From Peribacillus frigoritolerans (GTDB lineage Bacteria > Bacillota > Bacilli > Bacillales > DSM-1321), in contig JAUPFL010000001.1 in NCBI GenBank assembly GCA_030562215.1, positions 2,282,501 through 2,346,500 on the forward strand: a stretch of DNA of 64,000 nt. Direction: 5' to 3'. The position numbers and the translations under genes were made by a program. Numbering within the stretch: the first letter of the stretch is position 1; each line of letters opens with the position of its first letter. The notes beneath the pieces are model-generated. The model made no database searches and was not told where the DNA came from. It saw only the letters and a list, made by a program, of their open reading frames with translations. Below are positions 1-64,000 of the stretch, piece by piece.

Positions 1-13
1 AAATAATCGAGTG

Positions 14-49
14 AAAAAACGGGGCGGATGATTTTCATTGCCCCGTTTT
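14..49 (-). terminator. Intrinsic terminator of the maltogenic amylase gene
   Basis: A 10-bp perfect stem (AAAACGGGGC pairing with GCCCCGTTTT) sits just past the stop codon of the minus-strand glycosidase. On the minus strand it is followed by a T run. It could also stop transcription entering from the left. Confidence 0.8.
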
Positions 50-57
50 CATTTGCC

Positions 58-1893
<1,836 letters not shown>

Positions 1894-2018
1894 CTAGCCA
1901 GGTTAAGTGTTTTTCAATACGGTTATATACCCTATTTCAATTGAAAAAAGCACTTATTAACTAAAAAATAACAAAAAGTGCTCATCACTACAAGGAAATA
2001 AAAACGCCAAGTAAAATG

Positions 2019-2046
2019 TTGTAAAAACCAAAGCCGTTCATATAAT
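2019..2046 (+). promoter_or_regulatory. Predicted sigma-A promoter for the maltodextrin operon
   Basis: TTGTAA and TATAAT separated by 16 bp, about 120 bp upstream of the malE-like start. Seen by eye only; the start point is not known. The rest of the 1807-2163 gap shows no gene. Confidence 0.5.
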
Positions 2047-2059
2047 GATAACAATAGCT

Positions 2060-2074
2060 TTGGTATCGCTTTCA
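2060..2074 (+). promoter_or_regulatory. Candidate catabolite-responsive element (cre)
   Basis: TTGGTATCGCTTTCA matches the relaxed CcpA consensus WTGNAANCGNWNNCW with one mismatch and lies just downstream of the predicted -10 box, a position that would allow glucose repression of the maltodextrin genes. Inference from motif and location. Confidence 0.4.
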
Positions 2075-2163
2075 TTAAGTGGCTTTATTTGAAGTACTGA
2101 ACTGAAAAAACAGTATTATTTGGTGCTTTTGGACATGATAGAATAAACATTTTAAAAAGGAGA

Positions 2164-3551
2164 ATGAAAGTGAAGAAGTTGATTTTTCATTTGTTCATGT
2201 CCATGTTTTTGATCGTTAGTGTAAGTGCTTGTGGTTCCAGTTCAGATTTGGAAAATGAAGCAGTTAAAGAAAATAAGAAAAAAGAAGACGAAGCCAGTAA
2301 TGAAGCGAAGCCGGAAAAACTGATCATTTGGGAGGAAAAAGGTAAAGCGGAGGCTCTAAAGCCGGTAATTGAAGGTTTTGAAAAAGAATATGGAATCAAA
2401 GTTGAGCATGAAGAGCTTGAAATGGCTACCGAGATGTACGAGCGGCTTCGTCGTGATGGGCCAATCGGAAACGGAAAGGCCCCGGATGTCGTAACTTTTT
2501 CCCATGGAAAAGTCGGTCAAATCGTGAAGGAAGGCTTAATTCAGGAAGTGAAGGTGGACGATGAGGTATTGGATGCCTTCATTGAATCTTCAATTAGAGG
2601 GGAGATGTATCAAGATAAGGTATTTGGATTGCCGAAATCCGTAAACACATCCGTTTTCTTTTATAATAAAAAATTGATGCCTAAGGCTCCTGAGACGATG
2701 AATGACCTTTATAAAAAGGCGAAGGGATTAAGAAAGGGCAATGTTCATGGTTACTATGCCAAATGGAATGATTTCCATGATTCGTATGGAGTAATCGCTG
2801 GAATGGGAGGTTATATATTTAAAGATAAGAATGGAAAATTAGACCCTAATGACATTGGCTTGAATAATAAGGGTGCCATAAAAGGGGCTTCGTACATCCA
2901 AAAATGGTATGGGGCGGGTTTGATTCCCAAAGGCGACAAGGCAGTGATCGAGAAGTTGTTTTTACAAGGGAATTTGGCTTCTATCATGAGTGACGGGAAC
3001 TCATTTACCGAGCGAAAGGATACAGGAATTGCCCCCATGCCCAAATTGCCCGATGGCAAGCCAATGAAAACGTTCATGGAAATCAAAGGCTGGCATGTAA
3101 CAGCTTTCACAAAACACCCTTATTGGTCTACGAAGTTAGTTGAATATTTGACTAATGATAATAATGCAATGCAGCGTTATGATTTAACAGGGGAAATGCC
3201 TCTAATGAATCAATCAAACACAATGCCGCAATCAAAGAAAATGAAAGGGCACAAGCCTTAAGCATACAATTACAATACGCTGAACCAGTGCCGAATATTC
3301 CGGAAATGAATAAGGTATGGGGACCGATGAATTCAGCCATGGATGAAATGACCACTCAAAAAGCAAAACCAAAAAGGGTTTTGGATAAAGCGGTAAAGAC
3401 GATAAAAAAGAACGTTAACCGTGTTCTGCTCTCTTCCAATTCAGTAACCATAACCAGTATCCCCAGTTTGTCCCTTAAGTGTAAAGTTTTTTATAAATTG
3501 GATTTGACGTTAAGGGGGCAAAAGGCTAATCTTAAAGGCGTAAAGAGATAG
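2164..3551 (+). CDS. Maltose/maltodextrin ABC transporter substrate-binding lipoprotein, frame interrupted
   Basis: Extracellular lipoprotein that would bind maltodextrins for an ABC importer (MalE/MdxE family). A signal peptide ends in the lipobox VSAC (Cys about residue 23), followed by a Ser/Glu/Lys-rich linker and a solute-binding fold. The frame shifts near 3200; the other frame continues with AIKENERAQALSIQLQYAEP and NIPEMNKVWGPMNSAM, the conserved family C-terminus, to about 3412. Homology then fades, but the frame stays open to a stop at 3551, giving an odd ~45-residue tail. The permease genes malF and malG that normally follow malE are absent. Start codon sits after AAAAGGAGA. Function of the binding fold is confident; whether transport works is doubtful. 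Confidence 0.85.
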
Positions 3552-3568
3552 CTAGGAGGAGAGCGGAT

Positions 3569-5101
3569 ATGAGAAAAAGAGCGTTATCACTCGCTTTAAT
3601 TCCGTTGCTTCTTTTTTACGCCATTCCAGTAGGAGCAGCTGAAAAAGAACAACGAACTTGGAAGGATGAAATCGTATATTCATTATTGGTCGACAGATTT
3701 TTCGATGGTGATACTCAAAATAACGGAGATGCGAACGTGAATGACCCTTCCGCGTTTAATGGTGGGGATTTCGAAGGTGTCACGAAGAAACTGAATTATT
3801 TAAAAGATATGGGTTATACCGCTATCATCCTTTCACCGATTTTCGCTAATGATGAAAATGGCTATCATGGCGATTGGGTGGCCGATTTTTATAAAACCGA
3901 TAAACACTATGGGACAATGAAAGAGTTTAAAAAACTCGTGAATGAGGCACATAAACGCGATATGAAGGTGATCATTGATTTTCAGGCAAATAATGTGGGC
4001 CCTGACTCCGCGTGGCTGACCGATCTCAAAAAACAAGATTGGTTCCATGAAGAAAAAAGATTTCCAAGGACGGTAAGCAGAATGATTTGGAAACAGGATG
4101 GGTCGATGGTCTTCCCGATTTGAATCAAGATAATGAGGAAACAAGGAAATATTTACTTGATGCAGCCAAATGGTGGATAACGGAAACCGATATTGATGGA
4201 TACCGTATAAATAAAGTCCAATACGTAGCAAAAGATTTTTGGAAGGAATTTGTGGATGCAGTCAAATCTGAAAAATCAAATTTCTATACAATCGGCGATG
4301 TACAAGGTGATGCGGAATTGATCTCAAGTTACAAGGAGACGGGTATCGATGCTTTTATGGCTTATCCGCAGAATGCTGAGCTACGTGAAGCATTTGCTGC
4401 GCCCGATAAGGAACTGAAACCTGTTTTTAAAGCGTTTGCGAAAAGCGAAGATGAATTAGGGGCAATGCCCATCAGGCATTGTTCATGGACACACAGGGAA
4501 TGCCCCGTTTTACAAAGGATGCAGCCGATCATAACGAAAATCCAGGCTCCAGATGGAGAATGGCTCTGTCGTATCTATATACAATGCCAGGGGTTCCTAT
4601 CGTATTTTATGGATCGGAAATTGCCTTAAATGGCGATATTGCCCCGGATAATCATAAGTTGATGAATTTTAAGACAGAACAGGAATTGGTTGAATATATA
4701 ACAAAGCTTTCTGATCTCAGAGACATGTACCCAGCATTGGCAAAGGGGATATGGAGCTTTTATATGAAAAAGGTGGAGTTTCGGTATTCAAGCGTGTATA
4801 TGGTGATGAAACCATTGTCGTCGCCATGAACAATACGACTGAAACTCAAACGATAAACCTTACTGATAAGGAACTTGAAAGTAATAAAGAGTTGAGAGGT
4901 ATGCTGAATGGGGATCTGGTCCGCAGTAAGGACAACAGTTACTCGATCGTAATCGACAGGGAGACGACAGAAGTCTATACGCTGTCACCTAAGTCGATTA
5001 TTAATATTCCTTACCTGTTAGTTATAGGATTGGTTCTTCTCATTTTTGGTATATTCATTGCTTTGGTTATTAAGCGTTCAAAACGGAATCAACCAAAATA
5101 A
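3569..5101 (+). CDS. Membrane-anchored alpha-amylase-like protein without catalytic residues, frame interrupted
   Basis: Signal peptide (cleavage near VGAA, residue ~24), GH13 barrel, and a C-terminal transmembrane helix (about 5000-5070) followed by a Lys/Arg tail, so the protein should face outwards and stay attached to the membrane. The fold is clearly GH13 (TWKDEIVYSLLVDRFFDGD, NGGDFEGV, LTDLKK, YGSEIALNGD), but all four catalytic regions are altered: DFQANNVGP for the usual DFVVNHTGP, YRINKVQYV for FRLDTVKHV (nucleophile Asp to Asn), IGDVQGD for GEVW (acid Glu to Asp), MDTQGMPRF for LDNHDTPRF (stabiliser Asp to Gly). Hydrolysis is unlikely; glucan binding is a reasonable guess. Frame breaks near 4075, 4470 and 4755 look like indels and cannot create these substitutions. 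RBS AGGAGGAG supports the start. Confidence 0.85.
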
Positions 5102-5180
5102 TCATATACCTCTCGATTGTCGGTAGCCGCCAAACATTGTCCCTAAGGCTTTGTGGAAAACAGGATCGGGAGGTTACAGC

Positions 5181-6829
5181 ATGAATAAGACCTGGTGGAA
5201 AGAAGCGGTTTGCTATCAAGTTTACCCGCGCAGTTTCATGGATAGTAATGGTGATGGAGTCGGAGACATAAAAGGTTTGATTTCAAAGCTCGACTATCTG
5301 CAGGAATTGGGGATAGATGTTATTTGGATTTGTCCTTTTTATAAATCTCCCAATGCGGATAATGGCTATGATATTAGTGATTATCAAGCAGTTTCCGATG
5401 AATTCGGTTCGATCGAAGATATTGATCTGTTATTGAAAGATGTTCACGGACGTGGGATGAAGGTGATACTCGACCTTGTTTTGAATCATACTAGTGATGA
5501 GCACCCCTGGTTCGTCGAGTCACGTTCGTCCCGCGATAATCCGAAACGGGATTGGTATATTTGGAGGGATGGGCAGGACGGCCGTGAGCCTAATAATTGG
5601 GAAAGCATCTTTTCCGGAAGTGCCTGGAAATTCGATGAAAGGACCAATCAATACTATTTACATTTATTTGCCGAAAAGCAGCCAGACTTAAACTGGAAAA
5701 ACCCTGATGTGCGAAAGGCATTATATGAAATGGTCAATTGGTGGCTCGATAAGGGAATCGATGGCTTCCGGATTGATGCGATCACGCATATTCATAAGCG
5801 TGAAGGCCTTCCGGATATGCCCAATCCTTATTGGCATCAGTATGTACCTGCGTTTGAAATGCATACCAATCAGGACGGGATTCTGGATTACCTTCAGGAG
5901 TTGAAAGAAGAGACTTTCTCTAAGTATGATATCATGACGGTCGGTGAGGCCAATGGCGTCAGGATTGAGCAGGCGGAAGAATGGGTCGGGGAATCGAATG
6001 GGAAGTTCAATATGATCTTTCAATTTGAACATCTTGGACTTTGGAATAGGGGACAGAATCACGCTGTTGATGTTCAAGGGTTAAAGCGCACGATGACCAA
6101 ATGGCAAAAGGGGCTGAAAAACAAAGGATGGAATGCTTTGTTTTTTGAAAATCATGACCAGCCGAGAAGTGTATCAACGTGGGGAAATGATCATCAATAT
6201 TGGTTGGAAAGCGCAAAAATGATAGGAGCCCTATACTTTTTCATGCAAGGGACACCTTTTATTTATCAAGGTCAGGAAATTGGCATGACGAATGTCCAAT
6301 TTGATTCGATTGATGATTATGATGATGTCGGAATGAAAAACTTTTACAGGATAGAGACCTCGAAAGGTCGTCCCCATGATGAAATCATGAACATTATATG
6401 GCATAGCGGCCGTGATAATTCACGAACACCGATGCAATGGAATGATATTGAAAATGGCGGATTCACTCATGGAACACCTTGGATGAGGGTTAATCCAAAT
6501 TATCGAGCCATTAATGTAGAACAGCAGAAAAATGACCCGTCATCCATTTATCATTTTTATAAAAAGATGATTGAACTTCGAAAAAAACATCAGGTCCTCG
6601 TATATGGGGAATATGAATTATTATGGGAAGATCACCCCGATCTTTATATTTATACAAGAACTATGAATGATAATTCAGTCATGGTAGTATGTAACTTTAG
6701 TATGAATCACCATCAAATCGACCTTTCCTATTGGGGGGAATGGAACTTCTGCTGGCTAATTATGAGGATTGTCCTGAGGTGTCGCTTATTGATTTACGTC
6801 CATATGAAACGAGGATTTATCGTTATTGA
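5181..6829 (+). CDS. Alpha-glucosidase (GH13, MalL-like; probably alpha-1,4-specific)
   Basis: Cytoplasmic exo-acting GH13 enzyme releasing glucose from imported malto-oligosaccharides. Catalytic motifs are intact: DLVLNHTSDEH, GFRIDAITH (nucleophile Asp), VGEANGV (acid Glu) and FFENHDQPR. The residue after the nucleophile is Ala rather than the Val typical of oligo-1,6-glucosidases, which points to maltase-type alpha-1,4 specificity. The ATG at 5181 follows GGGAGGT. A run of six G at 6733-6738 needs one more G; the restored frame ends LIDLRPYETRIYRY with a stop at 6827-6829. As sequenced, the protein runs on in the wrong frame to 6890. Confidence 0.88.
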
Positions 6830-6913
6830 TTTCTATGGACTAGATTGGAAATGGCTTAAAACCTATGTAGTTAGTCGTCTGACTTCTTGATTTCCAATAG
6901 ACCTGTCGTTTTT

Positions 6914-6943
6914 AAGAAGCTGATCATACATCAGCTTCTTTTT
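6914..6943 (+). terminator. Intrinsic terminator of the maltodextrin operon
   Basis: An 11-bp stem (AAGAAGCTGAT with ATCAGCTTCTT), 5-nt loop and T run, about 85 bp after the restored end of the alpha-glucosidase gene. It separates the operon from the regulator gene, so the latter probably has its own promoter in 6944-7155. Confidence 0.85.
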
Positions 6944-7155
6944 GATTTTAAACATGAATGAAGAAAACGGAAAAGTGAGTATTTTCTGAAAAATTAAATA
7001 AACATTAAAAAAAGTATGGATATAACTATTGGACTGAGTGTATTATGAATACATACAAAATGTATAAATATAAAACAAATATTAAAGAAGTGTTTATTGG
7101 TATTCACCTTTTTTAAAATGAAGTCAATAAAGGCTAAGAAGGGAGAGGGAAATGC

Positions 7156-8198
7156 ATGGCCATCACAATAAAAGATGTGGCACAGCTAGCGAATGTTGCT
7201 CCTTCAACAGTTTCTCGAGTGATTGCAAACAATCCTCGGATAAGTGAAAAGACAAAGGTACGGGTACGTAAGGCGATGACTAAATTAGGATACCATCCAA
7301 ACTTCATTGCACGTAGTCTTGCCAATCAATCGACCAGGATCATTGGTTTGGTAATGCCAAGTTCGTCAAATGATTATTATCAAAACCCATTCTTTCCGAC
7401 GATCCTCCAGGGTCTAAGTGAGGGAGCTCAGGAAAACCATTATTCCCTGTTGCTAAGCACGGGAAAAACAGAAGATGAAATCTACGAAGGAGTAGTGAAT
7501 ATGGTGCAGGGAGGGATGGTGGATGGAATAATCCTGATGTATTCAAGGATGAACGATCACATCCTGACCTATTTGAGGGAAAGGGCTTTTCCATTTGTGA
7601 TCATTGGGAAACCCTATGATTACATCGAGGAGATAACATATGTTGATAACGATAATATCTTGGCTGCCGAACAGGCAACGGATTACCTCATACAGCTAGG
7701 ACATGAAAGGATTGGATTCATCGGAGGTGATGTAACCCTTGTGATGACCCTTGATCGCTTGTCAGGTTATGAACGGGCATTGAAGCGGGCTGGAATCGAT
7801 CGAAGGGGGAATATACCCTGCATGAAGATTTTTTGCATGAAGGGGGACAAGCAGCTGCAAAAAGGTTACTATCCATCGAAGAACCACCAACCGCTTTGGT
7901 TGTCAGTGATGATCTCATGGCACTTGGCATCGTGCATTCACTTCGCGAGATGGGCGTGCGCACTCCTGAAGAAATTTCAATCGTCAGCTTCAATAACGTT
8001 CTTTTCTCTGAACTGTCATTACCAGCCCTGACTTCCGTAGATATTAATATTTTTGATTTAGGATATCAGGCCGCTAAGGGCATCATTCATATGCTGCAGA
8101 CTGGAGATGCACCTGCCGGGACCATCATTCCACATCATTTCGTGGAAAGGCATTCCTGCAGATCGATCAAGCAAGGTGCAATGGCCATGACATACTGA
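7156..8198 (+). CDS. LacI-family repressor of the maltodextrin genes (MalR-like), frame interrupted
   Basis: DNA-binding repressor or sensor for maltodextrin use. The N-terminus is a LacI helix-turn-helix (TIKDVAQLANVAPSTVSRVI) with hinge helix ARSLANQST, followed by a periplasmic-binding-type ligand domain. The frame shifts in a five-G run near 7805: adding one G gives GIDRRGEYTLHEDF and continues through PTALVVSDDLMALG to the stop at 8198, a normal ~348-residue length. Target operators were not identified by eye. Role in maltodextrin control is inferred from location. Confidence 0.85.
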
Positions 8199-8205
8199 AC
8201 GAGAG

Positions 8206-8234
8206 GGCATTGCGTAAAAGCAATGCCTTGTTTT
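8206..8234. terminator. Bidirectional terminator between malR-like gene and the metallo-hydrolase gene
   Basis: Stem GGCATTGC with GCAATGCC, followed by TTGTTTT on the plus strand, in the 38-bp gap between two convergent genes. Confidence 0.75.
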
Positions 8235-8236
8235 CA

Positions 8237-9024
8237 CTAGAAATGTATGCTGAAACTTTTGAATGCATGTACACCCGTTCCGTGTCTGACTAAATTATTC
8301 TCTTTAAGATATTGAATGGCTGCAAGGACTTCTTCAAGGATCCCTGGTTCGAGGCCTAGTTGGTTGTGCCCGCCATAGATTTTGGAGACTGACTTGATCT
8401 TTGTGATTTTTTCCAACGAATTCACAAGGTCTTCAGGACTTGTCGAGGGATAAAATGCATAAACGGGAGTATCTGAATAAAGCAGGTCGCCAGTAAATAA
8501 ATAACCTGTTTCATTATCCAAAATTGAAATGTGGCCAGGTGAATGCCCAGGTGTATGATAAATGCCTAAACTGCGGTTTCCAAGATCAATCGTGTCCCCA
8601 TCCGATAACAGCCTATCAGGGTAACCCCGGTATGGCTTGTATGTATCAGGATTGAATGATTCGGGTATGGGTAATGTGATATCCCGGGCCATGTCCTTTC
8701 TTATTTGTTCCAAGGACAAACCTGCAATGCCATTAATCAGCCAATTGGCATCATCACCATGAACATAAATTGTGTCATAATCACCGTGACCGCCAATATG
8801 GTCAGCATGAACGTGTGTGGTCAGGACGATGATCGGAAGATCTGTAAGCTGGTCTGTAATCCGCTTAATCGAATCGATGCCTAACCCTGTATCGATTAAC
8901 GCAGCCCGGGTCTCCCTAGTAATAAAAAGGAATGAACTTTCTCCCAATGACCATATTCACTGATTGCAAACGTTTTTGAGTCCAATCCCTGAACGGTGAA
9001 CCATGGATCTACAATATTTTTCAA
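8237..9024 (-). CDS. Metallo-beta-lactamase-fold hydrolase, frame interrupted near the start
   Basis: Zinc hydrolase of unknown substrate; the family includes glyoxalase II-like thioesterases and lactonases. Metal ligands are visible: THVHADHIGG (HxHxDH), HSPGH, TGDLLYSD and a late YGGHN. The sequence starts in frame only at 8947, but a TTG at 9024 preceded by AAGGAG opens MKNIVDPWFTVQGLDSKTFA, and one extra T in the run near 8935 joins it to the rest. Convergent with the LacI-type gene. No partner gene suggests a substrate. Confidence 0.75.
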
Positions 9025-9088
9025 AAATGACTCCACTCCTTCCCACTCATATATTCCGCGTTAACCGGGAATATCCTGCATGAAAGAG

Positions 9089-9129
9089 CAAAAGCAGTGG
9101 ATTTCAATTTGTGAAATCCACTGCTTTTG
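9089..9129 (-). terminator. Intrinsic terminator of the SDR gene
   Basis: An 18-bp perfect inverted repeat with a 5-nt loop, directly beyond the stop codon of the minus-strand dehydrogenase gene. The stem itself contributes CAAAAG / CTTTTG at its base. Confidence 0.85.
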
Positions 9130-9142
9130 GAAAGGTAAGGTC

Positions 9143-10012
9143 TTATCCGTTTACAACGGTCCCGCCGTTTACATGGATGACTTGTCCGCTTACATAGGAT
9201 GAATCATCACTTGCCAAATATACATAGGCTGGTGCCAATTCCTCTGGCTGCCCTGCACGGCCCATTGGAGTATCCTGCCCGAATTTGGCAACATCCTCTT
9301 CGCCGAATGAGGCAGGAATCAACGGTGTCCAGATCGGACCTGGCGCAACACCATTCACTCGGATGCCATCTTTTGAGATGGAGTTCGACAGGGCTCTTGT
9401 AAATGCCAGTATTGCACCTTTTGTTGAAGAGTAATCGATTAGTTTTGGGTTGCCCTGATAGGCTGTGATAGAGGTTGTATTAATGATGCTGCTTCCTTTT
9501 TTCAGGTGCTTCAATGCAGCTTTAGTTAAGTGGAACATCGAGAAAATATTCGTGCGGAACGTTTTTTCCAATTGTTCAGCCGAAATGTCCAGGATACTTG
9601 TCTGCACATGCTGTTCTCCGGCGTTGTTGACTAGAATGTCCAAACCGCCAAATTCTTCAACCGTTCTTTTGACGACATCCTGGCAGAAGGCTTCATCACC
9701 GATATCACCGGAAATGAGTAAACATTTTTGGCCTTCTTTTTCGATCAATTCTTTTGTCGCTTTGGCATCCTCGTGTTCATCCAAGTATGCAACTGTCACA
9801 TTCGCTCCTTCTTTAGCGTAGTAAATGGCAACGGATTTACCGATTCCGCTGTCTCCTCCTGTTATGATTGCCGTTTTACCTTTTAATTTGCCGCTTCCTT
9901 TGTAGGCAGCTTTAACTGAATCAGGGTTCGGTTCCATTTTTGTTTCCAATCCAGGTTGATGCTGCTGATGTTGAGGTGGAAATCCTTGCTTGTTCTGATT
10001 TTGAGTAGTCAA
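9143..10012 (-). CDS. Short-chain dehydrogenase/reductase, general-stress type (YdaD/YhdF/YhxC-like)
   Basis: NAD(P)-dependent oxidoreductase, substrate unknown. A Gln-rich N-terminal extension (~45 residues, GFPPQHQQHQPG) precedes the Rossmann fold, as in Bacillus stress-induced SDRs. Motifs: TGGDSGIGK (cofactor), NNAGEQH, catalytic Ser and YSSTKG (Tyr-x3-Lys), and VNGGTVVNG at the end. I prefer the TTG at 10012, which has GGGAGG about 10 nt upstream; the ATG at 10030 overlaps that site and has no ribosome-binding sequence of its own. Full length, no frame break. Confidence 0.88.
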   Translation of the reverse strand: MTTQNQNKQGFPPQHQQHQPGLETKMEPNPDSVKAAYKGSGKLKGKTAIITGGDSGIGKSVAIYYAKEGANVTVAYLDEHEDAKATKELIEKEGQKCLLISGDIGDEAFCQDVVKRTVEEFGGLDILVNNAGEQHVQTSILDISAEQLEKTFRTNIFSMFHLTKAALKHLKKGSSIINTTSITAYQGNPKLIDYSSTKGAILAFTRALSNSISKDGIRVNGVAPGPIWTPLIPASFGEEDVAKFGQDTPMGRAGQPEELAPAYVYLASDDSSYVSGQVIHVNGGTVVNG

Positions 10013-10212
10013 GATATAAACGCCTCCCATTTAATTATCTACGCTTTCTCTATTCCTTCTTTTAGGAAAAAGAAAACATGGAAAAAATACCCAAAAAAAT
10101 CATGTTTAATGTTTTAACTGAAGGGAACATGACTAGTCTTTCCATGTTCCATGAAGGCGATTCATTTGAAGGAAATGAGGGATGAACGCTGAAGGAGGCA
10201 GTTGAAACAATT

Positions 10213-10237
10213 AAAAAAGACCCACCAACAGGTGAGG
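10213..10237 (-). terminator. Weak intrinsic terminator after yajQ
   Basis: On the minus strand a 6-bp stem (CTCACC with GGTGGG, one G-U pair) and TGTT loop lead into a six-T run, ten bases past the yajQ stop codon. Confidence 0.6.
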
Positions 10238-10246
10238 CCTTCATAC

Positions 10247-10738
10247 TTAGCGGTAATTTAAGAATTGTACATCAATGGACAGATCAGCGCCCCGAATAGC
10301 GGAAATGATTCCTTGTAAATCATCCCGGTTCTTACCGGTAACCCGGATTTGATCATCCTGGATCTGGCTTTTTACTTTAAGGCCGCTATTTTTAATGATG
10401 GTATTGATCTTTTTAGCTTGCTCCTTATCGATGCCTTGAATTAGCTTGGCCCGTTGGCGAACGGTCCCGCCAGAAGCCCCTTCTAATTTGCCATAATCCA
10501 GGTTCTTGACGGGTACGTCACGTTTAATGAGTTTACTGATGAGAACATCCTTCAGCTGTTCGAGCTTATATTCATCGTCGGATACTAAAACCAAGTCTTC
10601 TTTTTCAATGGTGATGCTGCTTATGCTCCCTTTGAAATCATAGCGTGTCTGTATTTCCTTCATAGCCATGGTAACTGCATTCGTCACCTCTGAAAAGTCT
10701 ACTTTCGAAACAATATCAAATGAATTTTCCTTTGCCAT
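10247..10738 (-). CDS. yajQ: YajQ-family nucleotide-binding protein
   Basis: Small cytoplasmic protein (163 residues) of the YajQ family, members of which bind nucleotides such as cyclic di-GMP. The sequence opens [17 protein letters not shown] and contains the two-domain ferredoxin-like pattern with [17 protein letters not shown] and a C-terminal [14 protein letters not shown], typical of full-length homologues. The ATG at 10738 follows GGAGGTAAGTG; the GTG immediately before it is too close to the Shine-Dalgarno. Monocistronic by its flanking terminator. Confidence 0.92.
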
Positions 10739-10812
10739 CACTTACCTCCAGCAGGGTTTATTTCCTTTATTATAGAGAAAGTATGTTAGGAAGACAACTA
10801 TCTAAACGATAT

Positions 10813-10835
10813 AAAAAAGCGGGGACAAGCCCCAC
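10813..10835 (-). terminator. Intrinsic terminator after the DUF3941-like gene
   Basis: Stem GTGGGG with CCCCGC and a 5-nt loop, followed by TTTTTTAT on the minus strand. It lies three bases past the stop of the small gene. Confidence 0.75.
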
Positions 10836-10838
10836 GCT

Positions 10839-10969
10839 TCATTTATGGTCCGTTTTCTTCGAATAGGAGTGCTTACCTGCAGCAAGGTTTTCCTGATATG
10901 CGATATTTTTTCAGCATTTCTCGCTTGGTTATCTTTTGGCCTTTTATTGTCATCGGCTGTTTTGGACAT
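10839..10969 (-). CDS. Small hydrophilic protein of DUF3941 type, frame interrupted
   Basis: A short gene missed by length filters. The ATG at 10969 follows GGAAGGGAG; it reads MSKTADDNKRPKDNQARNAE, then an A run (near 10900) lacks one base. With that base restored it ends AAGKHSYSKKTDHK and stops at 10839, about 43 residues. The Lys/Asn-rich start and the YSKKTDH end match my memory of the Bacillus DUF3941 family of unknown role. Its Shine-Dalgarno lies inside a 12-bp inverted repeat (10977-11029). Confidence 0.65.
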
Positions 10970-10976
10970 AGTGAAA

Positions 10977-11029
10977 ACTCCCTTCCATTATCTGATCAAT
11001 ATATATTGTTCACAATTATGGAAGGGAGT
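10977..11029 (-). promoter_or_regulatory. Inverted repeat burying the ribosome-binding site of the DUF3941-like gene
   Basis: ACTCCCTTCCAT and ATGGAAGGGAGT form a perfect 12-bp stem around a 29-nt AT-rich loop between degV and the small gene. The right arm (minus-strand sense) is the Shine-Dalgarno of the small gene and is followed by TTTT. It may act as degV terminator, translation switch, or both. Confidence 0.5.
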
Positions 11030-11037
11030 ATGTATGT

Positions 11038-11904
11038 TTATGATTTCTCAGGGGTATCGTTTAAGAAGAAGAGGGCAATTGTGCCAGGACCGGCATGTGC
11101 ACCGATGACGGAGCCAATTGTATGGATCATGAAGTCGGTTGTCCCGAATTCATTTTGGATGGCTTCCTTCCATTCCAGGGCAGTTGCTTCATCGTCACCA
11201 TGACTGATGGCAATCGTTTGGGTTGTTAAGTTTTTGCCTCTTTCATGCATTAATTCGATTACACGTTTAATCAATTTCTTTTTGCCGCGTATCTTTTCAA
11301 GCGGAACAAGCTTCCCATCTTCAACATGCAATAACGGTTTAATGTTTAATAAACCGCCAACAAGGGCAGATGTCTTGGAGATACGGCCGCCACGGGCCAG
11401 ATATTCAAGGTTATCTACAGTGAATAGATGCTCCATATGCCGGGCTTGGAATTCGATGGCAGCCAGGATTTCTTCTTTAGTGGCACCGTTGGCTGCCAGA
11501 TCGGCTGCTTTCTTTACAATTAAACCGACGCCCATCGAAGCGCATTTCGTATTGACGATTTCAATGTCAAGGTCAGGGTACTCTTCCTTCACCTGATTAA
11601 GAATCATCACTGCCGTTTGATATGTTCCAGATAACTCAGAGGAAAAGGCTATATAAATCCCTTGTTTTTTCTCTTTGGCAAACTGTGTGAAAAGTTCTAT
11701 AAAGTATTCTGGGGAAGCTTGCGATGTTTTCGGGGTTTTTCCTTCAAGCATCGCCTGATAGACTTCGTGAGAATTAATGGTAAGTAAATCTTCATAATTT
11801 TCCCCGTCAAGATGGACTTGTAAAGGGATTAATGAAACATTGTTTTCCTTATAGAAAGACAACGGCAAATCACATGCACTATCTGCAAGAATTGTGATAG
11901 CCAT
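11038..11904 (-). CDS. yitS: DegV-family fatty-acid-binding protein (YitS-like)
   Basis: DegV proteins bind a fatty acid and can serve as FakB subunits that present it to the kinase FakA. The sequence has the N-terminal ILADSACDLP motif, PKTSQASPE (lipid-contacting TSQPS-type loop), and GGRISKTSALVGG..LNIKPLL, all typical. 288 residues, full length. The neighbour yitT on the opposite strand matches the B. subtilis yitS-yitT arrangement, which is the reason for the symbol. RBS GCAGGTG precedes the ATG. Confidence 0.88.
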   Translation of the reverse strand: MAITILADSACDLPLSFYKENNVSLIPLQVHLDGENYEDLLTINSHEVYQAMLEGKTPKTSQASPEYFIELFTQFAKEKKQGIYIAFSSELSGTYQTAVMILNQVKEEYPDLDIEIVNTKCASMGVGLIVKKAADLAANGATKEEILAAIEFQARHMEHLFTVDNLEYLARGGRISKTSALVGGLLNIKPLLHVEDGKLVPLEKIRGKKKLIKRVIELMHERGKNLTTQTIAISHGDDEATALEWKEAIQNEFGTTDFMIHTIGSVIGAHAGPGTIALFFLNDTPEKS

Positions 11905-12061
11905 AATACACCTGCTTTCTTTTTACAATTTTTAGAAAATGAGTGGTCACTCTACTTTTTAGTGTAGCACGTAACGGTAAAAATTCAATCTCTACGTAAA
12001 TAGAATAAATAATTAAGGGTAAAAAGATAATAGAATAAGGGTGAAATGGAGGTTTTTTAGG

Positions 12062-12903
12062 ATGTACAGTGGTGAAATGAAGAAAATTATCATAGTTGTG
12101 GTGGGCGCATTGCTTAATGCCGTTGCAATGAACTTTTTCTAATACCGGCAAACGTATATGCAAGCGGCTTTACGGGAGTGGCCCAGCTTCTATCGAGGAT
12201 GATTGGATCTTTTGCTCCTTTTGATGTATCAACAGGTATTCTATTGTTTTTATTGAACATTCCAGTAACGATCATTGCTTGGCGAAAGGTTGGAAAGTCT
12301 TTCACATTTTATAGTTTCCTCAGCGTTGCCTTGATGTCCTTCTTTATGGAAATCATTCCGATTACACGCTGGTCACCTGACATATTATTGAATGCGGTAT
12401 TTGGTGGAGTCATAGCTGCAGTAGGTGTGGGGATCACCTTGAAATACGGTGCATCGACTGGCGGAATGGATATTATCGCCATGCTTCTTTCACGGAAAAA
12501 GGATAAACCTGTAGGTACTTATTTATTTCTGCTGAATGGCGTGATCATTGTAACGGCAGGTGCTGTTTATGGACCGGAAAAAGCTTTGTACACGCTTGTT
12601 ACCCTTTACACATCGACCCGTGTCGTGGACGCGATACATACACGTCATGAAAAGCTTACGGCCATGATCATTACAAAGAAAAGCGAAGAGCTTAAACAGG
12701 CAATCCATGCTAAGTTAGTTCGCGGAATTACAAGGGTTCCCGCTAAAGGTGCGTTCACCAACGAAACTAAGGAAATGCTATTGATTGTCATTACAAGGTA
12801 TGAACTTTATGACCTTGAAAAGATCATCAAGGAAGTGGATCCACATGCTTTCACGAACATCATAGAAACGTCAGGCATTGTTGGAACTTTCCGCAGGGAA
12901 TGA
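12062..12903 (+). CDS. yitT: YitT-family membrane protein with DUF2179 domain, frame interrupted near the start
   Basis: Integral membrane protein, function unknown, with about five N-terminal helices and a cytosolic DUF2179 domain (GITRVPAKGAFTNETKEMLL to the end). The ATG at 12062 follows GGAGG; it reads MYSGEMKKIIIVVVGALLNA and hits a stop after NFF because a T run near 12137 lacks one base. Restoring it gives NFFLIPANVYASGFTGVAQL, which continues to 12903 (~281 residues). Without the repair only an ATG-less inner start at 12178 remains. Confidence 0.85.
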
Positions 12904-12981
12904 TATTAACAAAAAATCAAGGCCATTACACTTCTATTACAAAAGGCGGTAAGGCACGAAATAACAATTGATGAAAACAAA

Positions 12982-13014
12982 GTGAAAGCCTCCAGGAATC
13001 CTGGAGGCTTTCAC
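12982..13014. terminator. Strong bidirectional hairpin between yitT and the DUF3813-like gene
   Basis: A 15-bp perfect inverted repeat with a 3-nt loop in the gap between convergent genes. T-rich sequence on both sides is modest, so it may rely on stem strength. Confidence 0.75.
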
Positions 13015-13015
13015 A

Positions 13016-13207
13016 TTATTTAGAGTGATTTTCCAGCTCTTCCTGAAGTTCTCGCAATTGTTCTTTTTCAGCCTCGGTCGTATTGGCAAAAGCTGATGAA
13101 AGAGCGTTTTTAGCGATTTCCTCTGTCTTATGCTGGTCACCCTCATGCTCAGAGTGGAGAGCTTCTTCAACAAATTCCCTAGCCTTTTGGAATAATTTGT
13201 TTCCCAT
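13016..13207 (-). CDS. Small DUF3813-like protein
   Basis: 63-residue, charged, helical protein (MGNKLFQKAREFVEEALHSE, then QLRELQEELENHSK). It resembles the DUF3813 family of Bacillaceae, role unknown. Its ATG overlaps the stop codon of the small gene upstream (TAATG), which implies translational coupling. Confidence 0.7.
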   Translation of the reverse strand: MGNKLFQKAREFVEEALHSEHEGDQHKTEEIAKNALSSAFANTTEAEKEQLRELQEELENHSK

Positions 13208-13359
13208 TAGAAGCCACCATAGCTTTGTTCAGACATAATTCTTAACCTGTCTTTTTCAGCCTCTTCAAACGTAGTGTGATAAGGGATTTTTTCGGCATGC
13301 CTGGCAACACTTTCTTTGCCCTGCTGAACAAATCGTTTAGATTTACTGCTTTTACCCAT
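13207..13359 (-). CDS. 50-residue hypothetical protein, translationally coupled to the DUF3813-like gene
   Basis: Short gene found by reading the strand: GGAGGAGATAAGA then ATG at 13359, encoding MGKSSKSKRFVQQGKESVAR, HAEKIPYHTTFEEAEKDRLR and IMSEQSYGGF. Very basic N-terminus, no membrane segment. The strong ribosome-binding site, the uninterrupted frame and the 1-nt TAATG overlap with the next gene support it. I do not recognise the family. Confidence 0.7.
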   Translation of the reverse strand: MGKSSKSKRFVQQGKESVARHAEKIPYHTTFEEAEKDRLRIMSEQSYGGF

Positions 13360-13462
13360 TCTTATCTCCTCCGATTCTGAGCGTTGTCGACAACGGAATG
13401 AATCTGTTGTCCATATTAGTTTGGCTTGAAAGGTGGATATTATGAAGGTAAAAAATGACGGA

Positions 13463-14276
13463 TTAGGCTTTTATATTGAATTTTTCTTCGAGGAAGACGG
13501 CTATACCATCTTCTTCATTCGTCAATGTAGTCGTATTTGCTACCGTTTTTACTGGTGAGATCGCATTTCCCATGGCCACCCCGGTTCCCGCATATTCGAG
13601 CATTTCCAAATCATTATCTTCATCACCGAAAGCGATTATCCTGTTTTGAGGAATTTCCAAATAATTGGATACACGTTTTAGCCCTACGGCTTTACTTAAC
13701 CCGCTTTTTATTATTTCGATGATATGAAAAGGCTCTGCCCAGCGGCGATGATCGACCAATTCTGCATGGACATCGGATAAATGCTGGCGAATCTGTCCTA
13801 CGAATTCACTATCTGTGTGAATCAGCATCGAAGTTGGGGAATCCTGAAGGTAATCGCGCAAGTCACCGGTCTTCATGATCGGATTTCCTAGATTGAACAT
13901 GTTCATCAACTTTTCATCATGATAATGGACATAAACTTCATCCCGGACTTCAGCGATGATGTTGTGAAATTTAAACTGATCACACGCTTCGACAATATCT
14001 TTCGCAACATTTATATCCAGTGGAGAGTGGTATACCCCCAGCTTGTATGTAATGGGTGATGGACGAAAGCCCCATTGAAATTAACGATTGGTGTAGTCAA
14101 CCCCAATTCCCGGTAATATTGTTCACTTGAGCGAAAGGGACGCCCGGTGGCGATCATAACCTCGTGTCCATCTTCCTTTAGTTTTAGGAGTGTTTTTTAG
14201 TCCTTGAAGAAATTGTTTTGTTATCTGTAAGTAAAGTACCATCAAGATCCAATACGATTAAATGTTTCTCAGCCAT
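13463..14276 (-). CDS. yitU: Cof-type HAD phosphatase (YitU-like), frame interrupted
   Basis: Haloacid-dehalogenase hydrolase that in this family dephosphorylates sugar phosphates or flavin precursors. HAD motif I is VLDLDGTLLT at residues ~8-17 and motif II is IATGRPF; the C-terminal part has ISVKTVANTT-type and FGDEDNDLEMLEYAG (motif IV). The ATG at 14276 follows AGAAGGTGTG. Frame breaks lie near 14190 (an A run) and around 14060-14100; the last 149 residues (from 13909) are continuous. Location next to yitV supports the symbol. Confidence 0.8.
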
Positions 14277-14492
14277 GTACACACCTTCTGTTCTTTTTGA
14301 TTTCATTATATGCAAATATTGTTAAGCCTATTTTAAGGTAAATGTAAATCTTTTTCATTCTTTATGCATTCCTGTATGATATTACTATATCCAGGATTAG
14401 TATAATTAAAGCGAAGCTCAGGTTTAAAGGAATGGAATCCATTTTGATAATGGTATTGGAAAGACCGGAACAAATTATTCGGAGGGGTTAAC

Positions 14493-15280
14493 TTGATAAT
14501 AATTGAAAAAGAACTAATAGGACAAATTCCTGTATTGCACCTAGGGAAAGAAACCACTTTCAATCAGGAATTGCCGCTTATAATTTTTATACATGGTTTT
14601 CAAAGTGCAAAAGAACATAATCTACACTATGCTTATTTATTGGCTGAAAAGGGGTTTCGTGTGCTTCTGCCTGATGTGATTCATCATGGGGAAAGGGAAG
14701 CCGGTTTAAGTGAATCTCAAATGATGCCCCGTTTTTGGGAAATGGTTTTACAAACAATCCAGGATTTATCTTTGTTGAAGGATGATTTATTATCCCGAAA
14801 ATTGATTGAGCCCGAAAGAATTGGCGTAGCAGGTACCTCAATGGGGGGAATAGTGACTAATGGGGCCCTGGCTGCTTATGAATGGATTTCCGCCGGAGTC
14901 AGTTTAATGGGGAACCCATCATATGTCGCGTATGCTGAGCTCCAAATGGAGGAGATTAAGAAAAGGAAAGTTAATTTCCCAGCTACTGATGAGGAAGTTG
15001 CGAAGGTGATTGAACAGCTCAAGCCATTTGATTTGAGTCTTAATCAGGATAAGCTTTCCGACCGACCGCTTCTTTTTGGCATGGAGCCAAAGATCCGGTT
15101 GTGCCTTATCAACATGCATACCGTTTTTATGAAGGGGTCAAAGCAGGGTATGACGAGACAGAAGGAAAAATTGATTTTATCCTTGACCCTAAGGCTGGAC
15201 ATAAGGTCAGTAGAGAAGGAGTGCTTAAGACAGCAGACTGGTTCACGAAACATTTACTGTCAACTGTGCAAAATGCTTAA
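14493..15280 (+). CDS. yitV: Alpha/beta-hydrolase esterase (YitV-like), frame interrupted
   Basis: Cytoplasmic serine esterase of unknown substrate. FIHGFQSAKE (oxyanion loop) and GVAGTSMGG (nucleophile elbow) are visible. TTG at 14493 is chosen because GGAGGGG lies 5-6 nt upstream. A five-T run near 15075 lacks one base; the restored frame reads FWHGAKDPVVPYQHAYRF (acid Asp) and GHKVSREGV (catalytic His) and stops at 15280, 262 residues. Tandem with yitW in the same order as B. subtilis. Confidence 0.85.
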
Positions 15281-15376
15281 GTACTCACTCAAAATCTGTT
15301 ATGATGCTTATACGGACATAATGATGAAACCGATAATCTAAAACGAAGAAATTTTTCCATAAAAGGAGTGATCGAA

Positions 15377-15685
15377 GTGGATCAAGATACAAAAGACATT
15401 ATTTTTGGAGCTTTGGAGCAGGTCATTGACCCTGAGCTTGGTATAGATATCGTTAATTTAGGCTTGGTATATGATGTGGATATGGATGAGGAAGGTCTGA
15501 CTACCGTTACGATGACATTGACAGCAATGGGCTGTCCGCTAGCCGGGACGATCGTCGATCAAGTTAAATTGGTTCTGGAAGATATCCCCGAGGTCAAGGA
15601 AACGGATGTAAAGATTGTCTGGAGTCCGCCATGGACGAAAGACAAAATGTCCAGGTATGCTAAAATTGCATTAGGAATCAAATAA
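15377..15685 (+). CDS. yitW: MIP18/DUF59-family Fe-S assembly protein (YitW-like)
   Basis: SufT-like DUF59 protein assisting iron-sulfur cluster maturation. 102 residues with DPELGIDIVNLGLVY, the conserved TAMGCPLA (Cys that may carry the cluster) and VVWSPPWTKDKMS-type end (here IVWSPPW). The GTG at 15377 has AAAGGAG at ideal spacing; an upstream GTG at 15368 would overlap the Shine-Dalgarno. Followed by a terminator and moaA, itself an Fe-S enzyme. Confidence 0.88.
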   Translation: MDQDTKDIIFGALEQVIDPELGIDIVNLGLVYDVDMDEEGLTTVTMTLTAMGCPLAGTIVDQVKLVLEDIPEVKETDVKIVWSPPWTKDKMSRYAKIALGIK

Positions 15686-15706
15686 TATCTCTGTAATAGA
15701 AATGAG

Positions 15707-15765
15707 AAGCCAGTCAAAAAAAGTGAATCCATTCAAGGAGCCACTTTTTATGGTCTGGTTTTTTC
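15707..15765 (+). terminator. Terminator after yitW
   Basis: Outer arms AGCCAG and CTGGTT, inner arms AAAGTG and CACTTT, then a T run. An interrupted but plausible stem. Confidence 0.55.
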
Positions 15766-15791
15766 TAATACATTCGGCTAGGAGTGGTTAA

Positions 15792-16803
15792 TTGAACAGT
15801 CAAATTAAAGATTCATTGGACAGGCCACTAAGGGATTTAAGGATTTCAGTCATAGATCGCTGTAACTTTCGCTGCTCGTATTGCATGCCTGCTGAAATTT
15901 TTCATGAGAATTTTCAGTTCCTGCCTAAAAGTGAGCTATTATCTTATGAGGAAATTGTAAGGCTTTCTAAAATATTCGCAAGCTTAGGTGTAAAAAAACT
16001 AAGGTTGACAGGCGGGGAACCATTACTCCGGAGAGATCTTACCACTCTGGTTTCAAATCTCGTTAAAATTGAAGGTATTGAAGATATTGGACTGACCACG
16101 AATGGTGTCTTCTTGAAAAAGCATGCCGTGGATTTGAGGGAAGCTGGTTTACAGAGAGTGAATATCAGCTTGGACAGCCTCGATGACGATCTTTTCAAGA
16201 AGATGAACGGCAGGGATATCGGCATAAAGCCCGTTATTGAAGGCATCGCTGCTGCCAAAGAAGCAGGGCTTGGCGTTAAAGTGAATATGGTTGTGAAAAA
16301 AGAAACCAATGAATCTCAAATCCTGCCGATGGCCCGATTTTGTAAAGATGAGGGCATTCAATTACGCTATATTGAATTCATGGATGTCGGACACACAAAT
16401 GGCTGGCAGTTGAAGAATGTCATTACGAAAAAGAACTGCTTGCGATGCTTCAAACCGAATTCGATCTTGAACCGGTTAAAGAAGATTATTTTGGGGAGGT
16501 GGCAAAACGCTTCCGTTATAAGGGCACTACTGCAGAAGTGGGCTTCATAACCTCGGTATCCGAGTCTTTTTGTTCAAGTTGTACACGTGCACGTCTTTCT
16601 GCAAATGGAAGTTTATATACATGCCTGTTTAATGGAAAGGGACATGACTTGAAGTCATTGCTCCGTTCCGACATGACAGATGAAGAGTTGACCGGGTTCA
16701 TCATTTCACTTTGGAACCGCAGGGACGACCGCTATTCGGATGAACGGGCAGCGGGAACGGTGAAGAAACAGGAAAAATCGAAATGTCATTCATTGGCGGG
16801 TAA
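15792..16803 (+). CDS. moaA: GTP 3',8-cyclase MoaA (molybdopterin synthesis), frame interrupted
   Basis: Radical-SAM enzyme for the first step of molybdenum cofactor synthesis. N-terminal cluster motif CNFRCSYC and [12 protein letters not shown]-terminal second cluster CSSC..C ([20 protein letters not shown]). TTG start after GGAGTGG. Two A runs each lack one base: near 16430 (restored: [17 protein letters not shown]) and near 16776 (restored end [10 protein letters not shown], stop 16801-16803). About 338 residues, the normal size. Next to fnr, whose regulon in Bacillus includes nitrate respiration that needs this cofactor. Confidence 0.92.
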
Positions 16804-16826
16804 TCTGTCCTAATGAATGAAAAATT

Positions 16827-16853
16827 AAGGGATGGCAGCTATGCCATCCCTTA
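16827..16853. terminator. Hairpin between moaA and fnr
   Basis: An 11-bp stem (AAGGGATGGCA with TGCCATCCCTT) and 5-nt loop or smaller, 24 bp after moaA. The following T tract is weak (ATTAGTAT). The rest of 16854-17045 holds nothing I recognise. Confidence 0.6.
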
Positions 16854-17045
16854 TTAGTATAGTGTCAGGAATTGATGTCAGACAATGGACGAAATCGATT
16901 TTTATACTTTTTTATGCATTTTTATATAGGACACAAGGTAATGAAAATAATTCAAAGGTCCTAGGGGTGGATTTAGCCTGAAATAAACTCCAATCATATT
17001 AAGATCAGTAAGGCATTATGTATTGCTTCTTTTTATGGGATGGAT

Positions 17046-17736
17046 TCAATCGATGGTACAGATTTCAATTGGACAGTTTTCACAGTCGATTTCCTGTTTC
17101 AAATAGTCAAAGTCAAGAATCGTAATGCGTCCCTTTTTAATCGAGATGACATTGTTTTTCCTTAATTGAGCGAGCATTCGATTGACCACCTCGCGGGAAG
17201 TACCGCAAAAATTGGCGAGTTCTTGGTTTGTAAATGGAAGATTGATAATTTTACCGTTTTCTGCTTCAGTTCCATAGCTATTTGATAAACGGATGAGGGT
17301 GGAGTAAAATGCCCCTTTCTTACCGTGCAGGAGCATATCGCGGAATTTAGCCTGATTTTTACGGTTTTGAGAGGATAACCATGTCATCATCTCAACAGCA
17401 AGAAGGCTATCGGAGGCGATTTTTTTTCTCTAATGATTCTTTGGAAATAACCGCAACAGTTCCATCTTCCATCATTTTTGCATTCATCATATATTTAGGA
17501 TTTTGAGAAAACAAGACTGTTTCCCCAACCAAATCATTCTCCGAACTAATGCGTATAGTTAATTCACGACCGTCTGGAACAACCTTGCTCACTTCCACTT
17601 TCCCTTTAATAATGTAATACAAATCACTTGCTGGGGTGCTCTCATGAAAAAGGTAGCACCCTTTTTCCATATGTTTAACTTGTTGTTTATTATCTAACAT
17701 TGCATGCATCCGATTAGATAATGATAATTCATTCAT
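17046..17736 (-). CDS. fnr: Anaerobic regulator Fnr (Bacillus type, C-terminal Fe-S ligands), frame interrupted
   Basis: CRP/FNR-family activator of anaerobic genes. Cyclic-nucleotide-binding-like N-domain (GCYLFHESTPASDLYYIIKG), then a winged helix with ELANFCGTSREVVNRML. The C-terminus ends CENCPIEIC, the C-x2-C-x4-C spacing of the B. subtilis Fnr [4Fe-4S] ligands, absent from E. coli FNR at this position. The ATG at 17736 follows AAAGGTGG. An eight-A run near 17430 carries one base too many: with seven, SLEKKIASDSLLAVEMMTWL reads through. Monocistronic, divergent from arg operon. Confidence 0.92.
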
Positions 17737-17873
17737 GCCTATGACCACCTTTCAAAAACCGTCATTACTCAATTACTCCTTTGATTTAAACGAAAAAAAA
17801 CCTAGTAGTCAACAAGTTTGGATAATTTTAGGATTTTAGATGGATGATTTTTCATTTGGAATTTATGTTTTAA

Positions 17874-17919
17874 ATTTTATAAAAATACATTTGATTTTAT
17901 TTTTATTCAGTCTTATAAT
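17874..17919 (+). promoter_or_regulatory. Arginine operon promoter with two candidate ARG boxes
   Basis: TTGATT (17891-17896) and TATAAT (17914-17919) are 17 bp apart. Two ARG-box-like 18-mers overlap it: 17874-17891 on the plus strand (12 of 18 to the consensus CATGAATAAAAATTCAAG, by eye) and 17896-17913 on the minus strand with the core TGAATAAAAAT. AhrC/ArgR with arginine would cover both promoter elements. Confidence 0.7.
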
Positions 17920-17967
17920 AATAGAATCAAAGATTGACAGGGACCTGAAATTATAGGAGATGGTTTT

Positions 17968-19002
17968 ATGAACGTATCAATAGTAGGTGCAACGGGTTAT
18001 GGGGGAATGGAACTAATAAGGTTTTTGAATAATCATCCGCAATTTAAAATAAAATCATTGCATACTTCATCCCAATTTGGTCGAAATTTATCTGAAGAAA
18101 ATGCACATTTAATGCATATGGAAGATACATTAGAAGAAATTGACCCGGAAGCGATTGCAAAAAATCCGATATTGTATTTCTTGCAACTCCTTCTGGTGTT
18201 TCATCGCAATTGGTTTCGGAATTTTCTGACCTTGACATTAAAGTGATCGACTTATCGGGAGACCTCAGGCTTCAAACTCCAGGTGAATACGAGCACTGGT
18301 ATAAAAGCAGGCCGCGCCACGGCATATTATTGAAGAATCTGTATACGGATTGGCTGAATGGAATGCCGAAGCAATAAAAAAGCGGCGATTATTGCAAATC
18401 CTGGGTGTTACCCAACCGCTTCACTATTAGGTCTTGCCCCTTTATTCACTGAAGGATTGGCCGGAGCAGCTGCCGATGTGATCATCGATGCAAAGTCCGG
18501 GGTTTCAGGGGCGGGTAAATCACTTTCGGCAGTCACCCATTATAGTGAAATGAATGAGAACTTTAAGATATATAAGGTGAATCAACATCAACACATACCG
18601 GAAATCGAACAACAGCTCGGGCGATGGTCATCAGGTTTACAGCCCATTACATTTAATACCCATCTTGTTCCAATGACAAGAGGGATTATGGCAACGATGT
18701 ATATAAAGGTAAATCGGGAAACCTCAAATGTTGAATTAAAAGATTTATACGAAACCGTATACGAGAACCACCCATTTGTCCGGGTACAGCCCCTTGATCG
18801 CTTTCCATCCACGAAACAGGTATATGGATCGAACTTTTGCGACATTGGCATTGATTATGATGAAAGGACAGGTAAGGTAACGGTGGTTTCGGTTATTGAT
18901 AATTTAGTGAAGGGTGCTGCAGGGCAGGCCATTCAAAATGCAAATATAGTAATGGGACTAGAAGAAACGGCAGGACTATGGAACAGTCCGATATATCCGT
19001 AA
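17968..19002 (+). CDS. argC: N-acetyl-gamma-glutamyl-phosphate reductase, frame interrupted
   Basis: Third step of arginine synthesis: NADPH-dependent reduction of acetylglutamyl phosphate. N-terminal [17 protein letters not shown] nucleotide-binding loop and active-site Cys in ANPGCYPT; GGxxxGRK-like tail with [25 protein letters not shown] precedes ATG 17968. Three breaks: the A run near 18165 (restored [13 protein letters not shown]), around 18310-18320, and AATAAAAAAG near 18375 (restored [15 protein letters not shown]). 345 residues when joined. First gene of the operon. Confidence 0.92.
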
Positions 19003-19018
19003 ACTTTGGAGGGAAACA

Positions 19019-20251
19019 ATGAATACACTACAGCCAGTTGAGGAAATCAAACAAGTTCAAGAAGGAAACATTTTAATGCCCCAAGGGTTCAAAGCGTCAG
19101 GTGTCCATGCAGGATTACGCTATTCTAAAAAGGACGTTGGCATCATTTTTACCGATGTTCCAGCATCAGCGGCGGCGGTTTATACACAAAATGTAGTTCA
19201 AGCCGCTCCAATCAATGTAACGAAAGATAGTATTGCGGTTACTGGAAAACTCCACGGCATAGTAGTGAATAGTGCTTGTGCGAATGCTTGTACAGGTGAA
19301 CAGGGTTTAAAAGATGCAAATGAAATGAGGAAGCTTGCGGCTCAAAAGTTCGGTTTGGAGGACCATTCATTTGCAGTGGCTTCAACGGGTGTCATAGGGG
19401 AATTCATGGAAATGGAAAAGGTAAGAAAAGGCATAGAGTCATTGCAGCCAGAAAATACACCTGAAGCTGCTGAAGCTTTTGGTACCGCGATTTTAACAAC
19501 GGATATCGTAACCAAGAGCTGTGGTTATGAAACAATCATTGACGGTAAAACCGTGAAAATGGGCGGTGCTGCAAAGGGTTCGGGAATGATTCATCCAAAC
19601 ATGGCCACAATGCTCGGCTTCATTACGACGGATGCTGTAATTGAACCGGATGACTTACAGCAAGCACTATCCTCCATTACAAATGATACATTCAATCAAA
19701 TCACGGTTGATGGCGACTGTTCAACGAATGACATGGTGTTGGTGCTCGCAAATGGAGAAGCGAATAATGAACCTTTGACACCTAACCATCCAGAATGGTC
19801 CATCTTCCTGGAATTATTAAAGCAAACTTCGGAAAATCTCGCCAAACAAATTGCTAAAGACGGAGAAGGTGCCACAAAACTGATTGAAGTGAATGTTCAT
19901 GGCATGCATACGAAACAAGATTCACAGATGATGGCGAAGACGATAGTTGGTTCAAATCTAGTGAAAACGGCAGCTTTTGGAGCGGATGCAAACTGGGGAC
20001 GAATCATAGCTGCAATGGGAAGAAGCGGAGTGGTATTCAATCCGGATCAAACAACCATCGTTTTTGGTGATATCGTCGTACTTAAAGATGGTGAGCCGAT
20101 TATGTTTTCTGAGGAAGATGCCAAAGCATACTTGGAAAATGAAAGTATCATCATAAATGTTTATTTGAAAGATGGTAATGAATCAGGCACGGCATGGGGC
20201 TGCGATCTAACCTATGATTATGTGAAAATAAACGGAAGCTACCGTTCGTAG
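19019..20251 (+). CDS. argJ: Bifunctional glutamate N-acetyltransferase / ornithine acetyltransferase
   Basis: Recycles the acetyl group from acetylornithine to glutamate and, in the bifunctional form, also uses acetyl-CoA. 410 residues, uninterrupted. The self-cleavage region HPNMATMLGF (cut before the nucleophilic Thr) and GSGMIHPN are intact, as are GVIGEFMEM and the C-terminal DYVKINGSYRS. GGAGGG precedes the ATG by six bases. Lies 16 nt after argC. Confidence 0.95.
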   Translation: MNTLQPVEEIKQVQEGNILMPQGFKASGVHAGLRYSKKDVGIIFTDVPASAAAVYTQNVVQAAPINVTKDSIAVTGKLHGIVVNSACANACTGEQGLKDANEMRKLAAQKFGLEDHSFAVASTGVIGEFMEMEKVRKGIESLQPENTPEAAEAFGTAILTTDIVTKSCGYETIIDGKTVKMGGAAKGSGMIHPNMATMLGFITTDAVIEPDDLQQALSSITNDTFNQITVDGDCSTNDMVLVLANGEANNEPLTPNHPEWSIFLELLKQTSENLAKQIAKDGEGATKLIEVNVHGMHTKQDSQMMAKTIVGSNLVKTAAFGADANWGRIIAAMGRSGVVFNPDQTTIVFGDIVVLKDGEPIMFSEEDAKAYLENESIIINVYLKDGNESGTAWGCDLTYDYVKINGSYRS

Positions 20252-20262
20252 AGGTGAAAAGT

Positions 20263-21036
20263 ATGAACATATTAGTCATAAAGTGCGGCGGCAGCATCAT
20301 TAATGAGTTATCGGAGTCATTTTTCAATAGTGTTAAAGAGTTACAAAACCGCGGCTACCATATCGTCTTTGTGCATGGAGGCGGCCCTGATATAAATTCA
20401 ATGCTTGAAAAATTTGAAATTGAACCAGTATTTGAAGATGGGTTAAGAAAAACGACCGCTGAAGTGCTGGAAATCGTGGAACTTATGCTGGCAGGCAAAT
20501 CGAACCGTAGCCTCGTTCATAAATTGGCAGCTCATGGCATCAAGGCAGTCGGTTTAAATGGCTCTGACGGCGGAATTCTCACAGGTGATTATATCGATGA
20601 ACAGAAACTTGGGGCTGTTGGTGAAATACAACAAGTCAATACGGAATTATTCGGACTTTTATTCGAAAAAGGTTATTGTCCGGTATTGACGCCCATTTCA
20701 TCTACTGAAGAAGGCACTAAATTAAATGTGAATGCCGATATGGCTGCCGGGTCTGTAGCGAAGGCACTATCGGCTGATATGTGTTTATTTGTGACCGATG
20801 TTCAAGGGGTCTTGAAGAATGGGCAGATCATTGAGAAATTGAATGAAACGGAAACGAAGGACATGATCATGGATGGAAGTATCCATGGCGGAATGATCCC
20901 GAAAGTCAATACAGCTTTATCGGTGCTGAATAAAGGGATTGAAGAAGTGATGATCGTTAGCGGGAAAGATCATTTTTATCAAGGCGGACAATTCATCGGT
21001 ACGAAATTTCTTCAGGAGGAAGGGGTATTTCAATGA
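20263..21036 (+). CDS. argB: Acetylglutamate kinase
   Basis: Phosphorylates N-acetylglutamate. The amino-acid-kinase fold is clear: VIKCGGSIINE, VHGGGPDINSML, GLNGSDGG and NVNADMAAGSVAKALSA. ATG 20263 follows AGAGGTG (spacing 6) and lies 11 nt after the argJ stop. 257 residues, uninterrupted. Lacks the N-terminal helix found in arginine-sensitive kinases, so feedback control, if any, is likely transcriptional. Confidence 0.94.
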   Translation: MNILVIKCGGSIINELSESFFNSVKELQNRGYHIVFVHGGGPDINSMLEKFEIEPVFEDGLRKTTAEVLEIVELMLAGKSNRSLVHKLAAHGIKAVGLNGSDGGILTGDYIDEQKLGAVGEIQQVNTELFGLLFEKGYCPVLTPISSTEEGTKLNVNADMAAGSVAKALSADMCLFVTDVQGVLKNGQIIEKLNETETKDMIMDGSIHGGMIPKVNTALSVLNKGIEEVMIVSGKDHFYQGGQFIGTKFLQEEGVFQ

Positions 21037-22184
21037 GTTCTTTATTTCCAACATATGCAAGGTGGAACATTGAGCCAAGAAAAGCGTCAGGATTGAAGAT
21101 TACGAGTGCAACAGGTAAAGAGTATCTGGATTTCACATCCGGAATCGGGGTTTTGAATCTTGGACATTGTCATGAAAAAGTAAAAATGGCCGTGACGGAA
21201 CAACTTAATAAATATTGGCATGTATCGAACATGTTTCAAAGTTCCATACAGGAACGTACAGCAAAAATGCTGGCTGATGCCTCTGGTTTAAGTCGGGTGT
21301 TCTTTGCCAACAGCGGTGCCGAGGCGAATGAGGCAGCTATCAAACTAGCACGAAAAGCTACCGGGAAAAGCAAAATTGTCACATGTCAGCAGTCTTTCCA
21401 CGGACGTACGTTTGCGACGATGGCTGCAACGGGGCAGGAAAAAATCAAGACTGGTTTCGGACCGATGCTGGCTTCGTTCGAATATGTTCCATTTAATGAT
21501 AATGATGCCATGACAGCAGCCATTGATGAAAATACGGCAGCTGTAATGATTGAAATCATTCAAGGAGAAGGCGGCATCCATGTTGTACAGCAATCATATC
21601 TGGACGTGATTCAAACCAAATGCCAAGAACACGGAGCTCTCCTCATCATAGATGAAATTCAGACTGGGATAGGACGTACAGGGAAACCATTTGCATTTCA
21701 GCATTTCAATATCCAACCGGATATCATCACTTCAGCAAAGGGGCTGGGAAATGGCCTGCCAATCGGGGCGATGATTGGGAAGGAAGCGCTGTCTGAGTTC
21801 TTTAACCCTGGAAGTCATGGATCCACTTTTGGAGGTAATCCCGTAAGTGTCTCTGCAGCCGAAGCCGTATTAAAGGAAATTTTTCAATCAGGGTTTTTAA
21901 AAGAAACCGTTAAAAAGGCTGAATACCTTGAAAGTGAATTGGCAAAAGCATTGAAGGACATGGAAGAAGTGAAAGAGATTCGCGGTCTGGGAATGATGGT
22001 CGGAATTGAATGTAAACAAGATGTTCAGGTGTTTTTAATGGAACTCCAAGAAGAGGGCTTACTTGTATTGAGTGCAGGCCCTAAAGTACTTCGTTTACTC
22101 CCATCCCTGACAGTTACCGAACCTGAGATCGATAGGGCTATATATAAAATTAAAAAAGTATTGGGAATAAAACAAACCGTCTAA
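21033..22184 (+). CDS. argD: Acetylornithine aminotransferase
   Basis: Class III PLP-dependent transaminase converting acetylglutamate semialdehyde to acetylornithine. NSGAEANEAAIKLAR (phosphate loop), IIDEIQTGIGRTG and the PLP lysine in SAKGLGNGLPIGAM are intact. The ATG overlaps the argB stop (ATGA), and AGGAGGAAGGGG lies just upstream. 383 residues, uninterrupted. Confidence 0.95.
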   Translation: MSSLFPTYARWNIEPRKASGLKITSATGKEYLDFTSGIGVLNLGHCHEKVKMAVTEQLNKYWHVSNMFQSSIQERTAKMLADASGLSRVFFANSGAEANEAAIKLARKATGKSKIVTCQQSFHGRTFATMAATGQEKIKTGFGPMLASFEYVPFNDNDAMTAAIDENTAAVMIEIIQGEGGIHVVQQSYLDVIQTKCQEHGALLIIDEIQTGIGRTGKPFAFQHFNIQPDIITSAKGLGNGLPIGAMIGKEALSEFFNPGSHGSTFGGNPVSVSAAEAVLKEIFQSGFLKETVKKAEYLESELAKALKDMEEVKEIRGLGMMVGIECKQDVQVFLMELQEEGLLVLSAGPKVLRLLPSLTVTEPEIDRAIYKIKKVLGIKQTV

Positions 22185-22186
22185 AT

Positions 22187-22204
22187 TTATTGAATTTTTA
22201 TAGA
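22187..22204 (-). promoter_or_regulatory. Candidate ARG box between argD and carA
   Basis: Read on the minus strand the site ends in ATAAAAATTCAAT, matching 13 of 16 positions of the ARG-box consensus by eye. It could bring a secondary arginine-responsive control point to carAB-argF. The 81-bp gap also has AT-rich promoter-like sequence. Confidence 0.5.
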
Positions 22205-22265
22205 ACAAAATGAATAATTATGCTATTGTATATATAAATATACATCATCTAAAGAGGTGAAGATC

Positions 22266-23347
22266 ATGAAAAGCTATCTATATTTAGAGAATGGTTCCGT
22301 CTTTGAAGGCGAGCTGCTGACTAAATCGACTGAAAAAACAATCACTGGAGAGATTGTCTTTTTCACAGGAATGACCGGATATCAAGAAGTGCTGACAGAT
22401 CCTTCATATAAGGACCAGATTGTCATCTTCACATACCCGCTAATAGGGAATTATGGAATCAATGAACATGATTTTGAAAGTAAGAAGCCGCATGTTGCCG
22501 GTGTAATTGTATATGAAGGAAATATGAGCCATTCCCATTATCAGGCTAAATATTCACTTGGCGAATATTTAGACAAGTGGAACATTCCTCTTTTAAGCCA
22601 TGTTGACACAAGAGCGGTCGTTAAGAATATAAGACAGGAAGGTTCCATGCAGGCAGTCATCACAGCCGAAGAAAAATACACTGTCGTACCGGGCCTGAAT
22701 GGATTATCACCCCACGTTGCCGAGGTATCCACAAAGGTTGTCCAGAGCTTTGGGGAAGGCGACAAGCATGTTGTGATGATGGACTTCGGCTATAAAAAAT
22801 CCATATTGGATTCATTGGTCGAGCAGGGCTGCCGAGTCTCTGTCGTGCCATTCGATACTGAATTCGAGCAAATCAAGGACTTGAAGCCAGATGGTATTTT
22901 GCTTTCAAATGGGCCTGGGGATCCAAAACAGCTTGAATACCTCTTAGGAAACATTAAAAAAATCATTACGAATTTCCCGACGATGGGCATCTGCCTCGGT
23001 CATCAATTAACGGCCCTTGCCTTAGGCGGGAATACAAAAAAATGCTGTTTGGACATCGCGGTGCAAATCAGCCCGTGGTCGATTTGAAAACGAAAAAGGT
23101 GTATATGAGTTCGCAGAACCATAGTTATGAGGTTGATGAACCGAGCCTACAAGGAACATCGCTGCAAGTGAGATTCAGAAACGTGAATGATGACACGGTT
23201 GAGGGACTCATGCATGAAGACTTGCCAATCTTCACTACCCAGTACCACCCAGAGGCAAATCCGGGACCTATCGAGAGTTCATTACTATTCAATGACTTTT
23301 TACAAATGATAAATGATTATAGCGGGAGAGAAAAAGCTTATGCCTAA
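22266..23347 (+). CDS. carA: Carbamoyl-phosphate synthase small subunit, arginine-specific, frame interrupted
   Basis: Glutaminase subunit feeding ammonia to CarB. Class I amidotransferase domain with [16 protein letters not shown] (nucleophile Cys) and [14 protein letters not shown] (His/Glu). A run of seven A at 23035-23042 needs one more: [14 protein letters not shown] then follows, to the stop at 23345-23347. ATG 22266 follows AAAGAGGTG. Its position in the arg operon rather than beside pyr genes marks it as the arginine-linked paralogue. Overlaps carB by 8 nt. Confidence 0.93.
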
Positions 23348-26300
23348 GGACGACACGATACAGACCATTTTAGTGATTGGTTCGGGGCCGATTGTCATCG
23401 GGCAGGCCGCCGAATTCGATTATGCAGGTACACAGGCCTGCCTTGCTTTAAAGGAAGAAGGATATAAAGTCATCCTGGTCAACAACAACCCTGCAACGAT
23501 CATGACTGATGACATGAATGCGGATGCTGTCTATTTCGAACCTTTAACGGTTGATGTACTGGAAAAGATCATTTCCAAAGAAAAGCCGGATGGCCTGCTC
23601 GCTACATTAGGCGGTCAAACAGGATTGAACCTAGCTTATCAGTTGGATGATGCTGGAATACTTGAAAAATATAAAGTCAAATTATTGGGAACTCCGATCG
23701 ATTCCATCAAAAAAGGGGAGGATCGTGAGCTGTTCCGTGAGTTGATGTTTGAAATAGGTGAACCCGTTCCCGACAGTACGATTGTCCATACACTTGAAGA
23801 AGCGCTGGCTTTTGCCGACAAAATCGGTTTCCCCATAATCGTACGTCCCGCTTATACACTCGGCGGAACTGGCGGTGGTATTGCCGATTCACTGGATACC
23901 TTTAAGGAACTTGTACGGGGCGGACTGCAAGAAAGCCCAATTACACAATGCTTGATTGAAAGAAGCATAGCTGGTTATAAGGAAGTCGAATATGAGGTTA
24001 TGCGAGATGGCAACAATACGTGCATCACCATCTGTAATATGGAAAATATCGATCCGGTAGGGATCCATACAGGTGATTCGATCGTCGTGGCACCATCACA
24101 GACTTTATCGGACGATGAGTTTCAGATGCTGCGTGCCGCTTCCATTAAAATCATCTCTGCTTTAGGTATCATAGGCGGCTGTAATATTCAATTTGCACTT
24201 GATCCGAATAGCAAGCAATATTATTTAATAGAAGTGAACCCGCGCGTCAGCCGTTCATCGGCACTAGCTTCAAAAGCAACAGGTTATCCCATTGCCCGCA
24301 TAGCGGCGAAGCTCGCTGTCGGCTACGATTTATCGGAGCTCATCAATCCTGTAACGAAAAGCACTTATTCAAGCTTCGAACCTGCGCTTGACTATGTAGC
24401 TGTGAAGTTTCCGAGGTGGCCATTTGATAAATTCACGACCGCCGACCGCAAATTGGGAACACAGATGAAGGCGACTGGTGAAGTGATGGCTTTACACCGC
24501 AGCTTTGAGGGTGGAGTCCAAAAGGCCGTAGATTCTTTGGAATTGAAAACGATCGGGCTGCAGCTATCATCGCTGAAAAATAAAACCGTTCCTGAACTTT
24601 GGGGAAAGCTTGCCGAAAAATCGGATGAACGAATCTTTGTCATTTTTGAAATGCTTAGAAAAGGCGTGACCATTGAAGAAATCCATGAAGCGACAGCCAT
24701 AGATTATTTCTTCCTTAAATCCTTTGCTTCATTGATCCAAAGCGAAATGGAGATTGAAGCGAAGGCAATCGATCAGGTAACAAGGGAAGAACTTCAGACA
24801 TACAAGGAAAAGGGCTTTTCCGACCGCTATCTTGCTTCCGTATGGAAAGTAAGTGAGATGGAAGTGAGAGCACACCGCAAATCACTAGACATTACGGCGG
24901 TATACAAAACGGTTGATACATGTGCAGCCGAATTCGAATCACATACAAACTATCACTATTCAACATATTTTGGTGAGAACGAACAGCAAAAAACTGATAA
25001 AAAGAAAGTCTTGATGATTGGCAGCGGTCCGATCCGCATCGGACAGGGAATAGAATTTGATTACTGTTCGGTTCACGGTGTTTATGCACTCCAGGATGAA
25101 AATGTTGAAACGATCATGATCAATAATAATCCGGAAACGGTGAGCACGGATTTTGCGACGGCAGATCGCCTTTATTTCGAACCGTTGACCCTTGAATATG
25201 TTCTTAATGTAATAGAAGCGGAAGACATAAAAGACGTTATAGTCCAATTTGGTGGGCAGACTGCAATAAACCTTGCAAAAGGCCTGGAAGAATACGGTGT
25301 CAATTTGTTGGGGACATCCTTCGATACACTTGATCAATTAGAAGATCGTGATCGTTTTTATCAGCTTCTTCAGAAACTGGATATCCCCCATGTACCAGGT
25401 TCAATGGCTAATGGTGAAGAACAATTAATTGCCCATGCAGAGGCAATCGGCTATCCGGTGCTCTTACGCCCATCCTATGTAATAGGCGGCCAGGGAATGG
25501 AAATCATCCGCTCCAAGGAAAGCTTGTTGAATAGAATGGCAAATGGAACGGCACTTGTCTATCCCGTGTTGATCGATTCCTATATTCCAGGGAAGGAAGC
25601 CGAAATCGATTTGATTGCGGATGGAAATGATGTATACATTCCCATCATTGCCGAACATATAGAGAAAGCAGGCGTCCATTCAGGGGATAGCATGGCATTA
25701 TTGCCAGCTCAATCCTTAACGGATGATATCAAAGATAAAAATGACCCTTTATGCTAAAAAACTTGTTAGTGAACTTGGTTATAAAGGGCTTATGAACATC
25801 CAATTCGTAATTGAGGGAAATAGTGTATATGTATTGGAAGTGAATCCTCGTGCAAGTCGGACAATTCCAATCATCAGTAAAGTGACCGATGTACCCTTGG
25901 TGCAAATAGCGACAAAAATATTGCTTGGGAAATATTCATTGTCGAATGCATTCGAAAAAACGGGCTTAATGGATGAAATTCCATATGCAGTCGTCAAATA
26001 TCCCGTATTCTCTACATTTGCGCTAAGCGGCCTTGATTCGAAGGTAGGTCCGGAAATGAAATCAACAGGTGAAGGAATCGCCATCGGGGATACGGTAAAT
26101 GAAGCGTTGACAAAAGTGTTCCATGCTCAAAAAGCTAAACATACTACAGGTGTTTATCAATCAGGATCAGTCCAATTAAGTGAAGATTTGTTAGTGCAAA
26201 TCAAAGAAGCAGGTTTGACATTGGGGAACTCAGGTTTTGATAAATGGTTAAATGAAGGAAATGCGGCGGTCGTTTTGGCATATGGATCAACGGAAGAAGA

Positions 26301-26460
26301 TAAGAAGCTAAGGTTACTTGCAGCGAAATACCGACTGCTTGCATTTACGGAAGAAGAGACGTTCAAGGCCTATCTACAATCGGTAGAAAATGCTGATCCA
26401 GGGGTTACCTCGCTTCAGGAGTGGCTTGTACCATATACGAAAGGAGTGTCACACGTATGA
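23340..26460 (+). CDS. carB: Carbamoyl-phosphate synthase large subunit, arginine-specific, frame interrupted
   Basis: Makes carbamoyl phosphate for ornithine transcarbamylase. Two homologous ATP-grasp halves: N-half with [17 protein letters not shown] and [11 protein letters not shown]-half with [21 protein letters not shown] five-A run near 25740 has one base too many; with four, [19 protein letters not shown] continues. Joined length 1039 residues, close to the B. subtilis arginine CarB (about 1030) and shorter than PyrAB, since the C-terminal regulatory domain is reduced. ATG 23340 preceded by GGGAG; ends ATGA into argF. Confidence 0.94.
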
Positions 26461-27416
26461 GTTCAATGACGGCACCGACACAAGCGAAGATTTTAAATGG
26501 AAAAGATTTTTTGACCATGAAAGAGTCTACACCAACGGCAATTGCAGATTTGTTAAAGCTGGCACAGACCATTAAAGGCAAATTGCAAGCTGGTGAAGAA
26601 TATACCCCTTTAAAAGGGAAAACGCTGGGGATGATCTTCGAAAAATCGTCTACCCGTACCCGTGTTTCTTTTGAAGTGGGCATGATGCAGCTTGGCGGAC
26701 ACGCTTTGTTCCTGAGTGGCAATGATTTGCAAATTGGACGTGGTGAAACTATTTCCGATACTGCAAAAGTCCTTTCTGAATACATTGACGGCATCATGAT
26801 TCGTACCTTCGAGCATGAAAAAATCCTGGAATTGTCAGAAAATGCTTCTATTCCAGTCATCAATGGATTAACAGATCTTGCACATCCCTGTCAGGTGCTT
26901 GCTGACTTCTTGACGATCATCGAGATAAAAGGGCAATTAAAGGGCTTGAAGATGAGTTATATCGGTGATGGCAATAATGTTGCCAATTCATTGATGGTAG
27001 GCTGTGCAAAAATGGGAATGGATTTTTCCATTGGATGTCCTGACGCCTACAAACCTGATGAAAAGGTCGTCGCCTATGCTAAAAAAGTGGCAGAGGAGAC
27101 TGGCAGTGAAATTTTGGTGACAACCTCAGCTTCGGAGGCCATAAAAGATGCGGATATCGTCTATTCAGATGTTTGGACCTCCATGGGGCAGGAAGTCGAG
27201 AATGGTATCCGCTTAGAAGCTTTTAAAGATTATCAAATCAATGGCGAGCTAGTAAAACTTGCCAAAGAGGATTATTTATTCATGCATTGCCTGCCTGCAC
27301 ATCGGGAGGAAGAGGTTACGGCTGAAGTCATCGATGGACCTAATTCCGTCGTTTTCCACCAAGCCGGAAATCGCCTTCATGCCCAAAAGGCGGTCCTGGT
27401 TGACTTAATGTCCTAA
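26457..27416 (+). CDS. argF: Ornithine carbamoyltransferase
   Basis: Condenses ornithine with carbamoyl phosphate to citrulline. The carbamoyl-phosphate loop KSSTRTRVSFE, DLAHPCQVLADFLT and ornithine-binding HCLPAHREEEVT are intact. ATG 26457 overlaps the carB stop by four bases and has AAAGGAG 15 nt upstream. 319 residues, uninterrupted. Last gene of the arginine operon, closed by a strong terminator. Confidence 0.96.
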   Translation: MSSMTAPTQAKILNGKDFLTMKESTPTAIADLLKLAQTIKGKLQAGEEYTPLKGKTLGMIFEKSSTRTRVSFEVGMMQLGGHALFLSGNDLQIGRGETISDTAKVLSEYIDGIMIRTFEHEKILELSENASIPVINGLTDLAHPCQVLADFLTIIEIKGQLKGLKMSYIGDGNNVANSLMVGCAKMGMDFSIGCPDAYKPDEKVVAYAKKVAEETGSEILVTTSASEAIKDADIVYSDVWTSMGQEVENGIRLEAFKDYQINGELVKLAKEDYLFMHCLPAHREEEVTAEVIDGPNSVVFHQAGNRLHAQKAVLVDLMS

Positions 27417-27417
27417 C

Positions 27418-27452
27418 CAAAAAGGCGTCTGCTCTGAGCAGACGCTTTTTTG
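27418..27452 (+). terminator. Terminator of the arginine operon
   Basis: Nine-bp stem GCGTCTGCT / AGCAGACGC with a 3-nt loop and TTTTTT tail, directly after argF. Confidence 0.92.
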
Positions 27453-27538
27453 GTTAAAGCCGCTTTCCTAATTTTTCTGACATGAAAGGAAGGAACCTGG
27501 TAATAATAACAGGGAAAGCATGCAAAGGGGTGAAATCT

Positions 27539-27718
27539 ATGGGGCAAAATCGTCAATTTAAGCCAGGTCAGAAGGCACCTAATAATGGGACCTACGTAGA
27601 AATCGGTGAAACGGGCAGCACGGTAGTGAATCCGAAAATGGTAAAGCTTGATGCAGGGGATTCTTTTCCTGAAACATCCAATCATAACCGGATTTGGACA
27701 TATAAGCGGAAGCCATGA
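27539..27718 (+). CDS. yjzC: YjzC-family small protein
   Basis: 59-residue protein of unknown function (GQNRQFKPGQKAPNNGTYVE, then NRIWTYKRKP). The KPGQKAPNNG and AGDSFPETSNHNR segments match my memory of B. subtilis YjzC, which also lies directly after argF. ATG 27539 follows AAGGGGTG. Own terminator downstream. Confidence 0.85.
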   Translation: MGQNRQFKPGQKAPNNGTYVEIGETGSTVVNPKMVKLDAGDSFPETSNHNRIWTYKRKP

Positions 27719-27727
27719 AACATCTAA

Positions 27728-27771
27728 AAGCAGGAAAAAGGAATGGTCGCCATCCTTCTTCCTGCTTTTTT
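27728..27771. terminator. Bidirectional terminator between yjzC and the IclR gene
   Basis: Arms AAGCAGGAA and TTCCTGCTT with further pairing inside, then TTTTTT on the plus strand and AAAAG-flanked T-rich sequence on the minus strand. Sits between convergent genes. Confidence 0.8.
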
Positions 27772-27772
27772 C

Positions 27773-28531
27773 CTATTCAGCGGAATAACCGAATATATTC
27801 GAGATTTCCAAACAGCTCTTCCTTAAATAGTCGCTTAAAGGATCTTCATAATGATCAGGAATGCTTTCGGTGAACCCAACGGCAGTGATCGCTCCCAACA
27901 ATTCCGAATTATAATTAAAAACCGGAATGGACATGGAGGAAACCGATGGTACAAGAGGCTCTTTGGCAAAAGCAATTTTATATTTCCGAATTTCATCATA
28001 TTCATTTGTTTCTTTAAGGAACGAGCCCGCAACATTACGATCTTTTTCAATCCATTCCGCCGTCAAGGAAGGATCCTGAAATACAGTGAATACCTTTCCG
28101 GAAGAGGATGATGGCGGAAGTCGCGTACCTAACTGTGCCCCGATGTTTAAGTTTTGGTTGGAATTCCATATTTTTGCCGTGATTGGTCCATCATATGTCC
28201 AAACGGAAAAAAGGACCGTGCAAGAAGTATGGTGACTGATTTCCTGTAAATAAGGAGTTATTCTGCTCGTTACATCCTCATTTCCTATCGCTGCCATTCC
28301 GTATTGGATCAATTTGCTCCCAAGGTGATACATACCAGTTGTCTTATCGCGATATAGTAACTCCAGTTGAGTCAAAGTATTTAAATACTTATAGAGGTTA
28401 CTTTTCGTTATTTCCGTTAATTCCTGAATATCAGAGAATCTTAAAGGAGTTCTTTGGGAAGCAAGTAAATCTATGATGCTCATCCCTATTTGTAATGATT
28501 GAATCGTCGAACCGGATTTTACGATTTCCAT
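27773..28531 (-). CDS. IclR-family regulator of the gentisate operon
   Basis: 252 residues. N-terminal winged helix (SLQIGMSIIDLLASQRTPLR, TEITKSNLYKYLNTL), then the IclR effector domain with SSSSGKVFTVF and VSSMSIPVFNYNSELLGAI. Divergent from the aromatic-degradation operon across a 364-bp gap, so it probably responds to a hydroxybenzoate or gentisate; this is inference from location and from the frequent use of IclR proteins in aromatic catabolism. AGGGAG precedes the ATG. Uninterrupted. Confidence 0.85.
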   Translation of the reverse strand: MEIVKSGSTIQSLQIGMSIIDLLASQRTPLRFSDIQELTEITKSNLYKYLNTLTQLELLYRDKTTGMYHLGSKLIQYGMAAIGNEDVTSRITPYLQEISHHTSCTVLFSVWTYDGPITAKIWNSNQNLNIGAQLGTRLPPSSSSGKVFTVFQDPSLTAEWIEKDRNVAGSFLKETNEYDEIRKYKIAFAKEPLVPSVSSMSIPVFNYNSELLGAITAVGFTESIPDHYEDPLSDYLRKSCLEISNIFGYSAE

Positions 28532-28721
28532 AAATCAATCTCCCTAATCTGTTTTAATTTAGGTCTAGTATATCAGAATCTCTAAAATATACGTAACCGC
28601 CTGCTGCTGAAGCTATCAATATACTTTCCTATTAAATGAATAACTTTAGTTCATTTTTTGATTCCGCAGTACTGATAATGGTGAAGATGATAACATTTGC
28701 ACAAAAATTTGCAATACTTTC

Positions 28722-28751
28722 TTGACAATATTCCGAAAATTGAGTTATTAT
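28722..28751 (+). promoter_or_regulatory. Predicted promoter of the gentisate operon
   Basis: TTGACA and TATTAT, 18 bp apart. An imperfect inverted repeat (TTTGC..GCAA, 28696-28714) lies just upstream and is a candidate IclR-protein site. No gene is visible in the 28532-28895 gap. Confidence 0.55.
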
Positions 28752-28811
28752 TTATATAAATAGTGAACGATGTTATCTATAAATGGAATTGATAAGGTGT
28801 ACAGTCATTCA

Positions 28812-28844
28812 AATTCTGGTTTGCGAAGCAAATACAGCAGAATT
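28812..28844 (+). other. Hairpin in the gentisate operon leader
   Basis: Nested stem in the predicted 5' untranslated region: AATTCTG/CAGAATT outside and TTTGC-GAA-GCAAA inside. No T run follows, so it is not an intrinsic terminator; it may stabilise the mRNA. Function unknown. Confidence 0.45.
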
Positions 28845-28895
28845 AGGATGGTGGCATCAAAAAGAGTTTTAATAATTAATAAAGGAGAATGAAAT

Positions 28896-29843
28896 ATGAA
28901 ATTAGTAACTTTCAGCAGTCAAGGATTTAAACGTATTGGTGCAATTTACCCGAATGATGTTGTAGTTGACTTGAACTATGCCTATCAAGCTCTTCTAGAA
29001 AGCGAGGGGAAACTTCGCAGTGAACAAATCGCTGACGCGTATGTCCCTGCAACAATGGAGGAGTTTTTACAGGGAGGGAATGAAAGCCTTTCCATCGCGC
29101 AAAAGGCTGCGGACTACGCTATTAACAATCGTGATTCCTTCAGACATCAATTGGTCCATGAAATTGAAAATATAAAACTTGAGGCTCCTGTCCAAAAGCC
29201 AAGCAAAATTATTTGTGTCGGACATAATTACCGTGAACACATTGCTGAAATGGGTCGTGAACTGCCGCCATTCCCTGTAGTATTCGCAAAGTTCGCCAAT
29301 ACAGTAATCGGTCCCCAGGATGATATACCGTTTTTCCCAATCTCAGAGCAACTAGATTATGAAGCGGAATTCGCTTTTGTAGTCGGACAAAGAGCACGTA
29401 ATGTTTCAAAAGAAGATGCTCTTGATTATGTAGCTGGTTATACAATTGCGAATGATGTCACTTACCGTGATATCCAACGTCGTACACTTGAATGGCTACA
29501 AGGGAAAACGGTTGAAGGAAGTGCTCCGATGGGGCCTTGGTTAGTCACTTCAGATGAACTTTCCGATCCATCAGGCTTAAATGTCCGATTAACGGTAAAT
29601 GGTGAAGAACGCCAAAAAACGAATACATCCAACTTCGTATTCGATGTGAAATATCTAGTTGAATTCTTATCGAACTTAATGACTCTTGAACCAGGTGACA
29701 TCGTACTCACAGGAACACCGGGTGGGGTAGGAGTAGCCCGTGATCCACAAGTGTTCTTAAAAGATGGTGACGTTGTCAAAATCGAAATCGACAAAATAGG
29801 TTATCTTGAAAATCGTGTGAGACGTGTCGGGGAGGGAAAATAA
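28896..29843 (+). CDS. Fumarylacetoacetate hydrolase-family protein, probable fumarylpyruvate hydrolase
   Basis: Would cleave fumarylpyruvate (or maleylpyruvate directly) to fumarate or maleate plus pyruvate, the last step of the gentisate route. 315 residues; the metal site is visible in IICVGHNYREH, LDYEAEFAFVVG and ANDVTYRDIQRR, with the closing motif GDIVLTGTPGGVG. First gene of the operon, start after AAAGGAG, uninterrupted. FAH-family sequence alone does not settle the substrate; the adjacent gentisate dioxygenase does. Confidence 0.85.
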   Translation: MKLVTFSSQGFKRIGAIYPNDVVVDLNYAYQALLESEGKLRSEQIADAYVPATMEEFLQGGNESLSIAQKAADYAINNRDSFRHQLVHEIENIKLEAPVQKPSKIICVGHNYREHIAEMGRELPPFPVVFAKFANTVIGPQDDIPFFPISEQLDYEAEFAFVVGQRARNVSKEDALDYVAGYTIANDVTYRDIQRRTLEWLQGKTVEGSAPMGPWLVTSDELSDPSGLNVRLTVNGEERQKTNTSNFVFDVKYLVEFLSNLMTLEPGDIVLTGTPGGVGVARDPQVFLKDGDVVKIEIDKIGYLENRVRRVGEGK

Positions 29844-29844
29844 A

Positions 29845-30336
29845 ATGGCTTATCAGGAAATCGGGACATCAATCCAATCGGTTCAACAATCAATCGACCA
29901 TATTCTAGAGACTACGGGAAACCTACCGGAAGAAACGATCCGATTTAAACCAGCAGAGGATGAATGGTCGATCATGCAGATACTCTCCCATTTAGCTGAA
30001 GCCATTCCTTATTGGTTAGGTGAAGTGGAAACTGTAATAGCGATGCCTGGAGCCGAATGGGGACGTGGATTGCAAGATCCAGCCCGATTGGCGGCAGTTA
30101 CCGATACTGACAAACTTGCTGTCGATGATGTCATGAAGCAAGTGGAGGAGCTTAAATATAAAGTGGAGAGCAGTCTCAAGAATTTAGATGAAGAAACACT
30201 ATCCAAAGAATCGCCACACCGGAATTTCGCTAAATTCGGAAACAAACCAGTTTCTTATATAGTCGATCACTTCATCGATGAGCATGTTTCAGGACACTAT
30301 GATCAAATCAAGCGAAATCTTTCTAAAATCCAGTGA
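29845..30336 (+). CDS. DinB-superfamily protein, candidate thiol-dependent maleylpyruvate isomerase
   Basis: 163-residue four-helix-bundle protein. The DinB metal triad is present: His49 in ILSHLAEA, and His147/His151 in DEHVSGHYDQ. DinB-superfamily enzymes include bacillithiol transferases in Bacillus and the mycothiol-dependent maleylpyruvate isomerase of Corynebacterium. Here the gene sits between the ring-cleavage and hydrolase genes, exactly where a maleylpyruvate isomerase is needed, and no glutathione-transferase-type isomerase is present. I infer a bacillithiol-dependent isomerase. Starts one base after the fah stop codon with GGGAGG. Confidence 0.75.
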   Translation: MAYQEIGTSIQSVQQSIDHILETTGNLPEETIRFKPAEDEWSIMQILSHLAEAIPYWLGEVETVIAMPGAEWGRGLQDPARLAAVTDTDKLAVDDVMKQVEELKYKVESSLKNLDEETLSKESPHRNFAKFGNKPVSYIVDHFIDEHVSGHYDQIKRNLSKIQ

Positions 30337-30366
30337 GGCAAGATAAAAAAGAAAGTAGGGACTAAT

Positions 30367-31481
30367 ATGGCTGAAAAAAAAAGGAATACATGAATAGTGC
30401 AATCGTAAAAGATTTTACAAAGGATATTCAGCAGTATAACCTTGGGCCGTTGTGGGAAGCCATTCCCGCTCTGATGGACCTTGAACCTAAACCCCATGCG
30501 CATGCCTATTTATGGAAAGAAGAGCTTTTGACAAAAAAATTGATGGAAGCAGCCGAAATCTTCACACCTGACCGAGGCGGGGAGCGCAGGGCTATTTATT
30601 TTCAAAACCCTGGCCTTACTTATCGCCAGCCTTGGGGATGGGCTTCGACAACACAAACGCTATATGCAGCGGTCCAGCTATTGTTGCCAGGTGAAGTGGC
30701 CCCTTCCCACCGTCATTCCCAAAGTGCACTTCGTTTCATTACGAATGGTGAAGGTGCCTACTCCATCGTGCAGGGAGAAAGGATCTTCATGGAAGAAGGA
30801 GATTTCTTGATTACGCCTAAAAACCTATGGCATGGTCATGGACATGTTGGCGAAAAACCAATGATTTGGATGGATGCCCTTGATATCCCAACCATCTATT
30901 CCATAGGCGGCACTTTCTTTGAACCATATCCAGATAGGATAGAAACGCCTAAACGGCCGGATAATTTTTCAGAGCTCCGTTATCAAGGCGGAATGGTTCG
31001 TCCAGTATCCGACCGTTATTCACAAGTGGCACCGCTTGCCAACTACAAGTGGAAAGGCACCAAAGCAGCGATAGAAGGGTTGATGAATTTCGAACCAGAT
31101 CCATATGAAGGTTTCGCCGTGGAATATATCAATCCATCAAATGGCCAAACGGCCAATCCGACGATGGGGGCATGGATGCAGAAACTTCCTAAAGGTTTCC
31201 ATACGAAAGCACATCGCCATACCCATTCCACAATTTATCAAGTGCACCAAGGATCAGGATATACGGTCATTAATGGAGTGCGTTTTGACTGGTCCAAGGG
31301 AGATTATTTCGTGGTTCCGAATTGGGCATGGCATGAGCATGTTGCAGAGGAGGATTCCTACCTATTCTCGGTAAACGACCTGCCAATAATGGAGAGATTC
31401 GATTTGGAACAGCAACAGGCATTAGACACAAACAATGGGTACCAAAAGGTTGAAAGTGAATTCAAGCCTGTTTTGGTTTGA
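30367..31481 (+). CDS. Gentisate 1,2-dioxygenase, frame interrupted at codon 6
   Basis: Fe(II) bicupin that opens gentisate to maleylpyruvate. First cupin carries HRHSQSALRFITNGEG (His-x-His metal ligands) and PKNLWHGHGH; the second carries HRHTHSTIYQVHQGSG and PNWAWHEH. The ATG at 30367 has AGGGAC upstream; its nine-A run needs one more base to give MAEKKKEYMNSAIVKDF, after which the frame is open to 31481 (~371 residues). Starting instead at 30390 would leave no ribosome-binding site. Confidence 0.9.
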
Positions 31482-31607
31482 TAATAACCTGTTTGGAATC
31501 TTAAGCATAGATCCTTGTGAATATATGAATGCCAGTCGAATGAAAACGCTTACTGTGGTAGTAGTCCGCAACATTGGCTAAAAGCAACTATATAGGGGGA
31601 ATTGATG

Positions 31608-32805
31608 ATGAACACAGAAAATAAACCATTCATCGTTATCGGTGGGGAATTGGCGGATTGGCAACTGCTTTAGGAATCGCAGAAACAAAACAGTATGTAA
31701 AAGTCCTTGAACAAGCTCCCGAATTTGGTGAAATTGGTGCAGGGATTCAGCTTGCAGCAAATGCCACCAACGTATTGCAGCGTTTAGGCGTCATGGATAA
31801 AATCAATGAAATTGCAGTATTTCCAAAAAGATTGGTGCTGATGGATGCCTTTTCCGGCAAAGAGCTTTCCGCTTTGGATTTAGGTGATGTTTATAAAGAA
31901 AGATATGGAGCGCCGTATGTTGTTTTGCATCGTTCCGATTTGCATAAAGTACTGGCTGAAGCCTGTGAAAAGAACCCGTATATTGAACTGGTCACGAACC
32001 AAACCATTATTGAAACAGTAGAAAATGAAGGTGAAGTGACGGTTACTTCTGCCAACGGGTCTAAACATTCAGGAACTGCTGTCATTGGAGCTGATGGATT
32101 ATGGTCCAAGGCACGGAAACTTTTTGTGGAGGATCAGCCGGTCTGTTCACAATATGTTGCATACAGGGGAGCGATCCCGATGGAAGAGGTTACGAGCCAT
32201 GGAGATTTAGATGATGTATATATGTGGATTGGGCCAAACCTTCATCTTGTTCAATACCCGGTAAGAAGGGGAGAACTATACAACCAAGTAGTGGTGTTCA
32301 AAAGTTCTCAATACACGGAAGAAAACGAAAAAACAGATCAATGGGGAACCCCGGAAGAAATGGACAGTGTATTTGCCGGAACTTGTGAGCTTGTTCAGAA
32401 TGCGATTTCATTCATTCAAAGACAACGCCGCTGGCCGATGTATGACCGTTTACCAATTGATAATTGGACAAAAGGAAGAATTACGCTTACGGGCGATGCT
32501 GCACATCCGATGCTTCAATACTTGGCACAAGGGGCTTGTCAGGCTTTAGAAGATGCAGCTTATTTGTCGGATATGCTTCATAAGCATGGGAATGACATTG
32601 AACAGGCATTTTTGGAATATCAAGAGGAACGCATTCCGCGTACGGCTAATGTTCAAACGAGTGCAAGAATGTGGGGGAAATCATCCACAATACGACCGAT
32701 GCAGGCATTCTGCTCCGAGATACGATCCTTGCAGGTCGGACGGATAAGGATTTCCAATTCGTCGATGAATTTCATGGTTACAATAAAACGGCCGTGAAAG
32801 CATAA
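31608..32805 (+). CDS. FAD-dependent monooxygenase, probable 3-hydroxybenzoate 6-hydroxylase, frame interrupted
   Basis: Would convert 3-hydroxybenzoate to gentisate with NADH and O2. FAD motif IVIGGGIGGLATALG (after restoring one G near 31652), AGIQLAANATNVLQRLG, IGADGLWSKAR and GDAAHPMLQYLAQGACQALEDA are typical class A flavoprotein hydroxylase signatures. A second G is missing in the run near 32677; restored, the protein ends RDTILAGRTDKDF, FVDEFHGYNKTAVKA at 32805 (399 residues). Start after AGGGGGA; ATG 31605 is an alternative. Salicylate 5-hydroxylase-type substrates cannot be excluded. Confidence 0.82.
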
Positions 32806-32828
32806 TCCATTTTGTTTCATCTATGCAG

Positions 32829-32949
32829 TTGATTGGAACGGAAGGTACGAGACTCCTGCGGGAAAAGCGAGTCCAGGGAAGACCCCGCAGGCGCAAGGCG
32901 CTGAGGGCGGACCGCCCGCGGAAAGAGAGTGCCTGGAGAGGAATCAACC
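32829..32949. repeat. Dispersed GC-rich palindromic repeat (copy 1)
   Basis: About 121 bp, far richer in G and C than its surroundings, with end repeats TTGATT/AATCAA and internal pairings (CCTGCGGG with CCCCGCAGG; GGGCGG with CCGCCC). The segment GACCGCCCGCGGAAAG..GAGTGCCTG recurs inverted at 42925-42970. Not coding. Similar intergenic repeats are common in Bacillaceae genomes. Confidence 0.75.
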
Positions 32950-32958
32950 AAATTGTAC

Positions 32959-33005
32959 AAACGGCAAAAGCCTTTCTTCTATATGAAGAAAGGCTTTTGC
33001 CGTTT
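32959..33005. terminator. Terminator of the gentisate operon
   Basis: A long perfect stem (AAACGGCAAAAGCCTTTCTT pairing with AAGAAAGGCTTTTGCCGTTT) and a short loop, between the repeat and the clpB promoter. Confidence 0.85.
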
Positions 33006-33040
33006 ATCCTCCATACCAACTGCATTTTTTATAACTTTCC

Positions 33041-33096
33041 TTTACATGGGGAAAATTAGAAGTATAATGAAAATATAAAGGTCAAATTTGGTCAAA
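33041..33096 (+). promoter_or_regulatory. clpB promoter with CtsR operator
   Basis: TTTACA (33041) and TATAAT (33063) with a 16-bp spacer, followed at 33080-33096 by GGTCAAATTTGGTCAAA, a perfect tandem heptad CtsR box with 3-nt spacing. CtsR bound there would overlap the start point and block clpB until heat stress. ctsR itself is not in the window. Confidence 0.9.
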
Positions 33097-33144
33097 CCGA
33101 GTGGGAATTCGTTCATGATATATAGATGAATGGGAGGTTTTAAG

Positions 33145-35732
33145 ATGGATATTAATAATATGACGGAGAGAACCCAACAGGCATTCATTGGCGGCCAGGA
33201 ACTAGCCAAAGATAGAGGGAATCCCGAGCTGACGGAGCTTCATCTATTAAAGGCCTTAATGGAGCAGGATGAAAGTTTATTAATCAGGATTTTATCGGAA
33301 TCTGGTAAACCGGTGAATCAATTTGATATAGAGCTGAATAAGGAACTGGATAGATTACCGGAAGTGAGCGGGGGTGTTTCCCAGGTTTACATGTCATCCT
33401 CCCTACAGCAAATTTTGACGGCTGCCGAAAAGGAAATGCAGATGTGGCAGGATGAATACTTATCTGTCGAACATATACTGCTTGCGTCTTTGCAAGTCAA
33501 TAAAACGAATGTAAACAGGCTATTTTCATCATATGGAATTGATTATGATAAAGCAAAACGGGTTATAAGCGATATAAGGGGGAATCAGCGAGTGACTAGT
33601 CAAAATCCTGAAAGCACTTATGAAGTACTGAAAAAATACGGCAGAGATCTCGTTGCTGAGGTTAAATCGGGTAAGGTCGATCCCGTAATCGGTCGAGATA
33701 CGGAAATCCGTAACGTCATTAGGATCCTTTCACGGAAAACGAAAAATAATCCTGTATTAATAGGAGAACCTGGAGTAGGTAAAACAGCGATTGTCGAGGG
33801 GTTGGCACAAAGGATCGTCAGGAAGGATGTGCCGGAAGGTTTAAAGGATAAGACCGTTTTTTCACTGGATATGAGTGCACTTGTCGCAGGGGCCAAATTC
33901 CGCGGTGAATTTGAGGAACGCTTAAAAGCGGTGTTGAATGAGATCAAGAAGAGTGACGGGAAAATTCTCTTATTCATTGATGAATTGCATACAATTGTCG
34001 GTGCAGGAAGAACGGATGGCGCACTAGATGCCGGGAATATGTTAAAGCCGATGCTTGCGCGCGGTGAGCTGCATTGTATCGGTGCAACGACCCTTGATGA
34101 ATATCGGCAATATATTGAAAAGGATCCGGCTTTGGAACGCCGTTTCCAACAGGTTCTGGTTCCTGAACCGGATGTTGAAGATACGATTTCAATTTTGCGG
34201 GGATTAAAGGAACGGTTTGAAATTCACCATGGTGTCAGGATACATGATCGGGCCATCGTTGCGGCCTCTGTCCTTTCGAACCGATATATAACGGAGCGAT
34301 TTTTACCGGATAAAGCGATAGATCTTGTGGATGAAGCATGTGCGATGATCCGAATGGAAATCGACTCAATGCCATCCGAATTGGATGAAATCACGAGAAA
34401 AGTCATGCAACTTGAAATTGAAGAAGCGGCCCTGAAAAATGAAGAGGACCCTCAAAGCAAAGCAAGGCTGGAAGTGCTTCAAAAGAACTATCAGAACTTC
34501 AGGATCAAGCGAATAGCATGAAATCCAAGTGGCAAATGGAGAAATCAGTGCTTCAAAAGGTGCAGGATAAACGTGAAGAGCTAGAGAAACTGCGTCATGA
34601 ACTGGAACAGGCAGAGAATGACTATGACCTTAACCGGGCAGCTGAACTTCGGCATGGAAGGATTCCGCAGCTTCAAAAAGAATTGGAAGCAATGGAAGGC
34701 GAATTAGAAAAGGAAAAACAGGAATCACGATTGCTTCGCCAGGAAGTGACGGAGGAGGAAATTGCCTCGATTGTTGCAAGGTGGACGGGGATTCCGATAA
34801 GCAAGCTGGTGGAAAGTGAAAGGGAGAAGCTGCTACGCCTATCCGATATCCTGCATGAACGTGTAATAGGTCAAGGAGAAGCGGTGGAACTCGTATCCGA
34901 TGCTGTTTTAAGAGCAAGGGCTGGAATTAAAGATCCAAACAGACCAATCGGTTCATTCATTTTTCTTGGGCCGACTGGTGTCGGTAAAACAGAATTGGTA
35001 AAAGCTTTGGCAGAAACGTTATTCGATAGTGAGGAACATATGATTCGAATTGATATGTCGGAATATATGGAGAAACATTCCGTGTCCCGACTTGTTGGTG
35101 CACCTCCTGGTTATGTTGGATTTGAGGAAGGCGGCCAACTTACGGAGGCTGTTAGGAGAAACCCATACTCAGTCATATTATTGGATGAAATTGAAAAGGC
35201 GCATCCGGAAGTCTTCAATATTTTACTGCAAATGTTGGATGATGGAAGGATAACAGACTCCCAAGGCCGGACAATCAACTGTAAAAACACGGTGATCATC
35301 ATGACTTCCAATATCGGTTCCCATTTCTTATTGCAATCCAACCGGGTGGATGGTGGCATTGAAGAAGAAATAAAAGATCAGGTCTTTAAAGAATTAAGAG
35401 GGCATTTCCGTCCGGAATTTTTGAACCGCGTTGATGACATAGTTTTATTCAAACCTCTGACGAAACAAGAAATCGTTGAAATCGTAGATAAAATGGTTCA
35501 TCAATTACAAGTGAGGTTAACTGAACAAAATATAGTCCTGAACGTTACAGAAGCGGCTAAGGAATTCATTGCGGACCAGGGATATGATCCGGTATATGGA
35601 GCAAGACCGCTGAAGCGATTCATCCAAAAGCATCTGGAAACGAAAATCGCCCGTAAAATCATATCTGGGACTGTTGAGCTTAAAGAAGGAATAACGATTG
35701 ATTATGCTCATGATGAATTGGTACTCATATAA
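33145..35732 (+). CDS. clpB: ATP-dependent disaggregase ClpB, frame interrupted
   Basis: Hsp100 chaperone that, with DnaK, dissolves protein aggregates. N-domain (residues 1-~145), first AAA+ module with [13 protein letters not shown], the coiled-coil middle domain (~[20 protein letters not shown]), second AAA+ module with [13 protein letters not shown] and [11 protein letters not shown]. The presence of the middle domain and absence of a ClpP-binding loop distinguish it from ClpC/ClpE. A short A run near 34470 lacks one base: [20 protein letters not shown] joins the halves, 862 residues in all. Start after GGGAGG. Confidence 0.94.
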
Positions 35733-35781
35733 AAATGTTAAAATGCAGTTTACCGGTAAGCAAAGTACGGTATAACAAAAA

Positions 35782-35810
35782 AGGACATCCTAAAAAGGAT
35801 GTCCTCTTTT
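35782..35810. terminator. Bidirectional terminator between clpB and yjzD
   Basis: AGGACATCC / GGATGTCCT stem, 6-nt loop, CTTTTG tail on the plus strand and AAAAAA (T run on minus strand) on the other side. Confidence 0.88.
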
Positions 35811-35815
35811 GTTTC

Positions 35816-36007
35816 TTAATGTTGATGGGAGTCTTTAGCTGGCCCGGCAGGCATGATAGCTGGGATGATACAAATCAGGATAGCAGCAGCTAATCCTAAA
35901 ATAGTTCCCTGCGCAGCATCGTATGAAACTCCGATCATGGAAGAAACAACATATACAGTCATATGCACTAATAAGAATGTCCAAAAAATTGTCCAAGCAT
36001 AACGCAT
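35816..36007 (-). CDS. yjzD: YjzD-family small membrane protein (DUF2929)
   Basis: 63 residues with two hydrophobic helices (WTIFWTFLLVHMTVYVVSSM and a second ending LICIIPAIM) and a short polar tail. Matches the DUF2929/YjzD pattern and position (beside yjaU). Role unknown. Uninterrupted. The following 295-bp gap to yjaU contains nothing I recognise. Confidence 0.8.
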   Translation of the reverse strand: MRYAWTIFWTFLLVHMTVYVVSSMIGVSYDAAQGTILGLAAAILICIIPAIMPAGPAKDSHQH

Positions 36008-36302
36008 CGAATTTCACCTCATTCCACTACATTCATTTTTATCTTACCATAATTAATATACAGTTAAAACGTGTTTTTAATAATAACCTTTAAATAATTC
36101 AATACATTAAATCATAAGTGAAATTTTTTGGCAGACAAGTTGGTTCCAAACTTCAAAAGGGAAATCATAGGGGGAAATAAAAACAAAAATCGTCCCTGCT
36201 TGGTTAATTTAAGATAAGAAGTTAGGCGTTTCCACTGACCCTTTCTATTTTTCGTCATAAATTAATATAGTAGTAGTAATATTCCTTAAAGGAGTTTGAA
36301 CG

Positions 36303-37025
36303 ATGGAACAACGAACTTTTCAAATTGATGACCAATGGAATATCATCTATTATCCAGAGCGGCCCAGTGGTTTTTCCGTAATGGTTATTGGAGACCGTAG
36401 TCATTTTGTCGAAAAAGACAGCAGCTTTTGGCTGCAGCATCCTGGCAGGCTGCAGATATTGGAATATTTAAAGGAATACGGATACACGCTATTTTCATCC
36501 AATTTTCACGGAGCCAACTGGGGCAGTCCTAAAGCACTGGACCTTTCCCTTAATCTATATATTCTTTTCATGAAAAAAGAAATAGTCAATCAAAGGGTTC
36601 ATATATTGGCAGAGGGGACAGGCGCACTACTTGCCCTAAAGCTAATGAATGAACTTGGAAACAAAATTCGGTCTGTCGTATTGATTGATCCGGTTTTTTC
36701 CTTGAAAGCACAATTGGAAAAAGAAAAGGAAAATAAGTTCTTCTATAAAAAGTGGCTGTCCGAGGTTGCTGCTGCATATGAGCTCGATCCGGCAGAATGT
36801 GAACAGCATATCCTGGACACTGAAGATTCAGTCATCGCAGAGAATATCCCCATGAAAGTGATTCAGGTTTTTGGAAGCTTACGGAAAGAGCAAGCCTCCC
36901 TTTATCGGCAAATCCAGCTGGCTAGAAAAACAGACTTGCAGCTAACGTATATATTGCCCGAAAAACGTTATAAAATCCCCTATCAAATACAAAAGTTTTT
37001 CAATGAGAATGAAGAGATTTTATGA
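36303..37025 (+). CDS. yjaU: YjaU-like alpha/beta-hydrolase-fold protein
   Basis: 240-residue protein of the position and size of B. subtilis YjaU. The fold is suggested by SVMVIGDRSHF, LFSSNFHGANWG and RSVVLIDPVFS, but the expected nucleophile elbow GxSxG reads ILAEGTGALLAL, that is, Ala-Glu-Gly-Thr-Gly, so Ser is missing. It may not be a hydrolase. Start after AAAGGAG. Its stop overlaps an ATG in the frame of the next gene (ATGA). Confidence 0.65.
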   Translation: MEQRTFQIDDQWNIIYYPERPSGFSVMVIGDRSHFVEKDSSFWLQHPGRLQILEYLKEYGYTLFSSNFHGANWGSPKALDLSLNLYILFMKKEIVNQRVHILAEGTGALLALKLMNELGNKIRSVVLIDPVFSLKAQLEKEKENKFFYKKWLSEVAAAYELDPAECEQHILDTEDSVIAENIPMKVIQVFGSLRKEQASLYRQIQLARKTDLQLTYILPEKRYKIPYQIQKFFNENEEIL

Positions 37026-37126
37026 GAAGAGATATATTTTACAATAGTTTGCATACGATACAGCATCTAAAAAAACCAGACGTGCCGGGTGAAGTGGGCT
37101 TGATGGCATACGAGGAGGCTGTATTT

Positions 37127-37957
37127 ATGCAAACAAACATTGTCATTGGCACTTATAGATTTGTGGGATTCTATGTGACTCAATATTTTTGAACCAAGGA
37201 AAGAAGTAATCGGAATCGATTGGGCTGATTCGAAGCAAATCAATATATTATGGAAGAAAAGGAACTTGAATTAGGCAGGAATTCAAATTATATATACTTT
37301 CCGATAACTAAACTAAAATTATTGGATATTTCACAGGAGGACACGGTGTTCATCTCTTGTTACGATATTCAAAGCGAAAAAATGGACAAAATCGATTTTC
37401 TGATTGGCGAAATCGTTTCCTTCATTGAGAAATTCAAAAATGGCAAGAATGAAACGCCAAATTTCGTTCTTTTCATGCCCATTGAAAAAGATATCAGTAT
37501 ATTTCAGTCCATTTTAAGCGCGATTCGTGGCATAGATTCTGCAAAAATCCTATTTTTGCCTACGATTTATGGACCTTGGCAATCGGAAGGCATGAGCTTT
37601 GAAGCTGGAATCAATCAGCTTGGACGGTCTGATATCGAAGCGGCAATTGCTGCCGAATATACCGGCGATGCTCTCTATATCACTGATTTTGTTAATGCTT
37701 TGGAAGCGGTGCTTACCTCAAGTTCCGATAGGGACATCCAATTGTACAGCAGTATAGATGATCATTGGATTGAATGTGCCAAGCTAATATTTGGTGAAAG
37801 TATGGATTCATTCACTACCCAACAATCAATAACTAAAATCAATAAAGGAACAAAATTTGAAGTGCAATGCAAAATGGAACCAGAAGAAGGCATTGCATTG
37901 CAAAGAAAACATAATAAACGGTTAAACTTACTTAAAAAGTGGAGAAAGCGTGATTAA
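37127..37957 (+). CDS. yjaV: YjaV-like protein, frame interrupted
   Basis: The better start is ATG 37127 after GAGGAGG: TNIVIGTYRFVGFYVTQYF, a degenerate Rossmann-type opening. A T run near 37183 lacks one base and another break lies near 37200-37250; from 37250 the frame is continuous to 37957 (MSFEAGINQLGRSD, KWRKRD end). Joined length about 277 residues, near that of B. subtilis YjaV at the same locus. NAD-dependent epimerase-like fold is suggested by the central LPTIYGPWQSEGMSFEAG. Function unknown. The med gene that follows yjaV in B. subtilis is not present. Confidence 0.65.
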
Positions 37958-38197
37958 CGCGGGACAGCGATAATCAAATATTTTCGTTATTTGGGAAGGA
38001 CAAAACTGTATATTTGCCTCTAATCTATATGTCTTGTACTATAATGTTCAAGGATAGGAATTAACATCAAAAGATATTCATGATTTTATATGTGCGCCCT
38101 TTACGAAAGGGTTCTGTGGAATTATGATATTATTGAGCTTTATTTGGGCATCACAATGATCAATTGATGAACATTCAAAAGATAGGGGGAAAAGCGA

Positions 38198-38380
38198 ATG
38201 AGTTCAGATAAAACTCTTGAATTTATGGGAATCGCCATGAAATACTTCCCAGAGGCTAAAGCGAAGCTTGAGGCAAGCGGGATTCCATTCTCAATGGAGA
38301 TGGCAGAGCCATTCATGGAGCTCTTTAAAAGCGTAATGCAAGAAGCTTATGAGCTTGGTAAACAAGATGCTCAGCGTTAA
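38198..38380 (+). CDS. comZ: ComZ competence modulator
   Basis: 60-residue protein (EFMGIAMKYFPEAKAKLEAS, ending MQEAYELGKQDAQR), like B. subtilis ComZ, a negative effector of comG expression. GATAGGGGG precedes the ATG. In B. subtilis it follows med in one operon; here med is missing and comZ has its own 240-bp upstream gap containing AT-rich promoter-like sequence. Confidence 0.88.
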   Translation: MSSDKTLEFMGIAMKYFPEAKAKLEASGIPFSMEMAEPFMELFKSVMQEAYELGKQDAQR

Positions 38381-38388
38381 TTAAAGGC

Positions 38389-38423
38389 AGGCTGTCCGGA
38401 TAAAGGGCAGCCTTAATTTTTTT
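38389..38423. terminator. Bidirectional terminator between comZ and yjzB-like gene
   Basis: AGGCTGTCC / GGGCAGCCT stem (one G-U pair), 7-nt loop, TAATTTTTTT tail. Confidence 0.85.
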
Positions 38424-38642
38424 ATTCTTTTTCAAGAACTTGGCGATCAAGGGGTTCAGATTGATTTTATCAATGGTCGGTTTGTATTGACTGTATAAGC
38501 CCATCAATGTTTCAACGCTCGCCATCAATTGCAAGTAATCAACCTGCGATTCCTCTTGCTCCGGTTCAGCTTTCCTGCCAAACATCAAATTCGAAAAATG
38601 ATCATCCGGTTTTCTTTCGCGGTTGCGATTGAAGATGTCCAC
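38422..38642 (-). CDS. yjzB: Small YjzB-like protein, frame interrupted at the end
   Basis: GTG 38642 after GAGGA opens MDIFNRNRERKPDDHFSNLM, and the core VDYLQLMASVETLMGLYSQY then KINLNPLIAKFLKK follows. As sequenced the frame runs antisense into comZ to 38325; one more A near 38435 would end it at once with KKE and a stop at 38422, just before the shared terminator, giving 73 residues. Position between comZ and fabH, on this strand, equals yjzB of B. subtilis. Role unknown. Confidence 0.65.
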
Positions 38643-38784
38643 AATGAGTTCCTCCTATGCTCCTTTTATTTATAATGTATGTCCCTGAATTTCCCCTGGC
38701 ATAGGCGCTTGACCGACTTCCGAAAGAGATTTCTTTAGCTTTTCAAACTGTTAACTCTTGCAAGGAAGTCTTTTTTATATAAAA

Positions 38785-38801
38785 TTAGTACCAGGTAATA
38801 A
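38785..38801 (+). promoter_or_regulatory. FapR operator upstream of fabH
   Basis: TTAGTACCAGGTAATAA, a near-perfect palindrome matching the FapR site TTAGTACCTGGTACTAA. FapR, released by malonyl-CoA, represses fatty-acid synthesis genes; the site is 44 bp before the fabH start. A second copy controls fabI at 63353. Confidence 0.88.
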
Positions 38802-38844
38802 TAGATGATTATAATAACTCATTAAAATATAAGGGGATGGCAAG

Positions 38845-39780
38845 ATGAATGCTGGAATACTAGGGCTTGGCCGCTACTTACCCGACAAAATCGTTACAAA
38901 TGCGGATTTAGAAAAAATTATGGACACTTCCGACGAGTGGATCCGGACTAGGACGGGTATTGAGGAAAGAAGAATTGCAAATGATGATATTGATACATCG
39001 GATATGGCTTATGAAGCCGCAAAAGCTGCATTGAAAAATGCGGAAATTTCGGCTGAAGAGATAGATTTAATTCTTGTGGCCACTGTTACACCTGATCAGT
39101 CGTTTCCTTCTGTCGCTTGCATGATTCAAGAGAAATTGGGAGCGATGAAGGCAGCTGCAATGGATGTAAGTGCTGCATGTGCCGGATTTATGTATGCAAT
39201 GATCACGGCGCAGCAATTTATTCAGTCAGGTGCATATAAGCATGTGTTGATTGTCGGTGTTGAAAAACTTTCGAAAGTAACCAATTGGGAAGACCGCAAT
39301 ACTGCTGTACTTTTTGGTGACGGAGCGGGTGCAGCTGTACTTGGGCCTGTATCTGATGGCAAAGGGGTCCTTTCCTTTGAATTAGGCGCAGATGGAACTG
39401 GCGGGAAGCACTTATTGCAGGAAGGAGATTTCATTCATATGAATGGACGTGAAGTATTTAAATTTGCTGTCCGTCAAATGGGGGAATCCAGCCTGGGTGT
39501 ATTGGACAAAGCTGGTTTGACAAAGGAAGATGTGGATCTGCTTGTTCCGCATCAAGCAAACATACGCATTATGGAAGCCTCAAGGGAACGATTGGGTCTC
39601 CCGCTTGAAAAAATGACAAAAACGGTCCATAAATATGGGAATACTTCATCAGCGTCCATTCCAATGGCCCTTGTGGAAGAAATGGAAGCGGGGAGAATCA
39701 AGGACAATGACTTAATCGTCATGGTCGGTTTTGGTGGTGGCCTTACTTGGGGAGCGATCGCTCTTAGGTGGGGTAAATAA
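38845..39780 (+). CDS. fabH: 3-oxoacyl-ACP synthase III (KAS III)
   Basis: Starts fatty-acid synthesis by condensing acetyl- or branched acyl-CoA with malonyl-ACP. Cys in SAACAGFMY, His in [11 protein letters not shown] and Asn in YGNTSSAS form the catalytic triad. 311 residues, uninterrupted. ATG after AAGGGGATGG. Forms an operon with fabF (50-bp gap) under FapR control; likely the counterpart of B. subtilis fabHA. Confidence 0.95.
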
Positions 39781-39830
39781 TAGAAGAAGCAAAACGTAAG
39801 AGCTTTAAAAATAGGAAGGAGCCATTTTTA

Positions 39831-41069
39831 ATGACTAATCGTCGTGTAGTTGTAACAGGTATCGGAGCAATCTCTCCAGTTGGTAATGATGCAGAAACTG
39901 GATGGAAGAATATAATCGAGGGGAAATCGGGAATAGGGCCTTTAACTCGTTTGAATGCTGAAGAATATCCCGTTAAAGTGGCTGCTGAAATCAAGGACTT
40001 TGATATAGAGACATATATAAATCGTAAAGAAGCACGCAAAATGGACCGTTTTACCCATTATGCAATTGCAGCTTCCGTTATGGCATATAATGATAGCAAG
40101 CTGGAAATAACAGATGAAAATGCTGCACGTGTCGGGGTCTGGATCGGTTCGGGTATCGGCGGGCTGGAGACACTTGAAACACAGCATGAAAACTTTTTAA
40201 ACAGGGGATATAAACGGGTGAGCCCATTTTTCGTTCCAATGATGATTCCGGACATGGCAGCTGGCCAGGTTTCCATCTTACTGGGTGCAAAAGGAATCAA
40301 TTCATGTACGGTAACAGCTTGTGCAACAGGAACAAATTCAATTGGTGATGCGTTTAAAGCCATCCAACGGGGCGATGCCGATGTCATGATCACAGGCGGG
40401 GCCGAGGCGCCAATCACAAAAATGTCGGTTGCAGGCTTCTGTGCAAATACGGCTTTATCGACAAACCCTGATCCACAAACGGCTAGCCGTCCTTTTGATC
40501 TTAACCGTGATGGTTTCGTAATAGGTGAAGGAGCTGGAATCATCGTTCTGGAAGATCTTGAACATGCATTGAATAGAGGAGCCAAGATTTATGCTGAAAT
40601 AGCTGGTTATGGCTCAACTGGAGATGCCTTCCATATTACCGCTCCGGCACCAGGTGGAGAAGGCGGGGCAAGAGCGATGAAAATTGCAATTGAGGATGCT
40701 GGTTTGAATCCGGAGGACATCCAGTATGTGAATGCCCATGGAACGAGTACACCATACAATGACAAATACGAAACGATGGCAGTCAAGGAAGTCTTTGGCG
40801 ACCATGCTAATAAACTTGCAATAAGTTCCACTAAATCAATGACAGGCCATATGTTAGGCGCAGCAGGCGGTGTGGAAGCAATATTCACAATTCAGGCAAT
40901 CAGGGACAGCATTTTGCCTCCAACCATCAATATTGAAACCCCAGACCCTGAGTGTGATTTGGACTATGTTCCGAATCAAGCAAGGAAAGGCGAAATCAAT
41001 GCAGCCATCAGTAATTCACTTGGATTCGGTGGACATAACGCAACTATTCTTTTCAAAAAATATCAATAA
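39831..41069 (+). CDS. fabF: 3-oxoacyl-ACP synthase II (KAS II)
   Basis: Elongating condensing enzyme. Catalytic Cys in [16 protein letters not shown], His in [12 protein letters not shown] and His in [13 protein letters not shown] are present, with the C-terminal [12 protein letters not shown]. 412 residues, uninterrupted. AAGGAG precedes the ATG. Second gene of the fabHF operon. Confidence 0.96.
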
Positions 41070-41081
41070 GTTTTGAAGGAA

Positions 41082-41110
41082 GAGCAGATCTTTTGGGGTC
41101 TGCTTTTTTA
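41082..41110 (+). terminator. Terminator of the fabHF operon
   Basis: AGCAGATC pairs with GGTCTGCT, followed by TTTTTTA. Confidence 0.85.
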
Positions 41111-41195
41111 TGTTGAAGGGAAAAGGGATATAAAATGTGTCAACCGCCTTCATTGAATCATACGATAGTCAAATAGATGCGGAGGTGTATGGGAA

Positions 41196-41965
41196 ATGGG
41201 AGTCATTTCAACCAATGAATGGATGAGGAAGGATTTCAACCGGCCGGTCCAGATGATGGAAAGACTTAAAAGCACATTCAACGATACCCTTGATGCGGAA
41301 ATGATTTATCATCATTTAATGAAGCATGGCATGTATTCACCGAATCAAAAAACAAAACTCACATGGGAAGACTTAAAAGAAAATAATGTATGGGAAAAAA
41401 CACAAAGCTTGTTTACAGCTTATAAGAAGCTTTGGGGAGGGCCTGATGTTCCCATATATATTTTCCCGCTCATGTCTTCAGGAATATGGAATAAAAAGGT
41501 TGAAACGAAGTCAGGGTTGGCATTTAAAGATAAACTATTCCTTTTTACGGCAAGGGGATAGCGGAAAAGGAAATGGAGGCCCTGTTGATTCATGAATATC
41601 ATCATGTTTGCCGTCTGCATCATTTGAAAAAGGACCAAAAAGAATTCACTCTCCTTGATACGATGATCATGGAAGGACTGGCGGAAAGAACGGTGAGAAA
41701 ATATTTAGGAACAAAATTTTTAGCGAATTGGACTAAGTTATATCAGGAAGATAAACTACGAGAATTTTGGAACAAGCATTTAGAGGAAAAACACACGATA
41801 AAACGTACAGATCCTCTTCATGATGTACTTCTGCTTGGGATGAAAGGATATCCATATATGCTTGGATACTGCAGTGGTTATTACCTGGTGAAAAATTTTG
41901 AAAAACTCTCTGTGAAAAAATCGTTCATTATTCAATCTGAAGAATTCTTATCAAAAAATAGTTAA
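41196..41965 (+). CDS. yjaZ: YjaZ-like zinc metalloprotease-fold protein (DUF2268), frame interrupted
   Basis: Predicted Zn-dependent protease. The motif LLIHEYHHVCR (HExxH) and a downstream MEGLAE (third ligand Glu) are in the second half. A short G run near 41558 lacks one base: LFLFTARGIAEKEMEALLIHE joins both parts, 256 residues, like YjaZ. In B. subtilis an app oligopeptide-transport operon follows yjaZ; here yjbA follows directly. Substrate unknown. Confidence 0.82.
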
Positions 41966-42072
41966 TATATACATTCTTTTTTCTTAATCTGTTTTCTAGA
42001 ATAGGAATAAATTGTATGGTTCCTGCCTATACTGATTGACAAACAGAAATTTGTTTAAGTGAGGGATGAATG

Positions 42073-42828
42073 ATGCTATATCTTCATGATGTATGGGTTA
42101 ACTGGTTTGAAGGAGAAGAAAACGGCTATAATATTTGTCATTTTCATGAATGGAGGAAAGATGACGGGATCGAACTACTAGATCAAGTTCCTTTGTTGAA
42201 AGTGTCATCAACATTGTTCCACTACATAGAAAACGACTTGTCAGAGTTACCCAAGCCATTGCTGAATGATGTTTATCAAAAAGCATATGCAAGGAAAAAT
42301 CATGAGCGAATTCAGCTTGACTATTGTTTTATCGTGACTGACGGAAATGGAATTTTAGCTGTTGATACGATAGGTTATCATATTCCGATTAGGAAAAGCA
42401 GAATAATTCCCCGGCAGGAACAAATTGTTTATGACATGATAGAAAACCATGATGAGATGGATTACACCTTTACTGAAAAACCTACATCTGAGAAAGAATA
42501 TCATATTTTGTCGCCGTCTCCCTTATTCATGAACGGTTTGACAAGAAAAGAAAGACAGCTAAAGCAATTGCTATTCATGGCCATGGACCAATTATTCACG
42601 GCGAAAAACACTGCTGAAATCCGCTATTGGTACACAGAATGGGCCCCTGAGAAATATGAAAGCATTCAAGAAATGGATTTTCAGATCGCTTGGCTTGAGT
42701 TATATGAAGAAATGAAGGAAGGCTGGTCAGAGAAGCACCTTCAACTTTGTGAAAACCTTGTGAAGGGGCAGCCTTTTTTTGAAAAGCTTTGGCAAGTGGA
42801 GGCTGGCGATAGCCCATCGATATTATGA
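42073..42828 (+). CDS. yjbA: YjbA-family protein (UPF0736)
   Basis: 251 residues, acidic, conserved in Bacillaceae, function unknown. Opens [20 protein letters not shown] and contains [19 protein letters not shown], typical of the family. ATG 42073 has GAGGGA at 6 nt; the ATG three bases earlier is too close. Located before trpS as in B. subtilis. Uninterrupted. Confidence 0.88.
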
Positions 42829-42924
42829 ACAAAAAAGACGATCCATTGAGTTAAGTCCCAGACTGTAGACAGTCTCGATGAAAATCGAGTTTGTTTACAG
42901 TTTTATTATGGTTTGTACTATTGG

Positions 42925-42970
42925 AAATGCCTTTCAGGCACTCGCTTTCCGCGGGCGGTCCTTTGAGCCA
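42925..42970. repeat. Dispersed GC-rich repeat (copy 2, inverted and degraded)
   Basis: AGGCACTCGCTTTCCGCGGG followed by CGGTCC is the reverse complement of the right half of the repeat at 32829-32949, with one difference in the shared core. The sequence up to 43050 looks like a decayed remainder. Not coding. Small palindromes (AGACTGTAGACAGTCT at 42860) lie just before it. Confidence 0.65.
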
Positions 42971-43061
42971 GCGAAGGAGTACACATCACATTTGGCAGGA
43001 ATGCGTGAAAGGATCACGAGTCAACTTCTCTCTAACCGCTTCAATTCCAATAAAAAAATCA

Positions 43062-43095
43062 AAAGGTTTCGGAATGATATCATTCCGAAACCTTT
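43062..43095. terminator. 34-bp perfect palindrome, probable terminator
   Basis: AAAGGTTTCGGAATGAT directly abuts its own inverse complement, so the stem has effectively no loop beyond the central bases. Flanked by AATAAAAAAATC. Likely a transcription stop between yjbA and trpS. Confidence 0.6.
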
Positions 43096-43107
43096 GTTTA
43101 CAAACTG

Positions 43108-43132
43108 AGACGATTCGTTTGGAATCGTCTTT

Positions 43133-43135
<3 letters not shown>
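43108..43135. terminator. Bidirectional terminator next to trpS
   Basis: AGACGATTC / GAATCGTCT stem, 5-nt loop, TTTTTA tail on plus strand; it abuts the trpS stop codon on the minus strand. Confidence 0.75.
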
Positions 43136-44623
<1,488 letters not shown>

Positions 44624-45802
44624 ATGAAACCAATGTGTAAATGGTTGATGACAGGCATGTGCATATTCCTGATTCAACAGCCAGTTCATGCGCAAGGCAT
44701 GAACGAAACCAGGCAGGTAGCATTAGAAAATAAAGAATTGCCTGTGAGCGTACCACGTTTTGTTTTTGATTCGGGGTTGAAATTTGACTATCCGGATGCT
44801 GTGCGCGGGATATATGTGACAGGGCCTGCAGCGGGTGGCACTAAATTGAATGAACTTATTAAATATGTAGATGAAACCGATTTGAATGCGATGGTCATTG
44901 ACATTAAGGATGACAAGGGGAACGTAACGTTTAAAACCGAAGATCCCGATTCTCCATATGCTGGGATTGGTAAAGACTACATAAAAAACCCAAGGGCAAT
45001 GCTGAAAAAATTTGAGGATAAACAGATTTATCCGATTGCAAGGGTTGTCGTCTTTAAAGATTCCCTTTTGGCCAAAGAGAAACCTGAATTGTCTTTTTTA
45101 GATGGTGAAAAGGTGTGGAAGAATGGCAGAGGTGAAGCCTTCGTGAACCCATTCTTAAAAGAGGTATGGGATTATAATGTCGGTGTTGCCATTGAAGCGG
45201 CAAAGATGGGTTTTAAAGAAATTCAATTTGACTATGTCCGTTTTCCCGAAGGATTCGAAAATAAAGAAGATGATTTGGAATATGATGTCGGTGAATATGA
45301 TGAAGCGAAAATGAGTCATACAGCCAAAAGGGTTCAGGCAGTGACAGACTTCGTAAGTTATGCGAGGAAACAACTGGAGCCATACGATGTGGAAGTGTCA
45401 GTGGATATTTTTGGATATGCGGCTACATTGCCTGAAGCTCCCGGAATCGGGCAAAACTTCACAAAAATCTCTGAGAATGTCGATGTAATTTCCTCGATGA
45501 TCTATCCGAGTCACTGGACATCTTATTTTGGTATCGATAAGCCTGATTTGGAGCCTTATAATCTCGTTAAGGAATATGCGAAATTGGAGAACGGAAAGCT
45601 GAAGGAATTAAAAACACCACCAACTTCAAGACCTTGGTTACAAGATTTTACTGCCTCATATTTAGGAGAGGGTAATTACCAAAGGTATGGTAAGGAAGAA
45701 GTGGAAGCCCAAATAAAAGCATTGAATGATAATGGTATTGATGAATACTTATTATGGAATGCAGCAAATCGATATACAAAGGGAGTAGACTATACCCCAT
45801 GA
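44624..45802 (+). CDS. Secreted putative glycoside hydrolase (DUF4015)
   Basis: 392 residues. A signal peptide (MKPMCKWLMTGMCIFLIQQP, cleavage near VHA) precedes a TIM-barrel-like domain: RGIYVTGPAAGG, VIDIKDDKGNVTF, EIQFDYVRFPEG (acidic putative catalytic site), VDIFGYAA and DVISSMIYPSHW. These match the DUF4015 putative glycoside hydrolases, whose substrate is not established; a cell-wall or extracellular polysaccharide is likely. ATG 44624 follows GAGGTGG. Uninterrupted and monocistronic. Confidence 0.85.
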   Translation: MKPMCKWLMTGMCIFLIQQPVHAQGMNETRQVALENKELPVSVPRFVFDSGLKFDYPDAVRGIYVTGPAAGGTKLNELIKYVDETDLNAMVIDIKDDKGNVTFKTEDPDSPYAGIGKDYIKNPRAMLKKFEDKQIYPIARVVVFKDSLLAKEKPELSFLDGEKVWKNGRGEAFVNPFLKEVWDYNVGVAIEAAKMGFKEIQFDYVRFPEGFENKEDDLEYDVGEYDEAKMSHTAKRVQAVTDFVSYARKQLEPYDVEVSVDIFGYAATLPEAPGIGQNFTKISENVDVISSMIYPSHWTSYFGIDKPDLEPYNLVKEYAKLENGKLKELKTPPTSRPWLQDFTASYLGEGNYQRYGKEEVEAQIKALNDNGIDEYLLWNAANRYTKGVDYTP

Positions 45803-45851
45803 AAAAGGATGACCTTGGAATTTCCTTCCGGTCATCCAATTTCTCTCAGAA

Positions 45852-46039
45852 TCACCGCTTTTTATTCCCGCCAACTTTACTCCACCCTGACTGAATTCGT
45901 TTCGATTGATCGAAAATATGAGAGTGACGTTTCCCGCCAAACCATTTTTCGCCGACGCCATTCGTTACAACGCCATTCACAGCTGTAATGCCAATAACGC
46001 AAGCAGCGACTAAAAAAAGTCTAAAAAGTAACTGATCAT
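45852..46039 (-). CDS. Small 62-residue protein with one N-terminal membrane helix, frame interrupted
   Basis: Recovered by reading the minus strand: AGGAGGG, then ATG 46039. It starts MISYFLDFF and meets a stop in a seven-T run; one more T gives FLVAACVIGITAVNGVVTNG, then GEKWFGGKRHSHIFDQSKRI and QSGWSKVGGNKKR to the stop at 45852. A single membrane anchor with a strongly basic tail. I do not recognise the family. Convergent with the DUF4015 gene, divergent from the acetyltransferase. Confidence 0.65.
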
Positions 46040-46135
46040 CAAAACCCTCCTAATATTTTCAAGCTATTCAAGTTCCATTGTAGTGGATAAGAAAAAATCT
46101 GGAAAGTATAATCTAGCAAATGAGGAGATTAAATT

Positions 46136-46718
46136 ATGAATTGGTATGATAAGTTGAACCAGTATTTCCCTATTGAGGAAATGAAGTCCAAAGAACATAT
46201 AGAAGTTCTTTTAGAAGATAAGCAGGAAATATATAAAAAGGATGAAGGTCCCGACCATGTTTTATTGTATGTGGAAGGGGAAGAGTTTATATTCGTTGAT
46301 TACCTTTTTGTATCAAAGAATTCAAGAGGGCAGGGACTAGGAAGGAAATTGATTCAAAAATTGCAAAAAAAAGCAGAAAACGATCTTGCTGGAAGTAGAA
46401 CCAGTACAAGAAAATGATGACGATACATTTAAAAGGCTGAAATTTTATAAAAGGGAAGGATTCCAGCATGCCTCTTCAATTTCCTACAGCAGAAAATCCC
46501 TTGCCACCAAGGAGAATACGCCTATGGAAATTTTATATTGGCCGGCAAATCCATCTGTTGATGAAGAAGACGTATTTGATTTCATGAAAGAGATATATTC
46601 TGAAATCCATACTTACAAAGATGATGACCTTTATGGGAAATCTTATCAAGATGTAGATGATGTACTAAGTTTGAATGCAAGTCAGGAAACGGATATTTTT
46701 AAAGAGATGGAAATTTGA
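46136..46718 (+). CDS. yjbC: GNAT-family N-acetyltransferase (YjbC-like), frame interrupted
   Basis: Acetyl-CoA-binding motif VSKNSRGQGLGRKLIQ places it in the GNAT family. An A run near 46380 lacks one base; restored, KAEKTILLEVEPVQENDDDT and FYKREGFQHASSI follow and the frame ends at 46718, 194 residues. In B. subtilis yjbC precedes spx and is co-transcribed with it; here a terminator and a ~1.3-kb repeat region separate them. Start after GAGGAG. Substrate unknown. Confidence 0.82.
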
Positions 46719-46722
46719 GGGG

Positions 46723-46752
46723 AAAGGGCCGGTCGTTCACCGGCCCTTTTTA
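46723..46752 (+). terminator. Terminator after yjbC
   Basis: AAGGGCCGGT / ACCGGCCCTT stem, 5-nt loop, TTTTTAG tail. Confidence 0.9.
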
Positions 46753-46939
46753 GTTTGTCGAAAAAGTTGCGGAAAAGGACGAAAAAAAGTACTCAGCAGA
46801 GAACATTTATTTTAGAAAAAGTGAAGCAATCTGTTTTTTTCTTAGAATTTGTCGATAAAAGAGATCCGGAATGGTTTTACTTCACACCATGCAGGAGAAC
46901 TTGGTTAAGATCCAATGTTCACCCTTTTCACTTGGATGT

Positions 46940-47490
46940 AACCCCAAATATATTGAAGAATTTTGCGACACTCCAGCCGAGCAACTGGCTGACCGAGCTA
47001 CCGGAGACGCTTGAGTTCAGGAGGGGATGGCAGACAGTCGGCGGAAAGGGGGCGGATTTCTGAAATCAACTGGAACGTTTGTTAAGAAGAAACTGTAGGC
47101 TGGACTCATTCCAAACCATGTTTAAGACAAGGCTTTATGTTTTTTACAGTAATCCTTAATGGATTGAAGAAATATGCGACACTCCAGCCGAGTAACTGGC
47201 TGATCGAGCTACCGGAGATGCTTGCGTTCAGGAGGGGTTGGCAGACAGTCGGCGGAAAGGGAGCGGATTTCTGAAAACAATTGGAATGGTTTCTTGAAAA
47301 AACTGTAGGCTGGTCTCACACCGAATTATGTTTTAGACTAATTCTTTAAGTTTTTTACATAATCCTTAATGGATTGAAGAAATATGCGACACTCCAGCCG
47401 AGTAACTGGCTGATCGAGCTACCGGAGACGCTTGCGTTCAGGAGGCTTGGCAGACAGTCGGCGGAAAGGGTGAGGGTTTCTGAAAACAAC
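46940..47490. repeat. Three tandem copies of a ~210-bp repeat
   Basis: Copies begin with TGCGACACTCCAGCCGAG at 46964, 47175 and 47385 (periods 211 and 210). Each has a conserved ~95-nt core (CTCCAGCCGAG..AACTGGCTGA, GAGCTACCGGAG, GCAGACAGTCGGCGGAAAGG, TTTCTGAAA) and a more variable spacer with CTTAATGGATTGAAGAA. Pairings such as CTCC..GGAG and AGCC..GGCT suggest a folded RNA or DNA element. Far richer in G and C than the flanks. A frame across the first copy (46755-47063) is not credible as a gene. Confidence 0.85.
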
Positions 47491-48045
47491 AGGATCTTTT
47501 TTAGACTGTCTTTTCTTATTTTGCATATTTTGCAAGAAAATGAATATCTATAACTTCTTGGATGGTAGATTACTCCCTTATCGTTGATTCTTTCGAATTA
47601 CCTTTTTAACTTTTGGAAATATATGTGCTAAAAGAATGGTTTTTAATGTAAAAGGAGGAATTTGCTTTTTATTAAAGAAAATATATTAACATGAACTTGT
47701 TTATTGACAAGGATTGGGGGTAAATAAAAGTAATGAATTAATTAAAAAATCATGAGGGCCGAATTGAGAGTTAAATGAGAATGGCAGGTGTGTTTTTTCA
47801 ATTAGAAAATGTGGTCTTAATGTATTACATAAAAAATGAAAAAGCTATAGTACAGGCTGAACAGGAAGTTTTAAAGGATTTTTTCAAATATCAAAAAGGG
47901 TATTCATTTTAAAAAAATTAGTGTATAATAAGGAACATGAAATACTTATTTAAAATTATTTCAAATTAGAGTGGTACTTATGAATACTAATAGTAGATTT
48001 CCCCTCATAGATCACCGATTCTATATTTAGGGAGTGTGAGTAAGC
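47491..48045 (+). promoter_or_regulatory. Long spx upstream region with promoter-like -10 box
   Basis: AT-rich, without a credible gene. TATAAT at 47924-47929 (context AGTGTATAATAAGG) is the best -10 candidate, leaving a ~110-nt leader before spx. A GGAGG with no open frame of note lies near 47653. Nothing else recognised. Confidence 0.4.
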
Positions 48046-48441
48046 ATGGTAACATTATATACATCACCTAGTTGTACTTCATGCAGAAAAGCAAAAGCAT
48101 GGTTAGAGGAACATGAGATTGGATATAAAGAAAGAAACATTTTTTCAGAACCGTTAACGATTGATGAGATTAAAGAAATTCTTCGAATGACAGAAGATGG
48201 AACGGATGAAATCATTTCAACACGGTCAAAAACTTTCCAAAAGTTAAACGTTAATTTAGAGAGCCTGCCTCTTCAAGAATTATATAAATTGATCAAGGAG
48301 AATCCAGGATTGTTGAGACGCCCAATTATCCTTGACGAGAAACGGCTTCAAGTTGGTTATAATGAAGATGAGATAAGACGCTTTTTACCGCGTAAAGTCC
48401 GTACCTTCCAATTACGGGAAGCACAACGTATGGTCAACTAA
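48046..48441 (+). CDS. spx: Global stress regulator Spx
   Basis: ArsC-fold protein that binds the RNA polymerase alpha C-terminal domain and redirects transcription under disulfide stress. The redox switch CTSC (Cys10-x-x-Cys13) is in [20 protein letters not shown], and the Gly52 and RPI regions ([30 protein letters not shown]) are conserved. 131 residues, uninterrupted. Its proteolysis adaptor SpxH is encoded at 55463-56330 in this window. Confidence 0.96.
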
Positions 48442-48452
48442 TAAGGTCTTTC

Positions 48453-48485
48453 AAGCTCTGCCAGGAAATGTGCAGGGCTTTTTCT
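48453..48485 (+). terminator. Terminator after spx
   Basis: AAGCTCTGC pairs with GCAGGGCTT (one G-U), 10-nt loop, TTTCTTT tail. Confidence 0.8.
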
Positions 48486-48934
48486 TTATACATATCCGAT
48501 TTTCCGCCGCTTTTTTTACTTAATGACGGGGAACATAACAGGATTCATAGGCGACAGCGGTCGTTCCTGAGCTGTAGCAGGTTCCTTGAACCGGTCATCA
48601 TTTAAAGAAAAAATAAGAATGCAGCTCATCATGCCGTGTATATAATATGACATTGACGGCATTAAGGTTAAAATTTATTAAAGCATTATGATAGTTGCAT
48701 GTGGATGTATTTTTTTATAGAATGTATGGAATATTAGGCAAACAATTGTTTTTTAGATAAGTAATGTTTTTTATTTCCCTTCTTCAAGGTTTTGTCATAA
48801 AATGATGTAAAATAGTCTGTTTTAATGACTATCATGATTTACAGTATTCACTTACGGGTAAAGAGCTTTTAAGAGCAATTTTCGCTTGGGGGTTATTATC
48901 CCTTCAAAATGAGAAAGGAAGGGAGAGGGGAATC
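48486..48934. other. 449-bp gap between spx and mecA
   Basis: No credible gene or clear structure. AT-rich from about 48660 on; TGTCATAAAATGATGTAAAATAG near 48793 may hold the mecA promoter. GAAAGGAAGGGAG gives mecA its ribosome-binding site. Confidence 0.5.
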
Positions 48935-49603
48935 ATGGAAATCGAACGCATTAATGACGATACAGTAAAATTTTATATTTCCTATATAGATATTGAGGAA
49001 AGAGGCTTTGATCGCGAAGAAATTTGGTACAGCCGCGAGCGAAGTGAGGAACTTTTTTGGGAAATGATGGATGAAGTGCATCAAGAAGAAGAATTCATGA
49101 TTGAAGGACCTTTATGGATTCAAGTTCAAGCCCTTGAAAAAGGCTTGGAAGTTTTGGTCACAAAAGCCCAGCTTGCCAAAGATGGTCAGAAACTCGAGCT
49201 GCCTCTTTCAGATGATAAGTTAAGGGATTTGAATGTATCAGACAAGATGGATACGCTTCTTGATCAACATTTTCATGGTAAAGATGAAGAAAGCGGTATG
49301 ACATTCGAAGATGGAATGATTGAATTCATCACGACTTTCGAGGATTTTGAAGATGTCATTTCATTAAGCAAACGTCATGGCTTGGATGATTGGACGACTA
49401 AACTTTATGTTTATCAGAATAAATATTATCTTTATATCGAATTTTCCGAAGCGGAGATTGATGAGGAAGAAATCGATAATGTTCTAAGTCTTTTATTGGA
49501 ATATAGCCAGGAGTCACCTATAACGGTGCACATGCTTGAAGAGTACGGAAAGATAGTTATCGAAAATGATGTATTCACAACGGTCGATAAATATTTCGCA
49601 TAG
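48935..49603 (+). CDS. mecA: Adaptor protein MecA
   Basis: Targets ComK and other substrates to ClpC-ClpP. N-terminal substrate-binding region (MEIERINDDTVKFYISYIDI, EERGFDREEIWY), an acidic linker and the C-terminal ClpC-binding domain (FEDFEDVISLSKRHG, YLYIEFSEAEID). 222 residues, uninterrupted. Start after GGAAGGGAGAGGGG. With comZ and coiA it forms the competence-related set of this region. Confidence 0.95.
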   Translation: MEIERINDDTVKFYISYIDIEERGFDREEIWYSRERSEELFWEMMDEVHQEEEFMIEGPLWIQVQALEKGLEVLVTKAQLAKDGQKLELPLSDDKLRDLNVSDKMDTLLDQHFHGKDEESGMTFEDGMIEFITTFEDFEDVISLSKRHGLDDWTTKLYVYQNKYYLYIEFSEAEIDEEEIDNVLSLLLEYSQESPITVHMLEEYGKIVIENDVFTTVDKYFA

Positions 49604-49610
49604 ACTGTTG

Positions 49611-49640
49611 AGGCCGATTTCAGTAGAAATCGGCCTTTTC
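49611..49640 (+). terminator. Terminator after mecA
   Basis: AGGCCGATTT / AAATCGGCCT stem, 6-nt loop, TTTTCG tail. Confidence 0.9.
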
Positions 49641-49691
49641 GTCTAAGGGGGTTTTTTAGTGTGCCTGTGTTTGTTAATTGGAGGAGTCTAG

Positions 49692-51200
49692 GTGAAGAAT
49701 ATAGTTGGCATCGGTCTGCTTATTCTCATGTTGGTCAGCACTTGGTATTTTCTAATAAATGGCGTTGATGGGGGGCTGATTTTTTATTCTAGCCTTATAT
49801 TGACCCTTTTCTTGGTGATAATTGGATTCAACATTTTCCTGGAAAATCGAGATCCCATCCAGACCATAACATGGCTTGTTATTTTTTGCGCTTTCCCATT
49901 CATCGGTTTCATTTTTTACTTTTTGTTTGGCCGTAATTTTCGGAAAGAAAGGATATTTCGCAAGAAGTACTTTTTGGATAAACAGACTTTCGTGAAAATA
50001 AGCGGCGAAGCGGGATATAATGAACGAATTAAGGAAATGGGCGAGAACCCTCAGCAGTTAATCACTCTTGCAAATAGGCTGGGGAATAGCCCTGTTTCAT
50101 TTACGACCGAAACCAGGGTTTTAAGGAATGGTGAGGAGACATTTTCCAATATCATCGAAGAATTGAAAAAGCAAGACATCATATTCATTTAGAATATTAT
50201 ATTGTTAGGGATGACCGCATTGGCGTACTGCTAAAAGACATCTTGATACAAAAAGTAAAAGAAGGGGTAAAGGTCCGTTTTCTCTATGATGCGGTTGGTT
50301 CTTGGAAGTTGGCTCGCTCTTATATCGATGAACTGAAGAATGCGGGAGCCGAAATGGTGGCCTTTGGTCCGTTGCATTTCCCTGTATTAAATAATAAATT
50401 CAACTTTCGCAACCATCGTAAAATAATTGTGATAGATGGTTCTGTCGGTTTCATTGGCGGCCTCAATATAGGGGATGAATATTTGGGACAAGACCAGAAA
50501 TTCGGTTCTTGGCGGGATACGCATCTTATCATAAAGGGGGAAGCGGTCAGGACTTTACAGCTCATATTTCTGCAGGATTGGTATTATAGCACCAATAATA
50601 GTTTTTTAAGCGATGAATACCTCATGGCCGGAATGACGAACCATCACGGACATGGCGGAGTTCAATTGATTGGCGGCGGACCGGATAGTGAATGGACAAT
50701 CATTAAAAGCCTTTTTTTAAGATGATCACTTCAGCAGAAAAGTCCGTCTGGATTGCCTCCCGTATTTCGTTCCTGATGATGATATCTTACAAGCATTGAA
50801 GGTGGCTGCTTTAAGTGGTTTGGATGTCAGGCTTCTCGTCCCGAAGAACCCCGATAAACGTATCGTATTTCATGCATCGAGAACTTATTTTCCCGAATTG
50901 CTTGCTTCGGGAGTTCGTATATTCCAATATAATGAAGGCTTCATGCATAGTAAAATCATCATTGTGGATGACCAACTGGCATCAATTGGGACAACCAATA
51001 TCGATATGAGAAGCTTTCACCTGAATTTTGAAGTCAATGCTTTTCTCTACCGGACGGAAAGTACTCAGCAGCTGGTGAATGATTACATGGAAGATATGAA
51101 GGTATCCCAAGAACTGGAGATTGATGCGTTTTCCAAACGGAATTTCGGTTTGAAATTATTGGAGTCCACTTGCCGATTGCTTTCCCCCTTCTTTAGATAG
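49692..51200 (+). CDS. cls: Cardiolipin synthase, frame interrupted
   Basis: Membrane phospholipase-D-family enzyme joining two phosphatidylglycerols. Two N-terminal helices (VGIGLLILMLVSTWYFLING and the segment around IIGFNIFLENRDPIQTITWL), then HKD motif 1 (NHRKIIVIDGSVGFIGG) and HKD motif 2 (MHSKIIIVDDQLASIGT). Breaks near 50180 (restored ..IFHLEYYIVRDDRIG), near 50722 and near 50755 (restored ITSAEKSVWIASPYFVPDDD). About 503 residues joined. GTG start after GGAGGAG. Ends SPFFR, usual for the family. Confidence 0.9.
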
Positions 51201-51212
51201 TAACTCTCTTTT

Positions 51213-51234
51213 ATGCCGATCAGGCATTTTTTTT
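51213..51234 (+). terminator. Terminator after cls
   Basis: Short stem ATGCC / GGCAT with an eight-T run. Confidence 0.75.
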
Positions 51235-51292
51235 GCACATTAAAAGGAATCCTAAGCGAAGCAGGCGAATGTAGTGGATGAGGAGGAGATGT

Positions 51293-52500
51293 ATGCTAAC
51301 TGCGATAAATAAAGATGGGGCTTGGATTACCCTCCCTGAAAAGATACCGGCAAACATGATTGATGAGTGGAGAAAATCAGCAGATTATTACTGTCCATGC
51401 TGCAAGATGGAATTGACCATCAAAGCGGGAAACGTAAAGGTTCCGCATTTCGCCCATAAAAATAGTTCTTCATGCGGTGCTTCTTCAGAACCGGAATCTG
51501 CCTATCATTTAATGGGAAAAAGAAAATTGTTTCAGTGGTTTTTATCACATGGTTATCAAGTGGATCTAGAAGCCTACCTTCCCGAAATTAAGAAAAGGGC
51601 TGATATTTTAGTTAGGATAGGAAGTAATCGCTATGCGATAGAATTTCAATGCTCAGTTATTCCCGAGGTGGAATTCATGGAAAGGTCAAGAGCCTATCAA
51701 AGCATAGGCATCAAGCCAATCTGGATCCTCGCTGCAAAAAGCTTAAAAAGGAAAGGCTTTTATGAATTCAGTTTATCCCGCTTCCAATGGCTCTTCGTCA
51801 CCGGCAGCTTCCATCATCCGTTTCTTTGGTTGTATTGTCCGGAAACTGATCATTTATCAGTATTGAAAAACCTCACTCCTTTTACCCCTAGAACCGTCTT
51901 TGCCGAATTGACAACAGCTTCTCTGAAGCTCCTTCCCCCTAGTCGGGCATTGCCCCAAAACTGCTTCCGTTTCCCTTTTCTCCCTGTATGGAGATATAAA
52001 CGAAATGGCTGGTCCCTCCATCGAGTGAAAACAGCACGCAGACGGGATCCTTTTTCGAAGTGCTATATTTACATCATATATCACCTGCGACACTTCCAAT
52101 TGAAGTGGGTGTTCCCGTCAGAGGGATGCTGTTGATCGAAACTGCCTCAATAGAATGGCAGGCATGGTTATACATGGAGGTGTTTCAAGGAAAAAGAACA
52201 GGGGAAAAGATTTCTATGGCTGATATTATCCACATTTTTAGAAAGCGTTCAAAAAAAGGGGAAATAAAGTTCAGACCGTTGCCATTGCTTCATGAAAAAA
52301 CCATCGAGTATCCTATAGGTCAATATATCAGGATTTTGGAGCAATTGGGTTATCTATCAAAGCTGGAAGAAGGGGTTTTTAAAGTTGAAAAGGAAATTAC
52401 CCTTCCTGTCACAAGTGATCAAGCTCAAATTTTGGAAAAAGATTTCTATGATAAGCATAAATTGATGATTGAAAAGGGGAATATCCAGTATAATCAGTGA
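51293..52500 (+). CDS. coiA: Competence protein CoiA, frame interrupted
   Basis: Nuclease-like protein that aids processing of incoming DNA during transformation. N-terminal zinc-finger-like CPCCKMELTIKAG..HFAHK, then a PD-(D/E)xK-type core (RADILVRIGSNRYAIEFQCS). A five-T run near 52053 lacks one base: DPFFEVLYLHHISPATLPIE restores the frame, which ends at 52500, 402 residues. ATG 51293 follows AGGAGGAG. Between cls and pepF, as in B. cereus-type genomes. Confidence 0.88.
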
Positions 52501-52687
52501 TGACATCTCTATTTATCTTGAATTCAGATGAAATGGCAGGATTATTTTTGTAAATGGAGAAATAGTAATAAGAACTGGGAATCAAAAACTTTAAGAAAGA
52601 ATGAACGCAGAATGAAGCATTGCAGTGTTCAATCGGTTTAATGAGTCAGCCCAATGGCAAGTTTCTATAGAATGGGGAGGAATTTTT

Positions 52688-54505
52688 ATGGCACAGGAAA
52701 CAAAAGCGAATACATTACCTTCAAGAAGCGAAATAGCTCCTGAAGATACTTGGAGACTGGAAGATATCTTCGCAACCGAGGAAGATTGGGAAGCTGCCTT
52801 CAAAACGGTAAAGGAAGACCTTAAGAAAGCGGAGGCACATAAAGGGACGTTGGGGGAAAGCGCAGAAAAGCTATTTGCGGCCCTTCAACTTCAAGATGAG
52901 GTTTTCGAGAAGCTAGGCAAAGTTTATTCTTATTCACATATGCGGAATGATCAAGATACAACCAATCCTTTTTATCAAGGGATGGAGGATCGGGCAAAAG
53001 CTTTATACGCCCAGGCAGCGGCTGCGTTTTCATACATGGTTCCTGAACTATTGAGTATTGACGAAAGCAAAGTGGAAGGGTTTTTGGAAGAAAAAGAAGA
53101 ATTGAAATTATATAAACATTCTTTAGAGGAAATCAATCTTCAGAGACCCCATATCTTATCAGCAGAGCAGGAAGAATTATTGGCGCAGGCATCAGAAGTA
53201 CTCGATGCATCGGGTAATACTTTCGGTATGCTTAACAATGCCGACCTGAAATTCCCGACCATCAAGGATGAAGAGGGAAATGAAGTCGAAATTACTCACG
53301 GAAGGTATATCAGGTTTCTTGAGAGTGAAGATCGCCGTGTACGTGAGGAGGCATTTAAAGGGGTATACAGCAAGTACGGGGAGTTCCGTAATACATTTGC
53401 TTCAACCCTGTCAGGTGAGGTCAAAAACCACAACTTCAATGCCACGGTTCGAAAATATGAATCAGCACGCCAAGCGGCGTTAAGTAATAATAACATTCCT
53501 GAGACCGTATACGATAATCTCGTTAAAACGGTCAACGACAACTTGCCATTACTGCACCGTTATCTTGATTTACGTAAAAAAGTACTGGAATTAGATGAAC
53601 TTCATATGTATGATCTATTCACTCCTCTTGTTAAAGAAGTGAAGATGGAAGTGACATATGACGAGGCCAAAGATTATGTCCTTAAAGGCCTTGCTCCGCT
53701 TGGGGAGGACTATTTGAACGTTTTGAAAGAGGGATTTGAAAACCGTTGGGTCGATGTGCATGAAAACAAAGGGAAACGAAGCGGTGCCTATTCTTCGGGT
53801 ACATACGGGACGAACCCTTATATTCTGATGAACTGGCAAAATAACGTCAATAACTTATTCACGCTCGTTCATGAGTTTGGGCATTCGGTCCATAGCTACT
53901 ATACACGGAAACATCAGCCATATCCATACGGGAATTATTCAATATTTGTAGCGGAAGTTGCATCGACTTGTAATGAAAACCTGTTGAATGATTATTTACT
54001 GAATTCAATCGAAGATGAAAAGAAACGCATCTATTTACTGAACCATTACCTGGAAGGTTTCCGTGGCACATTGTTCCGACAAACGATGTTTGCAGAGTTC
54101 GAACATACCATTCATTTAAAAGCTCAAAATGGGGAAGCGTTGACAGCGGATATGCTCACTAAGGAATATTATGAGCTGAACAAGAAATACTTTGGCGAGA
54201 ATGTGACGATTGATGAAGAAATCGGTTTGGAATGGGCTCGTATTCCACACTTCTACTATAATTACTATGTTTATCAATATGCAACTGGAATCAGTGCAGC
54301 AACAGCATTGAGCAAGCAAATCCTTGAAGAAGGAGAGCCGGCTGTCGAAAGGTATCTGGAGTTCTTGAAGTCAGGAAGTTCCGATTATCCGATTGAAGTA
54401 CTCAAAAAGGCCGGCGTAGATATGACAAAAGCCGAGCCTGTACAAGAAGCCATGAATGTATTCGAAGAAAAATTAAATGAGTTGGAAGAACTTTTGAAAA
54501 AATAG
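52688..54505 (+). CDS. pepF: Oligoendopeptidase F
   Basis: M3-family zinc metallopeptidase degrading short peptides in the cytoplasm. HExxH in TLVHEFGHSVHSYY with the downstream Glu in FVAEVASTCNE. 605 residues, uninterrupted. The ATG at 52688 follows GGGGAGG; an in-frame ATG at 52625 lacks a binding site. Closed by a strong terminator; RoxS-like RNAs follow. Confidence 0.95.
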   Translation: MAQETKANTLPSRSEIAPEDTWRLEDIFATEEDWEAAFKTVKEDLKKAEAHKGTLGESAEKLFAALQLQDEVFEKLGKVYSYSHMRNDQDTTNPFYQGMEDRAKALYAQAAAAFSYMVPELLSIDESKVEGFLEEKEELKLYKHSLEEINLQRPHILSAEQEELLAQASEVLDASGNTFGMLNNADLKFPTIKDEEGNEVEITHGRYIRFLESEDRRVREEAFKGVYSKYGEFRNTFASTLSGEVKNHNFNATVRKYESARQAALSNNNIPETVYDNLVKTVNDNLPLLHRYLDLRKKVLELDELHMYDLFTPLVKEVKMEVTYDEAKDYVLKGLAPLGEDYLNVLKEGFENRWVDVHENKGKRSGAYSSGTYGTNPYILMNWQNNVNNLFTLVHEFGHSVHSYYTRKHQPYPYGNYSIFVAEVASTCNENLLNDYLLNSIEDEKKRIYLLNHYLEGFRGTLFRQTMFAEFEHTIHLKAQNGEALTADMLTKEYYELNKKYFGENVTIDEEIGLEWARIPHFYYNYYVYQYATGISAATALSKQILEEGEPAVERYLEFLKSGSSDYPIEVLKKAGVDMTKAEPVQEAMNVFEEKLNELEELLKK

Positions 54506-54510
54506 GATGT

Positions 54511-54541
54511 GAAAAGGACCCGAACACTTCGGGTCCTTTTC
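54511..54541 (+). terminator. Terminator after pepF
   Basis: A 12-bp perfect stem GAAAAGGACCCG / CGGGTCCTTTTC with a 7-nt loop. Confidence 0.9.
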
Positions 54542-54560
54542 ATCTTTATATCGATGTCCG

Positions 54561-54725
54561 TCATAATCCTTTAAAACGATTTCTCTGATTTAAACTATGA
54601 AGAATTATGAAGAAAGCAAAAAATAGAATAGGGGAGGTAAAATACAGAGGAATGAGGTCCATGATACCGAGTAGCTGGACAAATAGCGACCCTATCAAGA
54701 GTATGAGTAGAATAAAGCCTTTCAA
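54561..54725 (-). CDS. Small 54-residue membrane protein
   Basis: Found by reading the minus strand: GGAGGTGACCAAA then TTG 54725. It encodes KGFILLILLIGSLFVQLLGI and LIPLYFTSPILFFAFFIILH, two membrane helices, and a basic tail NQRNRFKGL. Uninterrupted, with a near-perfect Shine-Dalgarno. Family not recognised. Convergent with pepF; its promoter must lie between it and the first small-RNA gene. Confidence 0.65.
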   Translation of the reverse strand: MKGFILLILLIGSLFVQLLGIMDLIPLYFTSPILFFAFFIILHSLNQRNRFKGL

Positions 54726-54843
54726 TTTGGTCACCTCCAACCTGGCAGCAGTAAAAACTCATCTGCTCTTTATTAGATAGTATGTTTTAGAATAAGCAGT
54801 ATTCTAAGAATATGACAATAATGTGAAGTTGCGCACAAAGTTC

Positions 54844-54873
54844 TTGCAAATAAGGTGTATAATCTGCTATAGT
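54844..54873 (+). promoter_or_regulatory. Promoter of RoxS-like RNA copy 1
   Basis: TTGCAA and TATAGT, 18-bp spacer, with TG one base before the -10 (extended -10). The start point would be near 54880-54883. No TTGTGA..TCACAA palindrome overlaps this promoter. Confidence 0.7.
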
Positions 54874-54882
54874 ACAGATATA

Positions 54883-55001
54883 GAAGTTATCACATCCCAA
54901 ACATATACCCCTTTGTTTGTTCGTCGTGAAATTTCTCCCATCCCCTTAATCGTATAAATAGATGAAAACCTCAGCAAATTTCGCGATTTGCTGGGGTTTT
55001 T
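54883..55001 (+). ncRNA. roxS: RoxS/RsaE-type regulatory RNA, copy 1
   Basis: Trans-acting small RNA family that base-pairs with mRNAs of central metabolism through C-rich single-stranded motifs. Seen here: 5' GAAGTTATCACA, then ACCCC (54907), TTTGTTTG (54912-54919) and the hallmark TTTCTCCCATCCCC (54932-54945), ending in an intrinsic terminator with arms AACCTCAGCAAAT / ATTTGCTGGGGTT and a T run (about 119 nt). In S. aureus the RsaE gene lies between pepF and a yjbH homologue; the same two genes flank this locus. A second copy lies 300 bp downstream. Confidence 0.88.
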
Positions 55002-55096
55002 CATTTGAATGAAATGTAAAAAGATTAAAATGGTAACGGTAGTAACAAAAGTTGAACGAAAGATGAAGTTATAAAAAGAAATGAATTAGTTTATTA

Positions 55097-55114
55097 TTGT
55101 GATATATTTCACAA
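55097..55114. promoter_or_regulatory. Perfect TTGTGA-N6-TCACAA palindrome between the two RNAs
   Basis: TTGTGATATATTTCACAA fits both a Rex operator (TTGTGAANNNNTTCACAA, one position off in each arm) and the Bacillus Fnr box (TGTGA-N6-TCACA, exact). It is about 100 bp after copy 1 and 165 bp before the copy 2 promoter, so its target is unclear. Fnr at 41 or so bases upstream of an unrecognised promoter cannot be excluded. Confidence 0.55.
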
Positions 55115-55225
55115 TTAGTTCATTCAAGCTATATCAGATATCAAAAACACTTAAGGCTTTAAATTAAAATTGGCTCTTATTTAGCTATATATACCAGCAG
55201 GGATAATAAAAGATGAAAAAATATA

Positions 55226-55290
55226 TATTGTGAACAATTTGTGAAAAGTTACACATATAGTTGAAACGTAAAAGGGTTATCTGTTATATT
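55226..55290 (+). promoter_or_regulatory. Promoter of RoxS-like RNA copy 2 with ResD-like half-sites
   Basis: TTGAAA (55261) and TATATT (55285) with an 18-bp spacer and an extended TG, the same layout as copy 1. Upstream at 55228-55246 are two direct TTGTGAA/TTTGTGAAA half-sites resembling ResD targets. RoxS in B. subtilis is activated by ResD; that assignment here is inferred from the motif. Confidence 0.6.
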
Positions 55291-55295
55291 ATATA

Positions 55296-55313
55296 TTGTG
55301 AAGTGAATCACAA
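55296..55313. promoter_or_regulatory. Rex/Fnr-type palindrome at the start of RoxS-like RNA copy 2
   Basis: TTGTGAAGTGAATCACAA has perfect six-base arms TTGTGA and TCACAA and overlaps the predicted transcription start, where a bound Rex repressor would block initiation. Rex senses NADH/NAD+ and is a known repressor of roxS in B. subtilis. The site also satisfies TGTGA-N6-TCACA for Fnr. Confidence 0.65.
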
Positions 55314-55412
55314 ACAAACTTATACCCCCTTTGTTTGATCGTGTAAAATTTCTCCCATCCCCTTATTTCTAAATAAAAAAACCATGCAATCTTTTGATTT
55401 GCATGGTTTTTC
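55300..55412 (+). ncRNA. roxS: RoxS/RsaE-type regulatory RNA, copy 2
   Basis: Same architecture as copy 1: 5' GAAGTGAATCACA, ACCCCC (55324), TTTGTTTG (55330-55337), TTTCTCCCATCCCC (55349-55362), then a different terminator hairpin (AAAACCATGCAA / TTGCATGGTTTT) and T run, about 113 nt. The 5' end resembles the S. aureus RsaE start more closely than copy 1 does, and it carries the Rex-type site, so this copy is likely the one with ancestral redox control. Linker sequences and the terminators have diverged while both C-rich motifs are kept. Confidence 0.88.
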
Positions 55413-55462
55413 CTTTTTATAACTAAGAAGCAGCCAAATTCATGACTGCTTCTTTGTATATC

Positions 55463-56330
55463 TCAAAACGTTCCGTATTTAGCAGGAATTTTCTCTGCCA
55501 ACTGTTTTAAAACAAGCTTTTTCATTTCCAACTCGACGTTATTCTTACTCATATTATAAACCGTTTCAATCTCCTTTGTGGCCACTAGTTTGAAACAGCT
55601 TAAAAATTCTTCGAGAGAGGAGGGGGTGCAGGGGCTGGAAGACCGTTCAGCATATCTTCTAAAATTTGAACATATACCTCGTAAGAATAGACACCTGAAA
55701 CCTTTATTCCCTCTTCTTCAATATTTTGATTGAAAAAGACAAGGGAAGGTATTTCAGTCACTTCCATTTCACTTGTGATTTTCATGTCACATTGAAAGCC
55801 TTTGGCTGCACTGGAAGAATTGATGTCATAAAGGAATTCCTCAACATCCAATCCAACCATTTTGGCACATTCGGTCAAGACTTCGATATTGGATATATCC
55901 TTTTTACCTATGAATACATATTCTTGAAGCTGCCTTAAAAAGCGAATGGCCAATTTACGGCCCTGCAATTCCGCGGCTTTTATTGCGATGGAAGCTGTAT
56001 ATGGAGAAGAAATTGGGTTTTCAGACCAAAGGCTCCCGTCACAGGACATTCCCGAGCGGCTGGCTGTCTTTTCCCAAACTTGAGCAATGTTTTCATAATT
56101 TTTATTTTTCCCCATATTAAGAGAATCGATTTTACCGCTTAAAACATGGCGTAAACTGAACAATTGGCCATATTCTATCTGTAATTTCCTAATAATTGGT
56201 TCTAAGCCCCAGCATTCGGGACAAAGCGGATCAACAAAAACATAAATTTCAATTGGCTTTTTCCTATATCATAGCAATGCTGCGTCTTGATCCAATCGGA
56301 AATATTGAAAACTGGTTTTTGTGCGCTCAA
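55463..56330 (-). CDS. spxH: Spx-degradation adaptor SpxH (YjbH), frame interrupted
   Basis: Thioredoxin-like (DsbA-fold) adaptor that delivers Spx to ClpXP. N-terminal FVDPLCPECWGLEPIIRKLQ (CxxC), SCDGSLWSENPISSPYTASI and AAELQGRKLAIRFLRQLQE are typical. TTG 56330 after AAAGGAG opens SAQKPVFNISDWIKTQHCYD; an A run near 56257 lacks one base before KKPIEIYVFVD. A second break near 55612 (restored EEFLSCFKLVATKEIETVYN) leads to KYGTF and the stop at 55463. Start overlaps the yjbI stop (TTGA), so the two genes form an operon. Confidence 0.9.
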
Positions 56331-56729
56331 CTGTCTTCTCCTTTCCCGTCAGTTCCGGATGTATTGATCATATGCTGTGCCGTCAAATAGAGGCGGTGAT
56401 AGAAAAACTCCTAATCTCACCTTCAAGGCCAACTTCGTCCATAGCTTGATACATGCATGAGAGCCAGGCTTTCGCACGTTCTGGTGTAATTTCAAAAGGT
56501 ATATGTCGAGCCCGCAACATAGGATGGCCATGCTCTTCGGTATATAAAGAGGGACCCCTAAATATTGAGTCATGAATTGTTTTTGCTTACGGACCGTTTC
56601 AGTTAAATCGTCAGGGAATATTGGCTGCAGATCCGGGTGTTGACTAACGTTGGAGTAAAACACATCAATTAATTTGTGTAATTGCCCTTCTCCAATTAAT
56701 TCATATGGTGTAGGGTTCCCTTGCATCAT
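56327..56729 (-). CDS. yjbI: Truncated haemoglobin (YjbI-like), frame interrupted
   Basis: Group II truncated haemoglobin that binds O2 or NO. Reads GEGQLHKLIDVFYSNVSQHP, FPDDLTETVRKQKQFMTQYL; one G is missing in GGGG near 56555, after which GGPSLYTEEHGHPMLRARHI (proximal His) and AKAWLSCMYQAMDEVGLEGE follow. A T run near 56413 also lacks one base. The gene ends in the TTGA overlap with spxH. ATG 56729 after AAAGGAG. The pairing of a haemoglobin with the Spx adaptor is conserved in Bacillus. Confidence 0.9.
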
Positions 56730-56921
56730 GTTGATTACTCCTTTTAAAGAAAGATGGTTGATATTTATTCATATTTTATCAATGACGTACTGATATAACA
56801 AATATATAGCTTAAAGAAAATTTTACATCTGTAGTATTACACAGGGGAATGGTTGAAAATGAAAGCTTTTGGGGGCTTTACCATTTGCTCGGGGTGCGTG
56901 GAAGAAGCATATATAGACATG

Positions 56922-56955
56922 AAAAAACTGACCCGTCATGAACAAACAGGGTCAG
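56922..56955 (-). terminator. Terminator after the lytic transglycosylase gene
   Basis: CTGACCC / GGGTCAG stem with TTTTTTC on the minus strand, just beyond the stop codon. Confidence 0.85.
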
Positions 56956-56961
56956 CTTGCT

Positions 56962-57618
56962 TTAGCTTGAAAATGTGCCAAAAACTTTTTGAACATAGTT
57001 CTGAGTTTCTTTAAAAGGCGGGATGCCGTTATATTTATCGACATTTCCTGGTCCTGCATTATAAGCAGCAAGGGCAACCTGGATGTCCCCGTCATAACGG
57101 GCCATCATTTGACTTAAATATTTACTCCCGCCCATGATGTTTTGTTCTGGATCGGTTGCATCATCCACCCCAAGGCTTTTAGCAGTTGCTGGCATTAACT
57201 GCATAAGGCCAGTTGCACCCGCATAACTGGTGGCTTCAGGGTTGAAGTTCGATTCTTGTTTAATGACAGACTTAATCAGTTTTTCCGGGAGATTATATAA
57301 ACTTGCCGCCTGGCTGATGATATGATCATAGTTTGTTGCGGTTTCGCTGCTCTGATTGTTAGCATGGGCAGTGGATATCGGGTTGATGTTCATGTATGTC
57401 AGGCCGCCGGGTTGAAGAAAGGACTTCGTTTCCGCTTCCACATTGGATAATAAGGAACCCAATGTCTGTGAAGTACCTTCCAGAGCATCACCCGAAACCA
57501 GTGACGATAGCATGTCCTGGAAAACGGATCGAGATGAATTTGTATTTTTGATGTTGTCGTTCGTGAATTGCTGGATTGCCTGCAATTCCATAAACGTTTT
57601 GAAATCTTGGATTTTCAA
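56962..57618 (-). CDS. yjbJ: Lytic transglycosylase-like protein (YjbJ)
   Basis: Soluble SLT-family enzyme cleaving peptidoglycan. The C-terminal half has the catalytic Glu in VIKQESNFNPEATSYAGATG, LMQLMPATAKSLG and AYNAGPGNVDKYNG. The N-terminal ~100 residues are helical and of unknown role, and no signal peptide is seen. TTG 57618 is preferred: GGAGGT lies 7 nt upstream, while the GTG at 57627 overlaps it. 218 residues, uninterrupted. Confidence 0.88.
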   Translation of the reverse strand: MKIQDFKTFMELQAIQQFTNDNIKNTNSSRSVFQDMLSSLVSGDALEGTSQTLGSLLSNVEAETKSFLQPGGLTYMNINPISTAHANNQSSETATNYDHIISQAASLYNLPEKLIKSVIKQESNFNPEATSYAGATGLMQLMPATAKSLGVDDATDPEQNIMGGSKYLSQMMARYDGDIQVALAAYNAGPGNVDKYNGIPPFKETQNYVQKVFGTFSS

Positions 57619-57649
57619 ACTCTCCACCTCCGAATGGGTTCAAACAGGA

Positions 57650-58227
57650 TTATTCCTGGAATTTGGCACGATAAAACCTCTTAACCTTATTTTCGGTTTC
57701 CCTTACCGGAATTTGAAGGGTTTCAAGGAGGGTCAGGAAATTTTTTTCCCGGCTTTTGCATCCGTCACTTCATATTCAAGCTCAAAATCTTCCTGATTCA
57801 AATACGAACTATGATCTAAAACGATTAAACCCTCTTTGTAAGGAAATTCAAAACGGTCTGTCTTTAGTGTCCCGAAGCATGTAAAGTCTTTTGGATCAAT
57901 TCCGCATTCGAGGATAAGATGTCGGATCCCGCCATCAGGGAATATGTTATGTTTCAGGAACGCATATGCGGTTCCTTCAGGAATATCCTGATTCGTTTCC
58001 AATAATCCTTCTGTAGCTGGCTGTTTTAAAGTCAGCTCGTAATGCCCGTTTTTCTCCCTGATCCTAAGTGCAGAGTCTTGCTTTTTCAAAGAGAATCCAG
58101 GTGTATCGAAGTAATGGTTTTTCTGTGTTTTAAAGTTCGATGCCCCGACATGAAAGTAGTCGATCAGTTGGCGAAATTCTTTTTTGTTTAAGAGGTTTTT
58201 AAATTCAATTTCAATATGCTGGTTCAT
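57650..58227 (-). CDS. yjbK: CYTH-domain protein (YjbK), frame interrupted near the end
   Basis: CYTH/triphosphate-tunnel-fold protein, likely acting on a triphosphorylated or adenylated substrate. The signature ExExK is at the start (HIEIEFKNLL), followed by YFDTPGFSLKKQDSALRIRE and DHSSYLNQEDFELEYEVTD. An A run near 57737 lacks one base; restored, FLTLLETLQIPVRETENKVK RFYRAKFQE ends at 57650, about 192 residues. Located next to relQ, as in B. subtilis. Confidence 0.88.
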
Positions 58228-58438
58228 GTGTTACCTTCCTTTCTGGCTGATTCTTAGGTTAATCATATAAGAACCATTCCAGCTGTCAAATTGAATTCAA
58301 TAATTTTTTGCTATTGTACTTGAATATTTAGGAATCAATTGCAGGATATGATAAAATATAAACGTTGAGCACGAGAATTGAGTCATCGTATATATAGAAA
58401 TTTAATACATACTTTTTGCTAGGGAAAGATTTAATAGG

Positions 58439-58479
58439 ATCCAGTGGGGAATTTTGCATAAGTCATGTGACTTCTGGAT
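58439..58479 (+). other. Structured leader candidate upstream of relQ
   Basis: ATCCAG and CTGGAT enclose a 5-bp inner hairpin (AAGTC-ATGT-GACTT) stacked directly on the closing arm. There is no T run. It lies about 70 bp before relQ, inside the 320-bp gap 58228-58547, which otherwise shows only AT-rich promoter-like sequence (around 58335-58365) and no gene. Confidence 0.4.
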
Positions 58480-58547
58480 TCAGGAGAGCGTTCTGCCCAT
58501 ACCAGAGTTGAACAGGCGCTTTTTAGATAGATATAGGTGGTGTGGCA

Positions 58548-59168
58548 ATGGAGAGTTGGGACGATTTCTTGGCGCCTTATACTCAGGCTGTCGAAGAATT
58601 AAAGGTTAAGCTAAAGGGTTTAAGGAAACAGTTTGAGAGAGAGAATATTCACTCACCGATCGAATTTGTAACAGGCAGGGTAAAGCCGATTGTCAGCATA
58701 TTGGATAAGGCGAGCCTAAAGGACATTCCCATTGATAAATTGGGAACTGAAATTCAGGATATTGCAGGGCTTCGCATGATGTGCCAGTTCGTGGATGATA
58801 TCGAACAGGTAGTTGAACTATTACGAGGCCGCAATGACTTCGAGATAGTCGAGGAGAGGAATTATATTTCCCATAAAAAAGCAAGCGGTTATCGATCTTA
58901 TCATGTTGTAATCCGCTATCCGGTCCAGACGATACATGGCGAAAAGAATATCCTTGCCGAAATTCAAATCAGGACTCTTGCGATGAATTTTTGGGCGACG
59001 ATTGAACATTCTTTAAATTATAAATATAAAGGCATTTTCCCGGAAGATATTCAACTGCGGCTCAAACGCGCAGCTGAAGCGGCCTTCCTGCTCGATGCAG
59101 AAATGTCGCAAATCCGTACGGAAATCCAGGAAGCACAGCGTCTTTTTTCCAGGAAGAAAGATTCTTGA
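58548..59168 (+). CDS. relQ: Small alarmone synthetase RelQ (YjbM/SasB)
   Basis: Cytoplasmic (p)ppGpp synthetase without hydrolase domain. GRVKPIVSILDKASLKDI, IQDIAGLRMMCQFVDDI, SGYRSYHVVIRYP and EIQIRTLAMNFWATIEHSLN (synthetase active site) are intact. ATG 58548 follows AGGTGGTG; 206 residues, uninterrupted. Starts a cluster relQ-nadK-yjbO, 49 and 17 nt gaps, probably one operon. Confidence 0.93.
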   Translation: MESWDDFLAPYTQAVEELKVKLKGLRKQFERENIHSPIEFVTGRVKPIVSILDKASLKDIPIDKLGTEIQDIAGLRMMCQFVDDIEQVVELLRGRNDFEIVEERNYISHKKASGYRSYHVVIRYPVQTIHGEKNILAEIQIRTLAMNFWATIEHSLNYKYKGIFPEDIQLRLKRAAEAAFLLDAEMSQIRTEIQEAQRLFSRKKDS

Positions 59169-59217
59169 ACGCATAAATGGGAAAACGAGAAGAAGTCTAA
59201 TTTGAAGGTGGGATTAC

Positions 59218-60012
59218 ATGAAATTTGCGATTACGTCAAAAGGAGATGCTAAATCGAATACTTTAATGCAAAGGATGCGAACGTATCTCCAGGACTTTCA
59301 TTTGGAATATGACGAAGATCAGCCGGATATTGTCATTTCTGTCGGTGGTGATGGCACTTTATTATATGCTTTTCACCGGTATAAGAATCGATTGGATAAA
59401 ACCGCCTTTGTTGGTGTACATACAGGACATCTTGGGTTTTATGCAGATTGGACCCCTGATGAAATCGAAAAATTGGTGATAGCTTTAGCGAAAACCCCAT
59501 TTCAAATAGTGGAATATCCACTGCTCGAAACGATTGTCCGTTATCAGCATGGAGGACGGGAAGCCAGATTTTTGGCTTTGAATGAATCGACAGTCAAAAG
59601 TGTTGAAGGGACGCTTGTAATGGACGTTGAAATACGCGGCCAGCATTTCGAGACGTTCCGTGGAGATGGTTTATGCATTGCGACGCCATCTGGAAGCACG
59701 GCGTATAATAAGGCGCTTGGCGGGGCCATCGTCCATCCATCAATCGATGCCATCCAGATTACCGAATTGGCATCCATTAATAACCGGGTATTTAGAACGG
59801 TAGGATCTCCACTTCTGCTGCCGGCACATCATACATGCATGTTCAGGCCGGTAAATGCGGTCAATTTTCAAATTACTGTCGACCATTTGTCCTTGCTTCA
59901 GGAGAATGTAAAGTCGATACAGTGCCGAGTGGCAGATGAAAAGATCCGATTTGCCAGATTCCGCCCTTTTCCTTTCTGGAAAAGAGTGCATGATTCATTT
60001 ATTGCTAATTAA
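59218..60012 (+). CDS. nadK: NAD kinase
   Basis: Phosphorylates NAD+ to NADP+. The GGDGT motif ([16 protein letters not shown]) with the conserved Asp, the ALNESTVKS segment (NE/D motif) and [20 protein letters not shown] are present. 264 residues, uninterrupted, ATG after AAGGTGG. Second gene in the relQ cluster. Confidence 0.95.
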
Positions 60013-60029
60013 GGAGATAGACTCACCTC

Positions 60030-60942
60030 ATGTCAAATCAAAACTTTTCTTTGACCTGGTCGGTTTTTGAAGAGGATTCTGGCTCTTTATTGCGAGAGTT
60101 TCTCAGCAAATGCGATATTTCAAAACGAGCATTAACGGATATTAAGTTTAAAGGTGGATATATCCGGTTGAACGGCGAAGAAGTAACCGTTAGGGAACGG
60201 ATTGAAACAGGCGACACCGTCACCGTCATATTCCCGCCGGAGCAGGCTAGCGAAGGCCTTTTACCGGAACCCATCCCCTGGATGTCAGGTATGAAGATGA
60301 CTTTGTATTGGTGGTGGCCAAGCCCCTTTCATGAATACCATTCCTTCCCGCGAGCATCCCAAAGGCAGTCTGGCGAATGGCTTGGCGGGTTATTATAGGG
60401 AGACGGGAGTACAGGCGACGATCCATATAGTTACACGTCTTGACCGGGACACATCGGGTCTGGTTTTAGTTGCCAAGCACAGGCATATCCATCACCTTTT
60501 AAGTGAACAGCAAAAATCAGGACAGGTTAAACGGAGATACCAAGCCATAGCTGAAGGTATCGTTGAAGGACCTGTAGGGGAGATAGTGGCGCCAATCGGA
60601 CGAAAATCGACAAGCATCATTGAACGGGAAGTCAGGGAGGATGGCCGGCATGCCTGTACCCTATTTAAGGTATTGGCACACACAGAGTCCCATACATTCC
60701 TTAATTTGGAATTGCGAACAGGGCGTACACATCAAATCAGGGTCCATATGGCGCATATTGGTCACCCGCTGGCTGGTGATGATTTATATGGAGGGAACAG
60801 GAGAGGTATCCCTCGCCAAGCCCTGCATTGTTTTGAGTTGAAATTTTTACATCCTTTCACAAAGAAGATGATGTTGTTTCAAGAAGAATTGCCAGAAGAT
60901 ATGACCCGTTTGCTCGAGGGAAGTAAAGGATGGGATTCCTGA
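60030..60942 (+). CDS. yjbO: RluA/RluD-family pseudouridine synthase (YjbO), frame interrupted
   Basis: Ribosomal RNA pseudouridine synthase; the exact target position cannot be read from sequence. N-terminal S4-like region (GGYIRLNGEEVTVRERIETG), catalytic Asp in VTRLDRDTSGLVLVAK, and LELRTGRTHQIRVHMAHIGH. Two C runs (near 60280 and 60325) each lack one base; restored, PIPLDVRYEDDFVLVVAKPP and FMNTIPSREHPKGSLAN follow. About 304 residues. AAGGAGA precedes the ATG by 12 nt. Confidence 0.9.
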
Positions 60943-61001
60943 CTTTATAACGGGGCACATTAAAACGAATGATTCAAGATTATGAAAAAATCCATAGACG
61001 C

Positions 61002-61032
61002 AAAAAAACTCACCAAGATGGCGAGTTTTTTT
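61002..61032. terminator. Bidirectional terminator between yjbO and prpE
   Basis: AAAAAAACTC / GAGTTTTTTT stem with an additional ACC..GGC pairing inside; poly-T on both strands. Confidence 0.85.
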
Positions 61033-61034
61033 GG

Positions 61035-61776
61035 TTAATCAAAAGATGTCCTGAATTTTTCAGCTATATATGGCATCGTTGAAGGCACCTCTTGAAGATC
61101 CATTTCGGGATAACGGACAGCCGTCAGTTTTCCACCGAAGACGCAGCCTGTATCAATATTGTATGTATGATTGACTCGTCTAGCTTCAGGGACAGGTGTG
61201 TGTCCATATACGATCCAAGTTTCTCCTTTGTATGATTTGGCCCAGTCCTTCCTGACCGGAGACCCATCCGGATGTTTGGAGCCATTTATATCACCATAGA
61301 GGACAAAGGTTTTTACTTTACTGCTATATTGACCAATATAGTCACTGCGAATTCCTGCATGGGCAATGATCAATCGCCCTTCATCAATGAGTTGGTAAAG
61401 TGGGGAACGTTCATACAGATCCATGAATTTTTTCGGATTTTTTCTGCTCCCGACTGTTCAGTGATTCGTATTCAGCTACAGTAGTCTCCAAACCATGTGA
61501 TATTTGGACTTTATTGCCTGAAAAATAACGATACAATTTATTGCAGTGGTTACCTGGGGCATACCTTGCTATATTTTGGTTAATGACTAATTCATGGACA
61601 ACCTCGATCACTTGCAGGGAATTGGGGCCGCGATCGGTTAAATCCCCTACAAAGCCGAGGATCCTTCCAGAGGGATGTACAGGAAACCCAGTCTCCCATG
61701 TATAGCCCATTTTTTCGGTCAGCTGCCTGAATTCAGCGAAACATCCATGAATGTCCCCTATGATATCGATGTTCAT
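61035..61776 (-). CDS. prpE: Bis(5'-nucleosyl)-tetraphosphatase PrpE, frame interrupted
   Basis: Metallophosphoesterase that hydrolyses Ap4A and, in Bacillus, affects spore germination. Motifs: [29 protein letters not shown], and [18 protein letters not shown] in the second half. A six-A run near 61427 carries one base too many: [20 protein letters not shown] restores the frame, 246 residues in all. ATG 61776 follows AAAGGATGTG; the ATG three codons earlier overlaps that site. Confidence 0.92.
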
Positions 61777-61889
61777 TTGACACATCCTTTGTTTGTTTTG
61801 TATATGTTTATGGTATTAGTATAGTATTATTTAAAAAATAAAATATAAACCGAGGAAATGAAAAAATATGTTTTAGGAGGTGTATGGTT

Positions 61890-63268
61890 ATGGAGGAGAT
61901 GAAGGACCGGGAGCGGGAGAGTAGTCAAGTGGATAACGAGTTTTTGCTTGAAGCGCTTAAAACGGAAAATCTAGATCAGTTTCGTACGGAGTTCCTTGAA
62001 ATGCATCCTTATGATCAGGCTCAATTTTATACAAGCTTGTCAGATGAATTCAGATCCGTCGTTTACACATATTTGTCACCGGAAGAAATGGCGGACCTTT
62101 TTGAAAATATAGAAATAGATGAAGAGGATTACGAAAGCCTGTTGGCTGAAATGAATCCTTCTTACGCAGCCGAAATGCTTTCCCATATGTATGCGGATGA
62201 TGCTGCTGACGTCCTGAATGAAATCAATGATGAGCAGGCCGTCAGCTATTTGACCATCATGGATGATGAAGCCGCAAGTGAAATCCAGGGGCTTCTGAAT
62301 TATGAGGAATCTACGGCAGGAAGTATCATGACGACAGAGTTCATTGCCATAGAAGCAAATGAAACGGCTCGATCAGCCATGCAGATCTTAAAAGGGAAGC
62401 TCCGGATGCGGAAACGATATATTATGTGTTCGTTACCGATCAGGATAAGAAGCTGCTTGGTGTTTTATCGCTCAGGACATTGATCATTGCAGATGAAGAT
62501 GCTTTAATCGGTGATTTAATGGATGACAGGGTAGTTTCGGTACCTGTATCTGAAGACCAGGAAGAGGTGGCACGAAAAATAAGGGACTATAATTTCCTTG
62601 CCGTGCCGGTCGTCGATTTCCAAAACCATTTGTTAGGAATTATTACGGTTGATGATATCATTGATGTCATGGATGAAGAGGCATCCGATGATTATTCTAA
62701 ATTGGCAGGTATATCTGATCTTGATCATGTTGATAAGAGTCCATTTTCAGCTGCAAAAAAACGGCTGCCATGGTTGGTCATCCTCTTGTTCTTAGGCTTG
62801 CTGACTGCGAGTTTGATCGGCCGATTCGAAGAGACACTAAGCCAAAAAGCGATTCTGGCTGTATTTATTCCATTGATTGGCGGAATGGCTGGAAATACAG
62901 GAACACAAGCATTGGCAGTAGCGGTCAGAGGGATCGCAACAGGTGAATTAGAACAGGAAAGCAAGTGGAAACTAGTCCTTCGAGAGGCTGGAACTGGCCT
63001 TATTATTGGCCTGACATGCGGAATTGCCATCATTTTTATCGTCTATTTTTGGCAAAATGATTTAATGCTGGGATTATTAGTCGGTATTTCGATTTTCATA
63101 ACTCTAATCGTTGCCACACTTGCCGGTTCAATCGTCCCGCTTCTCATGCATAAAATGAAAATCGATCCAGCAGTAGCTTCAGGCCCTTTCATTACAACTA
63201 TAAATGACCTTATCAGTATTCTTATTTATTTCGGATTAGCAACATTATTAATGGGCTATTTATTATAA
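61890..63268 (+). CDS. mgtE: Magnesium transporter MgtE, frame interrupted
   Basis: Mg2+ channel of the inner membrane. N-domain with MgtE repeats (ISxLxPxEAAE-like: YLSPEEMADLFENIEIDEED), CBS pair (AGSIMTTEFIAIEANETARS; DLMDDRVVSVPVSEDQEEVA), then five helices with the selectivity region FIPLIGGMAGNTGTQALAVA. A break near 62398 (restored GEAPDAETIYYVFVTDQDK) joins both halves, ~460 residues. ATG 61890 has TAGGAGGTG at 8 nt. Only 113 bp precede it after prpE, too little for an M-box riboswitch. Confidence 0.93.
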
Positions 63269-63352
63269 GTCAGAGAATGCCCTCTTGGAGGGTCATTCCC
63301 AGAGGACTTTAGAAAACGGTTTTTTTATCAAAGGAAATTTGATATACTGTAA

Positions 63353-63369
63353 TTAGTAGCAGGTACTAA
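63353..63369 (+). promoter_or_regulatory. FapR operator upstream of fabI
   Basis: TTAGTAGCAGGTACTAA, differing from the FapR palindrome at the central positions only. It lies just after a TATACT -10 candidate (63343) and 33 bp before the fabI start, so FapR would block initiation. Companion of the fabH site at 38785. Confidence 0.85.
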
Positions 63370-63401
63370 TAACTTGTATTAAAAATAGGAGGTCACATAC
63401 G

Positions 63402-64000
63402 ATGACTTTTTCATTAGAGGGAAAAACGTTTGTCATAATGGGTGTTGCGAATAAAAGAAGTATTGCATGGGGAGTTGCCCGTTCCTTACATAAAGTAGGT
63501 GCAAAGCTGATCTTCACTTACGGAAAAGACCGTACAGAAAAAGCGTTAAGGAATTATCTTCTACATTGGAAGGGGAGCCCTCCATCATTTTACAATGTGA
63601 TGTAACGAAGGATGAAAGCATTGATAAATGTTTTGCGACGATTAAGGAAGAAGCAGGTATCATTCATGGCGTGGTACACAGTGTCGCATTCGCTAACAAG
63701 GAAGAGCTGGATGGTGAGTTCGTCAACACGAGCCGTGAAGGGTTCTTGCTTGCCCATAATATCAGTTCATTTTCTTTAACAGCTGTAGCTAAAGCGGCGA
63801 AGGAAATCATGCCTGAAGGTGGCAGCATCGTCACAATGACGTATCTTGGCGGTGAACGGGTCATGCCTAATTATAATGTAATGGGAGTGGCCAAGGCTTC
63901 GCTTGAAGCCAATGTCCGTTACCTGTCAAGTGATCTTGGCAAAGATAACATTCGAGTCAATGCCATTTCAGCGGGACCTATCCGTACTTTATCCGCTAAA
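63402..64000 (+). CDS. fabI: Enoyl-ACP reductase FabI, partial and frame interrupted
   Basis: NADH-dependent reductase for the last step of each fatty-acid elongation cycle. Reads FSLEGKTFVIMGVANKRSIA WG, the FabI-type cofactor motif; the catalytic Tyr-x6-Tyr-x6-Lys is in YLGGERVMPNYNVMGVAKAS. A break near 63555 (restored ALRNLSSTLEGEPSIILQCD) precedes the rest of the gene, which runs off the end of the window at SAGPIRTLSAK. ATG follows AGGAGGT. A triclosan-sensitive, FapR-controlled FabI is the usual Bacillus arrangement. Confidence 0.93.

Follow-up and report, generated by a model that had tools for sequence, protein, structure and literature searches.

The DNA between pepF and spxH of Peribacillus frigoritolerans raises the question of whether one RoxS/RsaE-type small RNA or two are encoded there and, if two, what keeps them both. 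The window analysed here is one stretch of 64,000 nucleotides, to which all positions refer unless another locus is named. A first-pass annotation had read in it a tandem duplicate of two ~115-nt units ~300 bp apart, which would have diverged into two differently controlled RNAs with overlapping targets. We consider it likely that these are tandem sibling RoxS/RsaE small RNAs that stem from an old duplication, and that they were kept because the two genes divide the control of one RNA.

Two RoxS/RsaE-type genes between pepF and spxH

The features of the pair and its neighbours are as follows.

52682..54505, plus strand: pepF, oligoendopeptidase F, upstream neighbour (TIGR00181, 733.9 bits)
54811..54880, plus strand: promoter region of copy A, with ATGTGAAG box, -35 and extended -10 (identity 0.90 over -75..-1, 20 genomes)
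54881..55000, plus strand: copy A, RoxS/RsaE-type small RNA below the gathering score (61.8 bits; fold z -5.9; identity 0.93 in 20 genomes)
55261..55290, plus strand: promoter of copy B, TTGAAA - 18 bp - TATATT, extended -10 (identity 0.86 over -75..-1, 20 genomes)
55298..55411, plus strand: copy B, RoxS/RsaE small RNA (83.4 bits, above the gathering score; fold z -5.5)
55600..56163, minus strand: fragment of spxH (yjbH), convergent neighbour on the downstream side, frameshifted in the assembly (PF13743, Thioredoxin_5, 198 bits)

When positions 50000-60000 were searched with cmscan, both copies matched the RsaE family (RF01820) on the plus strand, with E-values of 1.7e-8 (copy A) and 4.7e-13 (copy B), and each match covered the model in full, from 1 to 112. 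The Rfam gathering score for RsaE is 79; over the whole window copy B alone passes it, and under Rfam's rule copy A, which falls below, goes unannotated. The two covariance matches that had been anticipated are thus obtained if judged by E-value, and reduced to copy B if judged by gathering score. The RNAs measure 120 nt (A) and 114 nt (B), with a gap of 297 nt and a start-to-start distance of 417 nt, in agreement with the proposed size and spacing. The ACCCC, TTTGTTTG and TTTCTCCCATCCCC motifs were found in both copies alike, as claimed; both carry the C-rich seeds ACCCCUUUGUUUG (ACCCCCUUUGUUUG in B) and UUUCUCCCAUCCCC, and the seed of the window is identical between the copies over 16 nt. 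The pair is flanked by pepF (TIGR00181) upstream and an spxH-type gene (PF13743), the yjbH homologue, downstream, which is the location expected of RsaE/RoxS and the one given in the first-pass annotation. Other Rfam models with matches over the pair, among them rli61, FsrA, trpB and sau-5971, all scored far under their own gathering scores.

Both RNAs are predicted to fold into a 5' hairpin, an open C-rich stretch, a 3' terminator stem and a U tail, and none of 200 shuffles of either copy was as stable. RoxS of Bacillus subtilis (RF01820) has the same 5' hairpin, single-stranded C-rich seeds, terminator and upstream TGTGAA box, and RsaE of Staphylococcus aureus belongs to the same Rfam family. 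The terminators that had been proposed agree with these folds, though a pattern scanner listed none on the plus strand at A or B and placed the stem of A on the minus strand. In stem alignments of 19 of the 21 copies A and B of the main clade (defined below; the near-duplicates G025 and G027 were excluded), 97.6% (A) and 97.2% (B) of the stem cells are paired. Changes on both sides were seen in 4 pairs (A) and 5 pairs (B), all within the terminator stems; the 5' stems are almost invariant and therefore of little help on covariation. Copy B of G020 has a different terminator, which by eye resembles a stem of the window at about 55425-55455.

The extended -10 layout with 18-bp spacers that had been described for both units was recovered. 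In copy A the -35 (TTGCAA) lies at 54844 and is followed by 18 bp and TATAGT, the extended -10 TGCTATAGT ending at 54873; TG precedes the -10 in both promoters (54844-54873 and 55261-55290). A single ATGTGAAG box, ResD-like, lies at 54821, about -60 of copy A. Promoter-like patterns are not in excess of chance here (7 found, 5.3 expected), and the support for both promoters is thus their conservation across genomes.

The assembly of the window's genome is 87.5% complete. Frameshifts break spxH and the adjoining gene, a yjbI-type globin judged by eye (55463-56729, minus strand), and the ResB and Fnr-type genes of this genome also look split; all four interruptions are probably assembly errors. 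The Crp/Fnr-type gene, split by a frameshift, lies at ~17046-17748 (minus strand) beside what by eye is a moaA-like gene. CCCCC and GTGTAAAA set copy B of the window apart from the 18 B copies aligned with it and may likewise be assembly errors; since the assembly is frameshifted, such single-base oddities are best given no weight for now. Between pepF and copy A we also note a small conserved ORF (54561-54740, minus strand), hydrophobic and of ~57 aa, for which a Pfam search gave no match.

Copy number and history of the duplication

RsaE is present in 43/43 genomes of the window's family. Comparison of the pepF-spxH gap in these relatives revealed the tandem pair in 28/36 genomes of the window's genus and a single copy in the other 8/36, as well as in 7/7 outgroup genomes from three other genera. 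A permissive rescan of the eight single-copy genus genomes gave no second copy; G012, the only one with extra matches, had them elsewhere in the genome (E 0.1-0.4). Weak RsaE matches on contig C5 of G016 and C62 of G019 were set aside, their sequences being unlike the pair. In wider samples RsaE was found in 189/299 genomes at the level of the order, with two copies only in five genus members and G188, and in 79/299 at the level of the class, with two copies only in the window's own genome; weak second copies could escape both scans, whose cut-off was E <= 1e-4 and whose filters were stricter. When 80 named pepF loci were scanned with a loose pattern, 50 contained one copy or more; two copies were seen only in the genus member FJAT-29882 (G029) and in Oceanobacillus caeni.

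The two copies of G188 are near-identical to each other, which looks like a separate, recent duplication. Near-identical tandem pairs beyond the genus occur in G188 (L163:2500-3400) and O. caeni (L116), perhaps as one lineage, and by eye a small ORF similar to that upstream of copy A seemingly sits between the two copies of G188. In G038, spxH lies ~1.8 kb farther from copy B than in relatives (L072), which suggests that the gap was enlarged by an insertion.

We refer to 21 genomes as the main clade, namely all those with pairs minus G009, G010, G018, G039, G016, G017 and G029. Copy A is under the gathering score in 21/21 of them, and annotation at that score overlooks one copy of two in each. 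Among the matches listed in open-licence PMC literature, none described two RoxS/RsaE genes in one genome, and RoxS of B. subtilis is treated as a single gene in the extracts of that literature, whereas there are two here. A similar comparison holds for S. aureus RsaE, since among the 299 class-level genomes, which presumably include staphylococci, only the window's genome has two copies. Tandem sibling small RNAs are found likewise in OmrA/OmrB of Escherichia coli and PrrF1/PrrF2 of Pseudomonas aeruginosa, RNAs unrelated to RoxS.

In a species tree built from pepF and spxH of the 43 genomes, the pair-bearing members of the genus fall together in one group, apart from the single-copy G040, which is placed inside with weak support (0.61) and whose fetched locus yielded no pepF. 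The copy tree, with 73 copies in all, unites copy A from 23 genomes in a single clade (ultrafast bootstrap 100); a second clade (96) holds copy B from all 23 plus two comK-linked copies. The duplication is thus older than the split of these 23 genomes. The remaining pairs are less simple. The copies of G018 sit on long branches and attach, moderately supported, one to the A side (83) and one to the B side (71); G039_B groups with G018_A (76), and G039_A with the G016 group (89). Copies A and B of G016, G017 and G029 cluster together (97), as after gene conversion or a duplication of their own. For G009 and G010, copy B lies inside the main-clade B group (74), in conflict with the species tree. 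Taken together, the copy counts (36 genus genomes and 7 outgroups), the species tree and the copy tree support the claim of duplication followed by divergence, and each pair-bearing genome holds two related small RNA genes from one ancestor. The copy tree also supports the descent of copy A from the RsaE/RoxS family.

A third RoxS copy is present ~77 kb from the pair on the other strand, near comK (PF06338), and was located in the following places.

G000 C1:2260178-2260284 (L034:2179-2285), minus strand: third copy of the window's genome, outside the window (34.4 bits)
L035:2127-2237: third copy near comK

It is recognisable by BLAST in 9 of the 25 comK loci examined (from 36 genomes; two of the 9 are the queries), with scores of 82.7 bits in G011, which is above the gathering score, 64.4 in G038, 44 in G028 and 38.1 in G008. 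In G013, G026 and G027 deletions run through its seed. Both comK-linked copies placed in the copy tree group with copy B, from which this gene appears to derive, best kept in G011 and decaying elsewhere. The RoxS family of this genus hence displays copy birth, split and decay.

Could copy A be a duplicate in decay and heading for loss, like the comK copy? Its scores below the gathering score throughout the main clade and the precedent near comK would fit, but the conservation of copy A does not. Over 20 genomes the mean identity is 0.51 in the linker versus 0.955 in the core of A and 0.962 in that of B, and the former difference indicates that copy A is under constraint; the stretch upstream of A is also conserved (0.87), so that this constraint stands out against the linker only. 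The identity of the whole A RNA and its paired stem cells with changes on both sides of 4 pairs argue in the same direction, the comK copy by contrast being deleted through its seed in three genomes, and we regard decay of copy A as highly improbable.

Rex-type operators of the two copies

In B. subtilis, Rex represses RoxS and binds the roxS promoter region, with a predicted site just downstream of the start site (PMC5419742), and conservation of a Rex site downstream of the promoter has been reported in the same paper for S. aureus RsaE. The window's genome encodes a DNA-binding domain of the Rex type (PF06971). The regulatory elements discussed below are these.

54878..54895, plus strand: copy A, eroded Rex operator (ATATAGAAGTTATCACAT, 7 of 12 positions)
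55097..55114, no strand assigned: Rex-type operator, distal (TTGTGATATATTTCACAA, 12 of 12); the copy B start-site operator follows 199 bp downstream
55228..55245, plus strand: pair of ResD-like TTGTGAA boxes before copy B
55296..55313, no strand assigned: copy B, Rex operator at the start site (TTGTGAAGTGAATCACAA, 12 of 12)

Start sites were scored against TTGTGA-N6-TCACAA over its 12 informative positions; the best of 15 random placements has a mean of 6.05, and 11 or more is reached with P = 0.0002. Single copies keep 9-11 positions in 15/15 cases, none exceeding 11. In the main clade, copy A scores 6-7 in 21/21 genomes, which is the level of chance, and copy B scores 12 in 16/21 and 11 in 5/21 (G025, for instance, has 7 in A and 11 in B). 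A predicted operator just 3' of the promoter, as in RsaE/RoxS, is therefore present in copy B of the window, which like B. subtilis RoxS has its start-site Rex site at a consensus score, and absent from copy A. Judged by these dyads, main-clade copy A has lost the start-site Rex operator whereas copy B has kept a near-perfect one. Outside the main clade, G009 and G010 are intermediate (9 in both A copies; 12 and 11 in B), G018 has 11 (A) and 10 (B), G016, G017 and G029 keep 12 of 12 in both copies, and G039 is reversed, with the operator retained in A (11) and lost in B (8). These patterns confine the operator split to the main clade; it is not universal among pairs. The 21 genomes are close relatives, so that the counts are not independent events, and operator loss in A and gain before B may each have happened once and been kept thereafter.

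The gain before B concerns a second, distal dyad in the linker, which reaches at least 11 of 12 positions in 20/21 main-clade genomes; G020 is the only one without it. Outside these promoter regions, 0 of 197,581 positions of the same loci score as high, and the linkers of the other 7 genomes with pairs all stay below 11. The arms of this dyad have an identity of 0.95 in the 20 genomes, a figure partly forced by the selection for at least 11 positions, versus 0.41 for its flanks, and the distance between the two copy B operators is 164-210 bp. The two well-assembled relatives G013 and G022 hold 3 and 4 perfect dyads genome-wide, two of each at this locus, versus 0 perfect sites for a reversed control pattern. 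The third site of G013 lies directly upstream of the L-lactate dehydrogenase gene (ldh), the Rex target that PMC5419742 took as its positive control; this favours Rex as the protein that binds. Neither of the two further sites of G022 was tied to a known Rex target.

Since proteins of the Crp/Fnr type are encoded in the genus, Fnr stays a rival binder, and the palindromes might be Fnr/Crp-type sites through which copy B answers oxygen by way of Fnr, and not NADH by way of Rex. The Fnr consensus, TGTGA-N6-TCACA, fits the same dyads, a Crp/Fnr-family protein was found in 6/6 genomes examined, and the proteins of this type in G013 and in the window terminate in a cysteine cluster. However, a position at the start site suits a repressor, and a site near -197 is distant from the usual Fnr activation positions. 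Also against Fnr are the only other perfect site of G013, which precedes a Rex target, and the finding that Rex binds the promoter region of B. subtilis roxS (PMC5419742), and we hold the Fnr reading to be unlikely.

The pair could also be a redundant one kept for dosage, in which ResD dominates both copies and the operator differences are drift of little effect. The seeds and the promoter layout common to both copies are compatible with this, as are the perfect operators in both copies of G016, G017 and G029. Perfect copy B operators in 16/21 main-clade genomes, where single copies have 11 positions at most, and a second operator conserved amid unconserved DNA are not expected under drift, and make such a dosage pair rather improbable in our judgement.

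Helical phasing of the two Rex-type operators was considered and dropped. R was 0.43 at 10.5 bp and 0.60 at 11.0 in the 20 genomes, and 0.41 at 10.5 in 17 less redundant ones, with a maximum of 0.67 at the edge of the scan range (11.6); a uniform null gave p = 0.001 for the maximum. Given the relatedness of the genomes and an R of 0.47 for a control distance, however, the result is uninterpretable.

Divided inputs and shared targets

The other known input of RoxS is ResD, which activates it from a proposed site near -65 (PMC4409812), and the ResB gene of the window's genome marks a res locus. WTGTGAA boxes at -75..-36, taken as ResD-like from position and TGTGAA alone, number one in 15/15 single copies and 21/21 main-clade A copies, and two in 19/21 main-clade B copies. 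In B. subtilis, RoxS integrates NO/oxygen (ResD) and NADH (Rex) at one promoter (PMC4409812, PMC5419742); in the pair these inputs apparently are separated onto two.

Returning to siblings that divide the control of one RNA, we can picture the division as follows. Copy A would be induced via ResDE, by NO and low oxygen, whatever the NADH level, and copy B would be held tightly by Rex at two operators and freed only at high NADH/NAD+. The distal operator might act by looping, titration or the blocking of activators. Ribosome-binding sites would meet an almost identical single-stranded UUUCUCCCAUCCCCUU in both RNAs, so that two signals would feed one overlapping regulon. This fuller version, with one copy Rex-blind, the other under two Rex operators, the second one acquired and distal, and two ResD-like boxes, repression that is possibly cooperative or looped, a shared seed, and a third copy that was placed elsewhere and is dying out, we rate at about even chances from the sequence comparisons. 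As to the proposal that the two RNAs are differently controlled, its anatomical half stands, with an operator lost in A and a second one before B, while its functional half is a prediction.

Compared with B. subtilis RoxS, copy A is devoid of a Rex operator and copy B has an additional, distal one, and the divergence of the switches of two RoxS copies appears to be what is new here. OmrA and OmrB have their ends in common but not their promoter sequence or expression (PMC4211561); here, unlike in OmrA/OmrB and PrrF1/PrrF2, the site of one known repressor is lost in one copy and doubled in the other. If true, the pair would exemplify how sibling small RNAs partition their inputs in nature, by the loss and gain of operators. 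The same RNA message may now answer two different signals, and the pair would offer a natural experiment on the contribution of each input.

That the targets of the two RNAs overlap, also proposed, gained some support. The identical 16-nt seed and a predicted pairing of both RNAs with the Shine-Dalgarno region of sucC (A -36.5, B -40.0 kcal/mol; 0/200 shuffles as good) speak for it, sucCD being a RoxS target in B. subtilis (PMC8216469). On the other side, pairing with ppnKB, the second known target examined, with its start codon as assumed, was no better than shuffles for A or B. For ppnKA, which lies nearby, the shuffle p was 0.06 (A) and 0.36 (B).

RoxS carries a repeated CCCCUUUGUU (PMC4409812), which occurs twice in 12/15 single copies, 5/21 main-clade A copies and 0/21 main-clade B copies. 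A 5' CACAUCCCAAAC, by a pattern that also accepts U for the last A before UCCC, is found in 18/21 main-clade A copies, 0/15 single copies and 0/21 main-clade B copies. With UCCC gained near the 5' end in most A copies and the second CCCCUUUGUU repeat lost in B, the target ranges may differ marginally. The core seed itself has one C-to-U change in 6/21 main-clade A copies, which read CUCCUAUCCCC, and one C-to-G change in copy B of G011.
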